A stretch of 64,000 nt of DNA from Pseudotabrizicola sediminis (lineage in GTDB: Bacteria > Pseudomonadota > Alphaproteobacteria > Rhodobacterales > Rhodobacteraceae). The notes beneath the pieces were generated by a model that ran no database searches, had not been told where the DNA came from, and saw only the letters and a program-made list of their open reading frames with translations. Positions 1 through 64,000 of this stretch are shown here, in pieces. Both the position numbers and the translations under genes were made by a program. The DNA is taken from assembly GCF_004745575.1 (NCBI RefSeq), contig NZ_RPEM01000005.1:62001-126000 (forward strand). Direction: 5' to 3'. Position 1 is the first letter of the stretch, and each line of letters starts with the position of its first letter.

Positions 1-26
1 ACTGGGAGATTGACTGATCGGTGCGC

Positions 27-1466
27 CTAGAACCGATAGGCCAGCCGAAGCCCGCCCCAGTGGCGACCTTTGACGCTGATCGGGGCAGAAACATCTTTCA
101 TCATCACGAAGTTGCCCCCACCCATATCACGCCGGTAAATCTGCATCAGGAAAGGTGCCGTGGACGTCCCGGCCCCCAGACCTACGCGGTCATCGAAAAT
201 GCGTCGATTGCGGCAATTCGCGGCATTCCAGACCGGATCATTGCCCTGAGGGGCCGAAAATTTCCGGTTGTGGGTTGGCAGATAGCCGTCACGCGCCACC
301 GCTGCGCAAAAGACGACCCTTGGGTCTAGCGTCAACATCGATTCTTGCACGGGGGGGAACAACCGGTCGGTCAGACTGGTGTAGGGGGCCATGACCTGGG
401 TCGGGTTGCTGCCGAGGATTGGCCGATAGTCAGACGAAAACAGCATTTGTTGACTGATCTCGCCACCGTCCACGGCGTGTTCCAAGACCTCGCCCAGGCG
501 GGTTGCAGCCACCATTACCGCGTCGATCAGCGGACGGTCTTCCGAGGAACCGCCCAGTTCGAACATGTGTTGCACCATGCGCTCGCTCAGCGTGATCAGG
601 TTTGACACGCGGTGGCGCGCGTCATTTATCATCTGGGTCTGGTCGATGACACCTTTGTAAAGCGACAGGAACGTTGGGCCGAATCCCTGCATGACGCTGC
701 GCATCTGTTGTACACCATTGCCCATTGCGGCAAGTTCCGATCCCGCCACGCTGGCCTGTGTGCCAAGATGCTCCAGCGCCGATCCGGCCGAGGCAAGGTC
801 ACGCAATCCGGTTTCGGTCTGACCGACAACACCGTCGGCCTCGGCCCGTAAGGCGGCGATTTCACTGGCCAGAGATCCCACCGTTTCCGAAATCACCCGC
901 GCGGCATTTGTGGTTTGTGCCGAGAGTGCATTGACCGCATCTGCCACCACGGCAAAGCCGCGCCCCCGGTCGCCGGCGCGGGCAGCCTCGTTCTTGGCGT
1001 TCATCGCAAGCATATTCACTTCGCGTGCGATGTCGAGGATGCGCGAGTTTGACGCCTGTGTTGCGCGCATCGCCTCATCAATCCGGGCGAGTTGGCCGCC
1101 CACACCGCTGACCCAGCCCATGACCTGCTGGCTTGCCCCGATCGCATGATGCAATTGCGCAGTGGATGCCGCCAGCACGTCGATCAGGCTTCCCATCACC
1201 GTAGACAGGCGTTCGGTCGTTCCGACCATGGAGGCAGACGCCTGCGACACGCTGCGGGCGCTGTCGCGCACTTCTGTCAACCGTGTGACTTGTTGGGCCG
1301 CGGCATCATCGACGCCGTCGAAGAACCCCACCACATCAACGATGTCATGGCCAAGCTGCACAGAGGCGGTGACCATTTCATCCATGATTTTGTCAACACC
1401 CCGCCGGGCGGGATGATCGAGGGGCGGCAGAGGAGGACGGTCCTTGATAGGTGCGGCAGTTTCCAT
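27..1466 (-). CDS. soluble methyl-accepting chemotaxis protein with C-terminal sensor domain
   Basis: 479 aa. Residues 143-185 carry the conserved receptor hairpin tip that contacts CheA/CheW, recognisable by NMLAMNAKNEAARAG followed by GRGFAVVADAV. Flanking residues 50-300 are heptad-rich and fit the long receptor coiled coil. I see no hydrophobic segment long enough for a membrane span and no signal peptide, so the receptor is probably cytoplasmic. Residues about 330-479 form a separate domain containing YLPTHNR, NRRIFDDR and GRHWGGLRLAY, which resembles the Cache-like ligand pocket placed C-terminally in some alphaproteobacterial receptors; the ligand is unknown. It is the last gene of a minus-strand pair with prs, 57 bp apart. 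Start is the ATG giving METAAPIKD. Confidence 0.88.
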   Translation of the reverse strand: METAAPIKDRPPLPPLDHPARRGVDKIMDEMVTASVQLGHDIVDVVGFFDGVDDAAAQQVTRLTEVRDSARSVSQASASMVGTTERLSTVMGSLIDVLAASTAQLHHAIGASQQVMGWVSGVGGQLARIDEAMRATQASNSRILDIAREVNMLAMNAKNEAARAGDRGRGFAVVADAVNALSAQTTNAARVISETVGSLASEIAALRAEADGVVGQTETGLRDLASAGSALEHLGTQASVAGSELAAMGNGVQQMRSVMQGFGPTFLSLYKGVIDQTQMINDARHRVSNLITLSERMVQHMFELGGSSEDRPLIDAVMVAATRLGEVLEHAVDGGEISQQMLFSSDYRPILGSNPTQVMAPYTSLTDRLFPPVQESMLTLDPRVVFCAAVARDGYLPTHNRKFSAPQGNDPVWNAANCRNRRIFDDRVGLGAGTSTAPFLMQIYRRDMGGGNFVMMKDVSAPISVKGRHWGGLRLAYRF

Positions 1467-1523
1467 GGTGTCCTCGCGGCCAGGGGGCAGATTGCACTCT
1501 GACCGATGCCTGTTTCGGCGAGG

Positions 1524-2543
1524 TTAACCGCGCTGGTACATCCCCTCATAGATCGGAACCAGCGTTTCCGTCTCGAACAGGCTGGACACACTGGTGCCAT
1601 TCCAGATGTTCAGGATCGCCTGCGCAAACATGGGTGCGGTGGGAACGATGCGGATGTTGGAGGCTGCTGTTGCAGCGGCGCTTTGCTCGATGGAATCGGT
1701 GATGACCAGTGATTTCATGACAGAATTCTTGATCCGCTCCACCGCTGGGCCCGACAATACGCCGTGGGTAATGTAGCTGTGTACCTCGGTCGCGCCGTTT
1801 TCCATCAGCACTTCGGCGGCCTTGCACAGGGTGCCCGCAGTGTCGCAGATGTCGTCGACGATGATACATTTCTTGCCGGTCACATCACCGATCACGTTCA
1901 TTTCCGCAATCTCGCCCGCCTTTTCGCGGCGCTTGTCAACGATGGCCAGCGGCGCGTTGATCCGCTTGGCCAGTTCGCGGGCGCGGGCCACACCGCCCAC
2001 GTCGGGCGAAATGACCATCAGCTGATCCATCTGGCCCTTGAAGTGATGCTCGATATCCAGTGCAAAAACCGGGCTGGCGTAGAGGTTGTCCACCGGAATG
2101 TCGAAAAACCCCTGAATCTGCGCGGCGTGCAGGTCAAGCGTCAGCACCCGGTCAACGCCGGCACTTTCGATCAGGTTGGCCACCAGCTTGGCCGAAATCG
2201 GGGTGCGGGCCTTGGCGCGACGGTCTTGCCTGGCATATCCGAAATAGGGGATCACGGCGGTGATCCGGCTGGCCGAGGACCGACGCAGCGCATCGACCAT
2301 GATCAGCAGTTCCATCAGGTTGTCATTGGCCGGGTTCGAGGTTGGCTGGATGACATACATATCCTCGCCACGCACATTCTCGAACACTTCGACAAAGATT
2401 TCCTGATCATTGAAGCGTTCGATCCGGGCGTCGACCAGCCCGACGGACATGCCGCGATGCACAGACATGCGGCGGGCGATGGATTTGGCAAGCGGCATGT
2501 TTGCATTGCCGGAAATCAGCTTGGGTTCGGTGATGGCGGGCAT
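1524..2543 (-). CDS. prs: ribose-phosphate pyrophosphokinase (PRPP synthetase)
   Basis: 339 aa, in the usual range for class I enzymes. It makes 5-phosphoribosyl 1-pyrophosphate from ribose 5-phosphate and ATP for purine, pyrimidine, histidine and tryptophan synthesis. The catalytic flexible-loop region [10 protein letters not shown] is at residues 100-109, the [12 protein letters not shown] segment near 137-148, and the PRPP-binding loop [13 protein letters not shown] at 227-239. The frame stays open 189 bp upstream, but homologous sequence begins at [19 protein letters not shown], so I place the start there. It is divergent from the isomerase gene at 2636 and shares a 92-bp intergenic region with it. 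Confidence 0.97.
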
Positions 2544-2574
2544 GGTTGGTCTCCGGGGCCACGGAATCGGATCG

Positions 2575-2602
2575 TTGACACCGCTTATCACCCGACTAGG
2601 GT
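2575..2602 (+). promoter_or_regulatory. candidate sigma-70 promoter for the isomerase gene
   Basis: A perfect -35 hexamer TTGACA at 2575-2580 is followed after 16 bp by TAGGGT at 2597-2602, a partial -10 match. It sits in the divergent gap between prs and the isomerase gene, 34 bp before the latter's ATG. The assignment rests only on hexamer resemblance. Confidence 0.4.
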
Positions 2603-2635
2603 CTTGCAAACCGATGCAGGGGAAGACTTCGTCAA

Positions 2636-3229
2636 ATGACACAAATCGATTACTTTTTCGCAACCATGTCGCCATATTGCTATCTTGCCGGAACCCGTCT
2701 GGAAGAGATTGCCACGCGTCATGGGGCAACAATCTCTTACAAGCCGATCAATCCGATGGCCCTGATGCCGCGCACAGGCGGTCAGGTGCTGGCTGACCGG
2801 CATGAAAGCCGTCGTGCCTACCGCCTGCAGGAGTTGCGGCGGCTGCCGCTCAAGCTGGGAATGTCGCTGAACCTGAAGCCTGCCTATTTTCCGACGAATG
2901 CCGCCCCGTCTTCCTATGCGATCATCGCTGCGGCGGCGACGGGTGCGGATGTGGGGGCTCTGGTGCATGCGTTTTGTCGTGCGGTCTGGGCGGAAGACCG
3001 GGACATCGGCGATGATGCGGTGGTGAAGGACATTCTTGGTGCCAACGGGTTTGACCCCAAGCTGGCTGATTCTGGCCTGTTGATCGGGGCCGAAACCTAC
3101 GGTGCCAATCTGGAAGAGGCGGTCGCGCGCGGGGTGTTTGGCGTGCCGTTCTATCTGGTGGGTGAAGAGGCGTTCTGGGGGCAGGACCGGCTGGCCGATC
3201 TGGATCTGTATCTCTCGGGCAAGCTTTGA
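2636..3229 (+). CDS. 2-hydroxychromene-2-carboxylate isomerase family protein (DsbA/GST-kappa fold)
   Basis: 197 aa. The N-terminus [19 protein letters not shown] is the beta-alpha start of the DsbA-like thioredoxin fold used by 2-hydroxychromene-2-carboxylate isomerases, and the C-terminal [21 protein letters not shown] is the family's cis-proline and substrate-pocket signature. Characterised relatives isomerise naphthalene-degradation intermediates using glutathione. No aromatic-degradation genes surround this one, so the physiological substrate is unclear. It stands alone on the plus strand and meets the aldolase gene tail to tail with only 4 bp between stop codons. Confidence 0.85.
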
Positions 3230-3233
3230 CGCC

Positions 3234-4250
3234 TCAGCCGCGAAACGCGGCGAGCAGGGCATCGACATCCCCTGTCGTCGTGGACCACGCGCAGACAAGG
3301 CGGCACAAAGAGTCGTCACTCTGGCTGTAGACCGCCCCCGCCGCTTTTGCGCGGGCGTGGGCGGCCGCGGGCAAGCGGGAAAAGATCATGTTGGCGGGGG
3401 TTGGGTGCAGGATTTCGGCTGCGGGAAGCTGCGCCAGACCTTTGGCCAGCCGGGCAGACATGGTGTTGGCGTGGCGGGCCATATCAAGCCACAGGTCATC
3501 GTGAAACCAAGCCTCGAACTGAGCCGCGACAAAGCGCAGCTTGGAATTCAGATGGCCGGCGCGTTTGCGGCGCAGTTCGGCTTCCCACGCGTGTTTGGGC
3601 TTGAACAGCACCACGGCCTCTGCCCCCATCAGCCCGTTCTTGGTGCCGCCAAGGCTGAGCACATCAATGCCCGCGCGCCAGGACAGCTCGGCGGGTGTGG
3701 CCCCTGTGGCGGCGAGCGCATTGGCAAACCGCGCGCCGTCCAGATGGGTGGGCAGGTCGTGGCGGCGTGCCACTGCCGTCAGGGCAGAAAGCTCGGCGGC
3801 GGTGTAAAGCGTGCCGGCCTCGGTCACATTGGTCAGGCTGACCGCGCCTCGTTGAGCCACGTGGACCGAGCCACCGGTCTGGGTGATGGCCTGTTCCAAC
3901 GCATCCGGGCTGAGCTTGCCGTGCGGGCCATCAATCAGCGTCAGCTTTGCGCCGCCTGAGAAAAACTCTGGCGCGCCGCATTCGTCTTCGGCGATGTGGG
4001 CGTGGCGGTGGCAGAAGGTGGTGGCCCAGGGTGGGGTCAGCAGCGACAGGGCAATGGCATTGGCGGCGGTGCCGGTGGTCAGCAACAGCACTTCGGCCTC
4101 TGGGGCTTCGAACAGCACGCGGATGCGGTCGCGCAGGGCATGGGTCGCGGCGTCGTTGCCGTAGGACAGCGCATAGCCCGCATTGACCCGCTCCATCGCG
4201 GCAAAGACCGACGGGTGAACCGGCGCGCCGTTATCCGAGGCAAAAAACAT
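3234..4250 (-). CDS. ltaE: low-specificity threonine aldolase (PLP-dependent)
   Basis: 338 aa. Fold-type I PLP enzyme that cleaves threonine or allo-threonine to glycine and acetaldehyde. Visible landmarks are the cofactor Asp in LPTHLDGARFANA (D171) and the Schiff-base lysine in LSLGGTKNGLMG (K204), the usual arrangement in bacterial threonine aldolases. Stereospecificity cannot be read from sequence. Its ATG overlaps the TGA of ycgN (TGATG), so the two are probably translationally coupled as the last genes of the maoC-ribF-ycgN-ltaE minus-strand operon. Confidence 0.92.
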   Translation of the reverse strand: MFFASDNGAPVHPSVFAAMERVNAGYALSYGNDAATHALRDRIRVLFEAPEAEVLLLTTGTAANAIALSLLTPPWATTFCHRHAHIAEDECGAPEFFSGGAKLTLIDGPHGKLSPDALEQAITQTGGSVHVAQRGAVSLTNVTEAGTLYTAAELSALTAVARRHDLPTHLDGARFANALAATGATPAELSWRAGIDVLSLGGTKNGLMGAEAVVLFKPKHAWEAELRRKRAGHLNSKLRFVAAQFEAWFHDDLWLDMARHANTMSARLAKGLAQLPAAEILHPTPANMIFSRLPAAAHARAKAAGAVYSQSDDSLCRLVCAWSTTTGDVDALLAAFRG

Positions 4251-4693
4251 CAGGGGGTTTCCTCGATGGTATAATCTTCCCAGTCATCCTCCGACACCTC
4301 GAATTCCGGGATCGTCCAGCCCCGTACAGAGGCCCCGGCGGTGTGCGTGCTTTCCGGGTCACCGGTGATCAGCGGGTGCCAGTCGGGCAGGTTTTTGCCT
4401 TCATGCAGAAGGCGGTAGGCGCAGGTGCGGGGCATCCAGTAGGCGATCTTCGGCAGGGTCTTGGGCGACAGTTGCACACAGTCTGGCACGAATTGCTTGC
4501 GGATCGGGTATTGCATGCAGCGGCAGGTCTCGCCGTCCAGCAGGCGGCAGGCGACGCGGGTGTATTCCACCTCGCCGGTGTCTTCGTATTCGATCTTGTT
4601 CAGACAGCACTTGCCGCAGCCGTCACACAGCGCCTCCCATTCCTGAGGCGTCATTTTCGTCAGCGGGATGGTTTCCCAGAACTTCGGACGCAT
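4250..4693 (-). CDS. YcgN family cysteine-cluster protein
   Basis: 147 aa. Small cysteine-rich protein beginning MRPKFWETIPLTKMTPQEWE, with the N-terminal CDGCGKCC cluster and further cysteines at ACRLLDGETCRCMQY, FVPDCVQL and RTCAYRLL, which define the YcgN/UPF0260 family and suggest bound metal or an Fe-S cluster. Function is unknown in the family. The start was chosen at the conserved MRPKFWE; an in-frame ATG 36 bp further upstream would overlap the RibF stop. It lies 22 bp after ribF and overlaps ltaE. Confidence 0.9.
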   Translation of the reverse strand: MRPKFWETIPLTKMTPQEWEALCDGCGKCCLNKIEYEDTGEVEYTRVACRLLDGETCRCMQYPIRKQFVPDCVQLSPKTLPKIAYWMPRTCAYRLLHEGKNLPDWHPLITGDPESTHTAGASVRGWTIPEFEVSEDDWEDYTIEETP

Positions 4694-4715
4694 TGGGGGG
4701 CCTTGGGGCAAAGGG

Positions 4716-5639
4716 TTACAGGGCGGCAAGAATGGTGCGGGCCTTATCGCAGTCGGCGGCCATCTGGGTGATCAGGGTGGGCAGGCCGTCGAACTTCAGC
4801 TCGGGGCGCAGGTAATCGACAAAGGCGATGGACAGGTGGGTGCCGTAAAGATCACCTTTGAAATCAAAAAGGAAGGTTTCAAGGTTGGGCTGGTTTACGC
4901 CGAACATCGGGCGGATGCCAAGACTGGCGGCCCCGTTATAGCTGCCTTTGTGCGGGCCGGACAGCACATCTGCCTTCACCGCATACACGCCATGTTTGGG
5001 CAGGTGCAGCCCCGCAACCGACATGTTGGCGGTGGGATAGCCCAGCTCGCGCCCGCGCTTCTCGCCGTGGATCACCTCGCCCTCGATCCGGTGCCAGTGG
5101 CCCAGCATCGCCGCCGCGTCGCGCGGGCGGCCGTCAGACAGGGCCGTGCGGATGGCCGAGGAAGAGATCGGCTGGTCGGCGCTAGTGATCAGATCGGCGA
5201 TGGTGGTCGCAAAACCATGAGCTTTGCCAAGGCTTTGCAGATCACGCGCCATTCCTGCGCGGGCCTTGCCAAAGCAGAAATCGGCGCCCACAACGACATG
5301 GCTGATGCCAAGACCCTGCGCCAGCACCTCGCGCACAAATTCCTCGGGGGTCAGCGCCGCAAGGGCTTTGTCAAAGGGGAGTTCATACAGATGCTGCACG
5401 CCCAGCTTTGCCAGCCGGTTCAGCCGCGCCTCGGCGTTCATCAGGCGGAAGGGGGGGGCGTCGGGGGCAAACACCTCACGCGGGTGCGGCTCGAAGGTGA
5501 TGATGCCAAGGGGCGCGGACCCACGCGCAAGGTCGATCACCGCCTGATGCCCCAGATGTACGCCATCGAAATTGCCCATGGCACAAGATGCGCCACGGGC
5601 GGATGGGGGAAGCCCCTGCCAGGATCGGTGGATCTGCAT
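4716..5639 (-). CDS. ribF: bifunctional riboflavin kinase / FAD synthetase
   Basis: 307 aa, typical length. The N-terminal nucleotidyltransferase-like FAD synthetase domain shows GNFDGVHLGHQAVI at about residues 22-35 and an SSSAIRTALSDGRP motif near 155. The C-terminal riboflavin kinase domain shows GRELGYPTANM, GVYAV and the end of the beta-barrel. Together they convert riboflavin to FMN and FAD. SdhA, the dihydrolipoyl dehydrogenase and the BLUF protein of this window all use FAD. It follows maoC by 28 bp in the same operon. Confidence 0.96.
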   Translation of the reverse strand: MQIHRSWQGLPPSARGASCAMGNFDGVHLGHQAVIDLARGSAPLGIITFEPHPREVFAPDAPPFRLMNAEARLNRLAKLGVQHLYELPFDKALAALTPEEFVREVLAQGLGISHVVVGADFCFGKARAGMARDLQSLGKAHGFATTIADLITSADQPISSSAIRTALSDGRPRDAAAMLGHWHRIEGEVIHGEKRGRELGYPTANMSVAGLHLPKHGVYAVKADVLSGPHKGSYNGAASLGIRPMFGVNQPNLETFLFDFKGDLYGTHLSIAFVDYLRPELKFDGLPTLITQMAADCDKARTILAAL

Positions 5640-5667
5640 TCTACCCCGGTCTGGGGCAGGTGCCCCG

Positions 5668-6111
5668 TCAGTCGAACTTGCGGCTTGGTGCCAGTACCAG
5701 CGCTTCGCCCTTTAGCACCACCGTTTTACCCACAGAGCAATGGGTTTCAAGGGTCACCCGGCGTTTTGCATGGTCGATTGCCGTGACCGTGACCACCGCG
5801 TCGACCACATCACCGGGGCGGACCGGGGCCATGAAGCGCAGGGACTGGCCCAGATAGACCGTGCCGTGGCCTGGAAGCTGTTCGCCGATGACGGCAGAGA
5901 TCAGCCCGGCAGTCAGCATGCCATGGGCGATGCGCCCCGCAAATATGGTGTCCTGCGCGTAGGCATCATCAAGATGTACCGGGTTGCGGTCGGTCGAGAC
6001 TTCGGCAAACAGCTCGATATCGCGGTCGGTGATCAGCTTTGAAAGGCCGCGGGACATGCCGATTTCAAGGTCTTCGATGCAGATGGTGCCGCGGGGCATA
6101 TTGTCCAACAT
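5668..6111 (-). CDS. MaoC-family enoyl-CoA hydratase (PhaJ-like)
   Basis: 147 aa single hot-dog domain. The hydratase-2 motif is clear: FAEVSTDRNPVHLDDAYA (catalytic Asp and His) followed by IAHGMLTAGLIS. Short MaoC proteins of this type are R-specific enoyl-CoA hydratases that hydrate crotonyl-CoA and other 2-enoyl-CoAs, often feeding polyhydroxyalkanoate synthesis; the exact substrate is not determined here. It is the first gene of the maoC-ribF-ycgN-ltaE operon, and its upstream region carries a TGC-rich element at 6149-6164 shared with EMC-pathway promoters, which supports an acyl-CoA role. Confidence 0.88.
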   Translation of the reverse strand: MLDNMPRGTICIEDLEIGMSRGLSKLITDRDIELFAEVSTDRNPVHLDDAYAQDTIFAGRIAHGMLTAGLISAVIGEQLPGHGTVYLGQSLRFMAPVRPGDVVDAVVTVTAIDHAKRRVTLETHCSVGKTVVLKGEALVLAPSRKFD

Positions 6112-6148
6112 CTTGCGATTCCCGTGATTGTGCTGCTATGACATTAGC

Positions 6149-6164
6149 AAATGCCGCAGTGCAG
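6149..6164 (-). promoter_or_regulatory. TGC-rich putative operator upstream of maoC
   Basis: On the minus strand this reads CTGCACTGCGGCATTT, ending 38 bp before the maoC ATG. The same CTGC-N2-TGCGGCA core occurs at 44244, 59965 and 61519, with an N3 variant at 47202. It resembles TGC-rich operators reported for the polyhydroxyalkanoate regulator PhaR; binding here is inferred. A TTGCGCAA palindrome lies just upstream, at about 6175-6182. Confidence 0.45.
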
Positions 6165-6238
6165 CGCAATTCCGTTGCGCAAGTTATTTTCGATTATGTC
6201 GCATCCGGCGCAATTATGTTACCGTCTTGATCGCGGTG

Positions 6239-7114
6239 TCAGCGCAGATAGCCGATGGCATAGGTGGCGGAAAGCTGGTGACCGTCCAACCATTTCAGCA
6301 GCAAGTCATCGTTCGGATTGTGAAAATCAGGTCCAAATTCCGTCGCGGCGATGCCGCCTGTCACAAATAGCGTGTCCAGCCCTTCACCCAAGCCGCCCTG
6401 CACATCGGTATGGACCCCGTCGCCGATGCACAGGATGCGGGCGTCTTCCATCCCCAGCCGTTTGCGGGCCAGATCGTAGATTGGCGGGTGGGGTTTGCCG
6501 TAATAGAGCGCCTCGCCCCCCATCTCCTCGTATTCTTTCGCCAAAGCGCCTGCGCAATAAAGCCGCTTGTCGCCCATATCGACGATGATATCGGGGTTTG
6601 CGCAGAGCATTTTCAACCCTTTTGTCTTTGCCATCAGCAGCTTGGCCCGGTAATCGTCAGGCGTCTCGGTCAGGTCGTCGGCCAGCCCGGTGCAGACGAT
6701 GCCGGTGGCCTGGTCCAAGGGCACGCGGGTGATGTCCGCTGTTGCGGTCAGATGGGCCAGATCATCTTCGAAATCGGTAAAGAAGGGTTCATCCCTGGGT
6801 GCGCCGATGTGGTGCACGCGCGGCCCCGCGGCACCCGAAAGCATCGCGGCCTGTGTCGCGTCGCCGGAAGAGGCGATGTCATCCCAGGTGTCGCGGGGCA
6901 GGCCCATGCCGTCCATCTGCTTGAGAACACTGGATTTTGGCCGGGGCGAGTTGGTGACCAGAATGACCTTGCCGCCCTGCGCGCGGAAGGTTTGCAGCGC
7001 CGCGACGGCGGCCGGAAAGGGGGTCACGCCGTTGTGCAGGCAGCCCCAGAGGTCACAGAACAGGGCGTCGTAGCGGCCTGACAGATCGGCAAGGGAGCGG
7101 ATGATCTGGGTCAT
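6239..7114 (-). CDS. HAD-superfamily hydrolase (TIGR01459 / NagD-like)
   Basis: 291 aa. HAD motif I is DALFCDLWGCLHNG, with the nucleophile Asp followed at +2 by Leu rather than the usual Asp. Motif II lies in VILVTNSPRP and motif III/IV in ILCIGDGVHTDVQGG. The capped architecture and the GKPHPPIYDLARKRLG segment match the TIGR01459 subfamily of NagD-like sugar- or nucleotide-phosphatases common in alphaproteobacteria; substrate unknown. The frame extends 72 bp upstream into a repeat element, but the conserved start is MTQIIRSLADLS. Confidence 0.9.
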   Translation of the reverse strand: MTQIIRSLADLSGRYDALFCDLWGCLHNGVTPFPAAVAALQTFRAQGGKVILVTNSPRPKSSVLKQMDGMGLPRDTWDDIASSGDATQAAMLSGAAGPRVHHIGAPRDEPFFTDFEDDLAHLTATADITRVPLDQATGIVCTGLADDLTETPDDYRAKLLMAKTKGLKMLCANPDIIVDMGDKRLYCAGALAKEYEEMGGEALYYGKPHPPIYDLARKRLGMEDARILCIGDGVHTDVQGGLGEGLDTLFVTGGIAATEFGPDFHNPNDDLLLKWLDGHQLSATYAIGYLR

Positions 7115-7150
7115 TCGGGCGGGGCCTTTCCGGGGGAATCGAAGGTATGA

Positions 7151-7193
7151 TCTGCGTCTGGTTTGCGTATGGCAAACGTATGGCAAGCGTCGG
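7151..7193. repeat. 11-bp direct-repeat element, copy 1
   Basis: The plus strand reads TCTGGTTTGCGTATGG, continues with a second GTATGG unit 11 bp later, then a degenerate third unit. The leader TCTGG-YYY-GCGTRTGG and the 11-bp phasing recur at 31087 and 57828. This copy lies between ppaC and the HAD gene, 37 bp upstream of the latter. See findings. Confidence 0.6.
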
Positions 7194-7226
7194 GCTGTGT
7201 GTGCGCGACGCCTGCCAGACGTATTT

Positions 7227-8147
7227 TCAGAGCTTGAGCGCCGGAATGATCTGTTTTTTGCGGCTCATCACGCCGGGCAGCACGACGGTGTCGCCGGTGA
7301 CGGTGCAGCCGAAGGAGGCTTCGGCCATCTGGCTGACCAGATCGTTGGGCACCAGCAGCGTGGCTTCTTCGCGCAGGATGTCGACGACGAACAGCAGCAC
7401 CTGATCGGCGCCGTCTTCGCGGGCCACGCCTTCCATCGCGGCCATCAGGCTGGCCTTGCGGTCGAGCACGATTTTCGGCGCGGTGGTTTCCAGCACCGAG
7501 ACGCGCAGCTCTTTGCCCGCGACAGAGTACTCTTTCGAATCCATCCGCAGCAGTTCGGCATCGGTGAAGGCCGAGACGTCGGATTTGGCTTCGAACATCG
7601 CGGTGGCGAGGTCAGAGATCGACACGCCCAGATCGGCGGCCAGCGCCTCGGCCACGGCGCGGTCATGCGCGGTGGTGGTGGGCGAGCGGAATTCCAGCGT
7701 GTCGGACAGGATGCACGACAGCATCGCGCCCTTGATCTCGCGCGGGGCCGAGGCGACCGCGTCGCCCATCAGGTCGTGCAGGATGGTTGCGGTGCAGGCC
7801 AGCGGGCGGATGGTGATGTCGATCGGGGATTTGGTCTTCAGGCCGCCGACCAGCATGTGGTGGTCGATGATGCCGATGATCTGCGCGTCATTGATCGAGG
7901 GCGGCAGTTCGGCGGGGTTGTTGGTGTCGACGATCACCACTTTGTCGGCGGCGGTGACATCGGCGATGATTTCGGGCTTGGTCAGGTTCCAATGGGTCAG
8001 CATGAAGGCGGCTTCGGTATTGGGTTCGCCCAGCAGAACCGGTTTGGCCGGGGTATTCTGCACGTTGGACAGATACCACGCCCAGATGATGGGCGAGCCG
8101 GTGGAATCGGTGTCGGGGGATTTGTGGCCGAAAACGAGCGTGGTCAT
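7227..8147 (-). CDS. ppaC: manganese-dependent (family II) inorganic pyrophosphatase
   Basis: 306 aa. DHH-superfamily phosphoesterase: FGHKSPDTDSTGSPI (metal ligands His and Asp), VVIVDTNNPAELP, the defining DHH motif in IGIIDHHM, and a C-terminal DHHA2 domain with the basic RKKQIIPAL end. It hydrolyses PPi to phosphate in the cytoplasm, pulling reactions such as Acs and PRPP consumption forward. Family II enzymes are best known from Firmicutes but also occur in Rhodobacteraceae. It is a single minus-strand gene flanked by two repeat elements. Confidence 0.95.
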   Translation of the reverse strand: MTTLVFGHKSPDTDSTGSPIIWAWYLSNVQNTPAKPVLLGEPNTEAAFMLTHWNLTKPEIIADVTAADKVVIVDTNNPAELPPSINDAQIIGIIDHHMLVGGLKTKSPIDITIRPLACTATILHDLMGDAVASAPREIKGAMLSCILSDTLEFRSPTTTAHDRAVAEALAADLGVSISDLATAMFEAKSDVSAFTDAELLRMDSKEYSVAGKELRVSVLETTAPKIVLDRKASLMAAMEGVAREDGADQVLLFVVDILREEATLLVPNDLVSQMAEASFGCTVTGDTVVLPGVMSRKKQIIPALKL

Positions 8148-8246
8148 GGGGCACCTATGCGCATGGAGTTGGGGCGGCTTATAGGGGGCTGCGCACGGGT
8201 TGTCACGGGGTTGACGGTCTGGGGTGCGTGTCTGATCGGGGGCTTG

Positions 8247-8307
8247 GGTAGGGCGGGGTTCACCCCGCCTTGTGCGTGAAGAATGGCGGGGTGAACCCCG
8301 CCCTACC
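8247..8307. repeat. pair of REP-like palindromes in inverted orientation
   Basis: Two 23-bp copies of GGTAGGGCGGGG-TTC-ACCCCGCC lie head to head at 8247-8269 and 8285-8307, separated by 15 bp. Each is itself palindromic and together they could fold into one long hairpin. The pair abuts the TraB/GumN stop codon at 8309, so it would form the 3' end of that transcript. Confidence 0.85.
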
Positions 8308-8308
8308 G

Positions 8309-9301
8309 CTACCGGATCGGGGTCACGGTCCAGCCTTGTTTCTCCAGCAGAAAGGGGATGCCGTGTTGCCCCGGCAGGTGCAGCGCGCCGAAGGCGGCGA
8401 GGGTGGGGCCGCGGGCGGCGGCGGCCTCGATCACCGCAATCCAGTTCTGGTTGCGGGTGATCAGCAGGGCCTGTTCCATTCTGGCCAGATCCGCATCGAC
8501 CTGTTCGGGGGTGTAGCCGGGCATCTGCAGCGAGATGTCGCGCATCAGCTCCCAGATCAGCCGCGATTCGCCTGCGAAATAGGTGTCGGCGAGGGTGGTG
8601 ATGTAATCTTCGGCCTGATCCTCGATGGCGAGCGAGGCGCGCAGCATGGCGATCTGATCGGCGCGCGAAAAGGTGTCGAACAGGGTGAAGACGGTGTCAT
8701 GGGGTTCCAGACCCTGCACCGGGATACCGCGCTGTTCTGCGGCGGCGATGATCAGTTTGTCGAGCCCGAGGCTGGTTTGCGCCTGCACCTCGGCCATCAT
8801 GCACGGGGGCACGGCCAAGAGGACGCTGATGTACCACGGCTGGAACTTTGCCGCCATGAAGCCGGGCATGCCGCGCCGGGTCATGGCCGTGGACAGGGCA
8901 TCCCATTCGGCAGGCTCCATCAGTTCGGGCAGGGTGCTGTCTTGCATGATGAACAGGCTGGGGTCCTGGGCCACTGCGGCCATCAGGGCGGCCTCTTCTT
9001 CGGGTCCGGCTTCGACCAGCAGGGTGGTGGCGGTGTCGAGATGGGGGGTGATGGCGGCGAGCATCTGGTCATGGCGCGGGTCGCCAAGGTGATAGGTGCC
9101 GACAAGGGTGATCTGCTGGTCGCCCTTGGTGGCGCGGAACAGGTTGCCCTGATGGAAGGGCTGAAGGGCTGCGGCCTGTTCCAGACGGCTGCGGTCTTCG
9201 GCGGGCATTTGCGCAAGCAGGTTGGTGCCGTTGCACGCGGCATGGGCGGGCAGGGCGAGGGGCGCGGCCAGAAGGCACAGCAAGGTCAGTAGGATACGCA
9301 T
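8309..9301 (-). CDS. TraB/GumN family protein (exported)
   Basis: 330 aa with a clear Sec signal peptide: MRI, then a leucine/alanine-rich core, then ALPAHA before the mature AACNGTN. The family signature GTYHLGDPRHDQM (a GxxH-type putative metal site) occurs about 60 residues into the mature protein, and FGALHLPGQHGI near the C-terminus is the second conserved motif. TraB/GumN proteins are proposed metalloproteases; no biochemical role is settled. The start chosen is the ATG in front of the signal peptide; an in-frame ATG 69 bp upstream would bury it. Divergent from groES. Confidence 0.88.
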   Translation of the reverse strand: MRILLTLLCLLAAPLALPAHAACNGTNLLAQMPAEDRSRLEQAAALQPFHQGNLFRATKGDQQITLVGTYHLGDPRHDQMLAAITPHLDTATTLLVEAGPEEEAALMAAVAQDPSLFIMQDSTLPELMEPAEWDALSTAMTRRGMPGFMAAKFQPWYISVLLAVPPCMMAEVQAQTSLGLDKLIIAAAEQRGIPVQGLEPHDTVFTLFDTFSRADQIAMLRASLAIEDQAEDYITTLADTYFAGESRLIWELMRDISLQMPGYTPEQVDADLARMEQALLITRNQNWIAVIEAAAARGPTLAAFGALHLPGQHGIPFLLEKQGWTVTPIR

Positions 9302-9388
9302 GATCTTTCCTTCGGATTTGGCCAAAGGGTGGCAGGCGGGGACGGGGATGCCAAGTAAAAATGCGGGCATCGGGCGGGCGCGCTGTGG

Positions 9389-9417
9389 TTGACAGGCGGC
9401 GCGGTTCCCCCTAGATA
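9389..9417 (+). promoter_or_regulatory. groESL sigma-70-type promoter
   Basis: TTGACA at 9389-9394, a 17-bp spacer, and TAGATA at 9412-9417. The predicted start site falls at the left arm of the CIRCE operator, the standard geometry for HrcA repression. Confidence 0.85.
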
Positions 9418-9424
9418 GACGTCG

Positions 9425-9451
9425 TTAGCACTCGCCTTGAGTGAGTGCTAA
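9425..9451 (+). promoter_or_regulatory. CIRCE element (HrcA operator)
   Basis: Perfect consensus inverted repeat TTAGCACTC, 9-bp spacer, GAGTGCTAA, directly after the -10 box and 37 bp before the groES ATG. This is the well-established operator of the heat-shock repressor HrcA, so groESL here should be derepressed by heat. Confidence 0.98.
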
Positions 9452-9487
9452 ACGATTTAACCTGGAACCTAAAGGGAGTGTTACCAG

Positions 9488-9775
9488 ATGGCTTTCAAAC
9501 CGCTGCATGACCGCGTGCTCGTCCGTCGCATCCAAGGCGAAGACAAGACCAAAGGCGGCCTGATCATCCCGGATACCGCCAAGGAAAAACCAGCTGAGGG
9601 CGAAATCGTCTCGGTTGGTGAAGGCGCGCGCAAGGATTCGGGCGAGCTGATCGCACCGTCCGTCAAGGCTGGCGACCGCATCCTGTTCGGCAAATGGTCG
9701 GGCACCGAAGTGACGCTGGAAGGCGAAGAACTGCTGATCATGAAAGAAAGCGACATCCTCGGCATCATCGCCTGA
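9488..9775 (+). CDS. groES: co-chaperonin GroES
   Basis: 95 aa, full length. It starts [20 protein letters not shown] and contains the mobile loop [16 protein letters not shown] that docks onto GroEL, and ends in [14 protein letters not shown]. Seven copies cap the GroEL ring. First gene of the bicistronic groESL operon, under the promoter and CIRCE element directly upstream; RBS AAAGGGAG. Confidence 0.99.
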
Positions 9776-9784
9776 GGGATGGGT

Positions 9785-9807
9785 GGCGGGGTGAACCCCG
9801 CCCTACC
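9785..9807. repeat. REP-like palindrome inside the groES-groEL gap
   Basis: A single copy of GGCGGGGTGAACCCCGCC followed by CTACC, 9 bp after the groES stop and 35 bp before the groEL ATG. It is transcribed as part of the groESL mRNA and could form a stable intercistronic hairpin. Confidence 0.85.
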
Positions 9808-9829
9808 GCTTATCTGTTCAACCCATTGA

Positions 9830-11485
<1,656 letters not shown>

Positions 11486-11530
11486 GCTGCGGCTTCCATC
11501 ATCTGACACGTCGTTTCCGTCAGGAAACGA

Positions 11531-11559
11531 GGGGCGGTCCGCAAGGGCCGCCCCTTTTT
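11531..11559 (+). terminator. rho-independent terminator of groESL
   Basis: A 10-bp G+C-rich stem (11531-11540 paired with 11545-11554, one G-U pair) closed by a GCAA tetraloop and followed by TTTTT. It sits 45 bp after the groEL stop. Confidence 0.93.
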
Positions 11560-11621
11560 CTTTGTCCGGCCTTGATCTGGCCGGAAAGCCGGGGGATGAA
11601 AGCGCGGTTGCCGGAGGTTTG

Positions 11622-12773
11622 ATGGCCCATTTGCTGATGCTTGCGCCCGCGCCTGTGATCCGCCTGAAAGGTGGGCGGCTGCGGCTGGATGTGAAGTATG
11701 TCGAGGGCATGCGGGCGCATGACGCGCTGTGGGACGGGGCGGTGTCGGCGGTGGTCTGGGAAGGCGCCGGGGCGGTGCCCTTTGGGGCCGATTATGCGCC
11801 GGAGGATCTGGGGTTTGACCTGACGGTGCTGCCTGCGGGGGCACTGGTGCCTGTGGCGGGGGCCGATCTGATTGCGGCGCCTGCCGATATGGCCGGAGTC
11901 CTGGCGCTTGCGGGCGGGCCGGTGCCGGTGGTGTTTGTGGTGGAATACACGATTGGCACGCGGCTGCGCATCGTGGCGCTGGACCGCGACCGGGGGCTTT
12001 TGCGCAAGGGCTGGTCTGCGCTGTGGAATCTGGCGGTGGAGGCGCGGCGGCGGGCGGCGTTCCGGCGGGCGGCGGGGGTGCAGTGCAATGGCTATCCGGC
12101 GTTTGACGCCTATGCGGGCCTTAATGCACGGACCATGCTGTATCTGGATGGTCGGATGCGCACGGCGATGATGGCCACGCCGCAGGAGATGGCGTCACGC
12201 GCGGCTCATTGTGGCCCGCTGCGACTGGTGCATTCGGGGCGGCTGGAGCCGATGAAGGGCGCGCAGGATCTGGTGCCGGTGGCGCGCGGGTTGGTGGCGC
12301 GTGGGGTGGATTTCACGCTGGATGTGTTTGGGACCGGTGCGCTGGAGGCGGAACTGCGCGCGGGGGCCGAGGGACTGGGCGGACGGTTGCGCCTGCATGA
12401 TCCGGTGGATTTTGAAACCGTGCTGGTGCCGTGGATGCGGGGAAATGCCGACCTGTTCCTGAGCTGTCACCGGCAGGCGGACCCGTCCTGCACCTATCTG
12501 GAAAGCCTTGGTTGCGGGGTGCCGGTGCTGGGGTACGCCAATGAGATGTGGGGACGGATGGCGGCGGAAAGCGGCGGCGGCTGGGCGGTGCCTTTGGGCG
12601 ACCGGGGTGCGCTGGTCGAGCGGATTGTGCAGCTGGCGGGCAGGCGCGAGGCTGTGACCGCTGCCGCGCGATCGGGGCTAGCGTTTGCGCAAGGCCATGG
12701 ATTTGAAACGGAATTCGCCCGCCGCATGGCGCATTTCGCGGCCTGTCTGCCGCCGCAGCGTACGGTGGTCTGA
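11622..12773 (+). CDS. glycosyltransferase family 4/1-like protein
   Basis: 383 aa. The C-terminal half is a GT-B domain: LVHSGRLEPMKGAQDLV resembles the start of the second Rossmann domain, followed by FTLDVFGTGALEAEL and TYLESLGCGVPVLGY, the nucleotide-sugar binding E-x7-E region of retaining GT4 enzymes. The N-terminal half diverges from well-known families. Start ATG was chosen because GGAGG lies 7 bp upstream; longer in-frame starts overlap the groEL terminator. It precedes the beta-helix protein gene by 87 bp, so the two may act in one polysaccharide process. Acceptor and donor unknown. Confidence 0.78.
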   Translation: MAHLLMLAPAPVIRLKGGRLRLDVKYVEGMRAHDALWDGAVSAVVWEGAGAVPFGADYAPEDLGFDLTVLPAGALVPVAGADLIAAPADMAGVLALAGGPVPVVFVVEYTIGTRLRIVALDRDRGLLRKGWSALWNLAVEARRRAAFRRAAGVQCNGYPAFDAYAGLNARTMLYLDGRMRTAMMATPQEMASRAAHCGPLRLVHSGRLEPMKGAQDLVPVARGLVARGVDFTLDVFGTGALEAELRAGAEGLGGRLRLHDPVDFETVLVPWMRGNADLFLSCHRQADPSCTYLESLGCGVPVLGYANEMWGRMAAESGGGWAVPLGDRGALVERIVQLAGRREAVTAAARSGLAFAQGHGFETEFARRMAHFAACLPPQRTVV

Positions 12774-12780
12774 GGCCGCA

Positions 12781-12795
12781 TTAACCCATTGTTGA
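12781..12795. promoter_or_regulatory. possible CtrA-type box
   Basis: TTAAC-CCATT-GTTGA, one mismatch from the alphaproteobacterial CtrA full site TTAAC-N5-GTTAA. It lies 66 bp upstream of the beta-helix protein start. Based on motif similarity only. Confidence 0.35.
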
Positions 12796-12804
12796 TAGCC
12801 CTGT

Positions 12805-12852
12805 CCCTCGCATGGCCGGGGGAAACCGCTGGCCGCTGGGACCAAGCGAGGG
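12805..12852 (+). promoter_or_regulatory. leader hairpin covering the ribosome binding site
   Basis: CCCTCGC at 12805-12811 is perfectly complementary to GCGAGGG at 12846-12852. The right arm contains the only Shine-Dalgarno-like sequence (GAGGG), 8 bp before the ATG at 12861, so the hairpin would hide the ribosome site. The 34-nt loop has additional G+C pairing potential. It matches no riboswitch class I recognise. Confidence 0.4.
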
Positions 12853-12860
12853 TTTAGAAC

Positions 12861-15149
12861 ATGAACAAGGCGATTACCGACGGGCTGGTGCTGATGCCGC
12901 CGCCATTCTCTGCGGGGTTGAACCTGTGGTCGCGCGAAGACGGGCAGCCGGGGCAGGGGTCTTATGCCGGGCAATCCAACGCGGCTATCGTTCCGGCGGA
13001 TCAGGATTTCGGCGGCGCGCTGGAGCTGCAAAAGACACAGGCGACGCAGAAGCTGCGCTGCTTTCAGCAGATTCCGATGCAGCCGGGTCTGTATCTGCGG
13101 GTGACGGTGCGGATCAAGGGGATTTCAGGGGCCTTGCCCTCGGTGCGGATCGCGGGCTGGGCGGGGCGGTCGAACGGCACCAATGTGCCGGGGGTGGTGC
13201 AGACCGGGCCATCGGTGGCGCTGACGCAATACGGGCAGGTGGTGGAGGTGACGGCGATCATCGGGGCGGGGGGCCGTGGTGGCGTGACGATGGCCTGGGG
13301 GGCGAGTGCGACCTATGGCCATATCGGGCTGGACCTGACCGGGCCGAATGGTGGGGTGGTGCGGATTGACGATATCGAGATCGAGGATGTCACCGGGATT
13401 TACCTGCGCGACATTTTCGATGCGGTGGATGTGCGCGATTTCGGGGCGCGCGGCGATGGGGTGGCGGATGACACGGCGGCCTTTGCCGCCGCCGATGCGG
13501 CGGCGCAGGGGCGCACGGTGACGGTGCCCGCGGGCACCTATCTGATCGCGGGGAACCTGACGATCAACAACCCGATCCGGTTTCAGGGCACGCTGACCCA
13601 GCCTGCCAATGTGCGGCTGGCGCTGACGCGGAACTATGATCTGGACACCTATACCAGTGCCTTCGGGAATGAGCTGCTGGGCTTTCGCAAGGCGTTGCAG
13701 GCGTTGTTCTATTTTACCGATCATGTGGCGCTGGACCTGTCGGATCGCCGGATTGATCTGGTGGAGCCGCTGGATGTGGCGGCGATTGCCGGGCTGACCA
13801 CATTCGCGCAGCGCCGGTTCCTGACCAACGGCCAGCTGAATGCCGTTGCCGGGCCGGGATGGGATACGGTGGAGGTGACATCGGGGGCCACCTATACCCC
13901 GGCCAATCCGAATGCGCTGACGGCAGTGGCCAATATCGCCGCCATTCCGGTGGGGGCGCGGGTCAGCGGCACTGGCGTGGGGCGTGAGGTCTATGTGACC
14001 GACAGGAATATCGGCACCAATACGCTGACGCTGAGCCAGCCGCTGTGGGGCGGGGCGGGGACGCGGGTGCTGACCTTTACCCGCTATAAATATCTGCTGG
14101 ATTTTTCGGGGTTTGAGGATCTGTCGCGGTTCGAGCTGGACCGGCTGGACCTGAACTGCAACGGGCTGTGTTCGGCGGTTATGCTGCCCCGCATCGGGCT
14201 GACGCTGACCATCAAGGATTGCGTGTTCAACCGCCCCAAGGATCGCGGCATCACCTCGACCGGGACCGGCTGTCAGGGGCTGATCGTGGATGGCTGCCAG
14301 TTCTGGTCGAACGAGCAGCCGATGCTGGCGCAGGACCGCACCACGATTGCGCTGAACGTGAACGCCAACGATGCCAAAATCCGGTCCAACCGGGTGGTGC
14401 GCTTTGCGCATTTCATGGTGGCGAATGGCGGTGGCCATCTGATCAGCGGCAACCACTTCTTTCAGGGCGACAACGCGCCCTCGGGCATCCGGCGTGCGGG
14501 ACTGATCATCACCCAGACGAATCCGCGTGTGACCTTCACCGGAAACTACGTCGACAACTGCTTTATCGAATGGTCGAACGAACATGACGCGGACCCCGAT
14601 TTCACCACCGGGCTGGGGTTTGGCAACCTGTCGATTGCGGGCAACCATTTCTATGCCAGCGGTGTCGCGCCGTGGTTCCGCTGGATCGTGATCGCGCCAA
14701 AGGGGACGGGGCATTTCGTGCAGGGCCTGACCATTTCGGACAACACCTTCCGCGCCGTCAATGGCGCGGTGGACCGGGTAGATGCGGTGGATACCACCCA
14801 TGCCACACTGGATTTCAGCCGGTTCCGCAATGTGAGTTTCGGGTCGAATGCGTTCAACGGCGTCAGTCAGATCGCGATGAACCCGCTGACGATTCTGCAC
14901 ACGCAGAACACCGAGGCTGCGACATGGGTGGTGGATGGCGGGGCGTTCATGCCGTTCGGGGCGCGGGTGCGCAACACGCAAAGTCTGGTGGCCGATGGCG
15001 CGATCACCAATGCGGCGGGTGTGGCGCAATATGTGATGCCCTATGTGCAGAACGAGCAGGGGGCAGACCGCAATCTGGCGCATCTGCGCTGGCCCGTGGC
15101 GGTGAAGGGCAAGGTGCTTGCCACGCTGCGCTGCGACAACCCGACCTGA
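12861..15149 (+). CDS. large right-handed beta-helix protein (pectate-lyase-3 / GH28-related fold)
   Basis: 762 aa. Residues about 190-240 contain VDVRDFGARGDGVADDTAAF and a following VPAGTYLIAGNLTI stretch, the N-terminal signature of the pectate-lyase-3 beta-helix family found in GH28-related proteins and phage tailspikes. Downstream, repeated short beta strands with N-x-F and G-N-H-F turns (near 515-590) fit the helix rungs. Residues 1-170 look like a beta-sandwich carbohydrate-binding region. There is no signal peptide. No catalytic residues can be assigned with confidence. It follows a glycosyltransferase gene, consistent with a surface polysaccharide role; a phage-derived tail protein is the alternative, but no other phage genes are present. 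Confidence 0.75.
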   Translation: MNKAITDGLVLMPPPFSAGLNLWSREDGQPGQGSYAGQSNAAIVPADQDFGGALELQKTQATQKLRCFQQIPMQPGLYLRVTVRIKGISGALPSVRIAGWAGRSNGTNVPGVVQTGPSVALTQYGQVVEVTAIIGAGGRGGVTMAWGASATYGHIGLDLTGPNGGVVRIDDIEIEDVTGIYLRDIFDAVDVRDFGARGDGVADDTAAFAAADAAAQGRTVTVPAGTYLIAGNLTINNPIRFQGTLTQPANVRLALTRNYDLDTYTSAFGNELLGFRKALQALFYFTDHVALDLSDRRIDLVEPLDVAAIAGLTTFAQRRFLTNGQLNAVAGPGWDTVEVTSGATYTPANPNALTAVANIAAIPVGARVSGTGVGREVYVTDRNIGTNTLTLSQPLWGGAGTRVLTFTRYKYLLDFSGFEDLSRFELDRLDLNCNGLCSAVMLPRIGLTLTIKDCVFNRPKDRGITSTGTGCQGLIVDGCQFWSNEQPMLAQDRTTIALNVNANDAKIRSNRVVRFAHFMVANGGGHLISGNHFFQGDNAPSGIRRAGLIITQTNPRVTFTGNYVDNCFIEWSNEHDADPDFTTGLGFGNLSIAGNHFYASGVAPWFRWIVIAPKGTGHFVQGLTISDNTFRAVNGAVDRVDAVDTTHATLDFSRFRNVSFGSNAFNGVSQIAMNPLTILHTQNTEAATWVVDGGAFMPFGARVRNTQSLVADGAITNAAGVAQYVMPYVQNEQGADRNLAHLRWPVAVKGKVLATLRCDNPT

Positions 15150-15158
15150 GGCACGGTT

Positions 15159-15183
15159 CGGGGCGGCCTGCCGGGCCGCCCCG
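15159..15183. terminator. bidirectional hairpin terminator between convergent genes
   Basis: A perfect 10-bp G+C stem (15159-15168 with 15174-15183) with a 5-nt loop sits between the stop codons of the beta-helix gene (plus) and the flavin-fold gene (minus). The U-tract is weak on both strands. Confidence 0.6.
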
Positions 15184-15185
15184 GT

Positions 15186-15671
15186 TTACACCAGATCGGC
15201 GGGCACCAGCCGGAAGGCCCGCCCAAAGCCGCCGTTCAGCACGGCAGAGACCGGGTGCAGCCGCACAAAGGCAAAATCGGCAAAGTCGATGTAGAGTTTT
15301 GATTTCGGGTGCCGTGCCAGCCAATGATCGCGCAAGGCGGGGCGATCGGGGGCATCTGGGGCGACAAAGTCCGCCCGGGCCTGCAGCATCAGCCTTGGGT
15401 GGGTCAGGGGGTCACCCTTTGCGCCGGGTTCGCCCAGCAACACTGCGCAGGCAGGGTTTGCGCGCAAGCCTGCGGTGTGCGGTGCGAGCGCTGAGATCAG
15501 CGTCATCGGCACGCCATCGGGGTCAAGGCCGAAGGCGATGCGGCTGATGCCGGGCGCGGCGGTTTCAGCCTCCAGGTAAGACAGCGCGGCATGGGGCGTG
15601 GCCAAAAGGTCGCGCGACAGCGTGCGTCCGGCGTCGTCCACCGGCAGAACGGGATCGGGTCTTGTGGCCAT
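15186..15671 (-). CDS. pyridoxamine 5'-phosphate oxidase-like FMN-binding split-barrel protein
   Basis: 161 aa. The split beta-barrel pattern of PNPOx-like/HugZ proteins is visible: an N-terminal LATPHAALSYLE, GVPMTLISALAPHTAGLRANP, ACAVLLGEPGAKGDP and RLMLQARADFV, then WLARHPKSKLYIDFADFAFVRL. Such proteins bind FMN or F420, and some take part in heme degradation. It is too short to include the C-terminal DUF2470 domain of full HugZ. The start is the ATG giving MATRPDPVLP; the longer in-frame version would overlap the divergent SulP promoter region. Substrate unknown. Confidence 0.8.
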   Translation of the reverse strand: MATRPDPVLPVDDAGRTLSRDLLATPHAALSYLEAETAAPGISRIAFGLDPDGVPMTLISALAPHTAGLRANPACAVLLGEPGAKGDPLTHPRLMLQARADFVAPDAPDRPALRDHWLARHPKSKLYIDFADFAFVRLHPVSAVLNGGFGRAFRLVPADLV

Positions 15672-15745
15672 TTTCAGCTCCAACGCAATTGACAGGGTGG
15701 GTTGTGAGGCGCTTGCATGCAGCAAGCAAGGGGCCGGACGAAAAA

Positions 15746-17404
15746 ATGAACGACAAGACGATGCAGACCGAGACGGCAGGGCAGACGTCCGAATTCATGC
15801 CAAAACTGGTGACGGTGCTGCGCGAGGGCTATACGGGCCGCGATTTGCGTGCCGATGTGCTGGCGGGGCTGACCGTGGCGATTGTTGCCCTGCCGCTGTC
15901 GATGGCGATTGCGATTGCCAGCGGGGTGGGGCCGGAGCGGGGGCTTTACACCACAATCATCGGCGGATTTCTGGTCTCGGCGCTTGGTGGCAGCCGGTTT
16001 CAGATCGGCGGGCCGGCGGGAGCGTTCATTGTGCTGGTGTCGGCCTGTGTGATGCAGATCGGGATTGAGGGGTTGATTCTGGCGACGTTCTTGTCGGGCC
16101 TGTTTCTGATGGTGGCGGGGGCGTTGCGGCTTGGCACTTATATCAAGTTCATTCCCTATCCGGTGACGGTGGGGTTCACTGCGGGGATCGCGGTGATCAT
16201 TTTTGCCAGCCAGATGAAGGATCTGTTCGGGTTGAACCTTGCAGGGCCGGAGCCTGCCGAGATTGTGCACAAGGTGGGGGCCCTGTGGGCGGCGCGCGGC
16301 ACGGTGACGCCGGTGGCGTTTGTGGTCGCACTGGCCACCATTGGGCTGATCCTGGGGGTAAAGCGGCTGCGGCCGGGTTGGCCCAATCTGCTGATTGCGA
16401 TTGTGACGGCGGCAACGGTGGTGGCCGTGATGGGCCTGCCGGTGGAAACGATCGGGTCGCGCTTTGGCGCGTTGCCGCGCTTGCCGCCCATTCCCGCAGT
16501 GCCGCAGATCAGCACCGGGGCGGTGATGGCGGCGCTGCCCTATGCGGTCAGTTTCACGCTGCTGGGGGCAATTGAATCGCTGCTGTCGGCGGTGGTGGCC
16601 GACGGGATGAGCGGGCGGCAACACCGCAGCAACATCGAACTGGTGGCGCAAGGCGTGGCCAATGTGGGGTCGGCACTGTTTGGCGGGTTTTGTGTGACGG
16701 GCACCATTGCGCGCACCGCCACCAACGTGCGCGCGGGCAGCCGGGGGCCGGTGTCTGGCATGCTGCATGCGCTGTTCGTGCTGGGGTTCATGCTGGTCGC
16801 GGCGCCACTGGCCGCGTTCATTCCGCTGGCGGCGCTGGCCGGGTTGCTGGCCGTGGTGGCGTGGAACATGGCCGAGAAGGAAGAGTTCTGGGCGCTGGTG
16901 AAATCGTCGAAGGGCGATGCGATGGTGGTGATCGTCACCTTCCTGCTGGTGGTGTTCCGCGACCTGACCGAAGGCATTGTAGTGGGCTTTGCGCTGGGCG
17001 GGTTGGTGTTCATCCGGCGGATGTCGGATGCGGCGGAGGTCGAGGCCGCGTCTGTGCCCGACCAGCCAGAGCGCGGCGGCGGCGATCGTGACAGGGTGGT
17101 GTACCGTCTGCACGGGCCGTATTTCTTTGGGGCGGCGGCGCGGCTTGGGACAGTGCTGGACCGGATCGCCGATTACCCGCGCGCCTTTGTGGTCGATTTC
17201 AGCGATGTGCCGTTCATCGATTCCAGCGGTGCCCGGTCGTTCGAGCTGTTGGCGCACAAGGTGGCGCGCAAGGGCGGGCAGCTGTACCTGATCGGTACCC
17301 GGCCCGAGGTGCGCCTGACACTGCTTGCGCAGGGGGCGTATGAGCCTTTGGTGCAGTTCGCCGCTGATCTGGACGGTGTCGACGCGGCAGAGGCCGCACG
17401 TTAG
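15746..17404 (+). CDS. SulP family inorganic anion transporter with STAS domain
   Basis: 552 aa. The N-terminal 400 residues hold about ten to twelve hydrophobic segments with the SulP signature at LAGLTVAIVALPLSMAIAIA and the GSRFQIGGPAGAF stretch. The C-terminal 100 residues form a STAS domain with the FSDVPFIDSSGARSFELL motif. Family members move sulfate, bicarbonate or dicarboxylates across the inner membrane; the anion is not predictable. An in-frame TTG start 84 bp upstream exists, but the ATG at 15746 has AAGGGG about 12 bp upstream. It is divergent from the flavin-fold gene. Confidence 0.9.
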   Translation: MNDKTMQTETAGQTSEFMPKLVTVLREGYTGRDLRADVLAGLTVAIVALPLSMAIAIASGVGPERGLYTTIIGGFLVSALGGSRFQIGGPAGAFIVLVSACVMQIGIEGLILATFLSGLFLMVAGALRLGTYIKFIPYPVTVGFTAGIAVIIFASQMKDLFGLNLAGPEPAEIVHKVGALWAARGTVTPVAFVVALATIGLILGVKRLRPGWPNLLIAIVTAATVVAVMGLPVETIGSRFGALPRLPPIPAVPQISTGAVMAALPYAVSFTLLGAIESLLSAVVADGMSGRQHRSNIELVAQGVANVGSALFGGFCVTGTIARTATNVRAGSRGPVSGMLHALFVLGFMLVAAPLAAFIPLAALAGLLAVVAWNMAEKEEFWALVKSSKGDAMVVIVTFLLVVFRDLTEGIVVGFALGGLVFIRRMSDAAEVEAASVPDQPERGGGDRDRVVYRLHGPYFFGAAARLGTVLDRIADYPRAFVVDFSDVPFIDSSGARSFELLAHKVARKGGQLYLIGTRPEVRLTLLAQGAYEPLVQFAADLDGVDAAEAAR

Positions 17405-17442
17405 CGCAAGCATGATTCGTGGGCCGCGCCAGCGATTCGCAC

Positions 17443-17467
17443 GCCCCGCACTCTGTGCAGGCGGGGC
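17443..17467. other. hairpin downstream of the SulP gene
   Basis: GCCCCGC (17443-17449) pairs with GCGGGGC (17461-17467) around an 11-nt loop, 39 bp after the SulP stop. No T-tract follows, so it may be a weak or rho-assisted terminator. Confidence 0.4.
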
Positions 17468-17572
17468 GGGGGCGGCCGCACATTTCCCTTGGGTCATCCG
17501 GCCCGGGGTGATCACTGGTCCGTGAACAGGCATGCGGTTGAAAAACCTTGTCAAATTTTGGCCACTTTTCGG

Positions 17573-17606
17573 AAATTTTCACAATTAACAGCAGTTGTGA
17601 AAATTT
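17573..17606. promoter_or_regulatory. 12-bp inverted repeat operator candidate upstream of acs
   Basis: AAATTTTCACAA (17573-17584) and TTGTGAAAATTT (17595-17606) are perfect reverse complements separated by 10 bp. A further direct copy of TTTTCACAA starts at 17606, exactly 30 bp after the first at 17576. The symmetry and copy number suggest a dimeric regulator site. Confidence 0.55.
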
Positions 17607-17758
17607 TTTCACAAAAAAATCCATTCAACAAAAGGGGTTACATTAAAATTATCCACGCGTTACACTCCGCTTGGGTTGGAGATGTCTTTGAGGCGGCGTT
17701 GTCGCTATCAAGGTACAGGAAGCGGGCATTGGCCTGTCCGCATTGGAGGAAAAGCCAC

Positions 17759-19723
17759 ATGTCAGATCAGGGTTCAGCACCGGGCGTCTATCACGCATCC
17801 GCTGATTTCATCGCAAATGCGCATATTGATGCAGACGGTTATGCACGGATGTATGAAGCATCTGTCGCAGATCCGGATGCCTTCTGGGCCGAACAGGCGC
17901 AGCGCATTGACTGGATCAAGCCTTTCACCAAGGTCAAGAACAGCACCTTTGACTACGGCAATGTGTCGATCAAATGGTTCGAGGACGGCACGCTGAACGT
18001 CAGCGCCAGCTGCATTGACCGCCACATGCTGACCCGTGCCGACCAGACCGCCATCATCTGGGAGCCGGACAATCCGGCGACGCCATCGCTGCACATCACC
18101 TACCGCCAGCTGCTGGAAAACACCTCGCGCATGGCGAATGTGCTCAAGGCGCAGGGTGTGGGCAAGGGCGACCGGGTGGTGCTGTATCTGCCGATGATCC
18201 CGGAAGCGGCCTATGCGATGCTGGCCTGCGCGCGGATCGGGGCCATTCATTCGGTGGTGTTCGCGGGCTTTTCGCCCGATGCTCTGGCCAACCGGATCAA
18301 CGATTCCGAAGCCAAGGTGGTGATCACCGCCGATTTCGCCCCGCGCGGCGGCAAGAAGACGGCGCTGAAATCCAACACCGACAAGGCACTGTTCGATTGC
18401 TCGGACCGGGTGAAATGTCTGGTGGTCAAGCACACCGGCGACCAGACCACCTGGATCGAGGGGCGCGACGTGGATGTGAAGGCCGAGATGGCCGCCGCCA
18501 AGCCCTATTGCGCCTATGTCGAGGTGGGTGCCGAAGACCCGCTGTTCATCCTGTACACATCAGGCTCGACCGGGCGGCCCAAGGGGGTGGTGCACACCTC
18601 GGGCGGCTATCTGGTCTATGCGGCGATGACGCATCAGTACACCTTCGATTACCATGACGGCGATGTGTTCTGGTGCACCGCCGATGTGGGCTGGGTGACC
18701 GGGCACAGCTATATCATCTATGGTCCGCTGGCGAATGGCGCGACCACGATCATGTTCGAGGGCGTGCCGACATTCCCCGATGCCGGGCGGTTCTGGGAGG
18801 TCTGTGCCAAGCACAAGGTCACCCAGTTCTACACCGCGCCGACCGCGATCCGCAGCCTGATGGGCATGGGCACCGACTGGGTGGAAAAGCACGATCTGTC
18901 TTCGCTCAAGCTGCTGGGCACCGTGGGCGAGCCGATCAACCCAGAAGCGTGGAACTGGTACAACACCCATGTCGGCAAAGGGAAGTGCCCGATTGTCGAT
19001 ACGTTCTGGCAGACCGAAACCGGCGGCCATCTGATCACGCCGCTGCCGGGGGCCATCGGGCAGAAGCCGGGGGCGGCGACCAAGCCGTTCTTTGGCATCA
19101 AGCCGCTGGTGCTGGACCCCGCCAATGCCGAGGTACAGACAGAGACGGCTGCCGTGGGGGTCTTGTGCATCACCGACAGCTGGCCGGGCATGATGCGCAC
19201 CCTGTGGGGCGATCACGCGCGGTTTGAAGAGGCGTATTTCAGCCAGTACCGGGGGTACTATTTCACCGGCGACGGTTGCCGCCGGGACGAGGATGGCGAC
19301 TACTGGATCACCGGGCGAGTCGATGACGTGATCAACGTCAGCGGCCACCGGATGGGCACCGCGGAAGTGGAATCGGCGCTGGTGGCGCATGAAGCGGTGG
19401 CCGAGGCGGCGGTGGTGGGCTACCCGCATGACATCAAGGGGCAGGGCATCTATGCCTATGTCACGCTGATGAACGGGGTCGATCCGACCGATGCCCTGCG
19501 CAAGGAGCTGGAGGTCTGGGTCCGCACCGAGATTGGCCCGATTGCCAAGCCCGATCTGATCCAATGGGCACCGGGCCTGCCGAAGACGCGGTCGGGCAAG
19601 ATCATGCGCCGTATCCTGCGCAAGATTGCCGAGAACGATTTCGCAGCCCTTGGCGATACCAGCACGCTGGCCGATCCTTCGGTGGTCGATGATCTGATCG
19701 ACAACCGGATGAACCGGGGCTGA
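17759..19723 (+). CDS. acs: acetyl-CoA synthetase
   Basis: 654 aa, normal for AMP-forming acetate-CoA ligases. The adenylate-forming P-loop [15 protein letters not shown], the FWQTETGGH motif, the hinge region [19 protein letters not shown] and the catalytic lysine in [13 protein letters not shown] are all intact. It converts acetate, ATP and CoA to acetyl-CoA, AMP and PPi. The start ATG has GGAGGA 8 bp upstream; in-frame extension to 17489 crosses the AT-rich regulatory region. adk follows after 15 bp, suited to recycle the AMP. Propionyl-CoA synthetase is a less likely reading. Confidence 0.95.
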
Positions 19724-19738
19724 GGGGGCATGCGCGAC

Positions 19739-20410
19739 ATGACAACCCCGACCGTTCTGATCCTGCTTGGGCCCCCGGGCGCGGGCAAAGGCACGCAGGC
19801 CCGCATTCTGGAAGAGGACTTCGGTCTGGTGCAGCTGTCGACCGGCGATCTGTTGCGTTCAGCCGTTGCCTCGGGCAGTGCCGCGGGCCAGCAGGCCCGC
19901 GCGGTGATGGAGGCAGGCGGGCTGGTCAGTGACGAGATCGTTCTGGCCATCCTGAAAGACCGGATGAACCAGCCGGATGTGGCAAAGGGCATCATCCTCG
20001 ACGGCTTTCCGCGCACCGACCGGCAGGCCGCCGATCTGGACGCGTTGCTGGCGACATCGGGTCAGCGTGTCAACGCCGCCATCAGCCTTGAGGTCGATGA
20101 CGAGGCGATGGTGGGCCGTGTTGCGGGCCGTTACACCTGCGGCGGCTGCGGCGAAGGCTATCACGATACATTCAAACAGCCCGCGACAGCGGGCGTTTGC
20201 GACAAATGTGGCGGCACGGCGTTCAAGCGCCGGGCTGACGACAACGCCGAAACTGTGCGGGAACGGCTGAAAGCCTACCACGCGCAGACGGCACCGCTGA
20301 TCACCTATTACGAGGGCAAAGGCGTTCTGCAACGGATCGACGCGATGGGTGACATCGCGGCCATCCGGCAGACACTGGGCGGCATCGTGGCAGGTGTGTC
20401 AGCGCATTAA
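19739..20410 (+). CDS. adk: adenylate kinase (zinc-finger LID type)
   Basis: 223 aa. P-loop LLGPPGAGKGTQAR at the N-terminus, the NMP-binding QLSTGDLLRSAVASG, FPRTDRQA, and a long LID with two Cys pairs, CGGCG and CDKCGG, which should bind zinc structurally. It converts AMP and ATP to two ADP. Two ATGs are in frame; the second (19739) is about 10 bp after GAGGGGG, the first only 1 bp after it, so the second is preferred. Encoded right behind acs, it is well placed to remove AMP formed during acetate activation. It could be the main cellular Adk or an extra copy beside one in a ribosomal-protein operon. Confidence 0.93.
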   Translation: MTTPTVLILLGPPGAGKGTQARILEEDFGLVQLSTGDLLRSAVASGSAAGQQARAVMEAGGLVSDEIVLAILKDRMNQPDVAKGIILDGFPRTDRQAADLDALLATSGQRVNAAISLEVDDEAMVGRVAGRYTCGGCGEGYHDTFKQPATAGVCDKCGGTAFKRRADDNAETVRERLKAYHAQTAPLITYYEGKGVLQRIDAMGDIAAIRQTLGGIVAGVSAH

Positions 20411-20470
20411 GGGGGGCTTGCATCCCGGACGGGGTGCGGGTGTGGAGAAAAAACTCAGGGAGTAGCTTTC

Positions 20471-20728
20471 ATGGCGGACAAATCTTCGTCCAGCGCCTAT
20501 TGGGCAGCAAACCTGCGGGTGATTTATATTTCGCTCGCAATCTGGTTCATCTGCTCGTTCGGCATTGGCATCCTGCTGCGGCCAGCCCTTTCGGGCATTT
20601 CGATCGGCGGCGCCGACCTTGGTTTCTGGTTCGCCCAGAACGGGTCGATCTACGTGTTCCTCGTGTTGATTTTTGTCTATGCGGCAAAAATGAACAAGAT
20701 CGACCGCGACCACGGCGTAGAAGAATAA
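20471..20728 (+). CDS. DUF4212 small membrane subunit of the symporter
   Basis: 85 aa with two hydrophobic segments (about residues 15-37 and 52-72) around a short loop, ending in the charged MNKIDRDHGVEE. This is the DUF4212 (sodium/substrate symporter small subunit) pattern; the gene is almost always found directly before an acetate-type sodium:solute symporter, as here (10 bp spacing). It probably associates with that transporter in the inner membrane. RBS AGGGAG precedes the ATG. Confidence 0.9.
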   Translation: MADKSSSSAYWAANLRVIYISLAIWFICSFGIGILLRPALSGISIGGADLGFWFAQNGSIYVFLVLIFVYAAKMNKIDRDHGVEE

Positions 20729-20738
20729 GGGGGGGCAA

Positions 20739-22685
20739 ATGGATCAGTTTACTCTCAACCTTATCGTCATCGGCCTGTCGTTCTGCCTTTATTTCGGGAT
20801 CGCCTTCTGGGCTCGCGCCGGAACAACCGCAGAATTCTATGCGGCTGGCCAGGGCGTTGGCCCCGTGGTCAACGGCATGGCAACGGCGGCTGACTGGATG
20901 TCGGCGGCATCGTTCATTTCGATGGCCGGTCTGATCGCCTTTGGCGGCTACAACAACTCGGTCTTCCTGATGGGCTGGACCGGCGGCTATGTGCTGCTGG
21001 CGCTTCTTCTTGCCCCTTATCTGCGCAAATTCGGCAAGTTCACCGTGCCGGAATTCGTGGGCGACCGCTTCTACTCGACGTCGGCCCGCATGGTTGCCGT
21101 GATCTGCCTTCTGGTGATCTCGATCACCTATGTGATCGGGCAGATGGTTGGCGTGGGCGTGACCTTTGCCCGCTTTCTGGAAGTGTCGACCACAACCGGC
21201 CTTCTGATCGGTTCGGCAGTGGTGTTCGCTTATGCCGTGTTCGGCGGCATGAAGGGCATCACCTACACGCAGGTGGCGCAGTATGTGGTGCTGATCTCGG
21301 CCTATACGGTTCCGGCGATCTTTATCTCGCTCAGCCTGACCGGCAACTTCGTGCCGCAGCTTGGCCTGATCGGCGGCTATGCCCCAACCGGTGGCGATAC
21401 GTATTTCCTGGACAAGCTTGACCAGGTTGTGACGGATCTCGGCTTTGCCGCCTATACTGCAGACACGACGAACATGCTCAACATGTTCCTTGTGACCATG
21501 TCGCTGATGATCGGCACCGCGGGTCTGCCGCATGTGATCATCCGCTTCTTTACCGTGGCCAAAGTGTCCGATGCCCGCATCTCCGCTGGCTGGGCGCTGG
21601 TGTTCATCGCGCTGCTTTACACGGTTGCTCCGGCAGTCGGGTCGATGGCGCGTCTGAACATCACCACCACCTTCTGGCCTGGCGCTGTTCAGGGCGAAAC
21701 GTTCAGCCAGCCAGCCCTGTCGATCGCTGAAATCGACAGCAATCCTGATCTGGCCTGGATCCGGAACTGGGAAAAGACCGGACTGCTGTCGTTCTCTGAC
21801 CGCAACGGGGATGGCCTGATCCAGTACTTCAATGAGCCTGCACCTGTGGCTGCCGCCAACAAGGCCGTGACAGATGCAAATGCCGCCCTGACCGCCGCTG
21901 CCGCCGATGCCGACAAGGCACCGCTGGAAGCTGCTGTTGCCGCCGCCATCACCGCGCGCGACGCGGTTCTGGCCGAGACCATGCTGGGTGGCCGTTCCTT
22001 GGCTGAACAGGGCTTTGTCGGCAACGAACTGACAACCGTCAACAACGACATCATGGTTCTTGCGAACCCTGAAATCGCGGCTCTGCCGGGTTGGGTGATT
22101 GCCCTTGTGGCTGCAGGCGGTCTTGCTGCCGCGCTGTCCACCGCTGCGGGCCTGCTGCTGGCCATTTCTTCGGCCATCAGCCACGACCTGATCAAGGGCG
22201 CCCTGCGTCCGGACATCAGCGAAAAGGGCGAGCTGCTGGCAGCCCGCATCTCGATGGCCTTTGCCATCGTGCTGGCGACCTGGCTTGGTCTGAACCCGCC
22301 CGGCTTTGCCGCGCAGGTGGTGGCACTGGCCTTCGGTCTGGCGGCTGCCACGATCTTCCCGGTGCTGATGATGGGGATCTTCTCGACCTTTGTGACCAAA
22401 GAGGGTGCGATTGTGGGCATGCTGGTCGGTCTGGTTTCGACCGCCCTGTATATCTTCATCTACCTTGGGTTCTTCTTCGTGCCCGGCACCAACTGGTTGC
22501 CGAACACGCCGGCGGCACATTGGATGGGAATCTCTCCGGCGGCGTTTGGTCCAATTGGCGCCCTTCTGAACTTCGTGACCGCCTATCTGGTTTCGATGAT
22601 GACGAAAGCCCCGCCACAGGACGTGCAGGATCTGATCCAGTCGATCCGTGTGCCGAAAGGTGCAGGCGCGGCGCAGGCCCACTAA
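20739..22685 (+). CDS. sodium:solute symporter, acetate-permease-like (VC_2705-type)
   Basis: 648 aa, longer than classical ActP (about 550). The SSF core is clear: WARAGTTAEFYAAGQGVGP near residue 24, GMATAADWMSAASFISMAGL at 47-66, and LAAALSTAAGLLLAISSAIS after 460. An insertion at residues about 307-447 sits between core membrane helices; it includes an EF-hand-like loop DRNGDGLI (354-361) and an alanine-rich helix (370-412). The probable role is cation-coupled acetate or short-chain carboxylate uptake, matching acs and adk upstream; the substrate is inferred. A strong hairpin follows the stop. Confidence 0.9.
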   Translation: MDQFTLNLIVIGLSFCLYFGIAFWARAGTTAEFYAAGQGVGPVVNGMATAADWMSAASFISMAGLIAFGGYNNSVFLMGWTGGYVLLALLLAPYLRKFGKFTVPEFVGDRFYSTSARMVAVICLLVISITYVIGQMVGVGVTFARFLEVSTTTGLLIGSAVVFAYAVFGGMKGITYTQVAQYVVLISAYTVPAIFISLSLTGNFVPQLGLIGGYAPTGGDTYFLDKLDQVVTDLGFAAYTADTTNMLNMFLVTMSLMIGTAGLPHVIIRFFTVAKVSDARISAGWALVFIALLYTVAPAVGSMARLNITTTFWPGAVQGETFSQPALSIAEIDSNPDLAWIRNWEKTGLLSFSDRNGDGLIQYFNEPAPVAAANKAVTDANAALTAAAADADKAPLEAAVAAAITARDAVLAETMLGGRSLAEQGFVGNELTTVNNDIMVLANPEIAALPGWVIALVAAGGLAAALSTAAGLLLAISSAISHDLIKGALRPDISEKGELLAARISMAFAIVLATWLGLNPPGFAAQVVALAFGLAAATIFPVLMMGIFSTFVTKEGAIVGMLVGLVSTALYIFIYLGFFFVPGTNWLPNTPAAHWMGISPAAFGPIGALLNFVTAYLVSMMTKAPPQDVQDLIQSIRVPKGAGAAQAH

Positions 22686-22692
22686 GCCAATC

Positions 22693-22725
22693 GCACGCGC
22701 CCCCGGGTCATCCGGGGGCGCGTGC
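22693..22725. terminator. strong hairpin between symporter and signalling genes
   Basis: A perfect 14-bp stem (22693-22706 with 22712-22725) around a GTCAT loop, starting 8 bp after the symporter stop and ending 20 bp before the next ATG. It lacks a U-tract, so it may be a partial terminator or an mRNA stabiliser setting different levels of symporter and downstream proteins. Confidence 0.6.
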
Positions 22726-22744
22726 CCTAACAGGGGCAACAGTC

Positions 22745-24568
22745 ATGGACCACCCGATCGAGGCGATCATCGGCTTTCTGCAATCGGTCCACCCTTACGA
22801 TACCCTGCCGCAGGACGAGTTGGCGCGTGTCGCCACTTCCTTCAGCCGCAGAGAATATGCCGCCGGCGAAGAGGTGTATCACTCTGGCGAACCGCTTCGC
22901 GGCCTTTACCTGATCAAGCGCGGCTCGGTCGAGGTGCAGGAACCTTCGGGTCAGGTGATCTCGCTGCTTGGCCCCCGCAACAGCTTTGGCGAACGGGGTC
23001 TGGCGCGCGACGGGCTGGCGGTGACATCTGCACGGGTGACCGAGGAGTCCGTGCTGCTGCTGCTGCCGGTGCCGGAATTTCGCTGGCTGATTGCGACCTT
23101 CCCCGCCTTTGAACGCTTTTTCAGCCGCGGACGCGGGCATGACACGCGCGGTGCCGATCTGACCACGCAAAAGGTCGGCGATCTGATGGCGCGCAAGCCG
23201 GTGGTCGTCGGCCCGCACGAAACGGTCCGGGCGGCGGCGCGGCTGATGCGCGATGCCAGGGTGTCCTCGCTGGGCGTGGTCGAGGACGGGCGCTTTCTGG
23301 GCATTGTCACCACGCGCGACATGACAAACCGGGTGCTGGCCGATGGGCTTGACCCGTCAACCGGGGTGGCCGAGGTGATGACGCCGGACCCGATCAGCCT
23401 GCGGCCCGAGTCGCTGGGGTCGGATATTTTGCACATCATGCTGGAACACCGGATCGGGCATCTGCCGGTGGTCGAGGGCAACACATTGGTGGGCATGATC
23501 ACCCAGACCGACCTGACCCGGTTTCAGGCCGTCAGCTCGGCGCAGCTGGTGCGCGATGCCGCCACTGCCGATTCGGTGGCCGAGATGGCGGCGGTCACCG
23601 CCCGCATCCCGCGCCTGCTGGTGCAGTTGGTGGGCGGCCACAACGCGCATGAGGTGGTGACCCGCCTGATCACCGACATCGCCGATACCGTCACCCGCCG
23701 CCTGCTGGCGATGGCCGAGGCACAGCTTGGCCCTGCGCCGGTGCCTTACCTCTGGCTTGCCTGCGGAAGCCAGGGACGGCAGGAACAGACCGGGGTGTCG
23801 GATCAGGACAACTGCCTGATGATCGACGACGGCGCAACCGATGACGACATGGCGTATTTCCAGGCCCTGGCAAAGATCGTGTCCGACGGGCTGGATGCCT
23901 GCGGCTATGTCTATTGCCCCGGTGACATGATGGCGACCAACCCGCAATGGTGCCAAAGGGTGGGGGTCTGGCGCAGCTATTTCCGCAAATGGGTGCAGAC
24001 CCCGGACCCGATGGCGCAGATGCTGGCAAGCGTGATGTTCGACCTGCGCCCGATTGGCGGGCAGGCCAGCCTGTTCAGGGATCTGCAGCAGGAAACGCTG
24101 GAAATGGCGTCGCGGAATTCCATTTTCGTCGCCCATATGATCAGCAATAGCCTGAAGCACACGCCCCCCCTTGGCCTGTTGCGCGGCTTTGCCACCATCC
24201 GCTCGGGCGATTACAAGAACCATATCGACATGAAGCTGAACGGGGTGGTGCCGGTGGTGGACCTTGGCCGCATCTATGCGCTGATCGGCCAACTGGAACC
24301 GGTGAACACCCGCGCCCGGCTGGAGGCTGCGGAAGGCGCGGGGGTGATCAGCGTGTCTGGCGCCCGCGATCTGATGGAGGCCTATGACCTGATCGCACAG
24401 ACCCGGCTGGAAAGTCAGGCCCGGCTGGTGCGCTCAGGGCGCAAGCCCGACAACTTCCTGGCCCCGTCGGATATGTCCGATTTCGAACGAAGCCACCTGC
24501 GCGACGCTTTCGTCGTGGTGCGCACCATGCAATCAGCCGTGGGACAAACCCGCGGCGCCCGGAGTTGA
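22745..24568 (+). CDS. cNMP-binding / CBS / DUF294 nucleotidyltransferase-like signalling protein
   Basis: 607 aa with four modules in order. Residues about 10-135 are a cyclic-nucleotide-binding domain (EEVYHSGEPLRGLYLIKRGSVE, RNSFGERGLA). Residues 145-265 are a CBS pair (VVGPHETVRAAARLMRD, HRIGHLPVVEGNTLVGMI). Residues 275-430 are a DUF294 domain with the GlnD-like nucleotidyltransferase motif GSQGRQEQTGVSDQDNC. The rest is a DUF294-C substrate domain. It probably modifies or senses a partner in response to nucleotides. Such proteins are regularly encoded beside DUF4212 symporters. Target and ligand unknown. Confidence 0.9.
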   Translation: MDHPIEAIIGFLQSVHPYDTLPQDELARVATSFSRREYAAGEEVYHSGEPLRGLYLIKRGSVEVQEPSGQVISLLGPRNSFGERGLARDGLAVTSARVTEESVLLLLPVPEFRWLIATFPAFERFFSRGRGHDTRGADLTTQKVGDLMARKPVVVGPHETVRAAARLMRDARVSSLGVVEDGRFLGIVTTRDMTNRVLADGLDPSTGVAEVMTPDPISLRPESLGSDILHIMLEHRIGHLPVVEGNTLVGMITQTDLTRFQAVSSAQLVRDAATADSVAEMAAVTARIPRLLVQLVGGHNAHEVVTRLITDIADTVTRRLLAMAEAQLGPAPVPYLWLACGSQGRQEQTGVSDQDNCLMIDDGATDDDMAYFQALAKIVSDGLDACGYVYCPGDMMATNPQWCQRVGVWRSYFRKWVQTPDPMAQMLASVMFDLRPIGGQASLFRDLQQETLEMASRNSIFVAHMISNSLKHTPPLGLLRGFATIRSGDYKNHIDMKLNGVVPVVDLGRIYALIGQLEPVNTRARLEAAEGAGVISVSGARDLMEAYDLIAQTRLESQARLVRSGRKPDNFLAPSDMSDFERSHLRDAFVVVRTMQSAVGQTRGARS

Positions 24569-24571
24569 TGA

Positions 24572-25093
24572 ATGGCCTTTGAACTTCTTGCCGCCCTGAT
24601 CGCAGCTGTCGCCTTTGGTGCCATGGTGCATCTGCTTCGCCGGGTGACCGGGTCGATCCTGCCCAGATGGACGGTGATGGCCGCGGCCGCCGCCGGCCTG
24701 ATCGGCACGACGATCTGGCTGGAATACGACTGGTTCAACCGCGTCAGCGCCGAATTGCCCGACGGGGTCCGGGTGGTGTGGCATGCCGAAGAGGTCATGG
24801 CCCTGCGGCCCTGGACCATGATCACGCCGATCACCACCCGCTTTGTCGCGATGGACACGCGCGACATCGCCCAGCACCCAAACAACGCCGATCTGCGGAT
24901 GGCCAAGCTGTTCAACTTTGCCCGCTGGCAGCCGATGACCGATGCGCTGATGGTTTTTGATTGTGCGCAACGCAGGCAGGTTCTGGTGGCGGAAGGTGTC
25001 GCGATTTCAGCTGACGGCAGTCTGCAAGGGGCGGAATGGGTCAGCGCAACGGATGGGGACGGTTTTCAAGCAGCGGCCTGCGCGGCCGCCTGA
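24572..25093 (+). CDS. uncharacterised membrane-anchored protein
   Basis: 173 aa. A hydrophobic N-terminus with two possible membrane segments (residues about 4-20 and 33-49) is followed by a soluble region of about 120 residues containing RVVWHAEEVMALRPWTMITPIT. I do not recognise a family. It starts within a few bases of the DUF294 stop and has 12 bp before the response regulator, so it is almost certainly co-transcribed and probably works with this symporter signalling set. Confidence 0.75.
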   Translation: MAFELLAALIAAVAFGAMVHLLRRVTGSILPRWTVMAAAAAGLIGTTIWLEYDWFNRVSAELPDGVRVVWHAEEVMALRPWTMITPITTRFVAMDTRDIAQHPNNADLRMAKLFNFARWQPMTDALMVFDCAQRRQVLVAEGVAISADGSLQGAEWVSATDGDGFQAAACAAA

Positions 25094-25105
25094 GGAGGGA
25101 CTGTG

Positions 25106-25498
25106 ATGACGGCCGAAGGGGGGAGACGGCACCGCGTCCTCGTGGTCGAGGATGAGGACAATATTGCCATTGCGCTGGATTATCTGATGACCCGCGAAGG
25201 CTATGACCATGACCGCATCGCCAACGGGGCCGATGCCTTGTCGCGCATCCGCCACACGCACCCCGATCTGGTGCTGCTGGATGTGATGCTGCCAGAGGTG
25301 TCGGGGTATGAAATCTGTCAGGGCGTCCGGCAGGACCCAAGCCTTGATCATGTGAAAATCCTGATGATGACTGCGCGCGGATCGGCAATTGAACGGCGCA
25401 AGGGGCTGGCGCTGGGGGCGGACGGGTTCATCTCGAAGCCCTTCGAGCTGAAGGAATTGCGCGACGAGGTGCGCCGTCTTCTGATTGCGGAGGGCTAG
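25106..25498 (+). CDS. single-domain response regulator
   Basis: 130 aa receiver domain with no output domain. The acidic pair is in VLVVEDEDN, the phospho-acceptor is D59 in LVLLDVMLPEVSGYE, the switch Thr is in ILMMTARG, and the invariant Lys is in FISKPFELKEL. A GTG codon directly precedes the ATG and could be the real start. [12 protein letters not shown]. It lies 2 bp before the sensor-exonuclease gene, so that protein or its partners are likely to communicate with it. Confidence 0.93.
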   Translation: MTAEGGRRHRVLVVEDEDNIAIALDYLMTREGYDHDRIANGADALSRIRHTHPDLVLLDVMLPEVSGYEICQGVRQDPSLDHVKILMMTARGSAIERRKGLALGADGFISKPFELKELRDEVRRLLIAEG

Positions 25499-25500
25499 GG

Positions 25501-27573
25501 GTGCTGCTGAGGCTGTCGCTGCGGTTGCGGATCTTTCTGCTGTTTGCAGCGCTGGCAGCGGCTGCGATGGGGGCCGTCACGGCCGGGCTATGGCTGGGGT
25601 ATCAGCGTCTGGGTGACCCCCAGACGCTGAATGCCTTTGTGCAGGGCGGCGTTATCGCCGGTTTTGTCATTCTGGGGGTGGTGGCCTGGGTCTGGTATCT
25701 GTTCGATGTGAACGTGGCGCGTCCCATAGACGCGCTGGCCGGGGCGTTGCGGGCGCGGGCGCATGCCGATGTGACCGGCGGCATTGACGGAAAAATCGCG
25801 AGCTACCTGGGGGATCTTGCCCCCGCCGCGACGGCGGCTGCGGCATCTCTGTCCGAAACCCGCAATGCCCTGGCCGAAGCGGTGGCGCGCGAAACCACCC
25901 GGCTGACGGTTGAAAAATCGCGGCTGGAGGCCCTGTTGTCTGACGTCGATGCCGGGGTGATCCTGTGCTCGGGTGATCACACGCTGGCGTTCTACAACGG
26001 GCAGGCGGTTGATCTGATGGGGGCGGGCATGGCCGCGCCGGGGCTGGACCGCCGCCTGTTCGACTACCTGCGTGAAGGCCCGATTCTGCTGGCCCACGCG
26101 CGCCTGATTGCCACCGGCGACCGCGACGCCGCGTCAGACCTGCTGTGTGCGACGCTGACGGGAAGCAGGGTCCTGTCGGCCCGGATGCGGCTGATGGCGG
26201 CAGATAACGGCTCTGTGCCCGGCTATGTGCTGACCCTGCGCGACGTGACCGCCGACCACGCCACCCACACCCGGCGCGAGGCGTTGCTGGCCGAAGTGTT
26301 TGACCGCGTGCGCCGCCCTGCCGCCAATCTGAGCACGCTGATGGCGGCCATTCCCGAGGGTGCTGCCGCCCCCGGCAAGCTGGACACAGCCTTGCGCGAA
26401 GAGGTGGCGGCCCTGGCCGCCGCCGTCACCGACCTGAGCCAGCGGCATGACGCAGGCCGGGAAGGCTGGTCGCTGACCATGACCCGCGCATCCGACCTGC
26501 TGGACGGTCTGCGCGCCCGCATGGAGGGCGAGGGTCTTGCCGCCGAGACCACGGCAGATGCCATGCTGCTGGGCTGCAACGGGTTTGAGGTGATCGCGCT
26601 GCTGGCGGGCCTGACCGAGGCCATGGCGCGCGAGGGCATCGCGCGCAGCTTCCGGCTGCAGATCGAGGAAGAAGGCACCGGCGCGCTGATCCGGCTGGTC
26701 TGGCAAGGGGCCGCGCTGCCGGTGGCGCGCTTGGAGCACTGGCTGGATGCGCCGCTGGAGCCGGGCATCACCTCGGCACCGCGCCGGTCTGTGCTGGCCA
26801 CGCATGGCACCGACATCTGGCCCGAGGCGGTCGGGATGGGCGCGCACAGTCTGTGCATGCCGATCCCGCAGGCCCGCCGCGTGGTGCGCCGCCCGGCCCC
26901 GATTGCGCGGCCTGTGGTTTATGACTTCGATCTTTTGTCCAAGGCACGCAGCGCCGCAGTTCAGGATGCGCGGCTGCTGGACCTGACCTATGTGGTGTTC
27001 GACACCGAAACCACCGGGCTGTTGCCGGGGCAGGGTGACGAGATCGTGCAGATCGCCGCCGTGCGGATCGTCAATGGCCGTCGGGTCGAAGGCGAGGTGT
27101 TCAACACGCTGGTCAACCCGCGCCGCCCGATCCCGCTGAGTTCGACCGAGGTGCATGGCATCACCGACGCCATGGTGCAGGATGCGCCCCATGTCGAAGA
27201 GATCGCCATCCGCTTCCACAAATTTGCCGAAGGTGCGGTGCTGGTGGCGCATAATGCACCGTTTGACATGGCCTTCCTGCGCCGGCTTGAGCCCGCAATC
27301 GGCTTGCAGTTCGACAACCCGGTGTTCGACACCGTCCTGCTGTCCGCCGTGGTATATGGCCAGCACGAGGTGCACAGCCTGGACGCGCTGTCGCACCGGC
27401 TAGGCATCACCATTCCCGAAGAGGCGCGGCACACGGCCATTGGCGACACCATTGCCACGGCCGAGGCGTTCCTGAAACTGTTGCCGATGGTGCAGGGCCG
27501 TGGTTTTGCCACCTTTGGCGCGGTTCTGTCGGAAGTGCGCCGCCACGGGCGGTTGCTGAAGGATTTGAACTGA
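25501..27573 (+). CDS. membrane sensor (degenerate histidine-kinase-like) fused to DEDDh 3'-5' exonuclease
   Basis: 690 aa, GTG start 2 bp after the response regulator stop. Domains: two membrane helices (about 8-32 and 48-68), a HAMP-like linker (70-115), a PAS-like domain (140-250), then a region laid out like a histidine kinase. In its dimerisation helix, LLAEVFDRVRRPAANLSTLM (262-281), the phospho-His is absent. The ATP-binding part (330-460) has no convincing N or G boxes. Residues 495-690 form an intact DnaQ-type exonuclease with D501/E503 (VVFDTETTG), D589 (HNAPFD) and H644/D649 (HTAIGD). It is not the replicative epsilon subunit; the nucleic-acid substrate and signal are unknown. Confidence 0.88.
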   Translation: MLLRLSLRLRIFLLFAALAAAAMGAVTAGLWLGYQRLGDPQTLNAFVQGGVIAGFVILGVVAWVWYLFDVNVARPIDALAGALRARAHADVTGGIDGKIASYLGDLAPAATAAAASLSETRNALAEAVARETTRLTVEKSRLEALLSDVDAGVILCSGDHTLAFYNGQAVDLMGAGMAAPGLDRRLFDYLREGPILLAHARLIATGDRDAASDLLCATLTGSRVLSARMRLMAADNGSVPGYVLTLRDVTADHATHTRREALLAEVFDRVRRPAANLSTLMAAIPEGAAAPGKLDTALREEVAALAAAVTDLSQRHDAGREGWSLTMTRASDLLDGLRARMEGEGLAAETTADAMLLGCNGFEVIALLAGLTEAMAREGIARSFRLQIEEEGTGALIRLVWQGAALPVARLEHWLDAPLEPGITSAPRRSVLATHGTDIWPEAVGMGAHSLCMPIPQARRVVRRPAPIARPVVYDFDLLSKARSAAVQDARLLDLTYVVFDTETTGLLPGQGDEIVQIAAVRIVNGRRVEGEVFNTLVNPRRPIPLSSTEVHGITDAMVQDAPHVEEIAIRFHKFAEGAVLVAHNAPFDMAFLRRLEPAIGLQFDNPVFDTVLLSAVVYGQHEVHSLDALSHRLGITIPEEARHTAIGDTIATAEAFLKLLPMVQGRGFATFGAVLSEVRRHGRLLKDLN

Positions 27574-27583
27574 GCGCAAACAA

Positions 27584-27610
27584 AAAGCCGCCCGAGGGCG
27601 GCTTTGTTGA
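27584..27610. terminator. bidirectional terminator between exonuclease gene and tRNA-Ala
   Basis: AAAGCCGCCC (27584-27593) and GGGCGGCTTT (27596-27605) form a 10-bp stem with a 2-nt loop. The plus strand continues TTTGTTG and the minus strand CTTTTTGTTTG, so it can end both the symporter operon and the tRNA transcript. Confidence 0.88.
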
Positions 27611-27612
27611 AG

Positions 27613-27688
<76 letters not shown>

Positions 27689-27805
27689 ACCGGGTACCCA
27701 AGCGTTTCCGCTTCGATGGCCGGTATTTAGGCGAGGGCGTGGGGGGGTGCAAGTGGTTTTTTGCACCCTGTCCCGCGCCCCCGCAAATTCTCGGGCCGCA
27801 GAGTC

Positions 27806-28138
27806 TCAGGCCTCGTCTTCATCCCCGGCCACATCGGCCAGTTCGTCCAGCGAGACGTTGTCATCTGCGTCATCTTCCAGCAGATCATCGTCCAGATCCG
27901 CGTCATCGGTCGCGGTTTCCAGCAGATCGTCATCGGCTTCCAGATCATCGACCAGAACCTCTTCGTCCTTTTCAGGCACGACGCGGGCGATGACCGATGC
28001 CGCCATCTTGCGGCGGGCAGATTCGATATCCACGACCTCGCCCGTGTAGGGGCTGACGATCGGGGAGCGGTTCAGGTCATAGAAGCGTTTGCCGGTGGTC
28101 GGGCAAATACGCTTCGTACCCCATTCTTCCTTGGGCAT
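27806..28138 (-). CDS. FYDLN-acid family protein (TIGR02300)
   Basis: 110 aa. The N-terminus MPKEEWGTKRICPTTGKRFY, continuing DLN, and the SPYTGEVV segment are the invariant TIGR02300/FYDLN-acid family features. The C-terminal half is almost entirely acidic (runs of Asp/Glu) and probably disordered. Found throughout alphaproteobacteria; function unknown. The frame is open 135 bp upstream, but family members start at MPKEEWG. It is divergent from the YgjP-like gene. Confidence 0.92.
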   Translation of the reverse strand: MPKEEWGTKRICPTTGKRFYDLNRSPIVSPYTGEVVDIESARRKMAASVIARVVPEKDEEVLVDDLEADDDLLETATDDADLDDDLLEDDADDNVSLDELADVAGDEDEA

Positions 28139-28273
28139 GGTGGTTCCCTTAAGGCTGTGGAAATGCAGTGACGGCGTCGCTTGCCACAAGGGCCCGCGTC
28201 TGTCAAAGGCTTTTGGCCCCATTGCGGCCATTGTCAAGGTGGCTATGCTGTAACGGCCCTGCAAGAGCGACAA

Positions 28274-28972
28274 ATGCCCCAGCTTCCCGGTTCTCCGCCC
28301 GTTGACATCACCCTGCGCCGGTCCGCCCGCACGCGGCGGTTTTCCTTGCGGGTGTCACGGCTTGACGGGCGGGTGACCCTGTCGATGCCGCTGCGCGCGC
28401 GCGAGTCCGAGGCGTTGCGGTTTGCGGCGGAACAAGAGGGCTGGATCCGTCAGACGCTGGCGCAGATGCCGGGGCGGCGGGTGGTGGGTTTGGGCGATGT
28501 GATTCCGGTTGAAGGGCAGATGCGGCTGCTGGTGGCGGGCAGCGGGCGGTCTGTGCGGCTGGAGGGCGATTCGCTTTGCGTGCCGGGTGATCCGGCGCAG
28601 GCGGGGGTGCGGGCAGGGGCCTTCCTCAAGCTGATGGCGCGGGACCGTCTGGCCGCCGCCTGCGACCGCCACGCATCGCGCCTTGGCCGACCCTACACCC
28701 GGCTGACGCTGCGCGATACGCGGTCGCGCTGGGGGTCTTGTGCGCATGATGGCGCGCTGATGTTTTCCTGGCGGCTGATCATGGCACCGGTGCCGGTGCT
28801 GGATTACGTGGCCGCCCATGAGGTTGCGCATCTGGCCCAGATGAACCACTCGCCCGCCTTCTGGGCGGTGGTCGATCAGCTGTTTCCCCGCTGGCAGGTA
28901 CAGCGCGGCTGGCTGCATGCCGAGGGCCAAGCGCTGCATGGCTATGTCTTTGGCCCGCAAAGCGGGGATTGA
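28274..28972 (+). CDS. YgjP-like (M48/DUF45) zinc metallohydrolase
   Basis: 232 aa. The zinc-binding motif is VAAHEVAHLAQMNHSPAFW (HExxH plus a downstream His), preceded by the diagnostic SRWGSCAHDGALMFSWRLI of the DUF45/SprT-like family. Probable cytoplasmic metallopeptidase; substrate unknown. The in-frame region before 28274 lacks family similarity, so the start is placed at MPQLPGSPPVDI. Confidence 0.88.
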   Translation: MPQLPGSPPVDITLRRSARTRRFSLRVSRLDGRVTLSMPLRARESEALRFAAEQEGWIRQTLAQMPGRRVVGLGDVIPVEGQMRLLVAGSGRSVRLEGDSLCVPGDPAQAGVRAGAFLKLMARDRLAAACDRHASRLGRPYTRLTLRDTRSRWGSCAHDGALMFSWRLIMAPVPVLDYVAAHEVAHLAQMNHSPAFWAVVDQLFPRWQVQRGWLHAEGQALHGYVFGPQSGD

Positions 28973-29005
28973 CCCCGGCGCAAAAGCGGTGCTTGGCTGG
29001 GCATC

Positions 29006-29656
29006 ATGCCGATCACACCCCGCCTGACTGACCCGAACGCTGCCGCGCACGAGCGGCTGTACCGCAGCCTGCGCCAACAGGTGATGCATGGCGAGGTGCC
29101 GCCTGGTCAGCCGATGACCCTGCGCGGGCTGGCCAAGGACTATGGCGTGTCGATGACCCCGGCGCGCGAAGCGATCCGGCGGCTGGTGGCCGAGGGGGCG
29201 CTGACCATATCCAGCTCTGGCCGTGTCTCGACGCCTGAACTGACGCCGGAGCGGATTGAGGAGTTGGCCGCGATCCGTGCTCTGCTGGAACCCGAGATGG
29301 CGGCCCGCGCGCTGCCGCGCGCGCATTTCGCGCTGATCGACCGGCTGGCTGCGATCAATGCGTTGAATGCCGAAGCGGTGCAGCGGCAGGATGCGGTTGC
29401 CTATGTGCGGACCAATCTGGAATTTCACCGCACACTTTATCTGCGCGCGCAGGCCCCGGCGATGCTGGCGATCTGCGAGACGGTCTGGCTGCAGCTGGGG
29501 CCGACGATGCGCGCGCTTTATTCAAGGCTGCGCCGAAAAGAGCCGCCGCAATACCACCGTCTGATCCTCGCCGCCCTGAAAGCGGGCGACGAGCCGGGGT
29601 TGCGGCTGGCGGTGCGCACGGATGTGACGCAAGGGTTGCGGCATCTGGCGGGGTAA
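29006..29656 (+). CDS. GntR family regulator, FCD (FadR-type) subclass
   Basis: 216 aa. An N-terminal winged helix (about 12-78) with MTLRGLAKDYGVSMTPAREA and IRRLVAEGAL is followed by an all-helical FCD effector domain (85-210) with the metal/acid-binding residues in EFHRTLYLRAQ and YHRLILAALKAGD. FCD regulators bind carboxylic acids and recognise TnGT-nnn-ACnA-like palindromes. It converges on lpd, the last gene of the suc operon, with 18 bp between stops. The GTGATCAC arrays upstream of sucC and sdhC would suit such a protein; this link is inferred. Confidence 0.9.
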   Translation: MPITPRLTDPNAAAHERLYRSLRQQVMHGEVPPGQPMTLRGLAKDYGVSMTPAREAIRRLVAEGALTISSSGRVSTPELTPERIEELAAIRALLEPEMAARALPRAHFALIDRLAAINALNAEAVQRQDAVAYVRTNLEFHRTLYLRAQAPAMLAICETVWLQLGPTMRALYSRLRRKEPPQYHRLILAALKAGDEPGLRLAVRTDVTQGLRHLAG

Positions 29657-29674
29657 AGCCCCCGCCAGAAGGGG

Positions 29675-31063
29675 TCAGGCGTGGATGGCACCGTCGCCGC
29701 AGGCGAGGGCAGCTTCGCGCACAGCTTCACTATATGTCGGGTGTGCGTGACACGTCAGCGCCAGATCCTGCGCTGATGCCCCGAATTCCATCGCGACGCA
29801 GACCTCGTGGATCAGATCGCCGGCCATGGGGCCGATGATATGCGCGCCCAGAATGCGGTCGGTGTCCTTGTCAGCGAGGATCTTCACAAAGCCTTCGGCC
29901 TGGAACACCGCCTTGGCGCGGGCGTTGCCCATGAAGCTGAACTTGCCGACCTTGTAGGCGTGGCCCTTTTCCTTCAACTGCTCTTCCGTCGCCCCGACCG
30001 AGGCGACTTCGGGGGTGGTGTAGACCACGCCGGGGATCACGCCGTAGTTCACATGGCCATGCTTTCCGGCCATGATTTCGGCCAGTGCCATGCCTTCATC
30101 CTCGGCCTTGTGGGCCAGCATCGGGCCGATGATCGCATCGCCGATGGCGTACAAGCCTTTGATATTGGTGGCGAAATGATCATCGGTCTTGACCTGCCCG
30201 CGCGGCAGCATCTCGACCCCCAGCGCCTCCAGCCCCAGACCGTTTACATAGGGTTTGCGCCCGGTGGCGACCAGAACCACATCGGCCTCGATCTCATGCG
30301 CCGAGTCGTCCTTGCGCAGCTTGTAGGCAACCTTTGCGCCGGATTTGCCAGCCTCGGCCCCCTGCACGGCGGCGCCCAGAATGAACTTAATGCCTTGTTT
30401 CGTCAGGATTTTCTGGAACGCTTTCGCCACCTCGGCATCCATGCCGGGGGTGATGGCATCCAGATATTCCACCACCGTCACCTGCGTGCCAAGGCGGGCG
30501 TAGACCGATCCCATTTCCAGCCCGATCACACCCGCACCGATGACCACCATCGACTTGGGCACCGCCCCCAGCGTCAGCGCGCCGGTGGAGGTGACGATAA
30601 TCTGCTCGTCCACGGTCACACCGGGCAGCGAGGACGGCTCGGAACCCGTTGCAATCACTATGTTTTTTGCGGTGTGAGCCTCGTCACCCACCTTGACCTG
30701 ACCGGCGGCCGGGATGGTGGCCCAGCCTTTCAGCCAGGTGACCTTGTTCTTTTTGAACAGGAATTCGATGCCCTTGGTGTTGCCGTTGATGACATCATCC
30801 TTGTAGGCCAGCATCTTGGCCCAATCGACCGTGGGGTTCGCGCCCATCAGGCCCATTTTCTCAAAGTTTTCATGGACTTCGTGCAGGTGATGCGTGGCGT
30901 TCAGCAGCGCCTTGGACGGGATGCAGCCCACGTTCAGACAGGTGCCGCCAAGCGCGCCGCGCCCCTCGACACAGGCCACTTTCAGCCCCAGCTGTGCCGC
31001 GCGGATCGCACAGACATAGCCGCCGGGGCCTGCGCCAATGATGATCACGTCAAACTCTGCCAC
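29675..31063 (-). CDS. lpd: dihydrolipoyl dehydrogenase (E3)
   Basis: 462 aa. FAD site at [21 protein letters not shown], redox disulfide in [19 protein letters not shown] site at [14 protein letters not shown], and the C-terminal catalytic His-Glu pair in [14 protein letters not shown]. It reoxidises dihydrolipoamide in the 2-oxoglutarate dehydrogenase complex. The start is taken as GTG (reading MAEFDV), with GAAAGGAAAG upstream; a TTG 18 bp earlier is in frame but less likely. Last gene of the suc operon, separated from sucB by the small MAPEG gene. Confidence 0.95.
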
Positions 31064-31086
31064 GGTCTTTCCTTTCGGCAATCGCG

Positions 31087-31130
31087 GGTCTGGCCCGCGT
31101 ATGGTTCATGTATGGCTGACGTATGGCTTA
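31087..31130. repeat. 11-bp direct-repeat element, copy 2
   Basis: The plus strand reads TCTGGCCCGCGTATGG, followed by two more GTATGG units at exact 11-bp steps. On the minus strand these are three CCATACN5 direct repeats ending about 25 bp before the lpd start. This is the best-preserved of the three copies. Confidence 0.65.
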
Positions 31131-31135
31131 CAGCC

Positions 31136-31531
31136 CTACGTCAGTGCAGCCACAATCATCGTGATGGTGGCGGCGAAACCGATGCCCCAGACGACCGAGC
31201 GCCAGGGGCGCAGGCCAAGGGCATAGGCGGGGATATAGAGGACGCGGGCGGCCAGATAGACCCAGGCGGCGGTCTGCGTGACCGGGGTGGATTGCTGGCC
31301 GAGGGTGACGACCACGACGGCGAGGGTGAAGAGGATCAGTCCCTCGAAATGGTTGTTCAGCGCGCGCTGCATCCGGGCGGTGCGGGTGGAGAGCTGGCGC
31401 GATGGCGGCTTGTCGCGGGCGGACGAGGTGTAGCCGGTGCCGAGCTCCATATTCGCGGGGACCGCGAAGAAGAGGAACTGCACGGCTTGCAAGAGGCCCG
31501 CGAGGGCGAGGACGGTGAGTTCGGGGGTCAT
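31136..31531 (-). CDS. MAPEG family membrane protein
   Basis: 131 aa with four predicted membrane helices: LTVLALAGLLQAVQFLFF, LNNHFEGLILFTLAVVVV, TAAWVYLAARVLYIPAYA and VVWGIGFAATITMIVAAL. The RALNNHFEGL and RVLYIPAY motifs are those of the MAPEG family, whose eukaryotic members are membrane glutathione transferases. The role in bacteria is unknown. It lies between sucB and lpd on the same strand. The start chosen (MTPELTVLA) excludes an upstream in-frame stretch that comes from a REP palindrome. Confidence 0.88.
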   Translation of the reverse strand: MTPELTVLALAGLLQAVQFLFFAVPANMELGTGYTSSARDKPPSRQLSTRTARMQRALNNHFEGLILFTLAVVVVTLGQQSTPVTQTAAWVYLAARVLYIPAYALGLRPWRSVVWGIGFAATITMIVAALT

Positions 31532-31553
31532 GGTGTCAGCACTCCGAAAGGGT

Positions 31554-31617
31554 GGCGGGGTGAACCCCGCCCTACACACAACGACTCGACCGGGTGTAGG
31601 GCGGGGTTCACCCCGCC
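31554..31617. repeat. pair of REP-like palindromes in inverted orientation
   Basis: Copies at 31554-31575 (GGCGGGGTGAACCCCGCC then CTAC) and 31596-31617 (opposite orientation) are separated by 20 bp. The pair fills the gap between the sucB stop and the MAPEG start, and in the transcript would form tandem or one extended hairpin. Confidence 0.85.
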
Positions 31618-31622
31618 GCGCA

Positions 31623-32837
31623 TCACAGATCCATCAGCAACCGGCGCGGGTCTTCCAGCGCTTCCTTGACGCGGACGAGGAAGGTCACCGCACCTTTACC
31701 GTCCACGATCCGGTGGTCGTAGCTGAGCGCCAGATACATCATCGGGCGGATGACGATCTGGCCGTTCACCACCACGGGGCGGTCCTGAATCTTGTGCATG
31801 CCAAGGATGCCCGATTGCGGCGGGTTCAGAATGGGTGACGACATCAGCGAGCCATAGACGCCGCCGTTGGAGATGGTGAACGACCCGCCCTGCATTTCCG
31901 CCATGCTCAGCTTGCCGTCGCGGGCGCGCAGACCAAGTTCGGCGATTTTCTTCTCGATCTGGGCAAAGCCCATCTGGTCGGCGTCGCGCACCACCGGAAC
32001 CACCAGCCCGTTGGGGGTGCCCACGGCCACGCCCATGTGGACGTAATGCTTGTAGATCACATCGCCGCCGTCAATCTCGGCATTGACCTCGGGCACTTCT
32101 TTCAGCGCATGGGTGCAGGCTTTGACGAAGAACGACATGAAGCCCAACTTGACGCCGTGCTTTTTTTCGAACGCGTCTTTGTATTCGTTGCGCAGGCCCA
32201 TGATGCCCGACATGTCCACCTCGTTATAGGTGGTCAGCATGGCGGCGGTGTTCTGCGCGTCTTTCAAACGGCGCGCGATTGTGGCGCGCAGGCGGGTCAT
32301 CTTGACGCGCTCTTCGCGGCTGGCGTCATCGGTGCTGACCGGGCCGCGCGGCATGGCGGCGGGGGCCGGGGCGGTGGCGGCGGGCGCAGGGGCCTTGGCC
32401 ACGTCTTCCTTCATCACGCGGCCATCGCGGCCGGAGCCCTGAACCTGATCGCGCGTGAGGCCCGCTTCGGCCATGGCTTTCTTGGCGGACGGCGCATCTT
32501 CGACATCCTTGCGCTCGGTCAGCGTCTCTGGCCCGGCACCGGGGGAGTTTACCGCCTCGGCCTTTGCGGCCTTGGGTTCGTCTTTGGTGGCGGGGGCGGC
32601 GGCGCCTTCGGTGATGATGCCAAGCCGGGCGTTGGCGGCGACGGTTTCGCCTTCCTGAACCAGAATTTCGGCCAGCACGCCGGAGGCCGGGGCGGGAACC
32701 TCTACCGACACCTTGTCGGTTTCAAGCTCGCACAGCATCTCATCCTGCTTCACCACATCGCCGACCTTTTTGAACCAGGTCGAAACGGTGGCCTCGGAGA
32801 CCGATTCACCAAGGGCGGGAACCATTACGTCAGTCAT
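31623..32837 (-). CDS. sucB: 2-oxoglutarate dehydrogenase E2 (dihydrolipoyl succinyltransferase)
   Basis: 404 aa. One lipoyl domain with the lipoylated Lys in [15 protein letters not shown] (residue about 43), an alanine/proline linker, an E3-binding domain ([18 protein letters not shown]), another flexible linker, and the catalytic acyltransferase domain ending in [18 protein letters not shown] with the active-site His and Asp. It transfers the succinyl group to CoA and is the core of the complex with SucA and Lpd. It starts 87 bp after sucA, with a hairpin in the gap. Confidence 0.97.
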
Positions 32838-32883
32838 CTTCGTCTTCCTCCACGCCGCTTGGGGCGTATGTGTCAGGGGCGGG

Positions 32884-32904
32884 CGGGGCCGGTTGGCGGC
32901 CCCG
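32884..32904 (-). other. hairpin between sucA and sucB
   Basis: CGGGGCCG (32884-32891) pairs with CGGCCCCG (32897-32904) around a 5-nt loop, 21 bp beyond the sucA stop. No T-tract. It probably affects mRNA processing or stability rather than full termination. Confidence 0.45.
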
Positions 32905-32924
32905 CGGCGGTCAGAATGTTGCGG

Positions 32925-35885
32925 TCAGAGTGTCAGCGCTTCGGAGACCAGCGCCTCTTGTTCCACCTTGTGCCGGCTGGCCAGACCCGTGGCGGGCGAA
33001 GCCGAGGCGGACCGGCCGACATAGCGCGGGCGCGACTGGGTGGCGCCGATCTTGCTCAGCACCCATTCGATGTTGGGTTCGACAAAGGTCCAGTAACCCT
33101 GATTCTTCGGCTCTTCCTGACACCAGATGATTTCGGCCCCCTTGAAGCGTTCCAGTTCCTTGGACATGGATTGAACCGGGAAAGGGTAGAACTGTTCCAG
33201 CCGCAACAGGTAAATGTCATCGGCACCACGCTTGTCGCGTTCGGCCAGCAGGTCGTAGTAGACCTTGCCCGAGCACAGCACGACGCGCTTGATGTCGGCG
33301 TCGGGCTTCAGCACCAGGTCCGAATGGCCCTTTTGCGCATCATCCCAGAGCACGCGGTGGAAGTAGGACCCGGTGGTGAAATCGGCCGCATCCGACACCG
33401 CCATCGGGTGACGCAGCAGCGATTTCGGCGTCATCAGGATCAGCGGTTTGCGGAAACTGCGGTGGATCTGACGGCGCAGGATGTGGAAATAGTTCGCCGG
33501 GGTCGAGACGTTGGCAATGATCCAGTTGTCATTTGCCGACATTTGCAGGAACCGTTCGGGCCGGGCCGAGGAGTGTTCCGGCCCCTGACCTTCATAGCCA
33601 TGCGGCAGCAGGCAGACGAGGCCCGACATGCGCAACCATTTGGATTCGCCCGAGTTGATGAACTGGTCGAACATGATCTGCGCGCCATTGGCGAAATCGC
33701 CGAACTGCGCTTCCCACAGGGTCAGCGCGTTGGGTTCAGACAGCGAATAGCCATATTCGAACCCGAGCACTGCATATTCCGACAGCATCGAGTCGATCAC
33801 CTCATACCGCGCCTGGCCTGCGCGGATGTGGTTCAGCGGGTAGTAGCGTTCCTCGGTCGACTGATCGACGAGGCCCGAGTGGCGGTGGCTGAAGGTGCCG
33901 CGGGTACAATCCTGCCCGGACAGACGCACCGGGGTGCCTTCGGTCACAAGGCTGCCGAAGGCCAGCGCCTCAGCCGTGGCCCAGTCAAAGCCTTTGCCGT
34001 CGGCAAACATTTTGGCCTTGTTGTCCAGCAGGCGACCAACCGTTTTGTGTAGGTCGAAATTGTCCGGCGCGCGGCTGAGCGCCGCCCCGATGTCGGCCAT
34101 GGTTTCCGGTTTGATCGCGGTCTCGCCGGCCTGATACTCATCGCGCTCACGTTCGAACCCCGACCAGCGGCCATCGAGCCAGTCGGCCTTGTTGGGCTTG
34201 AAGCTGCGGCCTGCGTCGAACTCCTCATTCAGGCGGGCCTGGAAGGCGGCCTTCATGTCTTCGATCTCGCCTTCCGGGATCAGCCCGTCCTTGACCAGAC
34301 GCTCGGTATACAGCTGCAAAGTGGTCTTGTGCTTCTTGATCTCGGTATACATCGCCGGGTTGGTGAACATCGGCTCGTCGCCTTCGTTGTGACCAAAGCG
34401 GCGGTAGCAGAAGATGTCGAGCACCACATCCTTGTGGAACTTCTGGCGGAATTCGATGGCGACCTTGGCGGCATGCACCACAGCCTCGGGGTCATCGCCG
34501 TTTACGTGGAAGATCGGCGCTTCGACCATCAGGGCGATGTCGGTGGGGTAGGGGCTGCTGCGCGAGAACGATGGCGCGGTGGTGAAACCGATCTGGTTGT
34601 TCACCACGATATGGATGGTGCCGCCGGTGCGGTGGCCTTTCAGCCCCGACAGGCCGAAGCATTCGGCCACAACGCCTTGGCCCGCAAAGGCCGCGTCGCC
34701 GTGCAGCAGCACGGGCAGAACCTTGGTGCGGTCGGCGTCGCTCAGCTGGTCCTGCTTGGCGCGGACCTTGCCCAGCACCACCGGATTGACCGCCTCAAGG
34801 TGCGAGGGGTTCGCGGTCAGCGACAGGTGGACCTTGTTGCCGTCAAACTCGCGGTCAGACGAGGCACCAAGGTGGTACTTCACGTCGCCCGAACCATCGA
34901 CATCTTCGGGCTTGTACGACCCGCCCTGAAATTCGTGGAAAATCGCGCGGTAGGGTTTGCCCATCACATTGGCCAGCACCGACAGACGGCCCCGGTGCGG
35001 CATGCCGATCACCACATCCTGCAGGCCCAGCTGGCCGCCACGCTTGATGATCGCCTCCATCGCCGGGATCAGCGCTTCGCCGCCATCAAGGCCGAACCGC
35101 TTGGTGCCCATGTATTTGACGTGCAGGAATTTCTCGAAACCCTCGGCCTCGACCAGCTTGTTCAGGATGGCGCGGCGGCCTTCGCGGGTGAACTGGATTT
35201 CCTTGCCGTAGCCTTCGATCCGTTCTTTCAGCCAGCTGGCTTGCTCCGGGTCGGAAATATGCATGTATTGCAGCGCGAAGGTGCCGCAATAGGTGCGTTT
35301 CACGAGTTCCATGATCTGCCGCATCGACGCGACCTGCAGGCCCAGCACATTGTCGATGAAGATCGGGCGGTCCATATCGGCTTCGGTAAAGCCGTAAGAG
35401 CGCGGGTCAAGCTCGGGGTGCGGGGTCTTGTCGCGCATGTTCAGCGGATCGACATCGGCGATCAGGTGGCCCCGGATGCGGTAGGCGCGGATGATCATCA
35501 GGGCGCGGATACTGTCCAAGACGGCGCGCTGCACCTGCGTGTCGGACAGCGACACGCCTTTTTCTTCGGCCTTGGCGGCGATTTTTGCCGCCGCCGCGCG
35601 GCCTTCCTTTGCCGGGGCTGCGACCGGCCATTCACCGGTCAGCGCGGCTGTCAGATCATCGACGGGCTGGGGCGGCCAGTCGGCGCGTGCCCAACTTGGG
35701 CCTGCAGCCGCTGCCTTGGCATCGGTTTCGCTTTCGCCAAGGTCGCGAAAAAATGCGGCCCATTGCGCATCTACCGACGCAGGGTCGTTGGCATGGCGGG
35801 CCTGCAACTGGTCGATGTAATCGGCATTGGCCCCGTCAAGGAAAGAGCCTGCGCGGAACTGGCTGTTGGGGGATTGCTCGGTCAT
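32925..35885 (-). CDS. sucA: 2-oxoglutarate dehydrogenase E1
   Basis: 986 aa, typical for alphaproteobacterial E1o. It contains the N-terminal peptide that anchors to E2 (FLDGANADYIDQLQARH), the thiamine diphosphate region VVIGMPHRGRLSVLANVMG, the HGDAAFAGQGVVAE loop and VNNQIGFTT, and the C-terminal half with GYEGQGPEHSSARPERFLQ. It decarboxylates 2-oxoglutarate and passes the succinyl group to lipoyl-SucB. Fourth TCA-complex gene in the order sucC, hyp, sucD, sucA, sucB. Confidence 0.98.
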   Translation of the reverse strand: MTEQSPNSQFRAGSFLDGANADYIDQLQARHANDPASVDAQWAAFFRDLGESETDAKAAAAGPSWARADWPPQPVDDLTAALTGEWPVAAPAKEGRAAAAKIAAKAEEKGVSLSDTQVQRAVLDSIRALMIIRAYRIRGHLIADVDPLNMRDKTPHPELDPRSYGFTEADMDRPIFIDNVLGLQVASMRQIMELVKRTYCGTFALQYMHISDPEQASWLKERIEGYGKEIQFTREGRRAILNKLVEAEGFEKFLHVKYMGTKRFGLDGGEALIPAMEAIIKRGGQLGLQDVVIGMPHRGRLSVLANVMGKPYRAIFHEFQGGSYKPEDVDGSGDVKYHLGASSDREFDGNKVHLSLTANPSHLEAVNPVVLGKVRAKQDQLSDADRTKVLPVLLHGDAAFAGQGVVAECFGLSGLKGHRTGGTIHIVVNNQIGFTTAPSFSRSSPYPTDIALMVEAPIFHVNGDDPEAVVHAAKVAIEFRQKFHKDVVLDIFCYRRFGHNEGDEPMFTNPAMYTEIKKHKTTLQLYTERLVKDGLIPEGEIEDMKAAFQARLNEEFDAGRSFKPNKADWLDGRWSGFERERDEYQAGETAIKPETMADIGAALSRAPDNFDLHKTVGRLLDNKAKMFADGKGFDWATAEALAFGSLVTEGTPVRLSGQDCTRGTFSHRHSGLVDQSTEERYYPLNHIRAGQARYEVIDSMLSEYAVLGFEYGYSLSEPNALTLWEAQFGDFANGAQIMFDQFINSGESKWLRMSGLVCLLPHGYEGQGPEHSSARPERFLQMSANDNWIIANVSTPANYFHILRRQIHRSFRKPLILMTPKSLLRHPMAVSDAADFTTGSYFHRVLWDDAQKGHSDLVLKPDADIKRVVLCSGKVYYDLLAERDKRGADDIYLLRLEQFYPFPVQSMSKELERFKGAEIIWCQEEPKNQGYWTFVEPNIEWVLSKIGATQSRPRYVGRSASASPATGLASRHKVEQEALVSEALTL

Positions 35886-36103
35886 GGGGTAACCTCATCT
35901 GGGTTGGGACCGTATCGGTTGGCAGAGCGGTCAGAGGGGACGAGACGCATCCCTGATATGGAGGCTGCGGCGCCGGATGAAACCGGCAGGTCGTTGAAAA
36001 ACAACAGGCCCAACCGCAAAACGGTGCCCGGGAAGCGGGGGCTTCCGGTCACATCGGTGCGATTGGCCTGTGTCAGTCCCATTTCGGGCGCGTTCCTGTG
36101 TTG

Positions 36104-36129
36104 GGGGCTGCGGGACGACCCGCAGCCCC
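36104..36129 (-). terminator. strong hairpin after sucD
   Basis: A perfect 11-bp stem (36104-36114 with 36119-36129), loop ACGA, only 8 bp after the sucD stop. There is no U-tract, so this may be partial termination or a 3' stabiliser between sucCD and sucAB. Confidence 0.5.
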
Positions 36130-36136
36130 GGGTCTG

Positions 36137-37021
36137 TTATTTGCCGATGGCTTTCATCACGGCCTCGCCCAGCGTGGCCGGGCTGTCGGCCACGATGATG
36201 CCGGCGCTGCGCATGGCTTCGATCTTGGATTCCGCGTCGCCCTTGCCGCCCGCGACAATTGCCCCGGCATGGCCCATGCGACGGCCCGGAGGGGCGGTGC
36301 GCCCGGCGATGAAACCGGCGGTCGGCTTCCAGCGGCCACGCTTTTTCTCATCGGCCAGGAACTGTGCTGCCTCTTCTTCGGCCGAACCACCGATTTCGCC
36401 GATCATGATGATCGAGTGGGTTTCGGGATCGGCCAGGAACATTTCCAGCACGTCGAGGTGTTCGGTGCCCTTGATCGGGTCGCCGCCGATGCCGACGGCG
36501 GTGGACTGGCCAAGGCCGAGGTCGGAAGTCTGCTTCACAGCCTCATAGGTCAGGGTGCCCGAGCGCGAGACGACGCCGACGCTTCCGCGACGGTGGATGT
36601 GGCCCGGCATGATGCCGATCTTGCAGGCATCAGGCGTGATCACGCCGGGGCAGTTCGGCCCGATCAGCCGCGATTTCGACCCTTGCAGCGCACGTTTGAC
36701 CTTCATCATGTCCAGCACCGGGATGCCTTCGGTGATGCAGATGATCAGCTCGATCTCGGCATCAATCGCCTCGAGGATCGAGTCGGCGGCAAAGGGTGGC
36801 GGCACATAGATCACAGAGGCGTTTGCTTCGGTCATGGCTTTCGCTTCATGCACCGAATTGAAGACCGGGAGGTTAAGGTGGCTGGTGCCGCCTTTGCCGG
36901 GGGTCACACCGCCGACCATCTTGGTGCCGTAAGCGATTGCCTGTTCGGAATGGAACGTGCCCTGGCTTCCGGTGAAGCCCTGGCAGATCACTTTGGTGTT
37001 TTCGTTGACGAGGATGGCCAT
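36137..37021 (-). CDS. sucD: succinyl-CoA synthetase alpha subunit
   Basis: 294 aa. CoA-binding Rossmann domain with [19 protein letters not shown], the PNCPGVI segment, and the phosphorylated active-site histidine in the [20 protein letters not shown] region of the C-terminal domain. With SucC it forms succinate and ATP from succinyl-CoA. It is separated from sucC by a small secreted-protein gene, which is unusual because sucCD normally abut. The 251-bp gap to sucA contains the hairpin at 36104 but no recognisable gene. Confidence 0.97.
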
Positions 37022-37037
37022 GGTGGTCCTTCTTTTC

Positions 37038-37577
37038 TTAAACGCGGGAGCTGCTGAAGATCAGGCTGGTGCCATTGTCGACACAGCCCTGTTCGGTGGA
37101 GGCACCGACAACATGTCCAATCTCGTTGGACGGGTCTTCATAGCGCACGCAGGTTGCGGGTTGGCCCGACGGGCCGATGGGCCCAATTTCGACCTTGCGG
37201 ACGTAGGTCGGATAGAGTTTCGGGATGAGGTCATCGAGAAGCTGCGAGGCGAGGGTCACGCCCAGGTGGGCGGATGTGACCCGGCAGTCTTCCGGCATCT
37301 CGCCGTAATACAGCTCCACCACCACGGAGTCCGCGGGGGCGGTGAAATAATGGGTGGTGTCGCTGTTGGTGCTGCTGCGCTCCACCCATTCGGAAAAGCC
37401 GGTGTCGCGGAAGGTCTGCGCCTTCGCGGTCATGTCGTTCGTCCGGGTCTCGCACAGCTGCACGGCCACGGCCATGTTGGCCCAAGCCGCCTCGGTCATG
37501 GTCTGGGCATGGGCAGGGGGGGCTGCAAGCAGAAGTAGAACCCCTGCGCAGATCTGCAGTTTTCGGGTCAAACGCAT
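37038..37577 (-). CDS. hypothetical exported protein between sucC and sucD
   Basis: 179 aa. Clear Sec signal peptide: MRLTRKLQI, a leucine-rich core, PPAHAQ cleavage region. The mature part has three or four cysteines ([27 protein letters not shown]) that could form disulfides in the periplasm. No family recognised. It lies 42 bp after sucC and 16 bp before sucD, so it must be co-transcribed with succinyl-CoA synthetase. Confidence 0.8.
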
Positions 37578-37619
37578 CTTTTCGCCCCCCCTGTCATGGC
37601 CCGGACCTGTCCTGCGCCC

Positions 37620-38813
37620 TCAGCCCTTGACCGCTTTCACGATCTTCTGGGCACCGTCTTTCAGGTCGTCCGCCGCGATGACGTTCAGGCCCGAGTTGCG
37701 GATGATGTCCTTGCCAAGCTCCACATTGGTGCCTTCCAGACGCACCACCAGCGGCACCTTCAGGCCAACCTCTTTCACCGCCGCGATCACGCCTTCGGCG
37801 ATGATGTCGCAGCGCATGATGCCGCCGAAGATGTTGACGAGGATGCCTTTGACGTTCGGGTCAGAGGTGATAATCTTGAACGCCTCGGTCACCTTTTCCT
37901 TGGTGGCGCCGCCGCCGACATCAAGGAAGTTCGCGGGTTCGGCACCGTAGAGCTTGATAATGTCCATCGTGGCCATCGCGAGGCCCGCGCCGTTGACCAT
38001 GCAGCCGATTTCACCATCCAGCGCGATGTAGTTCAGGTCGAACTTCGACGCGGCCAGTTCCTTGGGGTCTTCCTCGGACTCGTCGCGCAGGGCGGCGATG
38101 TCGGGGTGGCGGTACATGGCGTTGCCGTCGAAGGCCATCTTGGCATCCAAGAGCTTCATGTTGCCGTCTTTCATGACGACAAGCGGGTTGATTTCCAGCA
38201 TGTCCATGTCCTTGTCGACGAACAGCCGGTACAGGTTCTTGACGATCTGGCCGCACTGCTTGATCTGGTTGCCGGTGAGGCCCAGGGCAAAGGCGACGCG
38301 GCGGCCGTGGTAATCGGAATAGCCGGCTGCGGGATCAACGGTGAAGGACAGGATCTTTTCTGGCGTATCATGCGCCACGTCTTCGATGCTCATCCCGCCT
38401 TCGGTCGAGCAGACGATGGAAATGCGGCTGGACTGACGGTCGATCAGCAGGGCAAGATACAGTTCGCGTTCGATGTCGGAACCGTCTTCGATGTAGATGC
38501 GGTTGACCTGCTTGCCTTCTTCGCCGGTCTGCACTGTCACAAGGGTGCGGCCCAGCATCTGGCGGGCGAATTCAGCGGCCTCTTCAACCGAGCGGGCCAG
38601 GCGGACGCCGCCCTTTTCACCGGCCTCGGCCTCTTTGAATGACCCTTTGCCGCGACCCCCTGCGTGGATCTGCGCCTTGACCACCCAGAGCGGGCCGTCC
38701 ATTTCACTGGCAGCGGTCTTCGCCTCTTCGGCACGCAACACAATGCGCCCGTCTGAAACGGGAACCCCGTAGGCCCGCAGAAGGGACTTGGCCTGGTATT
38801 CGTGGATGTTCAT
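37620..38813 (-). CDS. sucC: succinyl-CoA synthetase beta subunit (ADP-forming type)
   Basis: 397 aa. Starts [19 protein letters not shown], with ATP-grasp features [15 protein letters not shown] and [17 protein letters not shown], and the C-terminal ligase domain containing [17 protein letters not shown] followed by [10 protein letters not shown] and [11 protein letters not shown]. It pairs with SucD. The frame is open 159 bp upstream through the operator array, but the family start is MNIHEYQ. First gene of the suc operon; three phased GTGATCAC sites lie 110-160 bp upstream. Confidence 0.97.
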
Positions 38814-38902
38814 GAGCAGCGTCCTCTGGGTCGTGAATTTTGACGCGTCATGCCACGAATGGGGGCGGTAACCAAACGCGTTTGTGTGTGTTAGCGCAAA
38901 AT

Positions 38903-38972
38903 GTCGGTAAATTCCGGCATTTGTGATCACACTCTTCAACCGTGTGATCACAGAAATCCGGGCAGTGATCAC
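38903..38972 (-). promoter_or_regulatory. phased GTGATCAC operator array upstream of sucC
   Basis: Three exact GTGATCAC palindromes at 38923-38930, 38944-38951 and 38965-38972, each 21 bp from the next (two helical turns). The two nearest sucC are extended to TGTGATCACA. The adjacent 20 bp (GCCGGAATTT, ACCGACAT, GCGCTAA on the minus strand) is conserved upstream of sdhC. See findings. Confidence 0.75.
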
Positions 38973-39013
38973 GCAGCCTTGGTTTCCCCGGAATCACGGG
39001 CTTGCCGACCGGA

Positions 39014-39703
39014 TCACGGGTGATTCGCGGCGTCGGAACCGGCTGGCGTTGCCCTGAAAAGCACCTGTCCTCTGGGCAGCATGAGGTCTGACTGTGTTGC
39101 CGTCCAACCCGTCTCGCGGCAGGTGCGGTCGATGTCGGTCTGGTAGAAATGATAGGGCGGGCGGTCAGGATGGGTGACCACGCCATCGGCCTGACGAAAG
39201 GGCCGGACCGGGCCTTCCGGTGCGAGGAACACGGTAAAGAAGAAGCACTGGACCGATGCCAGACGGGGGCGCAGATGCTTCAGAGCGGCAGTGAGCACCG
39301 GCAGCGGCAGGTGGGTGAAGACGCCGAAGGCGATGGCAAAATCAATGTCATCCGGCACGCCGGGCAGGGCGAAGGTGCTGTCCTCGATCAGGTGATCCTC
39401 GGGCAGACGCTCCGGCTCGGGCAGTTCCACCGCGCGGCCCCGCAGCATCAGCGCGCGGCTGGCATCGGTGGCCCAATAGTGGCCGGGATCAAGGAAGGGC
39501 ACCGCCTTGCAGCCCAGCCGCAGGCTGCCGGCCCCGATGTCGAGCAGGCGGTGGTGCGGCTGCAGCCCCGCGCCTTGCAGGATCTGCATCTGGATGCGCC
39601 CGGTTTCGTCCCACCGCCCGCCGACGATGTCGCGGTGGCGGCCTTTGGCCAGAGCGGTATCGTAGAACCCGGGCTTGAGGTATGGGGAGACGGGGTGGGC
39701 CAT
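39014..39703 (-). CDS. class I SAM-dependent methyltransferase
   Basis: 229 aa. SAM-binding motif I is LLDIGAGSLRLGCKAVPFL, with the acidic residue in HYWATDASRALM and motif IV in DDIDFAIAFGVFTHLPL. This is a generic seven-strand methyltransferase; the substrate cannot be deduced. The start is MAHPVSPYL; the longer in-frame version would overlap pepT. It follows pepT by 25 bp in a two-gene unit and its 3' end is 40 bp from the sucC operator array. Confidence 0.82.
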   Translation of the reverse strand: MAHPVSPYLKPGFYDTALAKGRHRDIVGGRWDETGRIQMQILQGAGLQPHHRLLDIGAGSLRLGCKAVPFLDPGHYWATDASRALMLRGRAVELPEPERLPEDHLIEDSTFALPGVPDDIDFAIAFGVFTHLPLPVLTAALKHLRPRLASVQCFFFTVFLAPEGPVRPFRQADGVVTHPDRPPYHFYQTDIDRTCRETGWTATQSDLMLPRGQVLFRATPAGSDAANHP

Positions 39704-39728
39704 GCCGCTCAGGCCTTGCGCGCGCGGG

Positions 39729-40970
39729 TCATGGCTTGGGGGCCGCCGCTTCCTGCACCAGCGCAAGCAGCAGGCCGGTCGCCTGCGCCATATCCTGCAC
39801 CGAGACCCATTCCAGCGGGCCATGGATGTTCTGCATGCCGGTGAACAGGTTGGGGCAGGGCACGCCCATTTCAGTCAGCCGCGAGCCATCGGTGCCGCCG
39901 CGGATGGGCACCGACACCGATTCCACACCGATCCGCGCGCAGGCGCGGCGGGCGAGGTCGACCGGGGTCATGTCATTTTCCAGCCAGTAGCGCATGTTGC
40001 GGTACTGGGGGGTGATGGTGCAGGTGATCTCGGCGCGGGGGTCGGTGGCCTGCACGGCCTCGCAGACCCGGCGCAGGATCTCGCCCTTTTGCGCCAGCCC
40101 GTCGCGTTCAAAGTCGCGCAGGATGAAGTGCAGCGTCATTTCCGACGCGCCGCCGGTCATGTCGGTGGCGTGGATGAAGCCATCGCGGCCTGATGTGGTT
40201 TCAGGCGTCATCGTGGCTTGTGGCAGGGCGGTGATGATCTTGGACGCGAGGGTGATCGCGTTGACCAGCCTGCCGGTGGCGGCACCGGGGTGGATCGACA
40301 CGCCCTTGACCGTGACGACCGCGCCATCGGCGGAGAAGCTTTCAAATTCCACCTCGCCCACCGCACCGCCGTCGAAGGTATAGGCGAAGTCGGCGGCCAG
40401 ATCTGCGGGCAGGCGCGCGTCGACGCCGCGGCCGATTTCTTCATCAGGGGTGAAGGCGATGCGGATGGGGCCGTGGGGGATGTCGGGGTTTTCCAGCAGG
40501 TGCCGGGCGGCGGTCATGATGATGGCGACGCCGGCCTTGTCATCGGCGCCCAGCAGGGTGGTGCCCGAGGCGGTGATGATCGTGTGGCCCTGTTTGGTGG
40601 CGAGGTAGGGGAACTCGGACGGCGACAGGACGAGGCCGGGCGCGTCTGGAAAGGTGATGTCGCCGCCGTTGTAGCCGGGAATCGTGCGGGGTTTGACGCC
40701 GGTGGCGTTGAACTGCGGGGCGGTGTCGACGTGGGCGAGAAAGCCTATGGTGGGGCCTGCCACTGTTGCCGGGATGGTGGCCAGCACGGTGCCGTAGTCG
40801 GTCAGGGTAACCTCGGCCGCGCCGATGGCGGTCAACTCGTCGGCCAGCAGGCGCAGGATTTGCCACTGGATTTGAGTGGAGGGGCCGGTGGGGGAAGCGG
40901 CGTCGCTCTGGCTGTCGAGGGTGGCGTAGCGGGTCAGTCGGGTTTCCAGCTCGGCATCGAAAAGGGTCAT
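39729..40970 (-). CDS. pepT: peptidase T (tripeptide aminopeptidase)
   Basis: 413 aa, M20B metallopeptidase. Metal-binding and catalytic motifs are present: FLAHVDTAPQF, TLLGADDKAGVAII and AFTPDEEIGRGVD; the later GFIHATDMTGG and VPIRGGTDGSRLTEMG motifs are also family hallmarks. It removes N-terminal residues from tripeptides in the cytoplasm. Upstream of it is a gene-free stretch of about 0.6 kb reaching to mdh. Confidence 0.94.
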   Translation of the reverse strand: MTLFDAELETRLTRYATLDSQSDAASPTGPSTQIQWQILRLLADELTAIGAAEVTLTDYGTVLATIPATVAGPTIGFLAHVDTAPQFNATGVKPRTIPGYNGGDITFPDAPGLVLSPSEFPYLATKQGHTIITASGTTLLGADDKAGVAIIMTAARHLLENPDIPHGPIRIAFTPDEEIGRGVDARLPADLAADFAYTFDGGAVGEVEFESFSADGAVVTVKGVSIHPGAATGRLVNAITLASKIITALPQATMTPETTSGRDGFIHATDMTGGASEMTLHFILRDFERDGLAQKGEILRRVCEAVQATDPRAEITCTITPQYRNMRYWLENDMTPVDLARRACARIGVESVSVPIRGGTDGSRLTEMGVPCPNLFTGMQNIHGPLEWVSVQDMAQATGLLLALVQEAAAPKP

Positions 40971-41530
40971 CTTTGGCTTCCTTGGGGGTCTGGCGGAGTT
41001 GGCAAGACCTGCGGGGGGAAGTCAAGGGAGGGAAGGGTATCCACTGTGTTGCAAGGGGGTGGGGTCAGGGAAATCAGTGGGTTAGGGGGGGTGGGATTGA
41101 GGGGTTGGCAAGGGTCGAGACGCGTTGATCATAAAATCCTCAGGATAGTCTTTACTCGCTATTTCTGAAAAGGAGCACTTTGCTGAAATTTGCAGGAGCA
41201 CTGATCGCCTGGCGATCGCCAACCACAGGCGTTCGATTATTTCCTCTGTTTACGCTCGGTTTTTCACCGCACAGGACCGCGCCCGACCTTGGGATGGCGC
41301 GCCGACGCTGGTTCCGGGCGGTTTTTGGTTCAGCACCTCCCCCCGGAGTTCTAGGCGCAGATGTTGCAAAGCGCCCTCCCGGGGGGGAGGTCCCCTCTCG
41401 GCGATTGTGAAGGACAATCGCATGGCGGGCGGCGGGGCGCGGCCCGGCGGCGCTTCGCGCTTTTAGTCCGGGCCAAATGAGATTTGGCTGGTGGGTTTGA
41501 TTTATAGAAGAAAATGGAATGCATGAATGC
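40971..41530. other. intergenic region of about 560 bp with no convincing gene
   Basis: The first 150 bp are G-rich on the plus strand. 41130-41270 is less G+C-rich. 41370-41421 holds two hairpins: CCTCCC-GGGG-GGGAGG at about 41375-41390, and GCGATTGT-GAAGG-ACAATCGC at 41401-41421. A short frame at 41180-41410 with AGGAG before a TTG codon encodes a low-complexity basic peptide I do not consider real. The region could hold a small RNA; nothing decides this. Confidence 0.4.
41401..41421. repeat. 8-bp inverted repeat hairpin
   Basis: GCGATTGT and ACAATCGC flank a 5-nt GAAGG loop, a perfect hairpin in the pepT-mdh gap. It has no U-tract. Confidence 0.5.
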
Positions 41531-41564
41531 AAAACGCGCGCCCCACTTGGGGACGCGCGTTTTT
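41531..41564. terminator. bidirectional terminator downstream of mdh
   Basis: AAAACGCGCG (41531-41540) pairs with CGCGCGTTTT (41554-41563), with further CCCC/GGGG pairing inside. The minus strand ends CGCGCGTTTTGC after mdh; the plus strand ends CGCGCGTTTTTATC. Confidence 0.85.
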
Positions 41565-41583
41565 ATCAGATTTTTTCAGTCGA

Positions 41584-43459
<1,876 letters not shown>

Positions 43460-43474
43460 GGGCGTGCGCATAAG

Positions 43475-43501
43475 AAAAGGGTGCCACGAGGGCACCCTTT
43501 T
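43475..43501. terminator. bidirectional terminator between TSUP and CsbD genes
   Basis: AAAAGGGTGCC (43475-43485) and GGCACCCTTTT (43491-43501) form an 11-bp stem; each strand ends in a short T-run. It separates two convergent genes. Confidence 0.88.
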
Positions 43502-43534
43502 CCGGCCTTGAGGAAAGCCTTTCGAACGTCGACG

Positions 43535-43726
43535 TTATGCTTTGTCGACGGTCTTCTTTACTGCGGCCTTGGCATCGCCAAGAGCTTGCTGGGCTTCGCC
43601 CTTGCGCTCTTGTACGAAGCCTTCGCCTTGCAGTTTGGGGTTGTCGGTCGCTTTGCCGACGGCTTGTTTCACGTTGCCAGCGGCTTCGTTGGCCATGCCT
43701 TTAGCCTTGTCTGTCGTGCTGCTCAT
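43535..43726 (-). CDS. CsbD family stress-response protein
   Basis: 63 aa. Typical CsbD composition: hydrophilic, Lys/Ala/Gly-rich, with KAKGMANEAAGNVKQAVGKA and a second related KGEAQQALGDAKAAVKKT helix; no aromatics except one Phe. CsbD proteins are strongly induced in general stress in many bacteria but have no known biochemical role. The RBS GGAGGG is close to the ATG, and an EcfG-type promoter sequence lies just upstream. Confidence 0.93.
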   Translation of the reverse strand: MSSTTDKAKGMANEAAGNVKQAVGKATDNPKLQGEGFVQERKGEAQQALGDAKAAVKKTVDKA

Positions 43727-43766
43727 GGTTCATTCCCTCCATAAGTGTGACGTCGTATGAGTATCC

Positions 43767-43792
43767 AACGCGGGCTTTGGGCGGGTGGTTCC
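43767..43792 (-). promoter_or_regulatory. candidate EcfG (general stress sigma factor) promoter for csbD
   Basis: Minus strand GGAACC-N16-CGTT (GGAAC-N17-CGTT), matching the alphaproteobacterial general stress response consensus, about 40 bp before the csbD ATG. Whether this organism has an EcfG/PhyR system is not shown in the window. Confidence 0.55.
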
Positions 43793-43820
43793 ATGCGGTT
43801 GCAGAAATAATCGGATGGCG

Positions 43821-44132
43821 TCAGATCTTTTGCCCCTTGGCCGGCAATTCAGTGGTCGAGGCCTGGTAGCCCTGACCGGAGGCGACAAGGCACATGCGGC
43901 CGTCGGGCAGGGTTACGGTGATGGTCCAGCTGCCAGAGCTGGGGGAGGCATACACCTCCATCACGCTGTTGTTGTTGGCCATGCCCATGCCATGCAGGGT
44001 TTCGCCGTATTTTTCCGTCAGTTGACCAAGCACCAGGGCGCGGGTGCCGCATTGCGGGGCAGCGTGCGTCTGGCTGGCGGCGAGGAGGAGCCCGGCGGCG
44101 CCGAGCGAGAATGCGAGAAACGTCTGGGTCAT
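43821..44132 (-). CDS. small hypothetical exported protein
   Basis: 103 aa. Signal peptide MTQTFLAFSLGAAGLLLAAS then THAAPQ. The mature 80 residues have two cysteines (PQCGTRA, RMCLVA) and the pattern GSWTITVTLPDGRMCLVASG, similar in style to small periplasmic proteins of unknown function in Rhodobacteraceae. Single gene, minus strand, divergent from the Mcl2-like lyase. Confidence 0.75.
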   Translation of the reverse strand: MTQTFLAFSLGAAGLLLAASQTHAAPQCGTRALVLGQLTEKYGETLHGMGMANNNSVMEVYASPSSGSWTITVTLPDGRMCLVASGQGYQASTTELPAKGQKI

Positions 44133-44243
44133 GGCGTGCCTTTCCGGTGGGGGTTGCATTTTGGCGGGTCGGGAACTTGCCAGAAAGGCTGCGCCCGGAG
44201 TGCGTAGAATTGATTAACGGCGCGCGCTGCAGCCGTGCGGATG

Positions 44244-44260
44244 CTGCGATGCGGCAAATT
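44244..44260 (+). promoter_or_regulatory. TGC-rich putative operator upstream of the Mcl2-like lyase
   Basis: CTGCGATGCGGCAAATT, 64 bp before the ATG. Same CTGC-N2-TGCGGCA core as at 6149 (minus), 59965 and 61519. A further TGC-rich stretch (GCGCTGCAGCCGTGCGG) lies immediately upstream. Confidence 0.45.
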
Positions 44261-44324
44261 TATGCTTGCGATTTGTGACGAAGTCGGAGCTTCTGGCGCA
44301 AGATTATTGCTTGAGGTCGAATCA

Positions 44325-45179
44325 ATGCCGAAGCCCGCCCGCCCCTTCCGCTCTGTCTTGTATATCCCCGGCTCGAAAGAGCGGGCGCTGGAAAAGGCGC
44401 AAGGGCTGGCTGCAGATGCGATCATCTTTGATCTGGAAGATGCGGTGGCGCCTGAGGAAAAGGCGCGCGCGCGCGCGGTGCTGGCGCAGGCCTTGCGGGC
44501 TGATTATGGGCCAAGGGCGCGGATCGTGCGGATCAACGGGTTTGATACCGGCTGGGGCCGCGAGGATGCGGCAGTGTTTGCGGGCCATCCGGGGGTGGAT
44601 GCGGTGCTGATCCCCAAGGTCAGCACACGCGCCGATCTGGATGCGGTGGCGGAGATTGTGCCGGGAAAGCCGCTGTGGGCGATGATGGAAACCGCGCTGG
44701 GGATGCTGAATGCGGCAGCGATTGCGGCGCATCCGGCGTTGCAGGGCATGGTGATGGGCACCAATGATCTGGCGCGTGAGCTGGGTGCGCGCACGCGTGC
44801 CGACCGGCTGCCGATGATGGCGGGGCTGGGGCTGTGCCTCCTCGCCGCCAAGGCGCATGACCGGGTGATTGTGGATGGCGTCTATAACGCCTTCAAGGAT
44901 GATGACGGGTTGCGGGCGGAATGCGAACAGGGCCGCGATATGGGTTTTGACGGCAAGACGCTGATCCACCCGTTGCAACTGGAGATCGCCAACGCCGCCT
45001 TTGCGCCGAGTGAGGCCGAGCTTGATCTTGCCCGCCGCCAGATTGCGGCCTTTGACGCGGCGCTGGCAGAAGGGCAGGCGGTGGCGGTGGTGGATGGCAG
45101 GATCGTGGAGAACCTGCACATTGTGACCGCCAAGGCCACACTGGCGCGGGCAGATGCGATTGCGGGTCTCGTCGTTTGA
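44325..45179 (+). CDS. mcl2: HpcH/HpaI-type CoA lyase, probable (3S)-malyl-CoA thioesterase
   Basis: 284 aa, CitE-like TIM barrel. RSVLYIPGSKERALEKA, IIFDLEDAVAPEEKARAR (metal-binding Asp/Glu), WAMMETALGMLNA and GFDGKTLIHPLQLEIAN are the expected motifs. The length fits Mcl2-type enzymes better than the longer malyl/methylmalyl-CoA lyase Mcl1. In the EMC pathway Mcl2 hydrolyses malyl-CoA to malate and CoA. Its neighbours mch, sdh and mdh support this. A citramalyl-CoA or related lyase remains possible. The in-frame region before 44325 is the promoter. Confidence 0.82.
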   Translation: MPKPARPFRSVLYIPGSKERALEKAQGLAADAIIFDLEDAVAPEEKARARAVLAQALRADYGPRARIVRINGFDTGWGREDAAVFAGHPGVDAVLIPKVSTRADLDAVAEIVPGKPLWAMMETALGMLNAAAIAAHPALQGMVMGTNDLARELGARTRADRLPMMAGLGLCLLAAKAHDRVIVDGVYNAFKDDDGLRAECEQGRDMGFDGKTLIHPLQLEIANAAFAPSEAELDLARRQIAAFDAALAEGQAVAVVDGRIVENLHIVTAKATLARADAIAGLVV

Positions 45180-45213
45180 GGCCATGGTACGGCCAGGCAA
45201 CCGGAGGTGACCC

Positions 45214-45759
45214 ATGACAATCCTTATCCTTGGTGTGGCGCTCTGGTGGGGCGCGCATTTCTTCAAACGGCTGGCCCCCGAAGCACGCGCCCGTATGGGC
45301 GAGGCGGGCAAGGGTGCGGTGGCCGTTGCCTTGGTGATCAGTGTCGCGCTGATGTACTGGGGGTATGGTCTGGCCGAGGGGCCGGTCTGGTGGGGGCGGT
45401 CGGCTGCACTGGTGGGCATCAACAACCTGTTGATGGTGCTGGCGATCTATTTCTACGCGGTGTCGGGGTCGAAAACCTGGCTGGCGCGCAAGGTGCGGCA
45501 CCCGCAGCTGACCGGGTTCAAGCTGTGGGCCGTGGCGCATTTGCTGGTGAACGGCGATCTGCGCAGCTTTGTGCTGTTTGGCGGCTTGCTGGCCTGGGCG
45601 GTTGTGTCGGTGATCGTGATCAACCGGGCGCAACCGGAATGGGTGCCGCCCGCGCCGCGCCCGGTGGTCAAGGAATTCGTGGCGATCGGGGCGACGGTTG
45701 TGGTGACGCTGGTGGTGATGCTGATCCACAACTGGCTGGGTGTGCAGCCCTGGGGCTGA
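45214..45759 (+). CDS. NnrU family membrane protein
   Basis: 181 aa with four to five hydrophobic segments: TILILGVALWWGAHFFKRL, AVAVALVISVALMYWGYGL and others. The RHPQLTGFKLWAVAHLLVNGD motif is the NnrU signature. NnrU is linked to nitrite/nitric oxide metabolism in denitrifiers but is widespread in alphaproteobacteria without denitrification; no nitrogen-oxide genes are nearby. It follows the lyase by 34 bp. Confidence 0.9.
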   Translation: MTILILGVALWWGAHFFKRLAPEARARMGEAGKGAVAVALVISVALMYWGYGLAEGPVWWGRSAALVGINNLLMVLAIYFYAVSGSKTWLARKVRHPQLTGFKLWAVAHLLVNGDLRSFVLFGGLLAWAVVSVIVINRAQPEWVPPAPRPVVKEFVAIGATVVVTLVVMLIHNWLGVQPWG

Positions 45760-45772
45760 GGGGGGCAAGGCA

Positions 45773-45976
45773 ATGAAACTGTACCGGTTTTTGACGGATG
45801 ATGACACGTCGGTGTTCTGCCACAAGGTGACGGCGGCGCTGAACAAAGGTTGGGTGCTGCATGGCGCGCCGACCTATGCCTTTGACGCCGCGCGCGGCGT
45901 GATGCGCTGCGGGCAGGCGGTGGTGAAGGAGTCGCTGGGGGAATACACGCCCGAGACGAAGCTGGGCGATCATTAG
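45773..45976 (+). CDS. DUF1737 domain protein
   Basis: 67 aa. MKLYRFLTDDDTSVFCHKV, then ALNKGWVLHGAPTYAFD and MRCGQAVVKE, the DUF1737 pattern of a small soluble protein of unknown function. It is 13 bp after the NnrU stop and upstream of mch, so it belongs to the same run of plus-strand genes. Confidence 0.85.
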   Translation: MKLYRFLTDDDTSVFCHKVTAALNKGWVLHGAPTYAFDAARGVMRCGQAVVKESLGEYTPETKLGDH

Positions 45977-46064
45977 CCTGCGTCTGCGCCAACGGGACCC
46001 ATCGAACCGGGGGGCGAGCCCCGCCGCCGCCGGCTTTTCGGACCGGTGGCTTATCCGGTGGCGG

Positions 46065-46094
46065 CCCCCCGCGATATGTTTGAACAGATGAAGG
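46065..46094 (+). repeat. GATATNT-TGAACAGATGA element, copy upstream of mch
   Basis: A C-run then GCGATATGTTTGAACAGATG and AAGG. It closely matches the element at 54601-54632. The 3' end of this copy supplies the AAGGAG ribosome binding site of mch. Confidence 0.6.
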
Positions 46095-46102
46095 AGATGG
46101 CC

Positions 46103-47128
46103 GTGAAAACCAACCCGGGGCGCTTTTTCGAGGATTACCGGCTGGGTGAAACCATTGCCCATGCGGTGCCGCGCACCCTGTCGGGCGGCGAGCGGGCGGT
46201 GTATCACGCGCTCTATCCGGCGCGGCATGCGGTTTATTCGTCGGATCAGTTTGCGCAAGGCTGCGGGCTGCCCGCGTCGCCCATGGATGATCTGGCGGCG
46301 TTCCATACGGTGTTCGGCAAGACCGTGCCCGATATCAGCCTGAACGCGATTGCCAATCTGGGCTATGCCGAGGGGCGCTGGCTGCAGCCGGTGTATCCGG
46401 GCGATACCCTGCGGGCGCAGAGCACGGTGATCGGGCTGAAGGAAAACTCCAGCGGGACATCGGGCGTGGTCTGGGTGCGCACGCGCGGCTTCAATCAAGA
46501 TGACGCGCCGGTGCTGGACTATGTACGCTGGGTGATGGTGCGCAAAGGCCGGCTGGACGCGCCCGCGCCGACGGCGGTGGTGCCGCAGCTGGCGCCGGTG
46601 GTGGTACCAGAGGATCTGGTGCTGCCAAAGGGGCTGGATTTCACCCGCTATGATTTCGCACTGGCCGGCGAGCGGCACCGTTGGGGCGATTACACGGTGG
46701 GCGAGCAGATCGACCATGTGGACGGCGTGACGGTGGAAGAGGCCGAGCATATGCTGGCCACGCGGCTGTGGCAGAACACCGCCAAGGTGCATTTCGATGC
46801 GACGGTGCGGACCGATGGCAAGCGGCTGATCTATGGCGGGCATATCATCAGTCTGGCGCGGGCGCTGTCGTTCAACGGGTTGGCCAATGCGCAGATGATC
46901 GTGGCGCTGAATGCAGGTGCCCATGCCAACCCTTGTTTTGCAGGCGATACGGTGCGGGCCTGGTCCGAGGTATTGGACCGCGCGGAAACCAGCGCCCCCG
47001 GCGTGGGCGCGGTGCGGTTGCGGCTGGTGGCGACGCGCGGGGCGGCCTTTGACCTGCGCGGTGCGGATGGCAAGTATATGCCCGAGGTGCTGCTGGATCT
47101 GGACTATTGGGCGCTGATGCCGCGGTAG
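46103..47128 (+). CDS. mch: mesaconyl-CoA hydratase (beta-methylmalyl-CoA dehydratase)
   Basis: 341 aa, two hot-dog (MaoC) domains in tandem, the arrangement of Mch. Starts KTNPGRFFEDYRLGETIAHA; the N-domain has RTLSGGERAVYHALYPARH and the C-domain RHRWGDYTVGEQIDHVDGV and GGHIISLARALSFNGL. It interconverts mesaconyl-CoA and (2R,3S)-beta-methylmalyl-CoA in the EMC pathway. The GTG at 46103 is preferred because AAGGAG lies 6 bp upstream; an ATG at 46097 is too close to that site. It lies 202 bp before sdhC. Confidence 0.93.
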   Translation: MKTNPGRFFEDYRLGETIAHAVPRTLSGGERAVYHALYPARHAVYSSDQFAQGCGLPASPMDDLAAFHTVFGKTVPDISLNAIANLGYAEGRWLQPVYPGDTLRAQSTVIGLKENSSGTSGVVWVRTRGFNQDDAPVLDYVRWVMVRKGRLDAPAPTAVVPQLAPVVVPEDLVLPKGLDFTRYDFALAGERHRWGDYTVGEQIDHVDGVTVEEAEHMLATRLWQNTAKVHFDATVRTDGKRLIYGGHIISLARALSFNGLANAQMIVALNAGAHANPCFAGDTVRAWSEVLDRAETSAPGVGAVRLRLVATRGAAFDLRGADGKYMPEVLLDLDYWALMPR

Positions 47129-47137
47129 GGGCGTGTT

Positions 47138-47199
47138 GTGATCACAGCTGGAAAATTCGTGATCACAAAGCCGGAATATTTCCGATGTTATCGCTAAAA
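47138..47199 (+). promoter_or_regulatory. phased GTGATCAC operator pair upstream of sdhC
   Basis: Exact GTGATCAC at 47138-47145 and 47159-47166, again 21 bp apart, followed by GCCGGAATATTTCCGATG and TCGCTAAAAT. This block is colinear with the one upstream of sucC read in the sense direction. The sites are 165-193 bp before the sdhC ATG. Confidence 0.75.
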
Positions 47200-47201
47200 T
47201 G

Positions 47202-47220
47202 CTGCGGATGCGGCATTGCA
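47202..47220 (+). promoter_or_regulatory. TGC-rich element upstream of sdhC
   Basis: CTGCGGATGCGGCATTGCA. Variant of the shared motif with 3 instead of 2 bases between CTGC and TGCGGCA, 110 bp before sdhC and directly after the conserved operator block. Confidence 0.35.
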
Positions 47221-47330
47221 AGACGTGACAGGCCGGAAAAAAGCGCTATTCAGTAAGTGATCAACCGAAGCGCGCCCCGGACCGGACCAGTTGACGGACC
47301 CGGGACCAGCCAGCGACGAAGGAAACCGAG

Positions 47331-47717
47331 ATGGCGAACGTCAAGCAGGCCAAGCGGCCGCTTTCCCCGCATTTGCAGATTTACCGGCCGCAACTGACCT
47401 CTATCACCTCGATCCTGACGCGGATCACCGGAAACGCGCTGATTGTGGGCACGATGCTGGCGGTGTGGTGGCTGTTGGCGGCGGCAACCTCTGCAGACAT
47501 GTTTGCAACGGCAGATGCGGTGGCGACCAGCTGGTTCGGGGATCTGGTGTTTACCGGATCGCTCTGGGCGGTGTGGTATCACTATCTGGCGGGTCTGCGG
47601 CATCTGTATTTCGATGCGGGCAAGGGCCTGGACATACCGACAGCGGAAAAGCTGGGCTGGGGTGTCATCGGTGGGTCGGTCGTGCTGACCGTGATCACAA
47701 TTATACTGGTTCAGTAA
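47331..47717 (+). CDS. sdhC: succinate dehydrogenase cytochrome b556 subunit
   Basis: 128 aa with three membrane helices. The N-terminal RPLSPHLQIYRPQLTSITS and the HYLAGLRHLYFDAG segment (heme-ligand His) are the SdhC signatures. It anchors the SdhAB catalytic part in the inner membrane and takes part in quinone and heme binding. First gene of sdhCDA-lipoproteins-B, under the GTGATCAC-type control region. Confidence 0.97.
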   Translation: MANVKQAKRPLSPHLQIYRPQLTSITSILTRITGNALIVGTMLAVWWLLAAATSADMFATADAVATSWFGDLVFTGSLWAVWYHYLAGLRHLYFDAGKGLDIPTAEKLGWGVIGGSVVLTVITIILVQ

Positions 47718-47729
47718 GGGGCGAAGCAG

Positions 47730-48101
47730 ATGCGGTATTTGACCGATCGTAAGCGGGCCGTTGGCAAGGGGGCTTCGGGCACCGGGACCGAGCATCATTG
47801 GGCGATGCAGGTGTCGGCGGTGGGGCTGGCGCTGCTGATGCCGGTCTGGCTGTATGTGTTCGGCTCGGCGCTTGGCGGCACGCAGGCAGAGGTGGTGGCC
47901 ACCTTCTCGCGCCCGTTCCCGGCGATCCTGACGGCGCTGTTGCTGGTGGCGGGGATGAAGCACTTTGCCAGTGGCGCGCAGATGATGATTGAAGATTACG
48001 CCCAGGGGACTGCGCGGAAAGTGGCGGTCATTCTGGTGACCTGTCTGGCGTGGGTCGTGGCGGCGACGGGGCTGTTTGCCCTGGCGCGCATGGCGTTGTG
48101 A
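47730..48101 (+). CDS. sdhD: succinate dehydrogenase membrane anchor subunit
   Basis: 123 aa, three membrane helices. Starts [20 protein letters not shown], continuing [13 protein letters not shown]; the [13 protein letters not shown] region contains the second heme ligand and the quinone-site Asp-Tyr. Partner of SdhC; 12 bp after it and 10 bp before sdhA. Confidence 0.96.
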
Positions 48102-48111
48102 AGGAAAGAAC

Positions 48112-49914
48112 ATGACGGCTTATCCTTATGAAGTGCACGACTATGATGTGGTTGTGGTGGGCGCGGGTGGTGCTGGCTTGCGCGCCACGCTGGGCATGGC
48201 AGAGCAGGGGCTGCGTACGGCCTGCGTGACCAAGGTGTTCCCGACCCGCAGCCACACGGTCGCCGCACAGGGCGGCATCGCCGCGTCTTTGGGCAATATG
48301 GGCCCGGACAGTTGGCAATGGCACATGTACGATACCGTCAAGGGTTCGGACTGGCTGGGCGATACCGATGCGATGGAATATCTGGCGCGCGAAGCCCCCA
48401 AGGCCGTGTACGAGCTTGAACATTACGGCGTGCCGTTTTCGCGCACCGAAGAGGGCAAGATCTATCAGCGCCCGTTCGGCGGCCATACGACCGAGTATGG
48501 CGAAGGCCCGCCGGTGCAGCGCACCTGTGCGGCGGCTGACCGCACGGGGCATGCGATCCTGCACACGCTGTATGGGCAATCGCTCAAGAACAATGCGGAA
48601 TTCTATATCGAATATTTCGCGCTGGACCTGATCATCACCGATGGTCGCTGCACCGGCGTGGTGGCGTGGAAGCTGGATGACGGCACCATGCATGTGTTCA
48701 ACGCCAAGATGGTGGTGCTGGCCACGGGTGGCTACGGCCGGGCGTATTTTTCTGCGACGAGCGCACACACTTGCACCGGTGACGGTGGTGGCATGGTGGC
48801 GCGGGCGGGTCTGCCGCTGCAGGATATGGAATTCGTGCAGTTCCACCCGACCGGCATCTATGGCTCCGGCTGTCTGATCACCGAAGGTGCCCGCGGCGAG
48901 GGCGGGTATCTGACCAATTCCGAAGGCGAGCGATTCATGGAACGCTATGCCCCGCATTACAAGGATCTGGCACCGCGCGATTACGTGTCGCGCTGCATGA
49001 CGCTGGAGATTCGCGAAGGCCGGGGCGTGGGGGCGAATGGCGACCATATCAGCCTGCACCTGAACCACCTGCCGAAGGAAACGCTGGATCTGCGCCTGCC
49101 GGGGATTTCCGAAAGCGCGCGCATCTTTGCCGGCGTTGACCTGACCAAGGAACCGATCCCGGTGCTGCCGACCGTGCACTACAACATGGGCGGCATCCCG
49201 ACGAATTACTGGGGTGAGGTGCTGAACCCCACTGCGGATAACCCCGATGCGATCTTCCCCGGCCTGATGGCCGTGGGCGAGGCGGGCTGTGCAAGCGTTC
49301 ATGGCGCGAACCGGCTGGGGTCGAACAGCCTGATCGACCTTGTGGTGTTTGGCCGCGCGGCGGCCATCCGTGCCGGCAAGGTGGTGGACCCGGAGGCGGC
49401 GACACCGGCGACCAACGTGGCCGAAGTGGACCGGGCGCTGTCGCGCTTTGACGGGTTGCGCCACGCGAACGGCGCGATCGGCACGGCCGAACTGCGGCTG
49501 GACATGCAAAAGACCATGCAGGCCGATGCAGCGGTGTTCCGCACCGACAAGACCCTTGCGGAAGGCGAGCGCAAGATGACCGAAATCGCCGGTCGTGTGG
49601 CGGATCTGAAGGTCACCGACCGCAGCCTGATCTGGAACAGCGACCTGATGGAGACGCTGGAACTGACCAACCTGATGCCGAATGCGCTGGCCACCATCTA
49701 TGGCGCGCATGCCCGGACCGAAAGCCGCGGCGCCCATGCGCATGAGGATTATCCGACGCGCGATGATGCCAACTGGCGCAAGCACAGCCTTGCGCATGTC
49801 GATGGCGCATCGGTGAGGATGAGCTATCGGGCCGTGCACACCGACCCGCTGACGACGGAAGCCGAAGGCGGCATCAGCCTCAAGAAAATCGCCCCGGCAG
49901 AGCGGAAGTTCTGA
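48112..49914 (+). CDS. sdhA: succinate dehydrogenase flavoprotein subunit
   Basis: 600 aa. FAD site [20 protein letters not shown], covalent-flavin His in [11 protein letters not shown], substrate residues in [14 protein letters not shown], and active-site Arg in [16 protein letters not shown]. It oxidises succinate to fumarate. The frame is open 36 bp upstream inside sdhD, but [12 protein letters not shown] is the family start and is preceded by AAGGAAAG. Confidence 0.98.
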
Positions 49915-50036
49915 TGCACCAGCGCCCGGCACATCGGCCCGTTTCCGCCGCTGCACGCAAATGTGCGGCGCCGGGGGCTGGCGTGGCGGGGCCCTTGCGT
50001 CATCCTGTGCGCGGAAACGTGCAAAGGGTGGTGCAG

Positions 50037-50351
50037 ATGCGTTGGATTGTATTGTCGTCTTTGATGCTGCTGGCAGCCTGCGATCCGCAGCAGGTGGCCG
50101 ATCAGGCCGGGCGGCGCCTTGCCGCCACGGTGGTGTTGCCGGTGGTGCAGCTGGACATGCCGACACCGCTGGCGCAGCGGGCCACCGATTGCATCGTGCG
50201 CAATGCAACGGCGGCAGAGGTGCAGGCCCTGGCGCGGGATGTGGCGGTGGTGGCGGGGTCGTCGACCAAGGCCACGATCCGCGGCATCGCCTTGCGCCCC
50301 GAGGCCGGTGCCTGTTTTGCCGCCAACGGCGTGCCACAGGTGCGGACATGA
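50037..50351 (+). CDS. small lipoprotein in the sdh operon (1)
   Basis: 104 aa. Signal peptide with lipobox: MRWIVLSSLMLLAAC. The mature part includes ATDCIVRNATAAEVQALARD and EAGACFAANGVPQVRT, with two cysteines that could form a disulfide. No known function. It overlaps the next gene by ATGA and lies between sdhA and sdhB, so it is co-expressed with succinate dehydrogenase. The upstream in-frame region from sdhA's stop lacks the character of a mature protein. Confidence 0.8.
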   Translation: MRWIVLSSLMLLAACDPQQVADQAGRRLAATVVLPVVQLDMPTPLAQRATDCIVRNATAAEVQALARDVAVVAGSSTKATIRGIALRPEAGACFAANGVPQVRT

Positions 50352-50644
50352 GGCGCGTGCTGGTTATGGGGCTGCCGCTCATGCTGCTGGCCTGTGGGCC
50401 AGTCCCTTTGCCGCAGGCCGAGCGGGAGTGTCTTCAGCGCGCCCGGCTGGCGCAACAGCCGCGTGGTGAGGTTGCGGCGGGTGTCGGCACTGGCGGGAGG
50501 GCCGTCGGGCGCATCAAGCTGGAGGTCACGTCCGATTTTATCATGGGGCGTGATCCGTCTGCGGTTTACGACTCTTGCGTCTATCAGAAATCCGGGCAGG
50601 CCCCCAGCCGCCCGCTCTATTCATTTCCCGAATGGAAGGGATAA
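50348..50644 (+). CDS. small lipoprotein in the sdh operon (2)
   Basis: 98 aa. MRRVLVMGLPLMLLAC is a lipoprotein signal with lipobox; the mature part has AERECLQRARLAQQPRG, followed by GRIKLEVTSDFIMGRDPSAV and YDSCVYQKSGQ. Its start overlaps the stop of the previous lipoprotein (ATGA), so translation is probably coupled. sdhB begins 3 bp after its stop. Family not recognised. Confidence 0.78.
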   Translation: MRRVLVMGLPLMLLACGPVPLPQAERECLQRARLAQQPRGEVAAGVGTGGRAVGRIKLEVTSDFIMGRDPSAVYDSCVYQKSGQAPSRPLYSFPEWKG

Positions 50645-50647
50645 ACC

Positions 50648-51424
50648 ATGGTTCAATTCACGCTTCCCAAAAACAGCACCATCCGCACCGGCAAGACCTG
50701 GCCGAAGCCGGAGGGCAAGAATGTGCGGAAATTCCAGATTTACCGCTGGAACCCGGATGACGGGAAAAACCCGCAGGTCGACACCTATTTCGTCGATATG
50801 GACAGCTGCGGCCCGATGATTCTGGACGCGCTGATCAAGATCAAGACCGAGATTGACCCAACGCTGACCTTCCGCCGGTCGTGCCGTGAGGGGATCTGCG
50901 GATCTTGCGCGATGAACATCGATGGCATCAACACCCTCGCCTGCATCTATGGCCTGGACGAGGTGAAGGGCGATGTGAAGATCTATCCGTTGCCGCATCT
51001 GCCGGTGATCAAGGATCTGATCCCCGATCTGACGCATTTCTATGCCCAGCATGCCAGCATCATGCCCTGGCTGGAAACCAAGACCAACCGGCCCGCGAAA
51101 GAGTGGCGCCAGTCGATCGAAGACCGCGAAAAGCTGGACGGTTTGTACGAATGCGTGATGTGCGCGTCGTGCAGCACGTCTTGCCCATCGTATTGGTGGA
51201 ACGGCGACAAGTATCTGGGGCCTGCGGCCTTGCTGCACGCCTATCGCTGGATCATCGACAGCCGGGATGAGGCGACGGGCGAGCGTCTGGATGATCTGGA
51301 AGATCCGTTCAAGCTGTACCGGTGCCACACCATCATGAACTGCGCCAAGACCTGCCCCAAGGGGCTGAACCCGGCCAAGGCGATTGCCGAGATCAAGAAG
51401 ATGATGGTCGAACGGGTGGTGTGA
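50648..51424 (+). CDS. sdhB: succinate dehydrogenase iron-sulfur subunit
   Basis: 258 aa. All three clusters are visible: [2Fe-2S] [13 protein letters not shown] with a later Cys in NTLACIYGL, [4Fe-4S] [16 protein letters not shown], and [3Fe-4S]/[4Fe-4S] [17 protein letters not shown]. It carries electrons from SdhA to the quinone site in SdhCD. Last gene of the operon, followed by a strong terminator. Confidence 0.98.
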
Positions 51425-51830
51425 CCCACGCTGATTGCAAAACGGCCCCGGTAGATCCGGGGCCGTTTTGCATTTCGGTGACCATGCGGTGGAAAGTGGT
51501 ATCCGGTCCATCGGGCGGGGAGAGGCGCACCACAGACGTGGCCCCAAGCGCCGAAAGGGCGCTGGCCTGTGCGAGAGAGATGTGGGCATCTGGCATGATC
51601 GCCGACCGGCCACCACTGTCACCTGCCGACGGCGTGGTGCGGGTGGCGAGCGCCTCTGCGGTGCGGGCATAATGCAGCAGCTTTTCCAGCCCTTTTGCAG
51701 CCTGGGACTGTTCAACCGCGATACTTTTGGCGTCTGGCGGAACCTTGGCCGCCGCGACCTGTGTTTGCAACAGCATGACAGCCGAACGCATGGAAATTGT
51801 GGGAGGGGGCAATGAAATTTTTGGCAGCAT
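51393..51830 (-). CDS. hypothetical protein overlapping the sdh terminator
   Basis: 145 aa frame starting [20 protein letters not shown] with GGAAAGGA just upstream. It contains heptad-like [11 protein letters not shown] and [19 protein letters not shown] stretches that look like a real helical protein. Its last 30 residues are read antisense through the sdh terminator and the end of sdhB, which is odd. No family recognised. The N-terminal two thirds may be genuine with an extended tail. Confidence 0.45.
51437..51471 (+). terminator. rho-independent terminator of the sdh operon
   Basis: A perfect 15-bp stem (51437-51451 with 51457-51471) with loop TAGAT; the 3' arm ends CCGTTTTGC. It starts 13 bp after the sdhB stop. 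The symmetric arm also offers TTTT on the minus strand. Confidence 0.92.
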
Positions 51831-51984
51831 GGTCCTTTCCTTTCCACTCAGCGCTGCGGGCAAGATACCAAATGCTGCAGGCAAGATATGAAGGATCCGT
51901 AAACGGCGTCGGCCCGGGTGCCTTCGCTCTGGTTCTCGCACAATCATCCGGCTAGCATCCGTGCAAAGATACAAGGAACGCTCC

Positions 51985-52380
51985 ATGCCGCTGTTACAAC
52001 TTGTCTATGCCTCGCGGCCCTTTGGCTTTGACCAGCCGACGCTGACCGCCATTCTGTTCGATGCCCGGCGCTGCAACACGCGCGATGACATTACCGGCGC
52101 GCTGATCTGCCGGGACGATGTGTTCTTGCAATTGCTCGAAGGTCCGGCTCCGTTGGTCGAGGCGGCCTATGCGCGCATCCGCAAGGATGACCGGCATCTT
52201 GAGGTGCGCGAATTGCTGTGCCGGGTGATCGCGGATGATCAGCGCATGTTCGCAGGCTGGGCGATGAAGGACGACCCGGCGACCAGCCTGATCTGGTCGC
52301 GCGAAGAGGTCGCGGATGGGGTGCCCGAGCGCGCGGATGAGGCAGCGGTGCTGGCGGTGTTTGCGCAACTGGTGGGTTGA
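51985..52380 (+). CDS. BLUF-domain blue-light sensor
   Basis: 131 aa single-domain protein of BlrB-like size. BLUF features are intact: the photoactive Tyr in LLQLVYASRP, the Asn in ARRCNTRDDITGALI, the Gln in VFLQLLEGP, and a Trp in the FAGWAMK segment near residue 92. It binds FAD non-covalently and responds to blue light. No output domain is present, so it acts through a partner. The start is MPLLQLVYA; the longer in-frame start adds eight residues outside the domain. It is 3 bp before the small membrane protein gene, a possible partner. Confidence 0.93.
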   Translation: MPLLQLVYASRPFGFDQPTLTAILFDARRCNTRDDITGALICRDDVFLQLLEGPAPLVEAAYARIRKDDRHLEVRELLCRVIADDQRMFAGWAMKDDPATSLIWSREEVADGVPERADEAAVLAVFAQLVG

Positions 52381-52383
52381 GGC

Positions 52384-52575
52384 GTGCCGCTGCTGCTGCT
52401 GATCCTGCTGCTGTCGGTTCTGGCCTACATGTGGATCACAAGGCGCACCTCGACGCTGACGCGTGCCTGCAGGTGGCGGCAGGAACAATCGGCGGGCCAG
52501 TGGCGTTGTGTTGCCTGTGGGGCTGTGGTGCCGGGTGCAGTGGAGCCACGCGATTGCCTGCGGCCAAAGGCATAG
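52384..52575 (+). CDS. small membrane protein with CxxC motif
   Basis: 63 aa, GTG start 3 bp after the BLUF stop. Residues 2-18 are a leucine-rich membrane helix, followed by a basic region and WRCVACGAVV, a half zinc-ribbon-like CxxC. There is no RBS other than within the BLUF gene end, so translation would be coupled. Function unknown. Confidence 0.55.
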   Translation: MPLLLLILLLSVLAYMWITRRTSTLTRACRWRQEQSAGQWRCVACGAVVPGAVEPRDCLRPKA

Positions 52576-52702
52576 ACGCCACCGTGCCCGGCTTCGTGCA
52601 AGGTCTTGTGCGTCAGCGCAGGGCCAGAGCCCGGATAACGCGTGGCCGCACGGGGCCGGGGGTGTTAGCATTTGCGTCCGGAGCAGACATAAAGGGAGTG
52701 GT

Positions 52703-53677
52703 ATGGGACAGTTGGTTGACGGGGTCTGGCATGACGAGTGGTATGATACGGCCAAGACCGGCGGCGCGTTCGAGCGCAATGAATCGCGGTTTCGCAACTG
52801 GGTGACGGCGGATGGTTCGGCCGGGCCATCGGGGACCGGCGGGTTCAGGGCGGAAAGTGGGCGCTATCATCTGTATGTCTCGCTTGCCTGTCCTTGGGCG
52901 CATCGCACGCTGATCTTTCGCGCGCTGAAGGGGCTGAGCGACCATATCCCGGTTTCCGTGGTGCACCCCGACATGCTGTCGGATGGCTGGACCTTTGATA
53001 CCGATTTTCCCGGCACCACCGGGGACCGGCAGTTTGAATTGCCTTTCCTGCGCGATGTCTATCTGCGCGACACGCCCGATATGTCGGGACGGGTGACAGT
53101 GCCGGTGCTGTGGGACACGCAGACGGGCCGGATTGTCAGCAACGAATCTGCCGAGATCATCCGCATGTTCAATTCCGCCTTTGACGAGGTGACCGGAAAT
53201 GCCGATGACTACTGGCCCGAAGCGCTGCGTGACGGGATCGAGGCGATCAATGCCCGCGTGTACGACACGGTGAACAACGGGGTCTACAAGGCCGGGTTCG
53301 CCACCACGCAACATGCCTATGACAAGGGCGTGGGGGCGCTGTTTGACAGCCTTGACTGGCTGGAGGCGCATCTGGGGGCCAACCGGTACCTGATGGGCGA
53401 CAGGCTGACCGAGGCCGACTGGCGGCTGTTTCCGACGCTGATCCGGTTTGATCCGGTGTATCACCTGCATTTCAAATGCAATCGTCGTCGGATCATTGAC
53501 TACCCGAACCTGTTGGGGTTCACGCGTGAGCTGTATCAGGTGCCAGGCGTGGCCGATACTGTGCGGGTCGATCATTTCGTGCGGCATTATCATTACAGCC
53601 ATGACACCATCAATCCGAACCGGATCATTCCGATCAATCCGGTGCTGGATTACACTGCGCCGCACGGGCGCGGCTGA
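52703..53677 (+). CDS. glutathionyl-hydroquinone reductase-like GST
   Basis: 324 aa. The thioredoxin-like domain has YVSLACPWAHRTLIFRALK with the catalytic Cys of xi-class GSTs (YqjG/ECM4/PcpF family), SAEIIRMFNSAFD binds glutathione, and the C-terminal helical domain has LMGDRLTEADWRLFPTLIRF and DYPNLLGFTRELYQ. It reduces glutathionyl-hydroquinones with GSH. RBS AAAGGGAG sets the start at 52703. Confidence 0.93.
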   Translation: MGQLVDGVWHDEWYDTAKTGGAFERNESRFRNWVTADGSAGPSGTGGFRAESGRYHLYVSLACPWAHRTLIFRALKGLSDHIPVSVVHPDMLSDGWTFDTDFPGTTGDRQFELPFLRDVYLRDTPDMSGRVTVPVLWDTQTGRIVSNESAEIIRMFNSAFDEVTGNADDYWPEALRDGIEAINARVYDTVNNGVYKAGFATTQHAYDKGVGALFDSLDWLEAHLGANRYLMGDRLTEADWRLFPTLIRFDPVYHLHFKCNRRRIIDYPNLLGFTRELYQVPGVADTVRVDHFVRHYHYSHDTINPNRIIPINPVLDYTAPHGRG

Positions 53678-53701
53678 CGTGCCTTTTTCAGGAGCTTTCG
53701 T

Positions 53702-54562
53702 GTGAAACCAGACCTGCCCGCCCATGCGGCCCCCGAAGATGCCGCCGCGCGCCGGGCGGTGAAGCCGGTGATCTGCTATCCGGTGGAGGGGTTGCCCGCA
53801 CCCGGCCTTGGCCCCTATATCGCGGCGCGCGACGGGTGGGAGATGGTGGCCGAGGTGCTGGTGCCCGCGCGCGAGGCGCGGTGCTTTGATGTGCCTGCGG
53901 GGCATTTCTTTCGCATCACAAGCGTGGAAGGGCCGCAGGTCGGCGATCTGAACCTGTGGAACGCGCATGATCTGCATGAGCGGTTTTACAGCGGCAAAAC
54001 AAGGGCTTTGCACGGCACGCATCTGAGCGCGGGGGACAGGATGTGGTCAAACCTGCCGTACCTGCGGGAAATGGCGCTGATCACCGAGGATACGCTGGAC
54101 TGGTACGGCTTTGATGATTTCGGCGGTGGGGTGCATGATGTGATCGGCACCCGCTGCGACCCCTATACGCACAACCTTCTGGCGGGCGGGCAGTACCACC
54201 ATTGCTGCCATTCCAACCTGACGCGTGCCTTGGCGGAGCGGATGGGGATGCCGCTGGCCGAGGCAGAGTTGCATGTGCATGATGTGCTGAACGTGTTCAT
54301 GTGCACCGGGTTTACCCGCGATACCGGGCAGTATTTCATGAAGGCCAGCCCGGTGCGGCCGGGTGATTTCATTGAATTCTTTGCCGGGATGGACCTTTTG
54401 GGCGGGTTGTCAGCCTGTCCGGGTGGGGATTGTTCGACTGTTCATTCGTCGGACCGGGCCGCGTGTTATCCGCTGCTGGTGCAGGTGTTCAAGCCGCATA
54501 CCGCGCTGCTGGGCTGGCAGGTGAGTGCGGCGAATGGCTATGACCGGACACACGGGCTGTAA
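53702..54562 (+). CDS. DUF1989 (urea carboxylase-associated) family protein
   Basis: 286 aa. Conserved motifs of the DUF1989/UCA family: VPAGHFFRITSVEGPQVGDL, SAGDRMWSNLPYLREMALIT, RCDPYTHNL (Cys) and HVHDVLNVFMCTGF. Relatives form part of urea/guanidine or aminomethyltransferase-like pathways, but no urea carboxylase gene is near. Start is GTG with AGGAGC 7 bp upstream. It follows the GST gene by 24 bp, probably co-transcribed. Confidence 0.85.
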   Translation: MKPDLPAHAAPEDAAARRAVKPVICYPVEGLPAPGLGPYIAARDGWEMVAEVLVPAREARCFDVPAGHFFRITSVEGPQVGDLNLWNAHDLHERFYSGKTRALHGTHLSAGDRMWSNLPYLREMALITEDTLDWYGFDDFGGGVHDVIGTRCDPYTHNLLAGGQYHHCCHSNLTRALAERMGMPLAEAELHVHDVLNVFMCTGFTRDTGQYFMKASPVRPGDFIEFFAGMDLLGGLSACPGGDCSTVHSSDRAACYPLLVQVFKPHTALLGWQVSAANGYDRTHGL

Positions 54563-54569
54563 CCGGTGA

Positions 54570-54588
54570 GGGGGGCTGTCTGCCCCCC
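54570..54588. terminator. hairpin between DUF1989 and aldo/keto reductase genes
   Basis: GGGGGGC-TGTCT-GCCCCCC, 7 bp after the DUF1989 stop. It lies between convergent genes; weak U-tract. Confidence 0.5.
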
Positions 54589-54600
54589 GCGCGTGCCGCG

Positions 54601-54632
54601 CCCCCCCGAGGATATTTCTGAACAGATGATGG
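54601..54632 (+). repeat. GATATTT-CTGAACAGATGA element, 3' junction copy
   Basis: A C-run then GAGGATATTTCTGAACAGAT and GATGG, aligning with 46065-46094 at most positions. Here it is between convergent genes, directly at the end of the aldo/keto reductase gene. Confidence 0.6.
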
Positions 54633-54633
54633 A

Positions 54634-55617
54634 TCAGCTATACCGCTCGACCGAGGATGCCATCGCGTCGTTGTAGCGGTCGCCGGCGGCCCAGCCGACG
54701 GGGAGCGTGGTTTCGATCTGGTGCAGATCGGCGGCGGAGAGCGTGATGTCGGGGGCCTGCGCCCACGCGGCGAGGTGGGAGGCGGTGCGGGTGCCGGGGA
54801 TCGGGATCAGGTGATCGCCCTTGTGCAGGCACCATGCCAAGGCCAGCGCCGCGGGGTTATGGCGCATGTCGGCGGCAAGCTGTTGGAAGGCCAGCAGTTT
54901 TGGTTTGTTCAGCGGCCAGTATTCCGGGCTGAACCGGGGGATCTGGCTGCGGAACGGGCCAAGGTCGCATTGGTCGGGGTCTGCCATCGGGGTGCCGAAC
55001 GCCCCGCGCGCCAGCGGCGAGAACGGGATGAAGGACACGCCGAGGTCGGCGCAGGTCTGGATCATCCCCAGTTCGGGCTGGCGGGTCCAGAGCGAGTATT
55101 CGTTCTGCACCGCCATCACCGGATGCACCGCATGGGCGCGGCGCAGGGTGTAGGGCGCAACTTCGGACAGGCCATAGCCACCGATCTTGCCCTCAGTCAT
55201 CAGTGTCGCCATGGTCTGCGCCACCTCTTCGATCGGCGTGCCGGGGTCGTGGCGATGCAGGTAGAACAGGTCGACATGGTCGACGCCCAGCCGTTTGAGC
55301 GAGCCTTCAAGCTCGGCGCGCAGGTGGGCTGCGCTATTGTTGATGCCACGGGTTTCGCCCTGAACAATGGCGGCTTTGGTCGCGATCACCGGGCGGTGTT
55401 TGCGGGTGCCAAGCCACTCACCGATCACGCTTTCCGACACGCCGTTGCCATAGATGTTGGCGACGTCGAGGAAGGTGATGCCATGGTCCCAGGCGGCATC
55501 AAGGCAGGCGAGGGAGGCGTCAGTGGTGGTGCCCCCGAAGATCCCGCCAAAGGACAGGCAGCCCAGACCGATTGCAGAGACACGGGGGCCATTGGCCCCA
55601 AGGTGGCGGTGTTTCAT
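54634..55617 (-). CDS. aldo/keto reductase
   Basis: 327 aa TIM barrel. N-terminal GPRVSAIGLGCLSFGGIFG, catalytic tetrad in FLDVANIYGNGVSE (Asp, Tyr), VIATKAAI (Lys) and FYLHRHDPGT (His); NADPH-binding HLIPIPGTRTASHLAA near the C-terminus. It reduces aldehydes or ketones with NADPH; substrate unknown. It follows the SHMT-like gene by 12 bp, so they probably share a transcript. Confidence 0.92.
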   Translation of the reverse strand: MKHRHLGANGPRVSAIGLGCLSFGGIFGGTTTDASLACLDAAWDHGITFLDVANIYGNGVSESVIGEWLGTRKHRPVIATKAAIVQGETRGINNSAAHLRAELEGSLKRLGVDHVDLFYLHRHDPGTPIEEVAQTMATLMTEGKIGGYGLSEVAPYTLRRAHAVHPVMAVQNEYSLWTRQPELGMIQTCADLGVSFIPFSPLARGAFGTPMADPDQCDLGPFRSQIPRFSPEYWPLNKPKLLAFQQLAADMRHNPAALALAWCLHKGDHLIPIPGTRTASHLAAWAQAPDITLSAADLHQIETTLPVGWAAGDRYNDAMASSVERYS

Positions 55618-55629
55618 GGCGGTCTCCGG

Positions 55630-56943
55630 TCAGGGGGTGATGTAGTGCAGCCCGGTAAAGCGGGCCCGCAGCGCCCTGGTGCGCGGGGCGAGGGTTTCGG
55701 GCGCGTTGGAGCGCAAGGCGTCCGCGATCAGGGCGGCCAGCGCCGGGGCGTCGGCGGGGGTGACGCCCCGGCGCACCAGTTCCGGCGTGCCGATGCGCAA
55801 CCCGTTCATGTCACCGGGGACATCTGCAATCGGCAGGCCGATGCCACAGGCGAGGAACCCGGCCTTGCGCAGTGTCTTTGAGGCTGCCTGCCCGCCGCCG
55901 AAGCCTGCGGCTTCAATCGCGAACTGGTGGGTTTGCGTGGCCCCCCGGTCGGCGGCAAAGACCGGCAGGCCGAGGGCGGCCAGGTCGCGGGCGAGGGCTT
56001 GCGACAGGGCGACCATGGCTTGGGCATAGGCTGCGCCATGGTCGCGCCAGTCGAGAAGAGTGATCGCGAGGGCGGCTGATTTGGCGGCGTCAAAATTGGC
56101 AGTCATGCCGGGAAAGGCAATCTGTTCAAGACGTTGGGCGATGGCGGCATCATTGGTGACGATCAGGCCGCCCGCCGGGCCGCCGAGGGATTTATAGGTG
56201 CTCATCGTCATCAGATGCGCGCCCATGTGCAATGGATTGCCCCAGGTGCCCCCGGCGATGATGCCGCATTGATGGGCGGCGTCGAACAGGACGTATGCGC
56301 CGACCTCATCGGCGATGGCGCGGATTTCGGCGACAGGGTGGGGGAACAGGTTGAGGCTGCCGCCGATGGTGATGATTCTGGGGCGGGTCTGTTGGGCGAG
56401 GGTGCGCAAGCCAGCCAGATCAATGGTATAGCCATCGGGGTTGACCGGGGCGGGATGGGTTGTCAGGCCATAAAGGCCCGCGCAGCCGGCGGCATGGTGG
56501 GTGACGTGGCCGCCGATGCTGCCGGGTGGCGCGATGATGCAATCGCCGGGTTTGGCCAGTGCCATGAAGCCGTAGAGGTTGGCCAGCGCGCCCGACCCGA
56601 CGCGGATTTCGGCGTAGGAGGCCCCGAAGATTTCGCAGGAAAGTTCGGCGGCGATGACCTCTATTTCCTCGATCGCCTCCAGCCCCATTTCGTACTTATC
56701 GCCGGGATATCCGAGGCTTGGGCGACTTCCCAGCCCGCGCGACAAGGCGGCTTCGGCGCGCGGGTTCATCACATTGGTGGCGGGGTTGAGGTTGAAGCAA
56801 TCCTCGTCGTGGATCTGCAGGTTCTGCGCGATCAGTGCCTCGATCCGCGCGTTCACCTGCGGTGAGGGGGCGGCGACGCGGGCGGCGAGGGACTGGATAT
56901 AGGCATCGGTCGGCACCCAGGGGCGGGGGGCTTGGTGGGGCAT
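55630..56943 (-). CDS. divergent serine hydroxymethyltransferase-like PLP enzyme
   Basis: 437 aa. The SHMT fold-type I layout is kept: GYPGDKYEMGLEAIEEIEVI, VGSGALANLYGFMALAKPGD, PLP-binding FDAAHQCGIIAGG (D221, H224), and the Schiff-base Lys in TMSTYKSLGGPAGG (K251). True GlyA has TTTTHKTLRGPRGG there; the changed His and Arg suggest a different substrate. Family relatives include alpha-methylserine and other beta-hydroxy-amino-acid enzymes. It is flanked by deoD and an aldo/keto reductase rather than folate genes. Confidence 0.82.
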   Translation of the reverse strand: MPHQAPRPWVPTDAYIQSLAARVAAPSPQVNARIEALIAQNLQIHDEDCFNLNPATNVMNPRAEAALSRGLGSRPSLGYPGDKYEMGLEAIEEIEVIAAELSCEIFGASYAEIRVGSGALANLYGFMALAKPGDCIIAPPGSIGGHVTHHAAGCAGLYGLTTHPAPVNPDGYTIDLAGLRTLAQQTRPRIITIGGSLNLFPHPVAEIRAIADEVGAYVLFDAAHQCGIIAGGTWGNPLHMGAHLMTMSTYKSLGGPAGGLIVTNDAAIAQRLEQIAFPGMTANFDAAKSAALAITLLDWRDHGAAYAQAMVALSQALARDLAALGLPVFAADRGATQTHQFAIEAAGFGGGQAASKTLRKAGFLACGIGLPIADVPGDMNGLRIGTPELVRRGVTPADAPALAALIADALRSNAPETLAPRTRALRARFTGLHYITP

Positions 56944-56946
56944 CGG

Positions 56947-57648
56947 CTATCCTTGGGCAAAGGCTGCGTGCAGGGCCATGTGGATCATATCGGCAAAGCT
57001 GGTTTCACGCTCGGCGCTTGGCAGGGCGGCGCGGGTCAGGATGTGGTCGGACACGGTGAGGATGGCCAGCGCGCGGCGCTGGTACCGGGCGGCCAGGGTG
57101 TAAAGCTCGGCCGTTTCCATCTCTACCGCGAGGCAGCCGTGGCGCTGCAACTGGTCGCTCAGGTCGGTGCGTTCGTCGTAGAACGTGTCGGAGGTGAAGA
57201 TGCCACCCACATGCACCGGACCAGTGGCGGCGGCGTAAGCCTTTGACAGCAGGCCGAAATCGGCAACGGGGGCAAAGCGCATCTCGCGGAAGATGCTGGA
57301 AGAAGGTGAGCCGATGGTAGAGGCGGCCTGTGCCAGGACGATGTCGCGCAGGGCGATATGCGGCTGCATAGCCCCGCAAGAGCCGACGCGGATCAGGGTC
57401 TGCACATTGTAATCGCGGATCAGCTCATTGGCGTAGATAGAGATCGAGGGCATCCCCATGCCGGTGCCGTGAAGGGTAACCGGGTTGCCCCGCCAGGTGC
57501 CGGTATAGGCCAACATGCCGCGGGTTTCCGACACCAGCCGGGGGGCGTCCAGAAACCGTTCGGCGGCCCAGCGGGCGCGGTAGGGGTCGCCGGGCAGGAG
57601 GCAGGTTTCGGCGATCTCGCCCGGCTTTGCGCCGATGTGAAAGGTCAT
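56947..57648 (-). CDS. deoD: purine nucleoside phosphorylase, DeoD type
   Basis: 233 aa, normal for hexameric bacterial PNP. Phosphate-binding [43 protein letters not shown] and the ribose/purine site [14 protein letters not shown] are present; the catalytic Asp lies in LTVSDHIL. It cleaves purine nucleosides to base and ribose 1-phosphate. The start [12 protein letters not shown] is the family start; upstream in-frame sequence is intergenic. It is 3 bp before the SHMT-like gene, forming a three-gene operon with the reductase. Confidence 0.95.
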
Positions 57649-57827
57649 GTTGGGCCCTTTGGATGCATCTGGCCAAGTTGTGCTTGGTTCGGCTGGCGAG
57701 GGCAAGCGTGATTGCGGAGCGGCGCTTGGGGCCACTTTTCCGCTCCCTTTCCCTGAGGTGGCGGGGGCGGGGTGTTTGCGGGGGCAAGGGACTGAAAAGG
57801 TGGAGTATTTCAGGTATGTGTCTGGTC

Positions 57828-57870
57828 TGGCCCGCGTGTGGTTCGTGTATGGCTTATGTCATGACGTTTG
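57828..57870. repeat. 11-bp direct-repeat element, copy 3
   Basis: The plus strand reads TCTGGCCCGCGTGTGG, with following GTATGG and GTCATG units at 11-bp steps. It lies in the gap between ecm and deoD, 180 bp upstream of deoD. The rest of that gap (57649-57827) shows no feature I can name. Confidence 0.55.
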
Positions 57871-57909
57871 TGCGGGTCTGATGTGCCAGTTCCGGGCGCT
57901 GGCCGCGCC

Positions 57910-59880
57910 CTATTCGGCGGCGATGGGGGCGGCATCTACCAGCCCGACGATGTCGAGCATGATGCGGTTCAGCTCGAAATCCTTCGGCGTGTAGACCGCC
58001 GCCACGCCCAGCGCGCGGAGCTGTGCGGCGTCGGCTTCGGGGATGATGCCGCCGACGACCAGCGGGATGTGCGCAAGGCCCGCTGCCCGCATCAGGGCGA
58101 GGGTTTCGGTGATCAGGGGGATGTGGCTGCCCGACAGGATCGACAGGCCGACGACGTGGGCCTCTTGATCCACAGCGGCGGCGACGATTTCGGATGGGGT
58201 CAGGCGGATGCCTTCGTAATGGATGTCCATCCCGCAATCGCGGGCGCGGGCGGCGATCTGTTCGGCGCCGTTGGAATGGCCGTCGAGGCCCGGTTTGCCG
58301 ACGAGGAATTTCAGCGGGCGGCCGAGTTTTGATGACAGGGTGGCCACAGCCTCGCGGATCGGCTCCAGCCCTTCGGTGCGGTTTGACGGGTTGCGGCTGA
58401 CGCCGGTGGGGGCGCGGTATTCGCCAAAGGCCCGGCGCACCACCGCGCCCCATTCGCCGGTGGTGACGCCGGCGCGGGCGCATTCGATGGAGGCGGGCAT
58501 GACGTTGGTGCCATCTTTGCAGGCGGCGGCCAGTGCGGCGAGGGCGGATGTGACGGCGGCGGCATCACGCGCGCTGCGCCATGCCTGCAGGCGGGCGATC
58601 TGGTCGGCCTCGGCCTTGGGGTCGGCGGCCATGATGCTGCCGTCGCCGGTGGTGAGCGGCGACGGCTCGGTCGTGGTGAAGCGGTTGACGCCGACGACGG
58701 TGGTTTCCTGAGATTCAATGCGGGCGATGCGGTCGGCATTGGCCTCGACCAGACGGGATTTCATATACTCGATGGCGGCGACGGCACCGCCCATGGCGTC
58801 GATCTGCGCCAGTTCGGCGCGGGCACCTTCCTTGAGAGCTGTCACCTTGCGGTCGATGGCCGGGTTGCCGTCGAACAGGTCGTCATATTCCAGCAGATCG
58901 GTTTCATAGGCCAGGATCTGCTGCATGCGCAGCGACCATTGCTGATCCCACGGGCGGGGCAGGCCCAGCGCTTCGTTCCACGCGGGCAGTTGCACGGCGC
59001 GGGCGCGGGCGTTTTTCGACAGGGTCACGGCCAGCATCTCTATCAGGATGCGGTAGACGTTGTTTTCGGGCTGCGGTTCGGTGAGGCCCAGCGAGTTGAC
59101 CTGGACGCCATAGCGGAAGCGGCGGTATTTGGCGTCGGTGATGCCGTATCGCTGTTCAGTGATCTCGTCCCACAGGTCGACAAAGGCGCGCATCTTGCAC
59201 AGCTCGGTCACAAAGCGGATGCCCGCGTTGACAAAAAACGATATTCTGCCGACCATATTGGGGAAATCTTCGGCCGAAACTTTCCCTTTCAGATCATCAA
59301 GCACCGCGCAGGCGGTGGCCAGCGCAAAGGCCAGTTCCTGTTCGGGCGTCGCCCCCGCCTCTTGCAGATGGTAAGAGCAGACGTTCATCGGGTTCCATTT
59401 GGGCAGGTGCTTCTGCGTGTAGGCGGCGACGTCGGTGATCATGCGGAGCGACGGTTTGGGCGGGCAGATATAGGTGCCGCGCGACAGGTATTCCTTGATC
59501 AGGTCATTCTGCACGGTGCCGTTGAGCGCCGCCACATCGGCCCCCTGTTCCTCGGCCACCGCGATATAGAGCGCCAGCAGCCAGGGTGCTGTGGCGTTGA
59601 TGGTCATCGAGGTGTTCATTTGGGTAAGCGGGATGGCATCGAACAGCGCGCGCATGTCGCCAAGGTGCGCGACGGGGACGCCGACCTTGCCAACCTCGCC
59701 GCGGGCCAGTTCGTGATCGGAGTCGTAGCCGGTTTGCGTGGGCAGGTCGAAGGCGACCGACAGCCCGGTCTGCCCCTTGGACAGGTTGTTGCGGTAGAGC
59801 GCGTTGGAGGCAGAGGCGGTGGAATGCCCGGCATAGGTGCGGAACAGCCAGGGCGCGTCTTTTTGGGTCTGGGCGGTCAT
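57910..59880 (-). CDS. ecm: (2R)-ethylmalonyl-CoA mutase (B12-dependent)
   Basis: 656 aa. The N-terminal TIM barrel contains GLSVAFDLPTQTGYDSDHEL and the C-terminal cobalamin domain has KPGLDGHSNGAEQIA (the DxHxxG lower-ligand motif), GLSILSGSH and PLVVGGIIP. The DGHSNGAEQ sequence and the length near 655 aa are typical of Ecm/MeaA rather than methylmalonyl-CoA mutase (about 715 aa). It rearranges ethylmalonyl-CoA to methylsuccinyl-CoA. The start at MTAQTQKDAP has GGAGG 5 bp upstream; an ATG 24 bp earlier is in frame. A promoter-like TTGACA-N18-TATCTG is 50-80 bp upstream. Confidence 0.95.
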   Translation of the reverse strand: MTAQTQKDAPWLFRTYAGHSTASASNALYRNNLSKGQTGLSVAFDLPTQTGYDSDHELARGEVGKVGVPVAHLGDMRALFDAIPLTQMNTSMTINATAPWLLALYIAVAEEQGADVAALNGTVQNDLIKEYLSRGTYICPPKPSLRMITDVAAYTQKHLPKWNPMNVCSYHLQEAGATPEQELAFALATACAVLDDLKGKVSAEDFPNMVGRISFFVNAGIRFVTELCKMRAFVDLWDEITEQRYGITDAKYRRFRYGVQVNSLGLTEPQPENNVYRILIEMLAVTLSKNARARAVQLPAWNEALGLPRPWDQQWSLRMQQILAYETDLLEYDDLFDGNPAIDRKVTALKEGARAELAQIDAMGGAVAAIEYMKSRLVEANADRIARIESQETTVVGVNRFTTTEPSPLTTGDGSIMAADPKAEADQIARLQAWRSARDAAAVTSALAALAAACKDGTNVMPASIECARAGVTTGEWGAVVRRAFGEYRAPTGVSRNPSNRTEGLEPIREAVATLSSKLGRPLKFLVGKPGLDGHSNGAEQIAARARDCGMDIHYEGIRLTPSEIVAAAVDQEAHVVGLSILSGSHIPLITETLALMRAAGLAHIPLVVGGIIPEADAAQLRALGVAAVYTPKDFELNRIMLDIVGLVDAAPIAAE

Positions 59881-59906
59881 TTTGGCCTCCATCGCGCGAC
59901 TCATCT

Positions 59907-59917
59907 GCGCAATATTG
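59907..59917 (-). promoter_or_regulatory. CAATRTTGCGC element upstream of ecm
   Basis: Minus strand CAATATTGCGC, 27 bp before the ecm start. A one-base variant in the same orientation lies upstream of ccrA at 61471-61481. Confidence 0.35.
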
Positions 59918-59930
59918 TTTCGCTTTGTGC

Positions 59931-59960
59931 CAGATAGGGGAAATATTCTGGCGTTGTCAA
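59931..59960 (-). promoter_or_regulatory. candidate ecm promoter
   Basis: Minus strand TTGACA (59960-59955), 18-bp spacer, TATCTG (59936-59931). The TGC-rich element at 59965-59980 lies directly upstream of the -35 box. Confidence 0.55.
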
Positions 59961-59964
59961 TTCG

Positions 59965-59980
59965 CTGCGTTGCGGCATTT
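59965..59980. promoter_or_regulatory. TGC-rich putative operator between ecm and the acyltransferase gene
   Basis: Plus strand CTGCGTTGCGGCATTT, a member of the motif family at 6149, 44244 and 61519. It borders the ecm -35 box and is 89 bp upstream of the acyltransferase ATG, so it could act on either. Confidence 0.45.
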
Positions 59981-60069
59981 CAGGGGAGGGCGCGGTGCGC
60001 GCCCGGTGCGGTGCGCTCGGACAGCCGCAATTCATTTGCGCGGGCGCGGGGTTTGGGTAGGGTTGGGGG

Positions 60070-61416
60070 ATGTTTCAGACGATCGAGATCCCTGTATGGC
60101 TGGTGGTGGTGCTGTTTGCGCTGCCCGGAGTTGCGGCCCTGGACCGCGTGATCGGGCCGGGGGTGCGCTGGTTTTTCCGGCGCAGGCTGGAGCGGTTGCT
60201 GGCACGGGTTAATGCACGGCTGGAGCGCAAGATCGAGCCGTTCAAGCTGATGCGGCGGCAGGATATGGTGGTGCGGCTGCTGTATGACCCCGCCGTGCTG
60301 GAGGCGGTGGCGGAACATGCGGCGGCGACCGGCGTGCCGGGTGAGGTGGCGCTGGAAGAGGCACGCGACTATGCGCGCGAGATTGTGCCGGGGTTTTCGG
60401 CGCTGTTCTATTTCGGCTTTGCCACACGGGCGGCGCGGGCCCTGTCGGCAGTGTTCTTCCGGGTGCGGGTGGGCGTGGTGGCCGAGGCCGCGCGCACGAT
60501 TGATCCGCGCGCCACGGTGATTTTCGTGATGAACCATCGCAGCAACATGGATTACGTGCTGGTGACCTGGCTGGTGTCGGGGCGGGCCGCGATTTCCTAT
60601 GCGGTGGGGGAATGGGCGCGGGTCTGGCCGCTGAGCCGCCTGATCCGGGCGATGGGGGCCTATTTCATCCGGCGGGGCAATCACAACGCGCTCTATCGCC
60701 GGGTGCTGTCGCGCTATGTGCAGATGACAACGGCGGAAGGCACCACGCAGGCGGTGTTTCCCGAAGGACGGCTGAGCCTGACTGGCTGCGTGGGCGCGGC
60801 GCGGATGGGGCTGCTTTCGTATATCTGGGCGGGGTTTGATCCGGCCGGGGTCGAAAAAGGCGGGCGCGATGTAGTGTTTGTGCCGGTGGGGCTGGCCTAT
60901 GACCGGGTGCTGGAGGATGCGCTGCTGGTGCGCGCCGCGCGCGAGGGCGGGCGGCGGTTCCGCGCGCCGCTGCTGCGGGTGCTGTGGGAGGCGCTGCGGG
61001 TGGGGGTGAAGCGCGCGGGCGGCAGCCGGTTTCTGTTCGGCACGGCGGCGGCGGGGTTTGGCGCGCCGGTCAGCTTGCGCGACCATCAGGCGGCGGGGGG
61101 CGATCTGGAGGGCCTAGGCGTGCGGCTGATGGGCGAGGTGGAGCGGGTGGTGCCGGTGCTGGCGGTGCCGCTGGTGGCGGCCTCGCTGGTCATGGGGGTG
61201 TCGGTCGCCGATCTGGTGGTGCGGCTGGAGGCGGTGGGGGCGGTGATGCGTTTGCCGCCCGCGGGGGCGGTGCAGGCCGAGGCGGAGGGACGGGCCATGC
61301 TGCGCAGGCGCGGTATTCTGGACGCCGGTGGCGCAGTTGTGCCGGAGATGCAGGATTTGCTGGCGTTTTATGCGGCACCGGTGCGGCAGCGGTTGCAGGC
61401 TTCGGCCTCTGATTAG
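60070..61416 (+). CDS. glycerol-3-phosphate acyltransferase-like protein (PlsC/PlsB superfamily)
   Basis: 448 aa. An N-terminal membrane helix (IPVWLVVVLFALPGVAAL) is followed by the acyltransferase core: HX4D motif in VMNHRSNMDYVLV (about 156), the RRGNHNALYR region, and FPEGRLSLTG (about 230). The long N- and C-terminal extensions resemble PlsB-type enzymes more than the short lysophosphatidate acyltransferase PlsC. It probably transfers acyl groups in phospholipid synthesis at the inner membrane. It lies between ecm and ccrA, which is shared context with Rhodobacter relatives. Confidence 0.85.
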   Translation: MFQTIEIPVWLVVVLFALPGVAALDRVIGPGVRWFFRRRLERLLARVNARLERKIEPFKLMRRQDMVVRLLYDPAVLEAVAEHAAATGVPGEVALEEARDYAREIVPGFSALFYFGFATRAARALSAVFFRVRVGVVAEAARTIDPRATVIFVMNHRSNMDYVLVTWLVSGRAAISYAVGEWARVWPLSRLIRAMGAYFIRRGNHNALYRRVLSRYVQMTTAEGTTQAVFPEGRLSLTGCVGAARMGLLSYIWAGFDPAGVEKGGRDVVFVPVGLAYDRVLEDALLVRAAREGGRRFRAPLLRVLWEALRVGVKRAGGSRFLFGTAAAGFGAPVSLRDHQAAGGDLEGLGVRLMGEVERVVPVLAVPLVAASLVMGVSVADLVVRLEAVGAVMRLPPAGAVQAEAEGRAMLRRRGILDAGGAVVPEMQDLLAFYAAPVRQRLQASASD

Positions 61417-61470
61417 GTTTTTCTGCGACGCAGCAGACATAAAGTTACAAAAAACGCCATCAGACTATTG

Positions 61471-61481
61471 CAATGTTGCGC
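61471..61481 (+). promoter_or_regulatory. CAATRTTGCGC element upstream of ccrA
   Basis: CAATGTTGCGC, 77 bp before the ccrA ATG, in the same orientation relative to the gene as the ecm copy. It sits in a locally A+T-rich stretch likely to hold the promoter. Confidence 0.35.
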
Positions 61482-61518
61482 GATGCTTCATAATCCTTGG
61501 GTCATATCCGCGCCGATT

Positions 61519-61534
61519 CTGCAGTGCGGCATAT
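61519..61534 (+). promoter_or_regulatory. TGC-rich putative operator upstream of ccrA
   Basis: CTGCAGTGCGGCATAT, 24 bp before the ccrA ATG, just upstream of the ribosome binding site. Same core as at 6149, 44244 and 59965. Confidence 0.45.
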
Positions 61535-61558
61535 CTGAACCCCTGGATGGAGGCCCCA

Positions 61559-62851
61559 ATGGCTCTGGACACCCAACCCGCCATCGCCGCCTATGAGGCG
61601 CCACGGAAAGACCTGTACGAGATGGGCGAAATGCCGCCCCTGGGCCATGTGCCCCGCCAGATGTATGCCTGGGCGATCCGCCGCGAACGGCATGGCGAGC
61701 CGGAGGTGGCGATGCTGCAGGAGGTGGTGGACACCTGGACCATCGACAGCAACGAGGTGCTGGTGCTGGTGATGGCGGCGGGCATCAATTACAACGGCGT
61801 CTGGGCGGGCCTTGGCCAGCCGATCAGCCCGTTTGACAGCCACAAGCAGCCCTATCACATTGCCGGGTCGGACGCGTCGGGCATTGTCTGGGCGGTGGGG
61901 GACAAGGTCAAACGCTGGAAGGTTGGCGATGAGGTGGTGATCCACTGCAATCAGGACGACGGCGATGATGAGGAATGCAACGGCGGCGACCCGATGTTTT
62001 CCACCAGCCAGCGGATCTGGGGCTATGAGACGCCGGATGGGTCATTCTCACAGTTCACCCGGGTGCAGGCGCAGCAGCTGATGCCGCGGCCCAAGCACCT
62101 GACATGGGAGGAGTCGGCCTGCTACACGCTGACCCTTGCCACCGCCTACCGGATGCTGTTCGGGCATGAGCCGCATGACCTGAAGCCCGGGCAGAATGTG
62201 CTGGTCTGGGGGGCGTCGGGAGGGCTTGGGTCTTATGCGATCCAGCTGATCAACACGGCGGGGGCCAATGCGATCGGCGTGATCAGCGACGAAAGCAAGC
62301 GCGACTTCGTGATGTCGATGGGCGCCAAGGGCGTGATCAACCGCAATGACTTCAAGTGCTGGGGTCAGTTGCCGAAGGTGGGCAGCCCGGAATACGCCAC
62401 GTGGTTTGCCGAGGCGCGCCGGTTTGGCAAGGCAATCTGGGACATCACCGGCAAGGGTGTGAATGTCGACATGGTGTTCGAGCATCCGGGCGAGGCGACG
62501 TTTCCGGTCAGCAGCCTTGTGTGCAAGAAGGGCGGCATGGTGGTGATCTGCGCGGGCACCAGCGGGTTCAACTGCACCTTTGACGTGCGCTATATGTGGA
62601 TGCATCAGAAGCGCTTGCAGGGCAGCCATTTTGCGCATCTGAAACAGGCGGCGGCGGCCAACAAGCTGATGGTCGAACGGCGGCTGGACCCCTGCATGTC
62701 GGAAGTGTTCCCCTGGGCCGATCTGCCCAAAGCCCATACCAAGATGCTGCGCAACCAGCACAAGCCGGGCAATATGGCCGTGCTGGTGCAGGCGCCGGTG
62801 ACGGGGCTGCGGACGTTTGATGATACGCTGGAGGCCAGCCGGCGGGGCTGA
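61559..62851 (+). CDS. ccrA: crotonyl-CoA carboxylase/reductase
   Basis: 430 aa medium-chain dehydrogenase/reductase. DVNVDMVFEHPGEATFP and VICAGTSGFNCTFDVRYMWM, with KRLQGSHFAHLKQA, are the Ccr signature; the NADPH site is VLVWGASGGLGSYAIQLI. It reductively carboxylates crotonyl-CoA to ethylmalonyl-CoA, the key step of the EMC pathway, and feeds epimerase and Ecm. The ATG at 61559 has GGATGGAGG 7 bp upstream; an in-frame ATG 12 bp earlier overlaps that site. Its last codons are the start of a downstream tandem duplication. Confidence 0.97.
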   Translation: MALDTQPAIAAYEAPRKDLYEMGEMPPLGHVPRQMYAWAIRRERHGEPEVAMLQEVVDTWTIDSNEVLVLVMAAGINYNGVWAGLGQPISPFDSHKQPYHIAGSDASGIVWAVGDKVKRWKVGDEVVIHCNQDDGDDEECNGGDPMFSTSQRIWGYETPDGSFSQFTRVQAQQLMPRPKHLTWEESACYTLTLATAYRMLFGHEPHDLKPGQNVLVWGASGGLGSYAIQLINTAGANAIGVISDESKRDFVMSMGAKGVINRNDFKCWGQLPKVGSPEYATWFAEARRFGKAIWDITGKGVNVDMVFEHPGEATFPVSSLVCKKGGMVVICAGTSGFNCTFDVRYMWMHQKRLQGSHFAHLKQAAAANKLMVERRLDPCMSEVFPWADLPKAHTKMLRNQHKPGNMAVLVQAPVTGLRTFDDTLEASRRG

Positions 62852-63056
62852 GACGGCGGGTGCGCGGGGGTGTTTGGGGGGTGTGGCGGGGTGAACCCCG
62901 CCCTACCGCCTGGTGAAGGCGGGCGCGCGTTCTGGTGGGGCTGAGACGGCGGGTGCGGGGTGAGACCCGGATTGCGCGGGAGTGTTTGGGGGGTGTGGCG
63001 GGGTGAACCCCGCCCTACCGCCTGGTGAAGGCGGGCGCGCGTTCTGGTGGGGCTGA
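62844..63056 (+). repeat. tandem duplication containing REP-like palindromes after ccrA
   Basis: The sequence starting GGGGCTGAGACGGCGGGTGC at the end of ccrA (62844) recurs at 62937, and its first eight bases GGGGCTGA again at 63049, giving unit lengths of 93 and 112 bp. Unit two has about 20 extra bases. Each unit carries one REP palindrome (62885-62907 and 62997-63019) followed by an identical stretch of about 35 bp. Confidence 0.88.
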
Positions 63057-63110
63057 GTTTTGCCGCCCGCCCTCTGGTGCAGGGCGGGGCTTGGCCTTAT
63101 GGTCGCGCGC

Positions 63111-64000
63111 ATGAACACGCTCGCACGCGCCCCGGCCTTGTTGACCCTTTCCGACGATCAGGCCGAAGCGCATGACCGGGTGGCGGCTGATCTGTTGGCG
63201 GCGGGGATTGATCTTGTTCACGGTGGGCTGACGCCGCCGGGGGAAGGGAAATCGACCGTGCTGGCCGTGATGGGCAAGGCGGGGTCGGGCAAGACCATGC
63301 TGCTGGCGCAGTTGACGCGGGCGATGATCGACGCGGGCGTCGAGATTGTCTCGGGCGATTATGAGGGCAAGCGCAGGCGCGAACGGCGCACTTTGGCGGT
63401 GCTGGCACCGACCAACAAGGCGGCGTCGGTGCTGCGGATGCGCGGGGTTCCGGCGACGACCATTCACCGCATCCTCTATACGCCGCTTTATGACCCGCAA
63501 TATGAGAAGATTGCCGAATGGCTGACCGGGGTGGGCGACCGCCCGGTGATCGAGGATCTGCCCGATCTGGCGCTGGACCGGGCCTTTGCGTTTTATCAAC
63601 AAATCGCCTCGATTCCGGGGGCCCTGGCCGCAGCGGGCTTGCGCGGGTCTGACTTCATCAAGGGTTGGAAGCGGCGCGAAGAGCCGCTGGATGTGGGGTT
63701 CATCGACGAATCCTCGATGCTGGATGAGCGGCAGTTTGACGACCTGCGCGAGATTTTTCCGACGCTGGTTCTGTTTGGCGACCCCGCACAGCTTGCGCCG
63801 GTGGGGCAGTCGGGCAGCATGGTGTTTGACCGGCTGGGGGATACCAAGAAGCTGATGCTGAGCCGGGTCCACCGGCAGGCGCAGGACAACCCGATTCTGG
63901 ATCTGGCGCATGCCTTGGCGGACCCGGATATCGGGTTCGATGCGTTCGAGCGGATGGTGGAGGACGCATCAAAACGCGATGAGCGGGTGGTCTGGGCGGA
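63111..64000 (+). CDS. ATP-dependent RecD-like DNA helicase (AAA_30), truncated by the window end
   Basis: First 296 residues only. Walker A VMGKAGSGKTMLL, Walker B-like VGFIDESSMLD, motif III LFGDPAQLAPVGQSG, and LSRVHRQ, all in superfamily 1B order; LAVLAPTNKAASVLR is motif Ia. Stand-alone RecD2/TrwC-like helicases of this type are common in Rhodobacteraceae and unwind DNA 5' to 3'. An ATG 12 bp upstream is also in frame; no strong RBS decides between them. Confidence 0.88.
   Translation, partial: MNTLARAPALLTLSDDQAEAHDRVAADLLAAGIDLVHGGLTPPGEGKSTVLAVMGKAGSGKTMLLAQLTRAMIDAGVEIVSGDYEGKRRRERRTLAVLAPTNKAASVLRMRGVPATTIHRILYTPLYDPQYEKIAEWLTGVGDRPVIEDLPDLALDRAFAFYQQIASIPGALAAAGLRGSDFIKGWKRREEPLDVGFIDESSMLDERQFDDLREIFPTLVLFGDPAQLAPVGQSGSMVFDRLGDTKKLMLSRVHRQAQDNPILDLAHALADPDIGFDAFERMVEDASKRDERVVWA

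Follow-up and report, generated by a model that had tools for sequence, protein, structure and literature searches.

The window analysed here, a stretch of 64,000 nt of Pseudotabrizicola sediminis (NZ_RPEM01000005.1, positions 62,001-126,000, forward strand), carries on its + strand a run of genes encoding, in this order, an acetyl-CoA synthetase, an adenylate kinase, the small and then the large subunit of a symporter, a DUF294 protein, an orphan protein of 173 aa, a receiver-only response regulator and a 690-aa fusion protein ending in an exonuclease. The genes and the parts of the fusion protein are as follows.

17786..19723, + strand: AMP-forming acetyl-CoA synthetase (TIGR02188, E 6.9e-302)
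19730..20410, + strand: adenylate kinase (TIGR01351, E 6.5e-71, above cut-off)
20471..20728, + strand: symporter small subunit, DUF4212 (TIGR03647, E 7.3e-32)
20739..22685, + strand: VC_2705-family sodium/solute symporter, large subunit (TIGR03648, E 4.1e-234)
22745..24568, + strand: nucleotidyltransferase-like protein with cNMP-binding, two CBS, DUF294 and DUF294_C domains, 607 aa
24572..25093, + strand: 173-aa orphan protein without family match
25103..25498, + strand: receiver-only response regulator, 131 aa (PF00072, E 9.6e-27)
25501..27573, + strand: pseudo-histidine-kinase/exonuclease fusion, 690 aa, GTG start, stop ending at 27573
25501..25764, + strand: N-terminal hydrophobic helices, residues 1-88
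25942..26259, + strand: PAS domain, residues 148-253 (PAS_4 in the window and in relatives)
26248..26460, + strand: DHp-like helical hairpin, residues 250-320
26302-26304, + strand: D268, at the position of the kinase phospho-acceptor His
26479..26880, + strand: CA-like (HATPase-fold) domain, residues 327-460, without N, G1 and G2 boxes
26881..26970, + strand: low-confidence linker, residues 461-490 (pLDDT 53-64 in blocks of ten)
26992..27471, + strand: DEDDh exonuclease, residues 498-657 (D501, E503, D589, H644, D649)
27613-27688, - strand: tRNA-Ala(GGC), directly downstream of the exonuclease gene

The coordinates of the acetyl-CoA synthetase are those of the tested part of ORF 17489-19723. 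Related loci also have the adenylate kinase gene right behind that of the acetyl-CoA synthetase, and the enzyme may recycle the AMP arising from acetate activation. The orphan protein has a hydrophobic start, and a similar ORF is present in 188/246 related loci.

A kinase-like core joined to a DEDDh exonuclease

The fusion ORF has the start and length given in a first-pass annotation made from the sequence, and 2 bp separate it from the receiver gene, which ends at 25498. The complete DEDDh exonuclease described there is confirmed, RNase_T of Pfam matching residues 498-657 with E 1.9e-37 and the five catalytic residues being invariant in a 52-sequence alignment. D501, E503, D589, H644 and D649 are complete in 245/246 relatives compared, so the catalytic residues are not replaced in most orthologues, an outcome that would have spoken against the annotation. 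The fold lies closest to those of DnaQ/PolC/ExoX/RNase T-type nucleases. Judged by fold and these five residues, the domain is a DEDDh (DnaQ-fold) exonuclease with predicted 3'-5' activity; it shares fold and residues with DnaQ- and PolC-type exonucleases and, unlike the DnaQ-like sequences tested, which form their own starred clade in the tree, is fused to a sensor. A role in anti-phage defence was considered and rejected, the PADLOC matches arising via the DEDDh domain only, with none for the DUF294 or the 173-aa protein.

The two membrane helices proposed earlier correspond to a hydrophobicity pattern seen by eye and to helices 7-37 and 40-88 of an AlphaFold2 model, and residues 1-88 are presumed to form a membrane anchor. 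A HAMP-like linker found no backing, as Pfam HAMP matches 0/52 family members at E<=0.01. The PAS-like domain was recovered: PAS_4 matches the window protein with E 0.0015, which is under the Pfam cut-off, and 29/52 relatives match at E<=0.01 (best 1.6e-9).

AlphaFold2 models the full protein with a mean pLDDT of 86.9 and a weak linker at about residues 461-490; residues 246-470 alone (52 sequences) give a mean pLDDT of 91.1 and a pTM of 0.75 and are predicted to fold into a helical hairpin with an alpha/beta domain behind it. A Foldseek search of the PDB returns DivL as the top match of the kinase-like part (4q20_B, E 4.3e-10, probability 1.00); the hybrid regulator LvrB and HK853 with its receiver come next, and these top hits are histidine-kinase cores. 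Whole-length TM-scores are only about 0.44 and the rmsd is large, the domains therefore matching known kinases singly and not as a rigid whole. The sequence profile of the region likewise finds solved kinases (4u7n, E 3e-9), Pfam HisKA matches 5/52 members weakly (best E 2.4e-4) and HATPase_c 2/52 (best E 0.014). The fold predicted for this region is thus kinase-like, and not the unrelated one that would have counted against the annotation.

The kinase layout lacks the phospho-accepting His and the ATP boxes, as had been claimed. D268 occupies the acceptor position in the window, and in the 115 relatives bearing the DHp hairpin this column holds Glu in 58, Asp in 46, other residues in 11 and His in 0, while an Arg three residues further on is kept in 108/115. 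A pattern search for G1/G2-type boxes matches one of the 115 (L033); the absence of the N box was judged from the alignment by eye. The CA-like domain retains a recognisable remnant of the kinase-typical HGG.xW stretch, and no intact kinase core was found among the aligned relatives.

These counts refer to a comparison set of 246 proteins, 175 known by genome handle and 71 from named genomes. An original tally of 247 sequences had a complete nuclease site in 246; setting L084 aside gave 245/246. In L084 (622-2130) an exonuclease of the same type is joined in one ORF to a part that by eye resembles an EamA transporter, and this joining may be real or an accident of reading frame. Left out of the counts are the window's own loci L001 and L003, the DnaQ locus L002, L025, whose gene is divided between two ORFs, L091 (an exonuclease-DUF294 fusion), the partial L196, L204 and L216, and further any duplicate or shorter copy of one locus. 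The sole broken site belongs to L043 (4995-6299, genome G067), an exonuclease homologue with four of the five catalytic residues replaced.

A search for the same fusion in other genomes detected relatives in alpha-, beta- and gammaproteobacteria and in some other records. The fusion or a shorter form is present in 112/196 Rhodobacterales genomes (E 1e-28; the window's own counted), and 20/240 genomes of a class-level sample match at E 1e-28, partly through the nuclease only. DHp-bearing forms occur, among the best 80 of a larger number of matches, in at least 25 named genomes of Alpha-, at least 19 of Beta- and at least 5 of Gammaproteobacteria and at least 2 of Magnetococcia, and further in at least 3 records titled Deltaproteobacteria or Desulfuromonadales, at least 1 of Nitrospirota and at least 1 of Chloroflexota, many of these genomes being metagenome bins. 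Reduced forms were seen by eye, consisting of the membrane part and the nuclease only (L082, L083) or of the nuclease alone (L086). Together, family members whose pseudokinase module is intact, trimmed or lost make up a natural series. Our search of the open-access literature, which partly covered the best-ranked matches only, found no description of the fusion or its neighbourhood.

Coupling of receiver and hairpin, and a candidate source of phosphate

The regulator encoded upstream lacks an output domain, as stated earlier: it is a receiver of 131 aa, in which the acidic pair E16-D17, D60, T90 and K112 are all present. Across the receivers compared, the phospho-accepting Asp is kept in 105/107 and the Lys in 106/107. 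Taking as adjacent a receiver gene on the same strand just upstream, at a cut-off of 55 bits, we find one next to 106/115 DHp-bearing proteins versus 0/131 proteins without DHp. The 246 proteins fall into 106 with DHp, CA and adjacent receiver, 9 with DHp and CA without adjacent receiver, 16 with CA alone and no receiver (L128, counted here, carries a receiver-like ORF at 41 bits), and 115 with neither DHp nor CA and no receiver; a receiver without DHp occurs in 0. Since 16 proteins keep the CA-like domain without DHp and receiver, this domain has some other use.

A FastTree phylogeny of the exonuclease domain requires a minimum of 13 changes of the DHp label and of 16 changes of the receiver label. 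In 8 independent pairs the receiver follows the DHp in 7.5 on average and does the opposite in 0 (sign test, median p 0.008, range 0.008-0.06), L186 and L212 being labelled receiver-positive and FastTree supports being weaker than those of a full search. A single deletion cannot explain the joint loss of receiver and DHp because the membrane and PAS parts separate them. Exceptions exist: of the nine DHp-bearing proteins without adjacent receiver, L186 and L212 have one elsewhere in the locus, while L203, L224, L241, L243, L245, L258 and L266 have none in the locus, and in L241, L243 and L258 the conserved DHp Arg is Gln. Taken as a comparative pattern, receiver and DHp are coupled over evolution.

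DivL offers the closest comparison. With it the window protein has in common a DHp and CA fold, the missing phospho-acceptor His, a PAS domain ahead and a response regulator as partner, putative for the window protein, which DivL binds in its phosphorylated form; excerpts of PMC4211667 describe DivL as being without kinase activity and yet binding DivK~P. DivL has Tyr at the site; the same excerpts report that its H, N, G1, F and G2 boxes are retained and that CckA is what it acts on (PMC4211667). The window protein differs in having lost the ATP boxes and in carrying a fused nuclease.

An intact kinase is encoded close by in many distant relatives. Outside the close Rhodobacteraceae set, 30/48 DHp-bearing loci hold a kinase similar to that of Azonexus, all 30 having an SHELRTP-type motif and a G2 box; the kinase gene ends directly ahead of the receiver gene in 19 of them and lies further off in the locus in others. 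No kinase of this type was found in the loci of the other 198 proteins, many of which are short, nor next to these genes in the window. The Azonexus kinase matches HisKA (E 6.8e-19) and HATPase_c (E 3.6e-29). Its residues 10-570, the sole kinase so tested, match PDB 10ED at E 6e-75, described in excerpts of PMC13022988 as an SLC5-STAC structure of CbrA, and because of this match we call the kinases SLC5/STAC-type. Pfam SSF gave no match to the kinase membrane part even at E 10, and comparing this part pairwise with the symporter of the window gave no significant similarity (E 0.037). The order in the Azonexus locus (L264) is acs, kinase, receiver, pseudokinase-exonuclease, DUF294, a 220-aa protein and symporter.

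P. sediminis itself encodes, on another contig, a full-length homologue of the Azonexus kinase (42% identity, E 1.1e-195), beside which lie a second receiver-only gene, its product 39% identical to that of the window, and a RamB-like regulator gene. This row of kinase homologue, receiver-only regulator and RamB-like regulator (L283:6269-11080, contig C67) is possibly a second acetate-sensing system of the same genome.

The DUF294 nucleotidyltransferase and parallels in acetate and pyruvate use

Comparative sequence data identify as the closest functional partner of the exonuclease the adjacent DUF294 nucleotidyltransferase, which the first-pass annotation had not named and which we take to be GlnD-like. 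Both proteins are present in the same 112/196 Rhodobacterales genomes (the lists of genome handles agree by eye), and G067, the genome with the broken nuclease site, has no DUF294 match at E 1e-10. A DUF294-like ORF (>50 bits) lies in 222/246 loci and in 162/179 loci of at least 7 kb; 17/179 loci of this length have none. The window's protein has G341, S342, D353 and D355, and these motif residues G, S, D and D are intact in 170/170 aligned proteins. In genome G480 a single 705-aa protein combines the exonuclease (RNase_T, E 3.2e-34) with two CBS domains, DUF294 and DUF294_C, and the next long ORF upstream of it seems, as read, to encode this type of symporter. Matches that run without a stop along almost the full length of the fusion occur in 5/299 genomes of a phylum sample, G480 included, whose domains alone among the five were checked with Pfam.

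The co-occurrence in 112/196 genomes together with the five one-ORF fusions suggests a shared substrate or step. The co-occurrence may partly reflect linkage because both genes mostly share one gene cluster. Co-occurrence, fusions and intact motifs together indicate that nuclease and nucleotidyltransferase probably form the core unit, around which, from the sequence comparison, the membrane part, PAS domain, pseudokinase and receiver look like layers of control.

The genome of Rhodobacter capsulatus (locus L199) encodes three DUF294 proteins (L288, L291, L294), 67-70% identical to that of the window; the gene of L288 adjoins a pseudokinase-exonuclease gene, and that of L291 is followed directly by a receiver-only gene. 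The 220-aa protein encoded behind DUF294 in Azonexus (L264:11887-12549) resembles, by eye, a degenerate exonuclease; considered as a counterpart of the P. putida exonuclease pp_0353, it was rejected for giving no match to Pfam at E 0.01 and, on inspection, lacking the catalytic motifs.

The arrangement recalls CrbS/CrbR and RpuS/RpuR, which serve acetate and pyruvate use, and CbrA; these involve an SLC5/STAC-type kinase, as do, by the one match tested, the loci of distant relatives here, with acetate genes near. CrbR and RpuR are LuxR-type transcription factors according to excerpts of PMC9100948; unlike these, the regulator in the window is receiver-only, its output presumably being the nuclease. 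It also resembles pp_0354/pp_0353 of P. putida, a gene pair for a CBS-domain protein and an RNase_T exonuclease that is targeted by MxtR/ErdR. Excerpts of PMC9927547 describe pp_0353 (exonuclease) and pp_0354 (CBS protein, an ErdR target) as organised in one operon. They report slowed growth on pyruvate for a pp_0353 mutant, as for mxtR and erdR mutants, but not for a pp_0354 mutant, and no defect of either gene's mutant on 20 mM acetate, while transposon data that they cite suggest that pp_0353 may matter at 5 mM acetate; the authors speculated that pp_0353 acts in mRNA decay (PMC9927547). Orthology with pp_0353 is unsupported, since in the comparable gene pair of another Pseudomonas (L305) the exonuclease stands alone, and its very long branch could not be placed in the tree; we keep it as a parallel gene pair only. 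In P. fluorescens, Pflu5625 combines cAMP-binding, CBS and nucleotidyltransferase domains; excerpts of PMC5715377 note a CrbR-type repeat in its promoter, predict a regulatory role through nucleotidylation and record no phenotype for the mutant. The P. putida and P. fluorescens cases are cited as parallels, not as evidence on orthology.

A proposed model for gating of the exonuclease

We propose a model according to which kinase, receiver, pseudokinase and exonuclease act in series, the exonuclease working on or against the DUF294 product in acetate and pyruvate use, and consider it somewhat better than an even bet. The kinase core without catalysis would serve as the docking and sensing module of a membrane-anchored DEDDh exonuclease. 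Most likely, an SLC5/STAC-type kinase responding to acetate or pyruvate supply would phosphorylate the receiver-only regulator, the phosphorylated receiver would dock on the DHp hairpin by analogy to DivK~P on DivL, and the resulting change would pass via the CA-like domain and the linker, switching the exonuclease on or off. The exonuclease would then probably trim nucleotides added by the cNMP/CBS/DUF294 nucleotidyltransferase, working with or against this protein, and the trimming would tune the uptake or activation of acetate or pyruvate. The kinase signal, the phosphorylation, the docking, the direction of gating and the substrate are steps that we infer, the signal of acetate or pyruvate supply being inferred from the acetate genes nearby. 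The first-pass annotation had the receiver either receiving or giving the signal; its tie to the fusion stands through the coevolution with the DHp hairpin, and the receiver more likely brings the signal, since the acceptor His is missing from the kinase-like part and many distant relatives encode an intact SLC5/STAC-type kinase in the locus. Of the reading as a whole, the degenerate kinase fold, the intact exonuclease and the tie to the receiver are upheld.

The substrate is the weakest step of the model. The fusions and the co-occurrence favour the DUF294 product; ordinary RNA or DNA is a strong rival. Gating could be as proposed with the exonuclease acting on ordinary RNA or DNA, e.g. mRNAs of carbon metabolism, and DUF294 forming a separate branch of the response, for which the nearness of the fold to DnaQ/PolC/ExoX/RNase T-type nucleases and the mRNA-decay speculation of the pp_0353 authors (PMC9927547, from excerpts) would speak; the co-occurrence with DUF294 in 112/196 genomes and the five one-ORF fusions count against this separation, which leaves it as the less expected outcome, unlikely though well worth weighing. 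A bolder form of our preferred model would be a two-component pathway with an "eraser" exonuclease as output, in which DUF294 writes nucleotides on a protein or RNA of acetate or pyruvate metabolism and the exonuclease, gated by the phosphorylated receiver, removes them. An inhibitory mark lacking its eraser fits the P. putida phenotypes because the exonuclease mutant is impaired on pyruvate and the CBS-protein mutant is not; we nevertheless hold this specific version to be doubtful, giving it roughly one chance in a handful.

Other readings concern the kinase-like core. That it is only a scaffold for dimerisation or PAS relay, the receiver acting elsewhere, agrees with the 115 proteins that keep the nuclease without DHp and CA, of which only 7 lack a match to the PAS profile; receiver and DHp are, however, lost together though not adjacent in the DNA, which makes a mere scaffold improbable. 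We give equally little weight to the protein being a sink for phosphorylated receiver that damps another pathway while the nuclease is constitutive: the window's genome does have a second receiver and kinase of the same kind elsewhere, but with its site intact in 245/246 relatives the fused nuclease would be an odd passenger. An unconventional kinase in which Asp or Glu replaces the His could be imagined from the 104/115 proteins carrying these residues at the position, and is highly implausible given that G1/G2-type ATP-box patterns are absent in 114/115. Returning to the serial model, the points against it are the pp_0354 mutant without growth phenotype, the receiver exceptions, the CA-like domains kept without DHp and receiver, the loci lacking the kinase or DUF294, and the linkage that may explain part of the co-occurrence.

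As a summary, the system is real, conserved and more coherent than the first-pass annotation could see. If the model is true, a phospho-signalling chain would end in a nuclease via a dead kinase, in several proteobacterial classes and among genes of acetate use. DUF294 proteins and exonucleases under CrbS/MxtR-type control would then share one hypothesis, that of a writer and an eraser, and the series of pseudokinase modules would make it possible to follow the conversion of a kinase core into a sensor.
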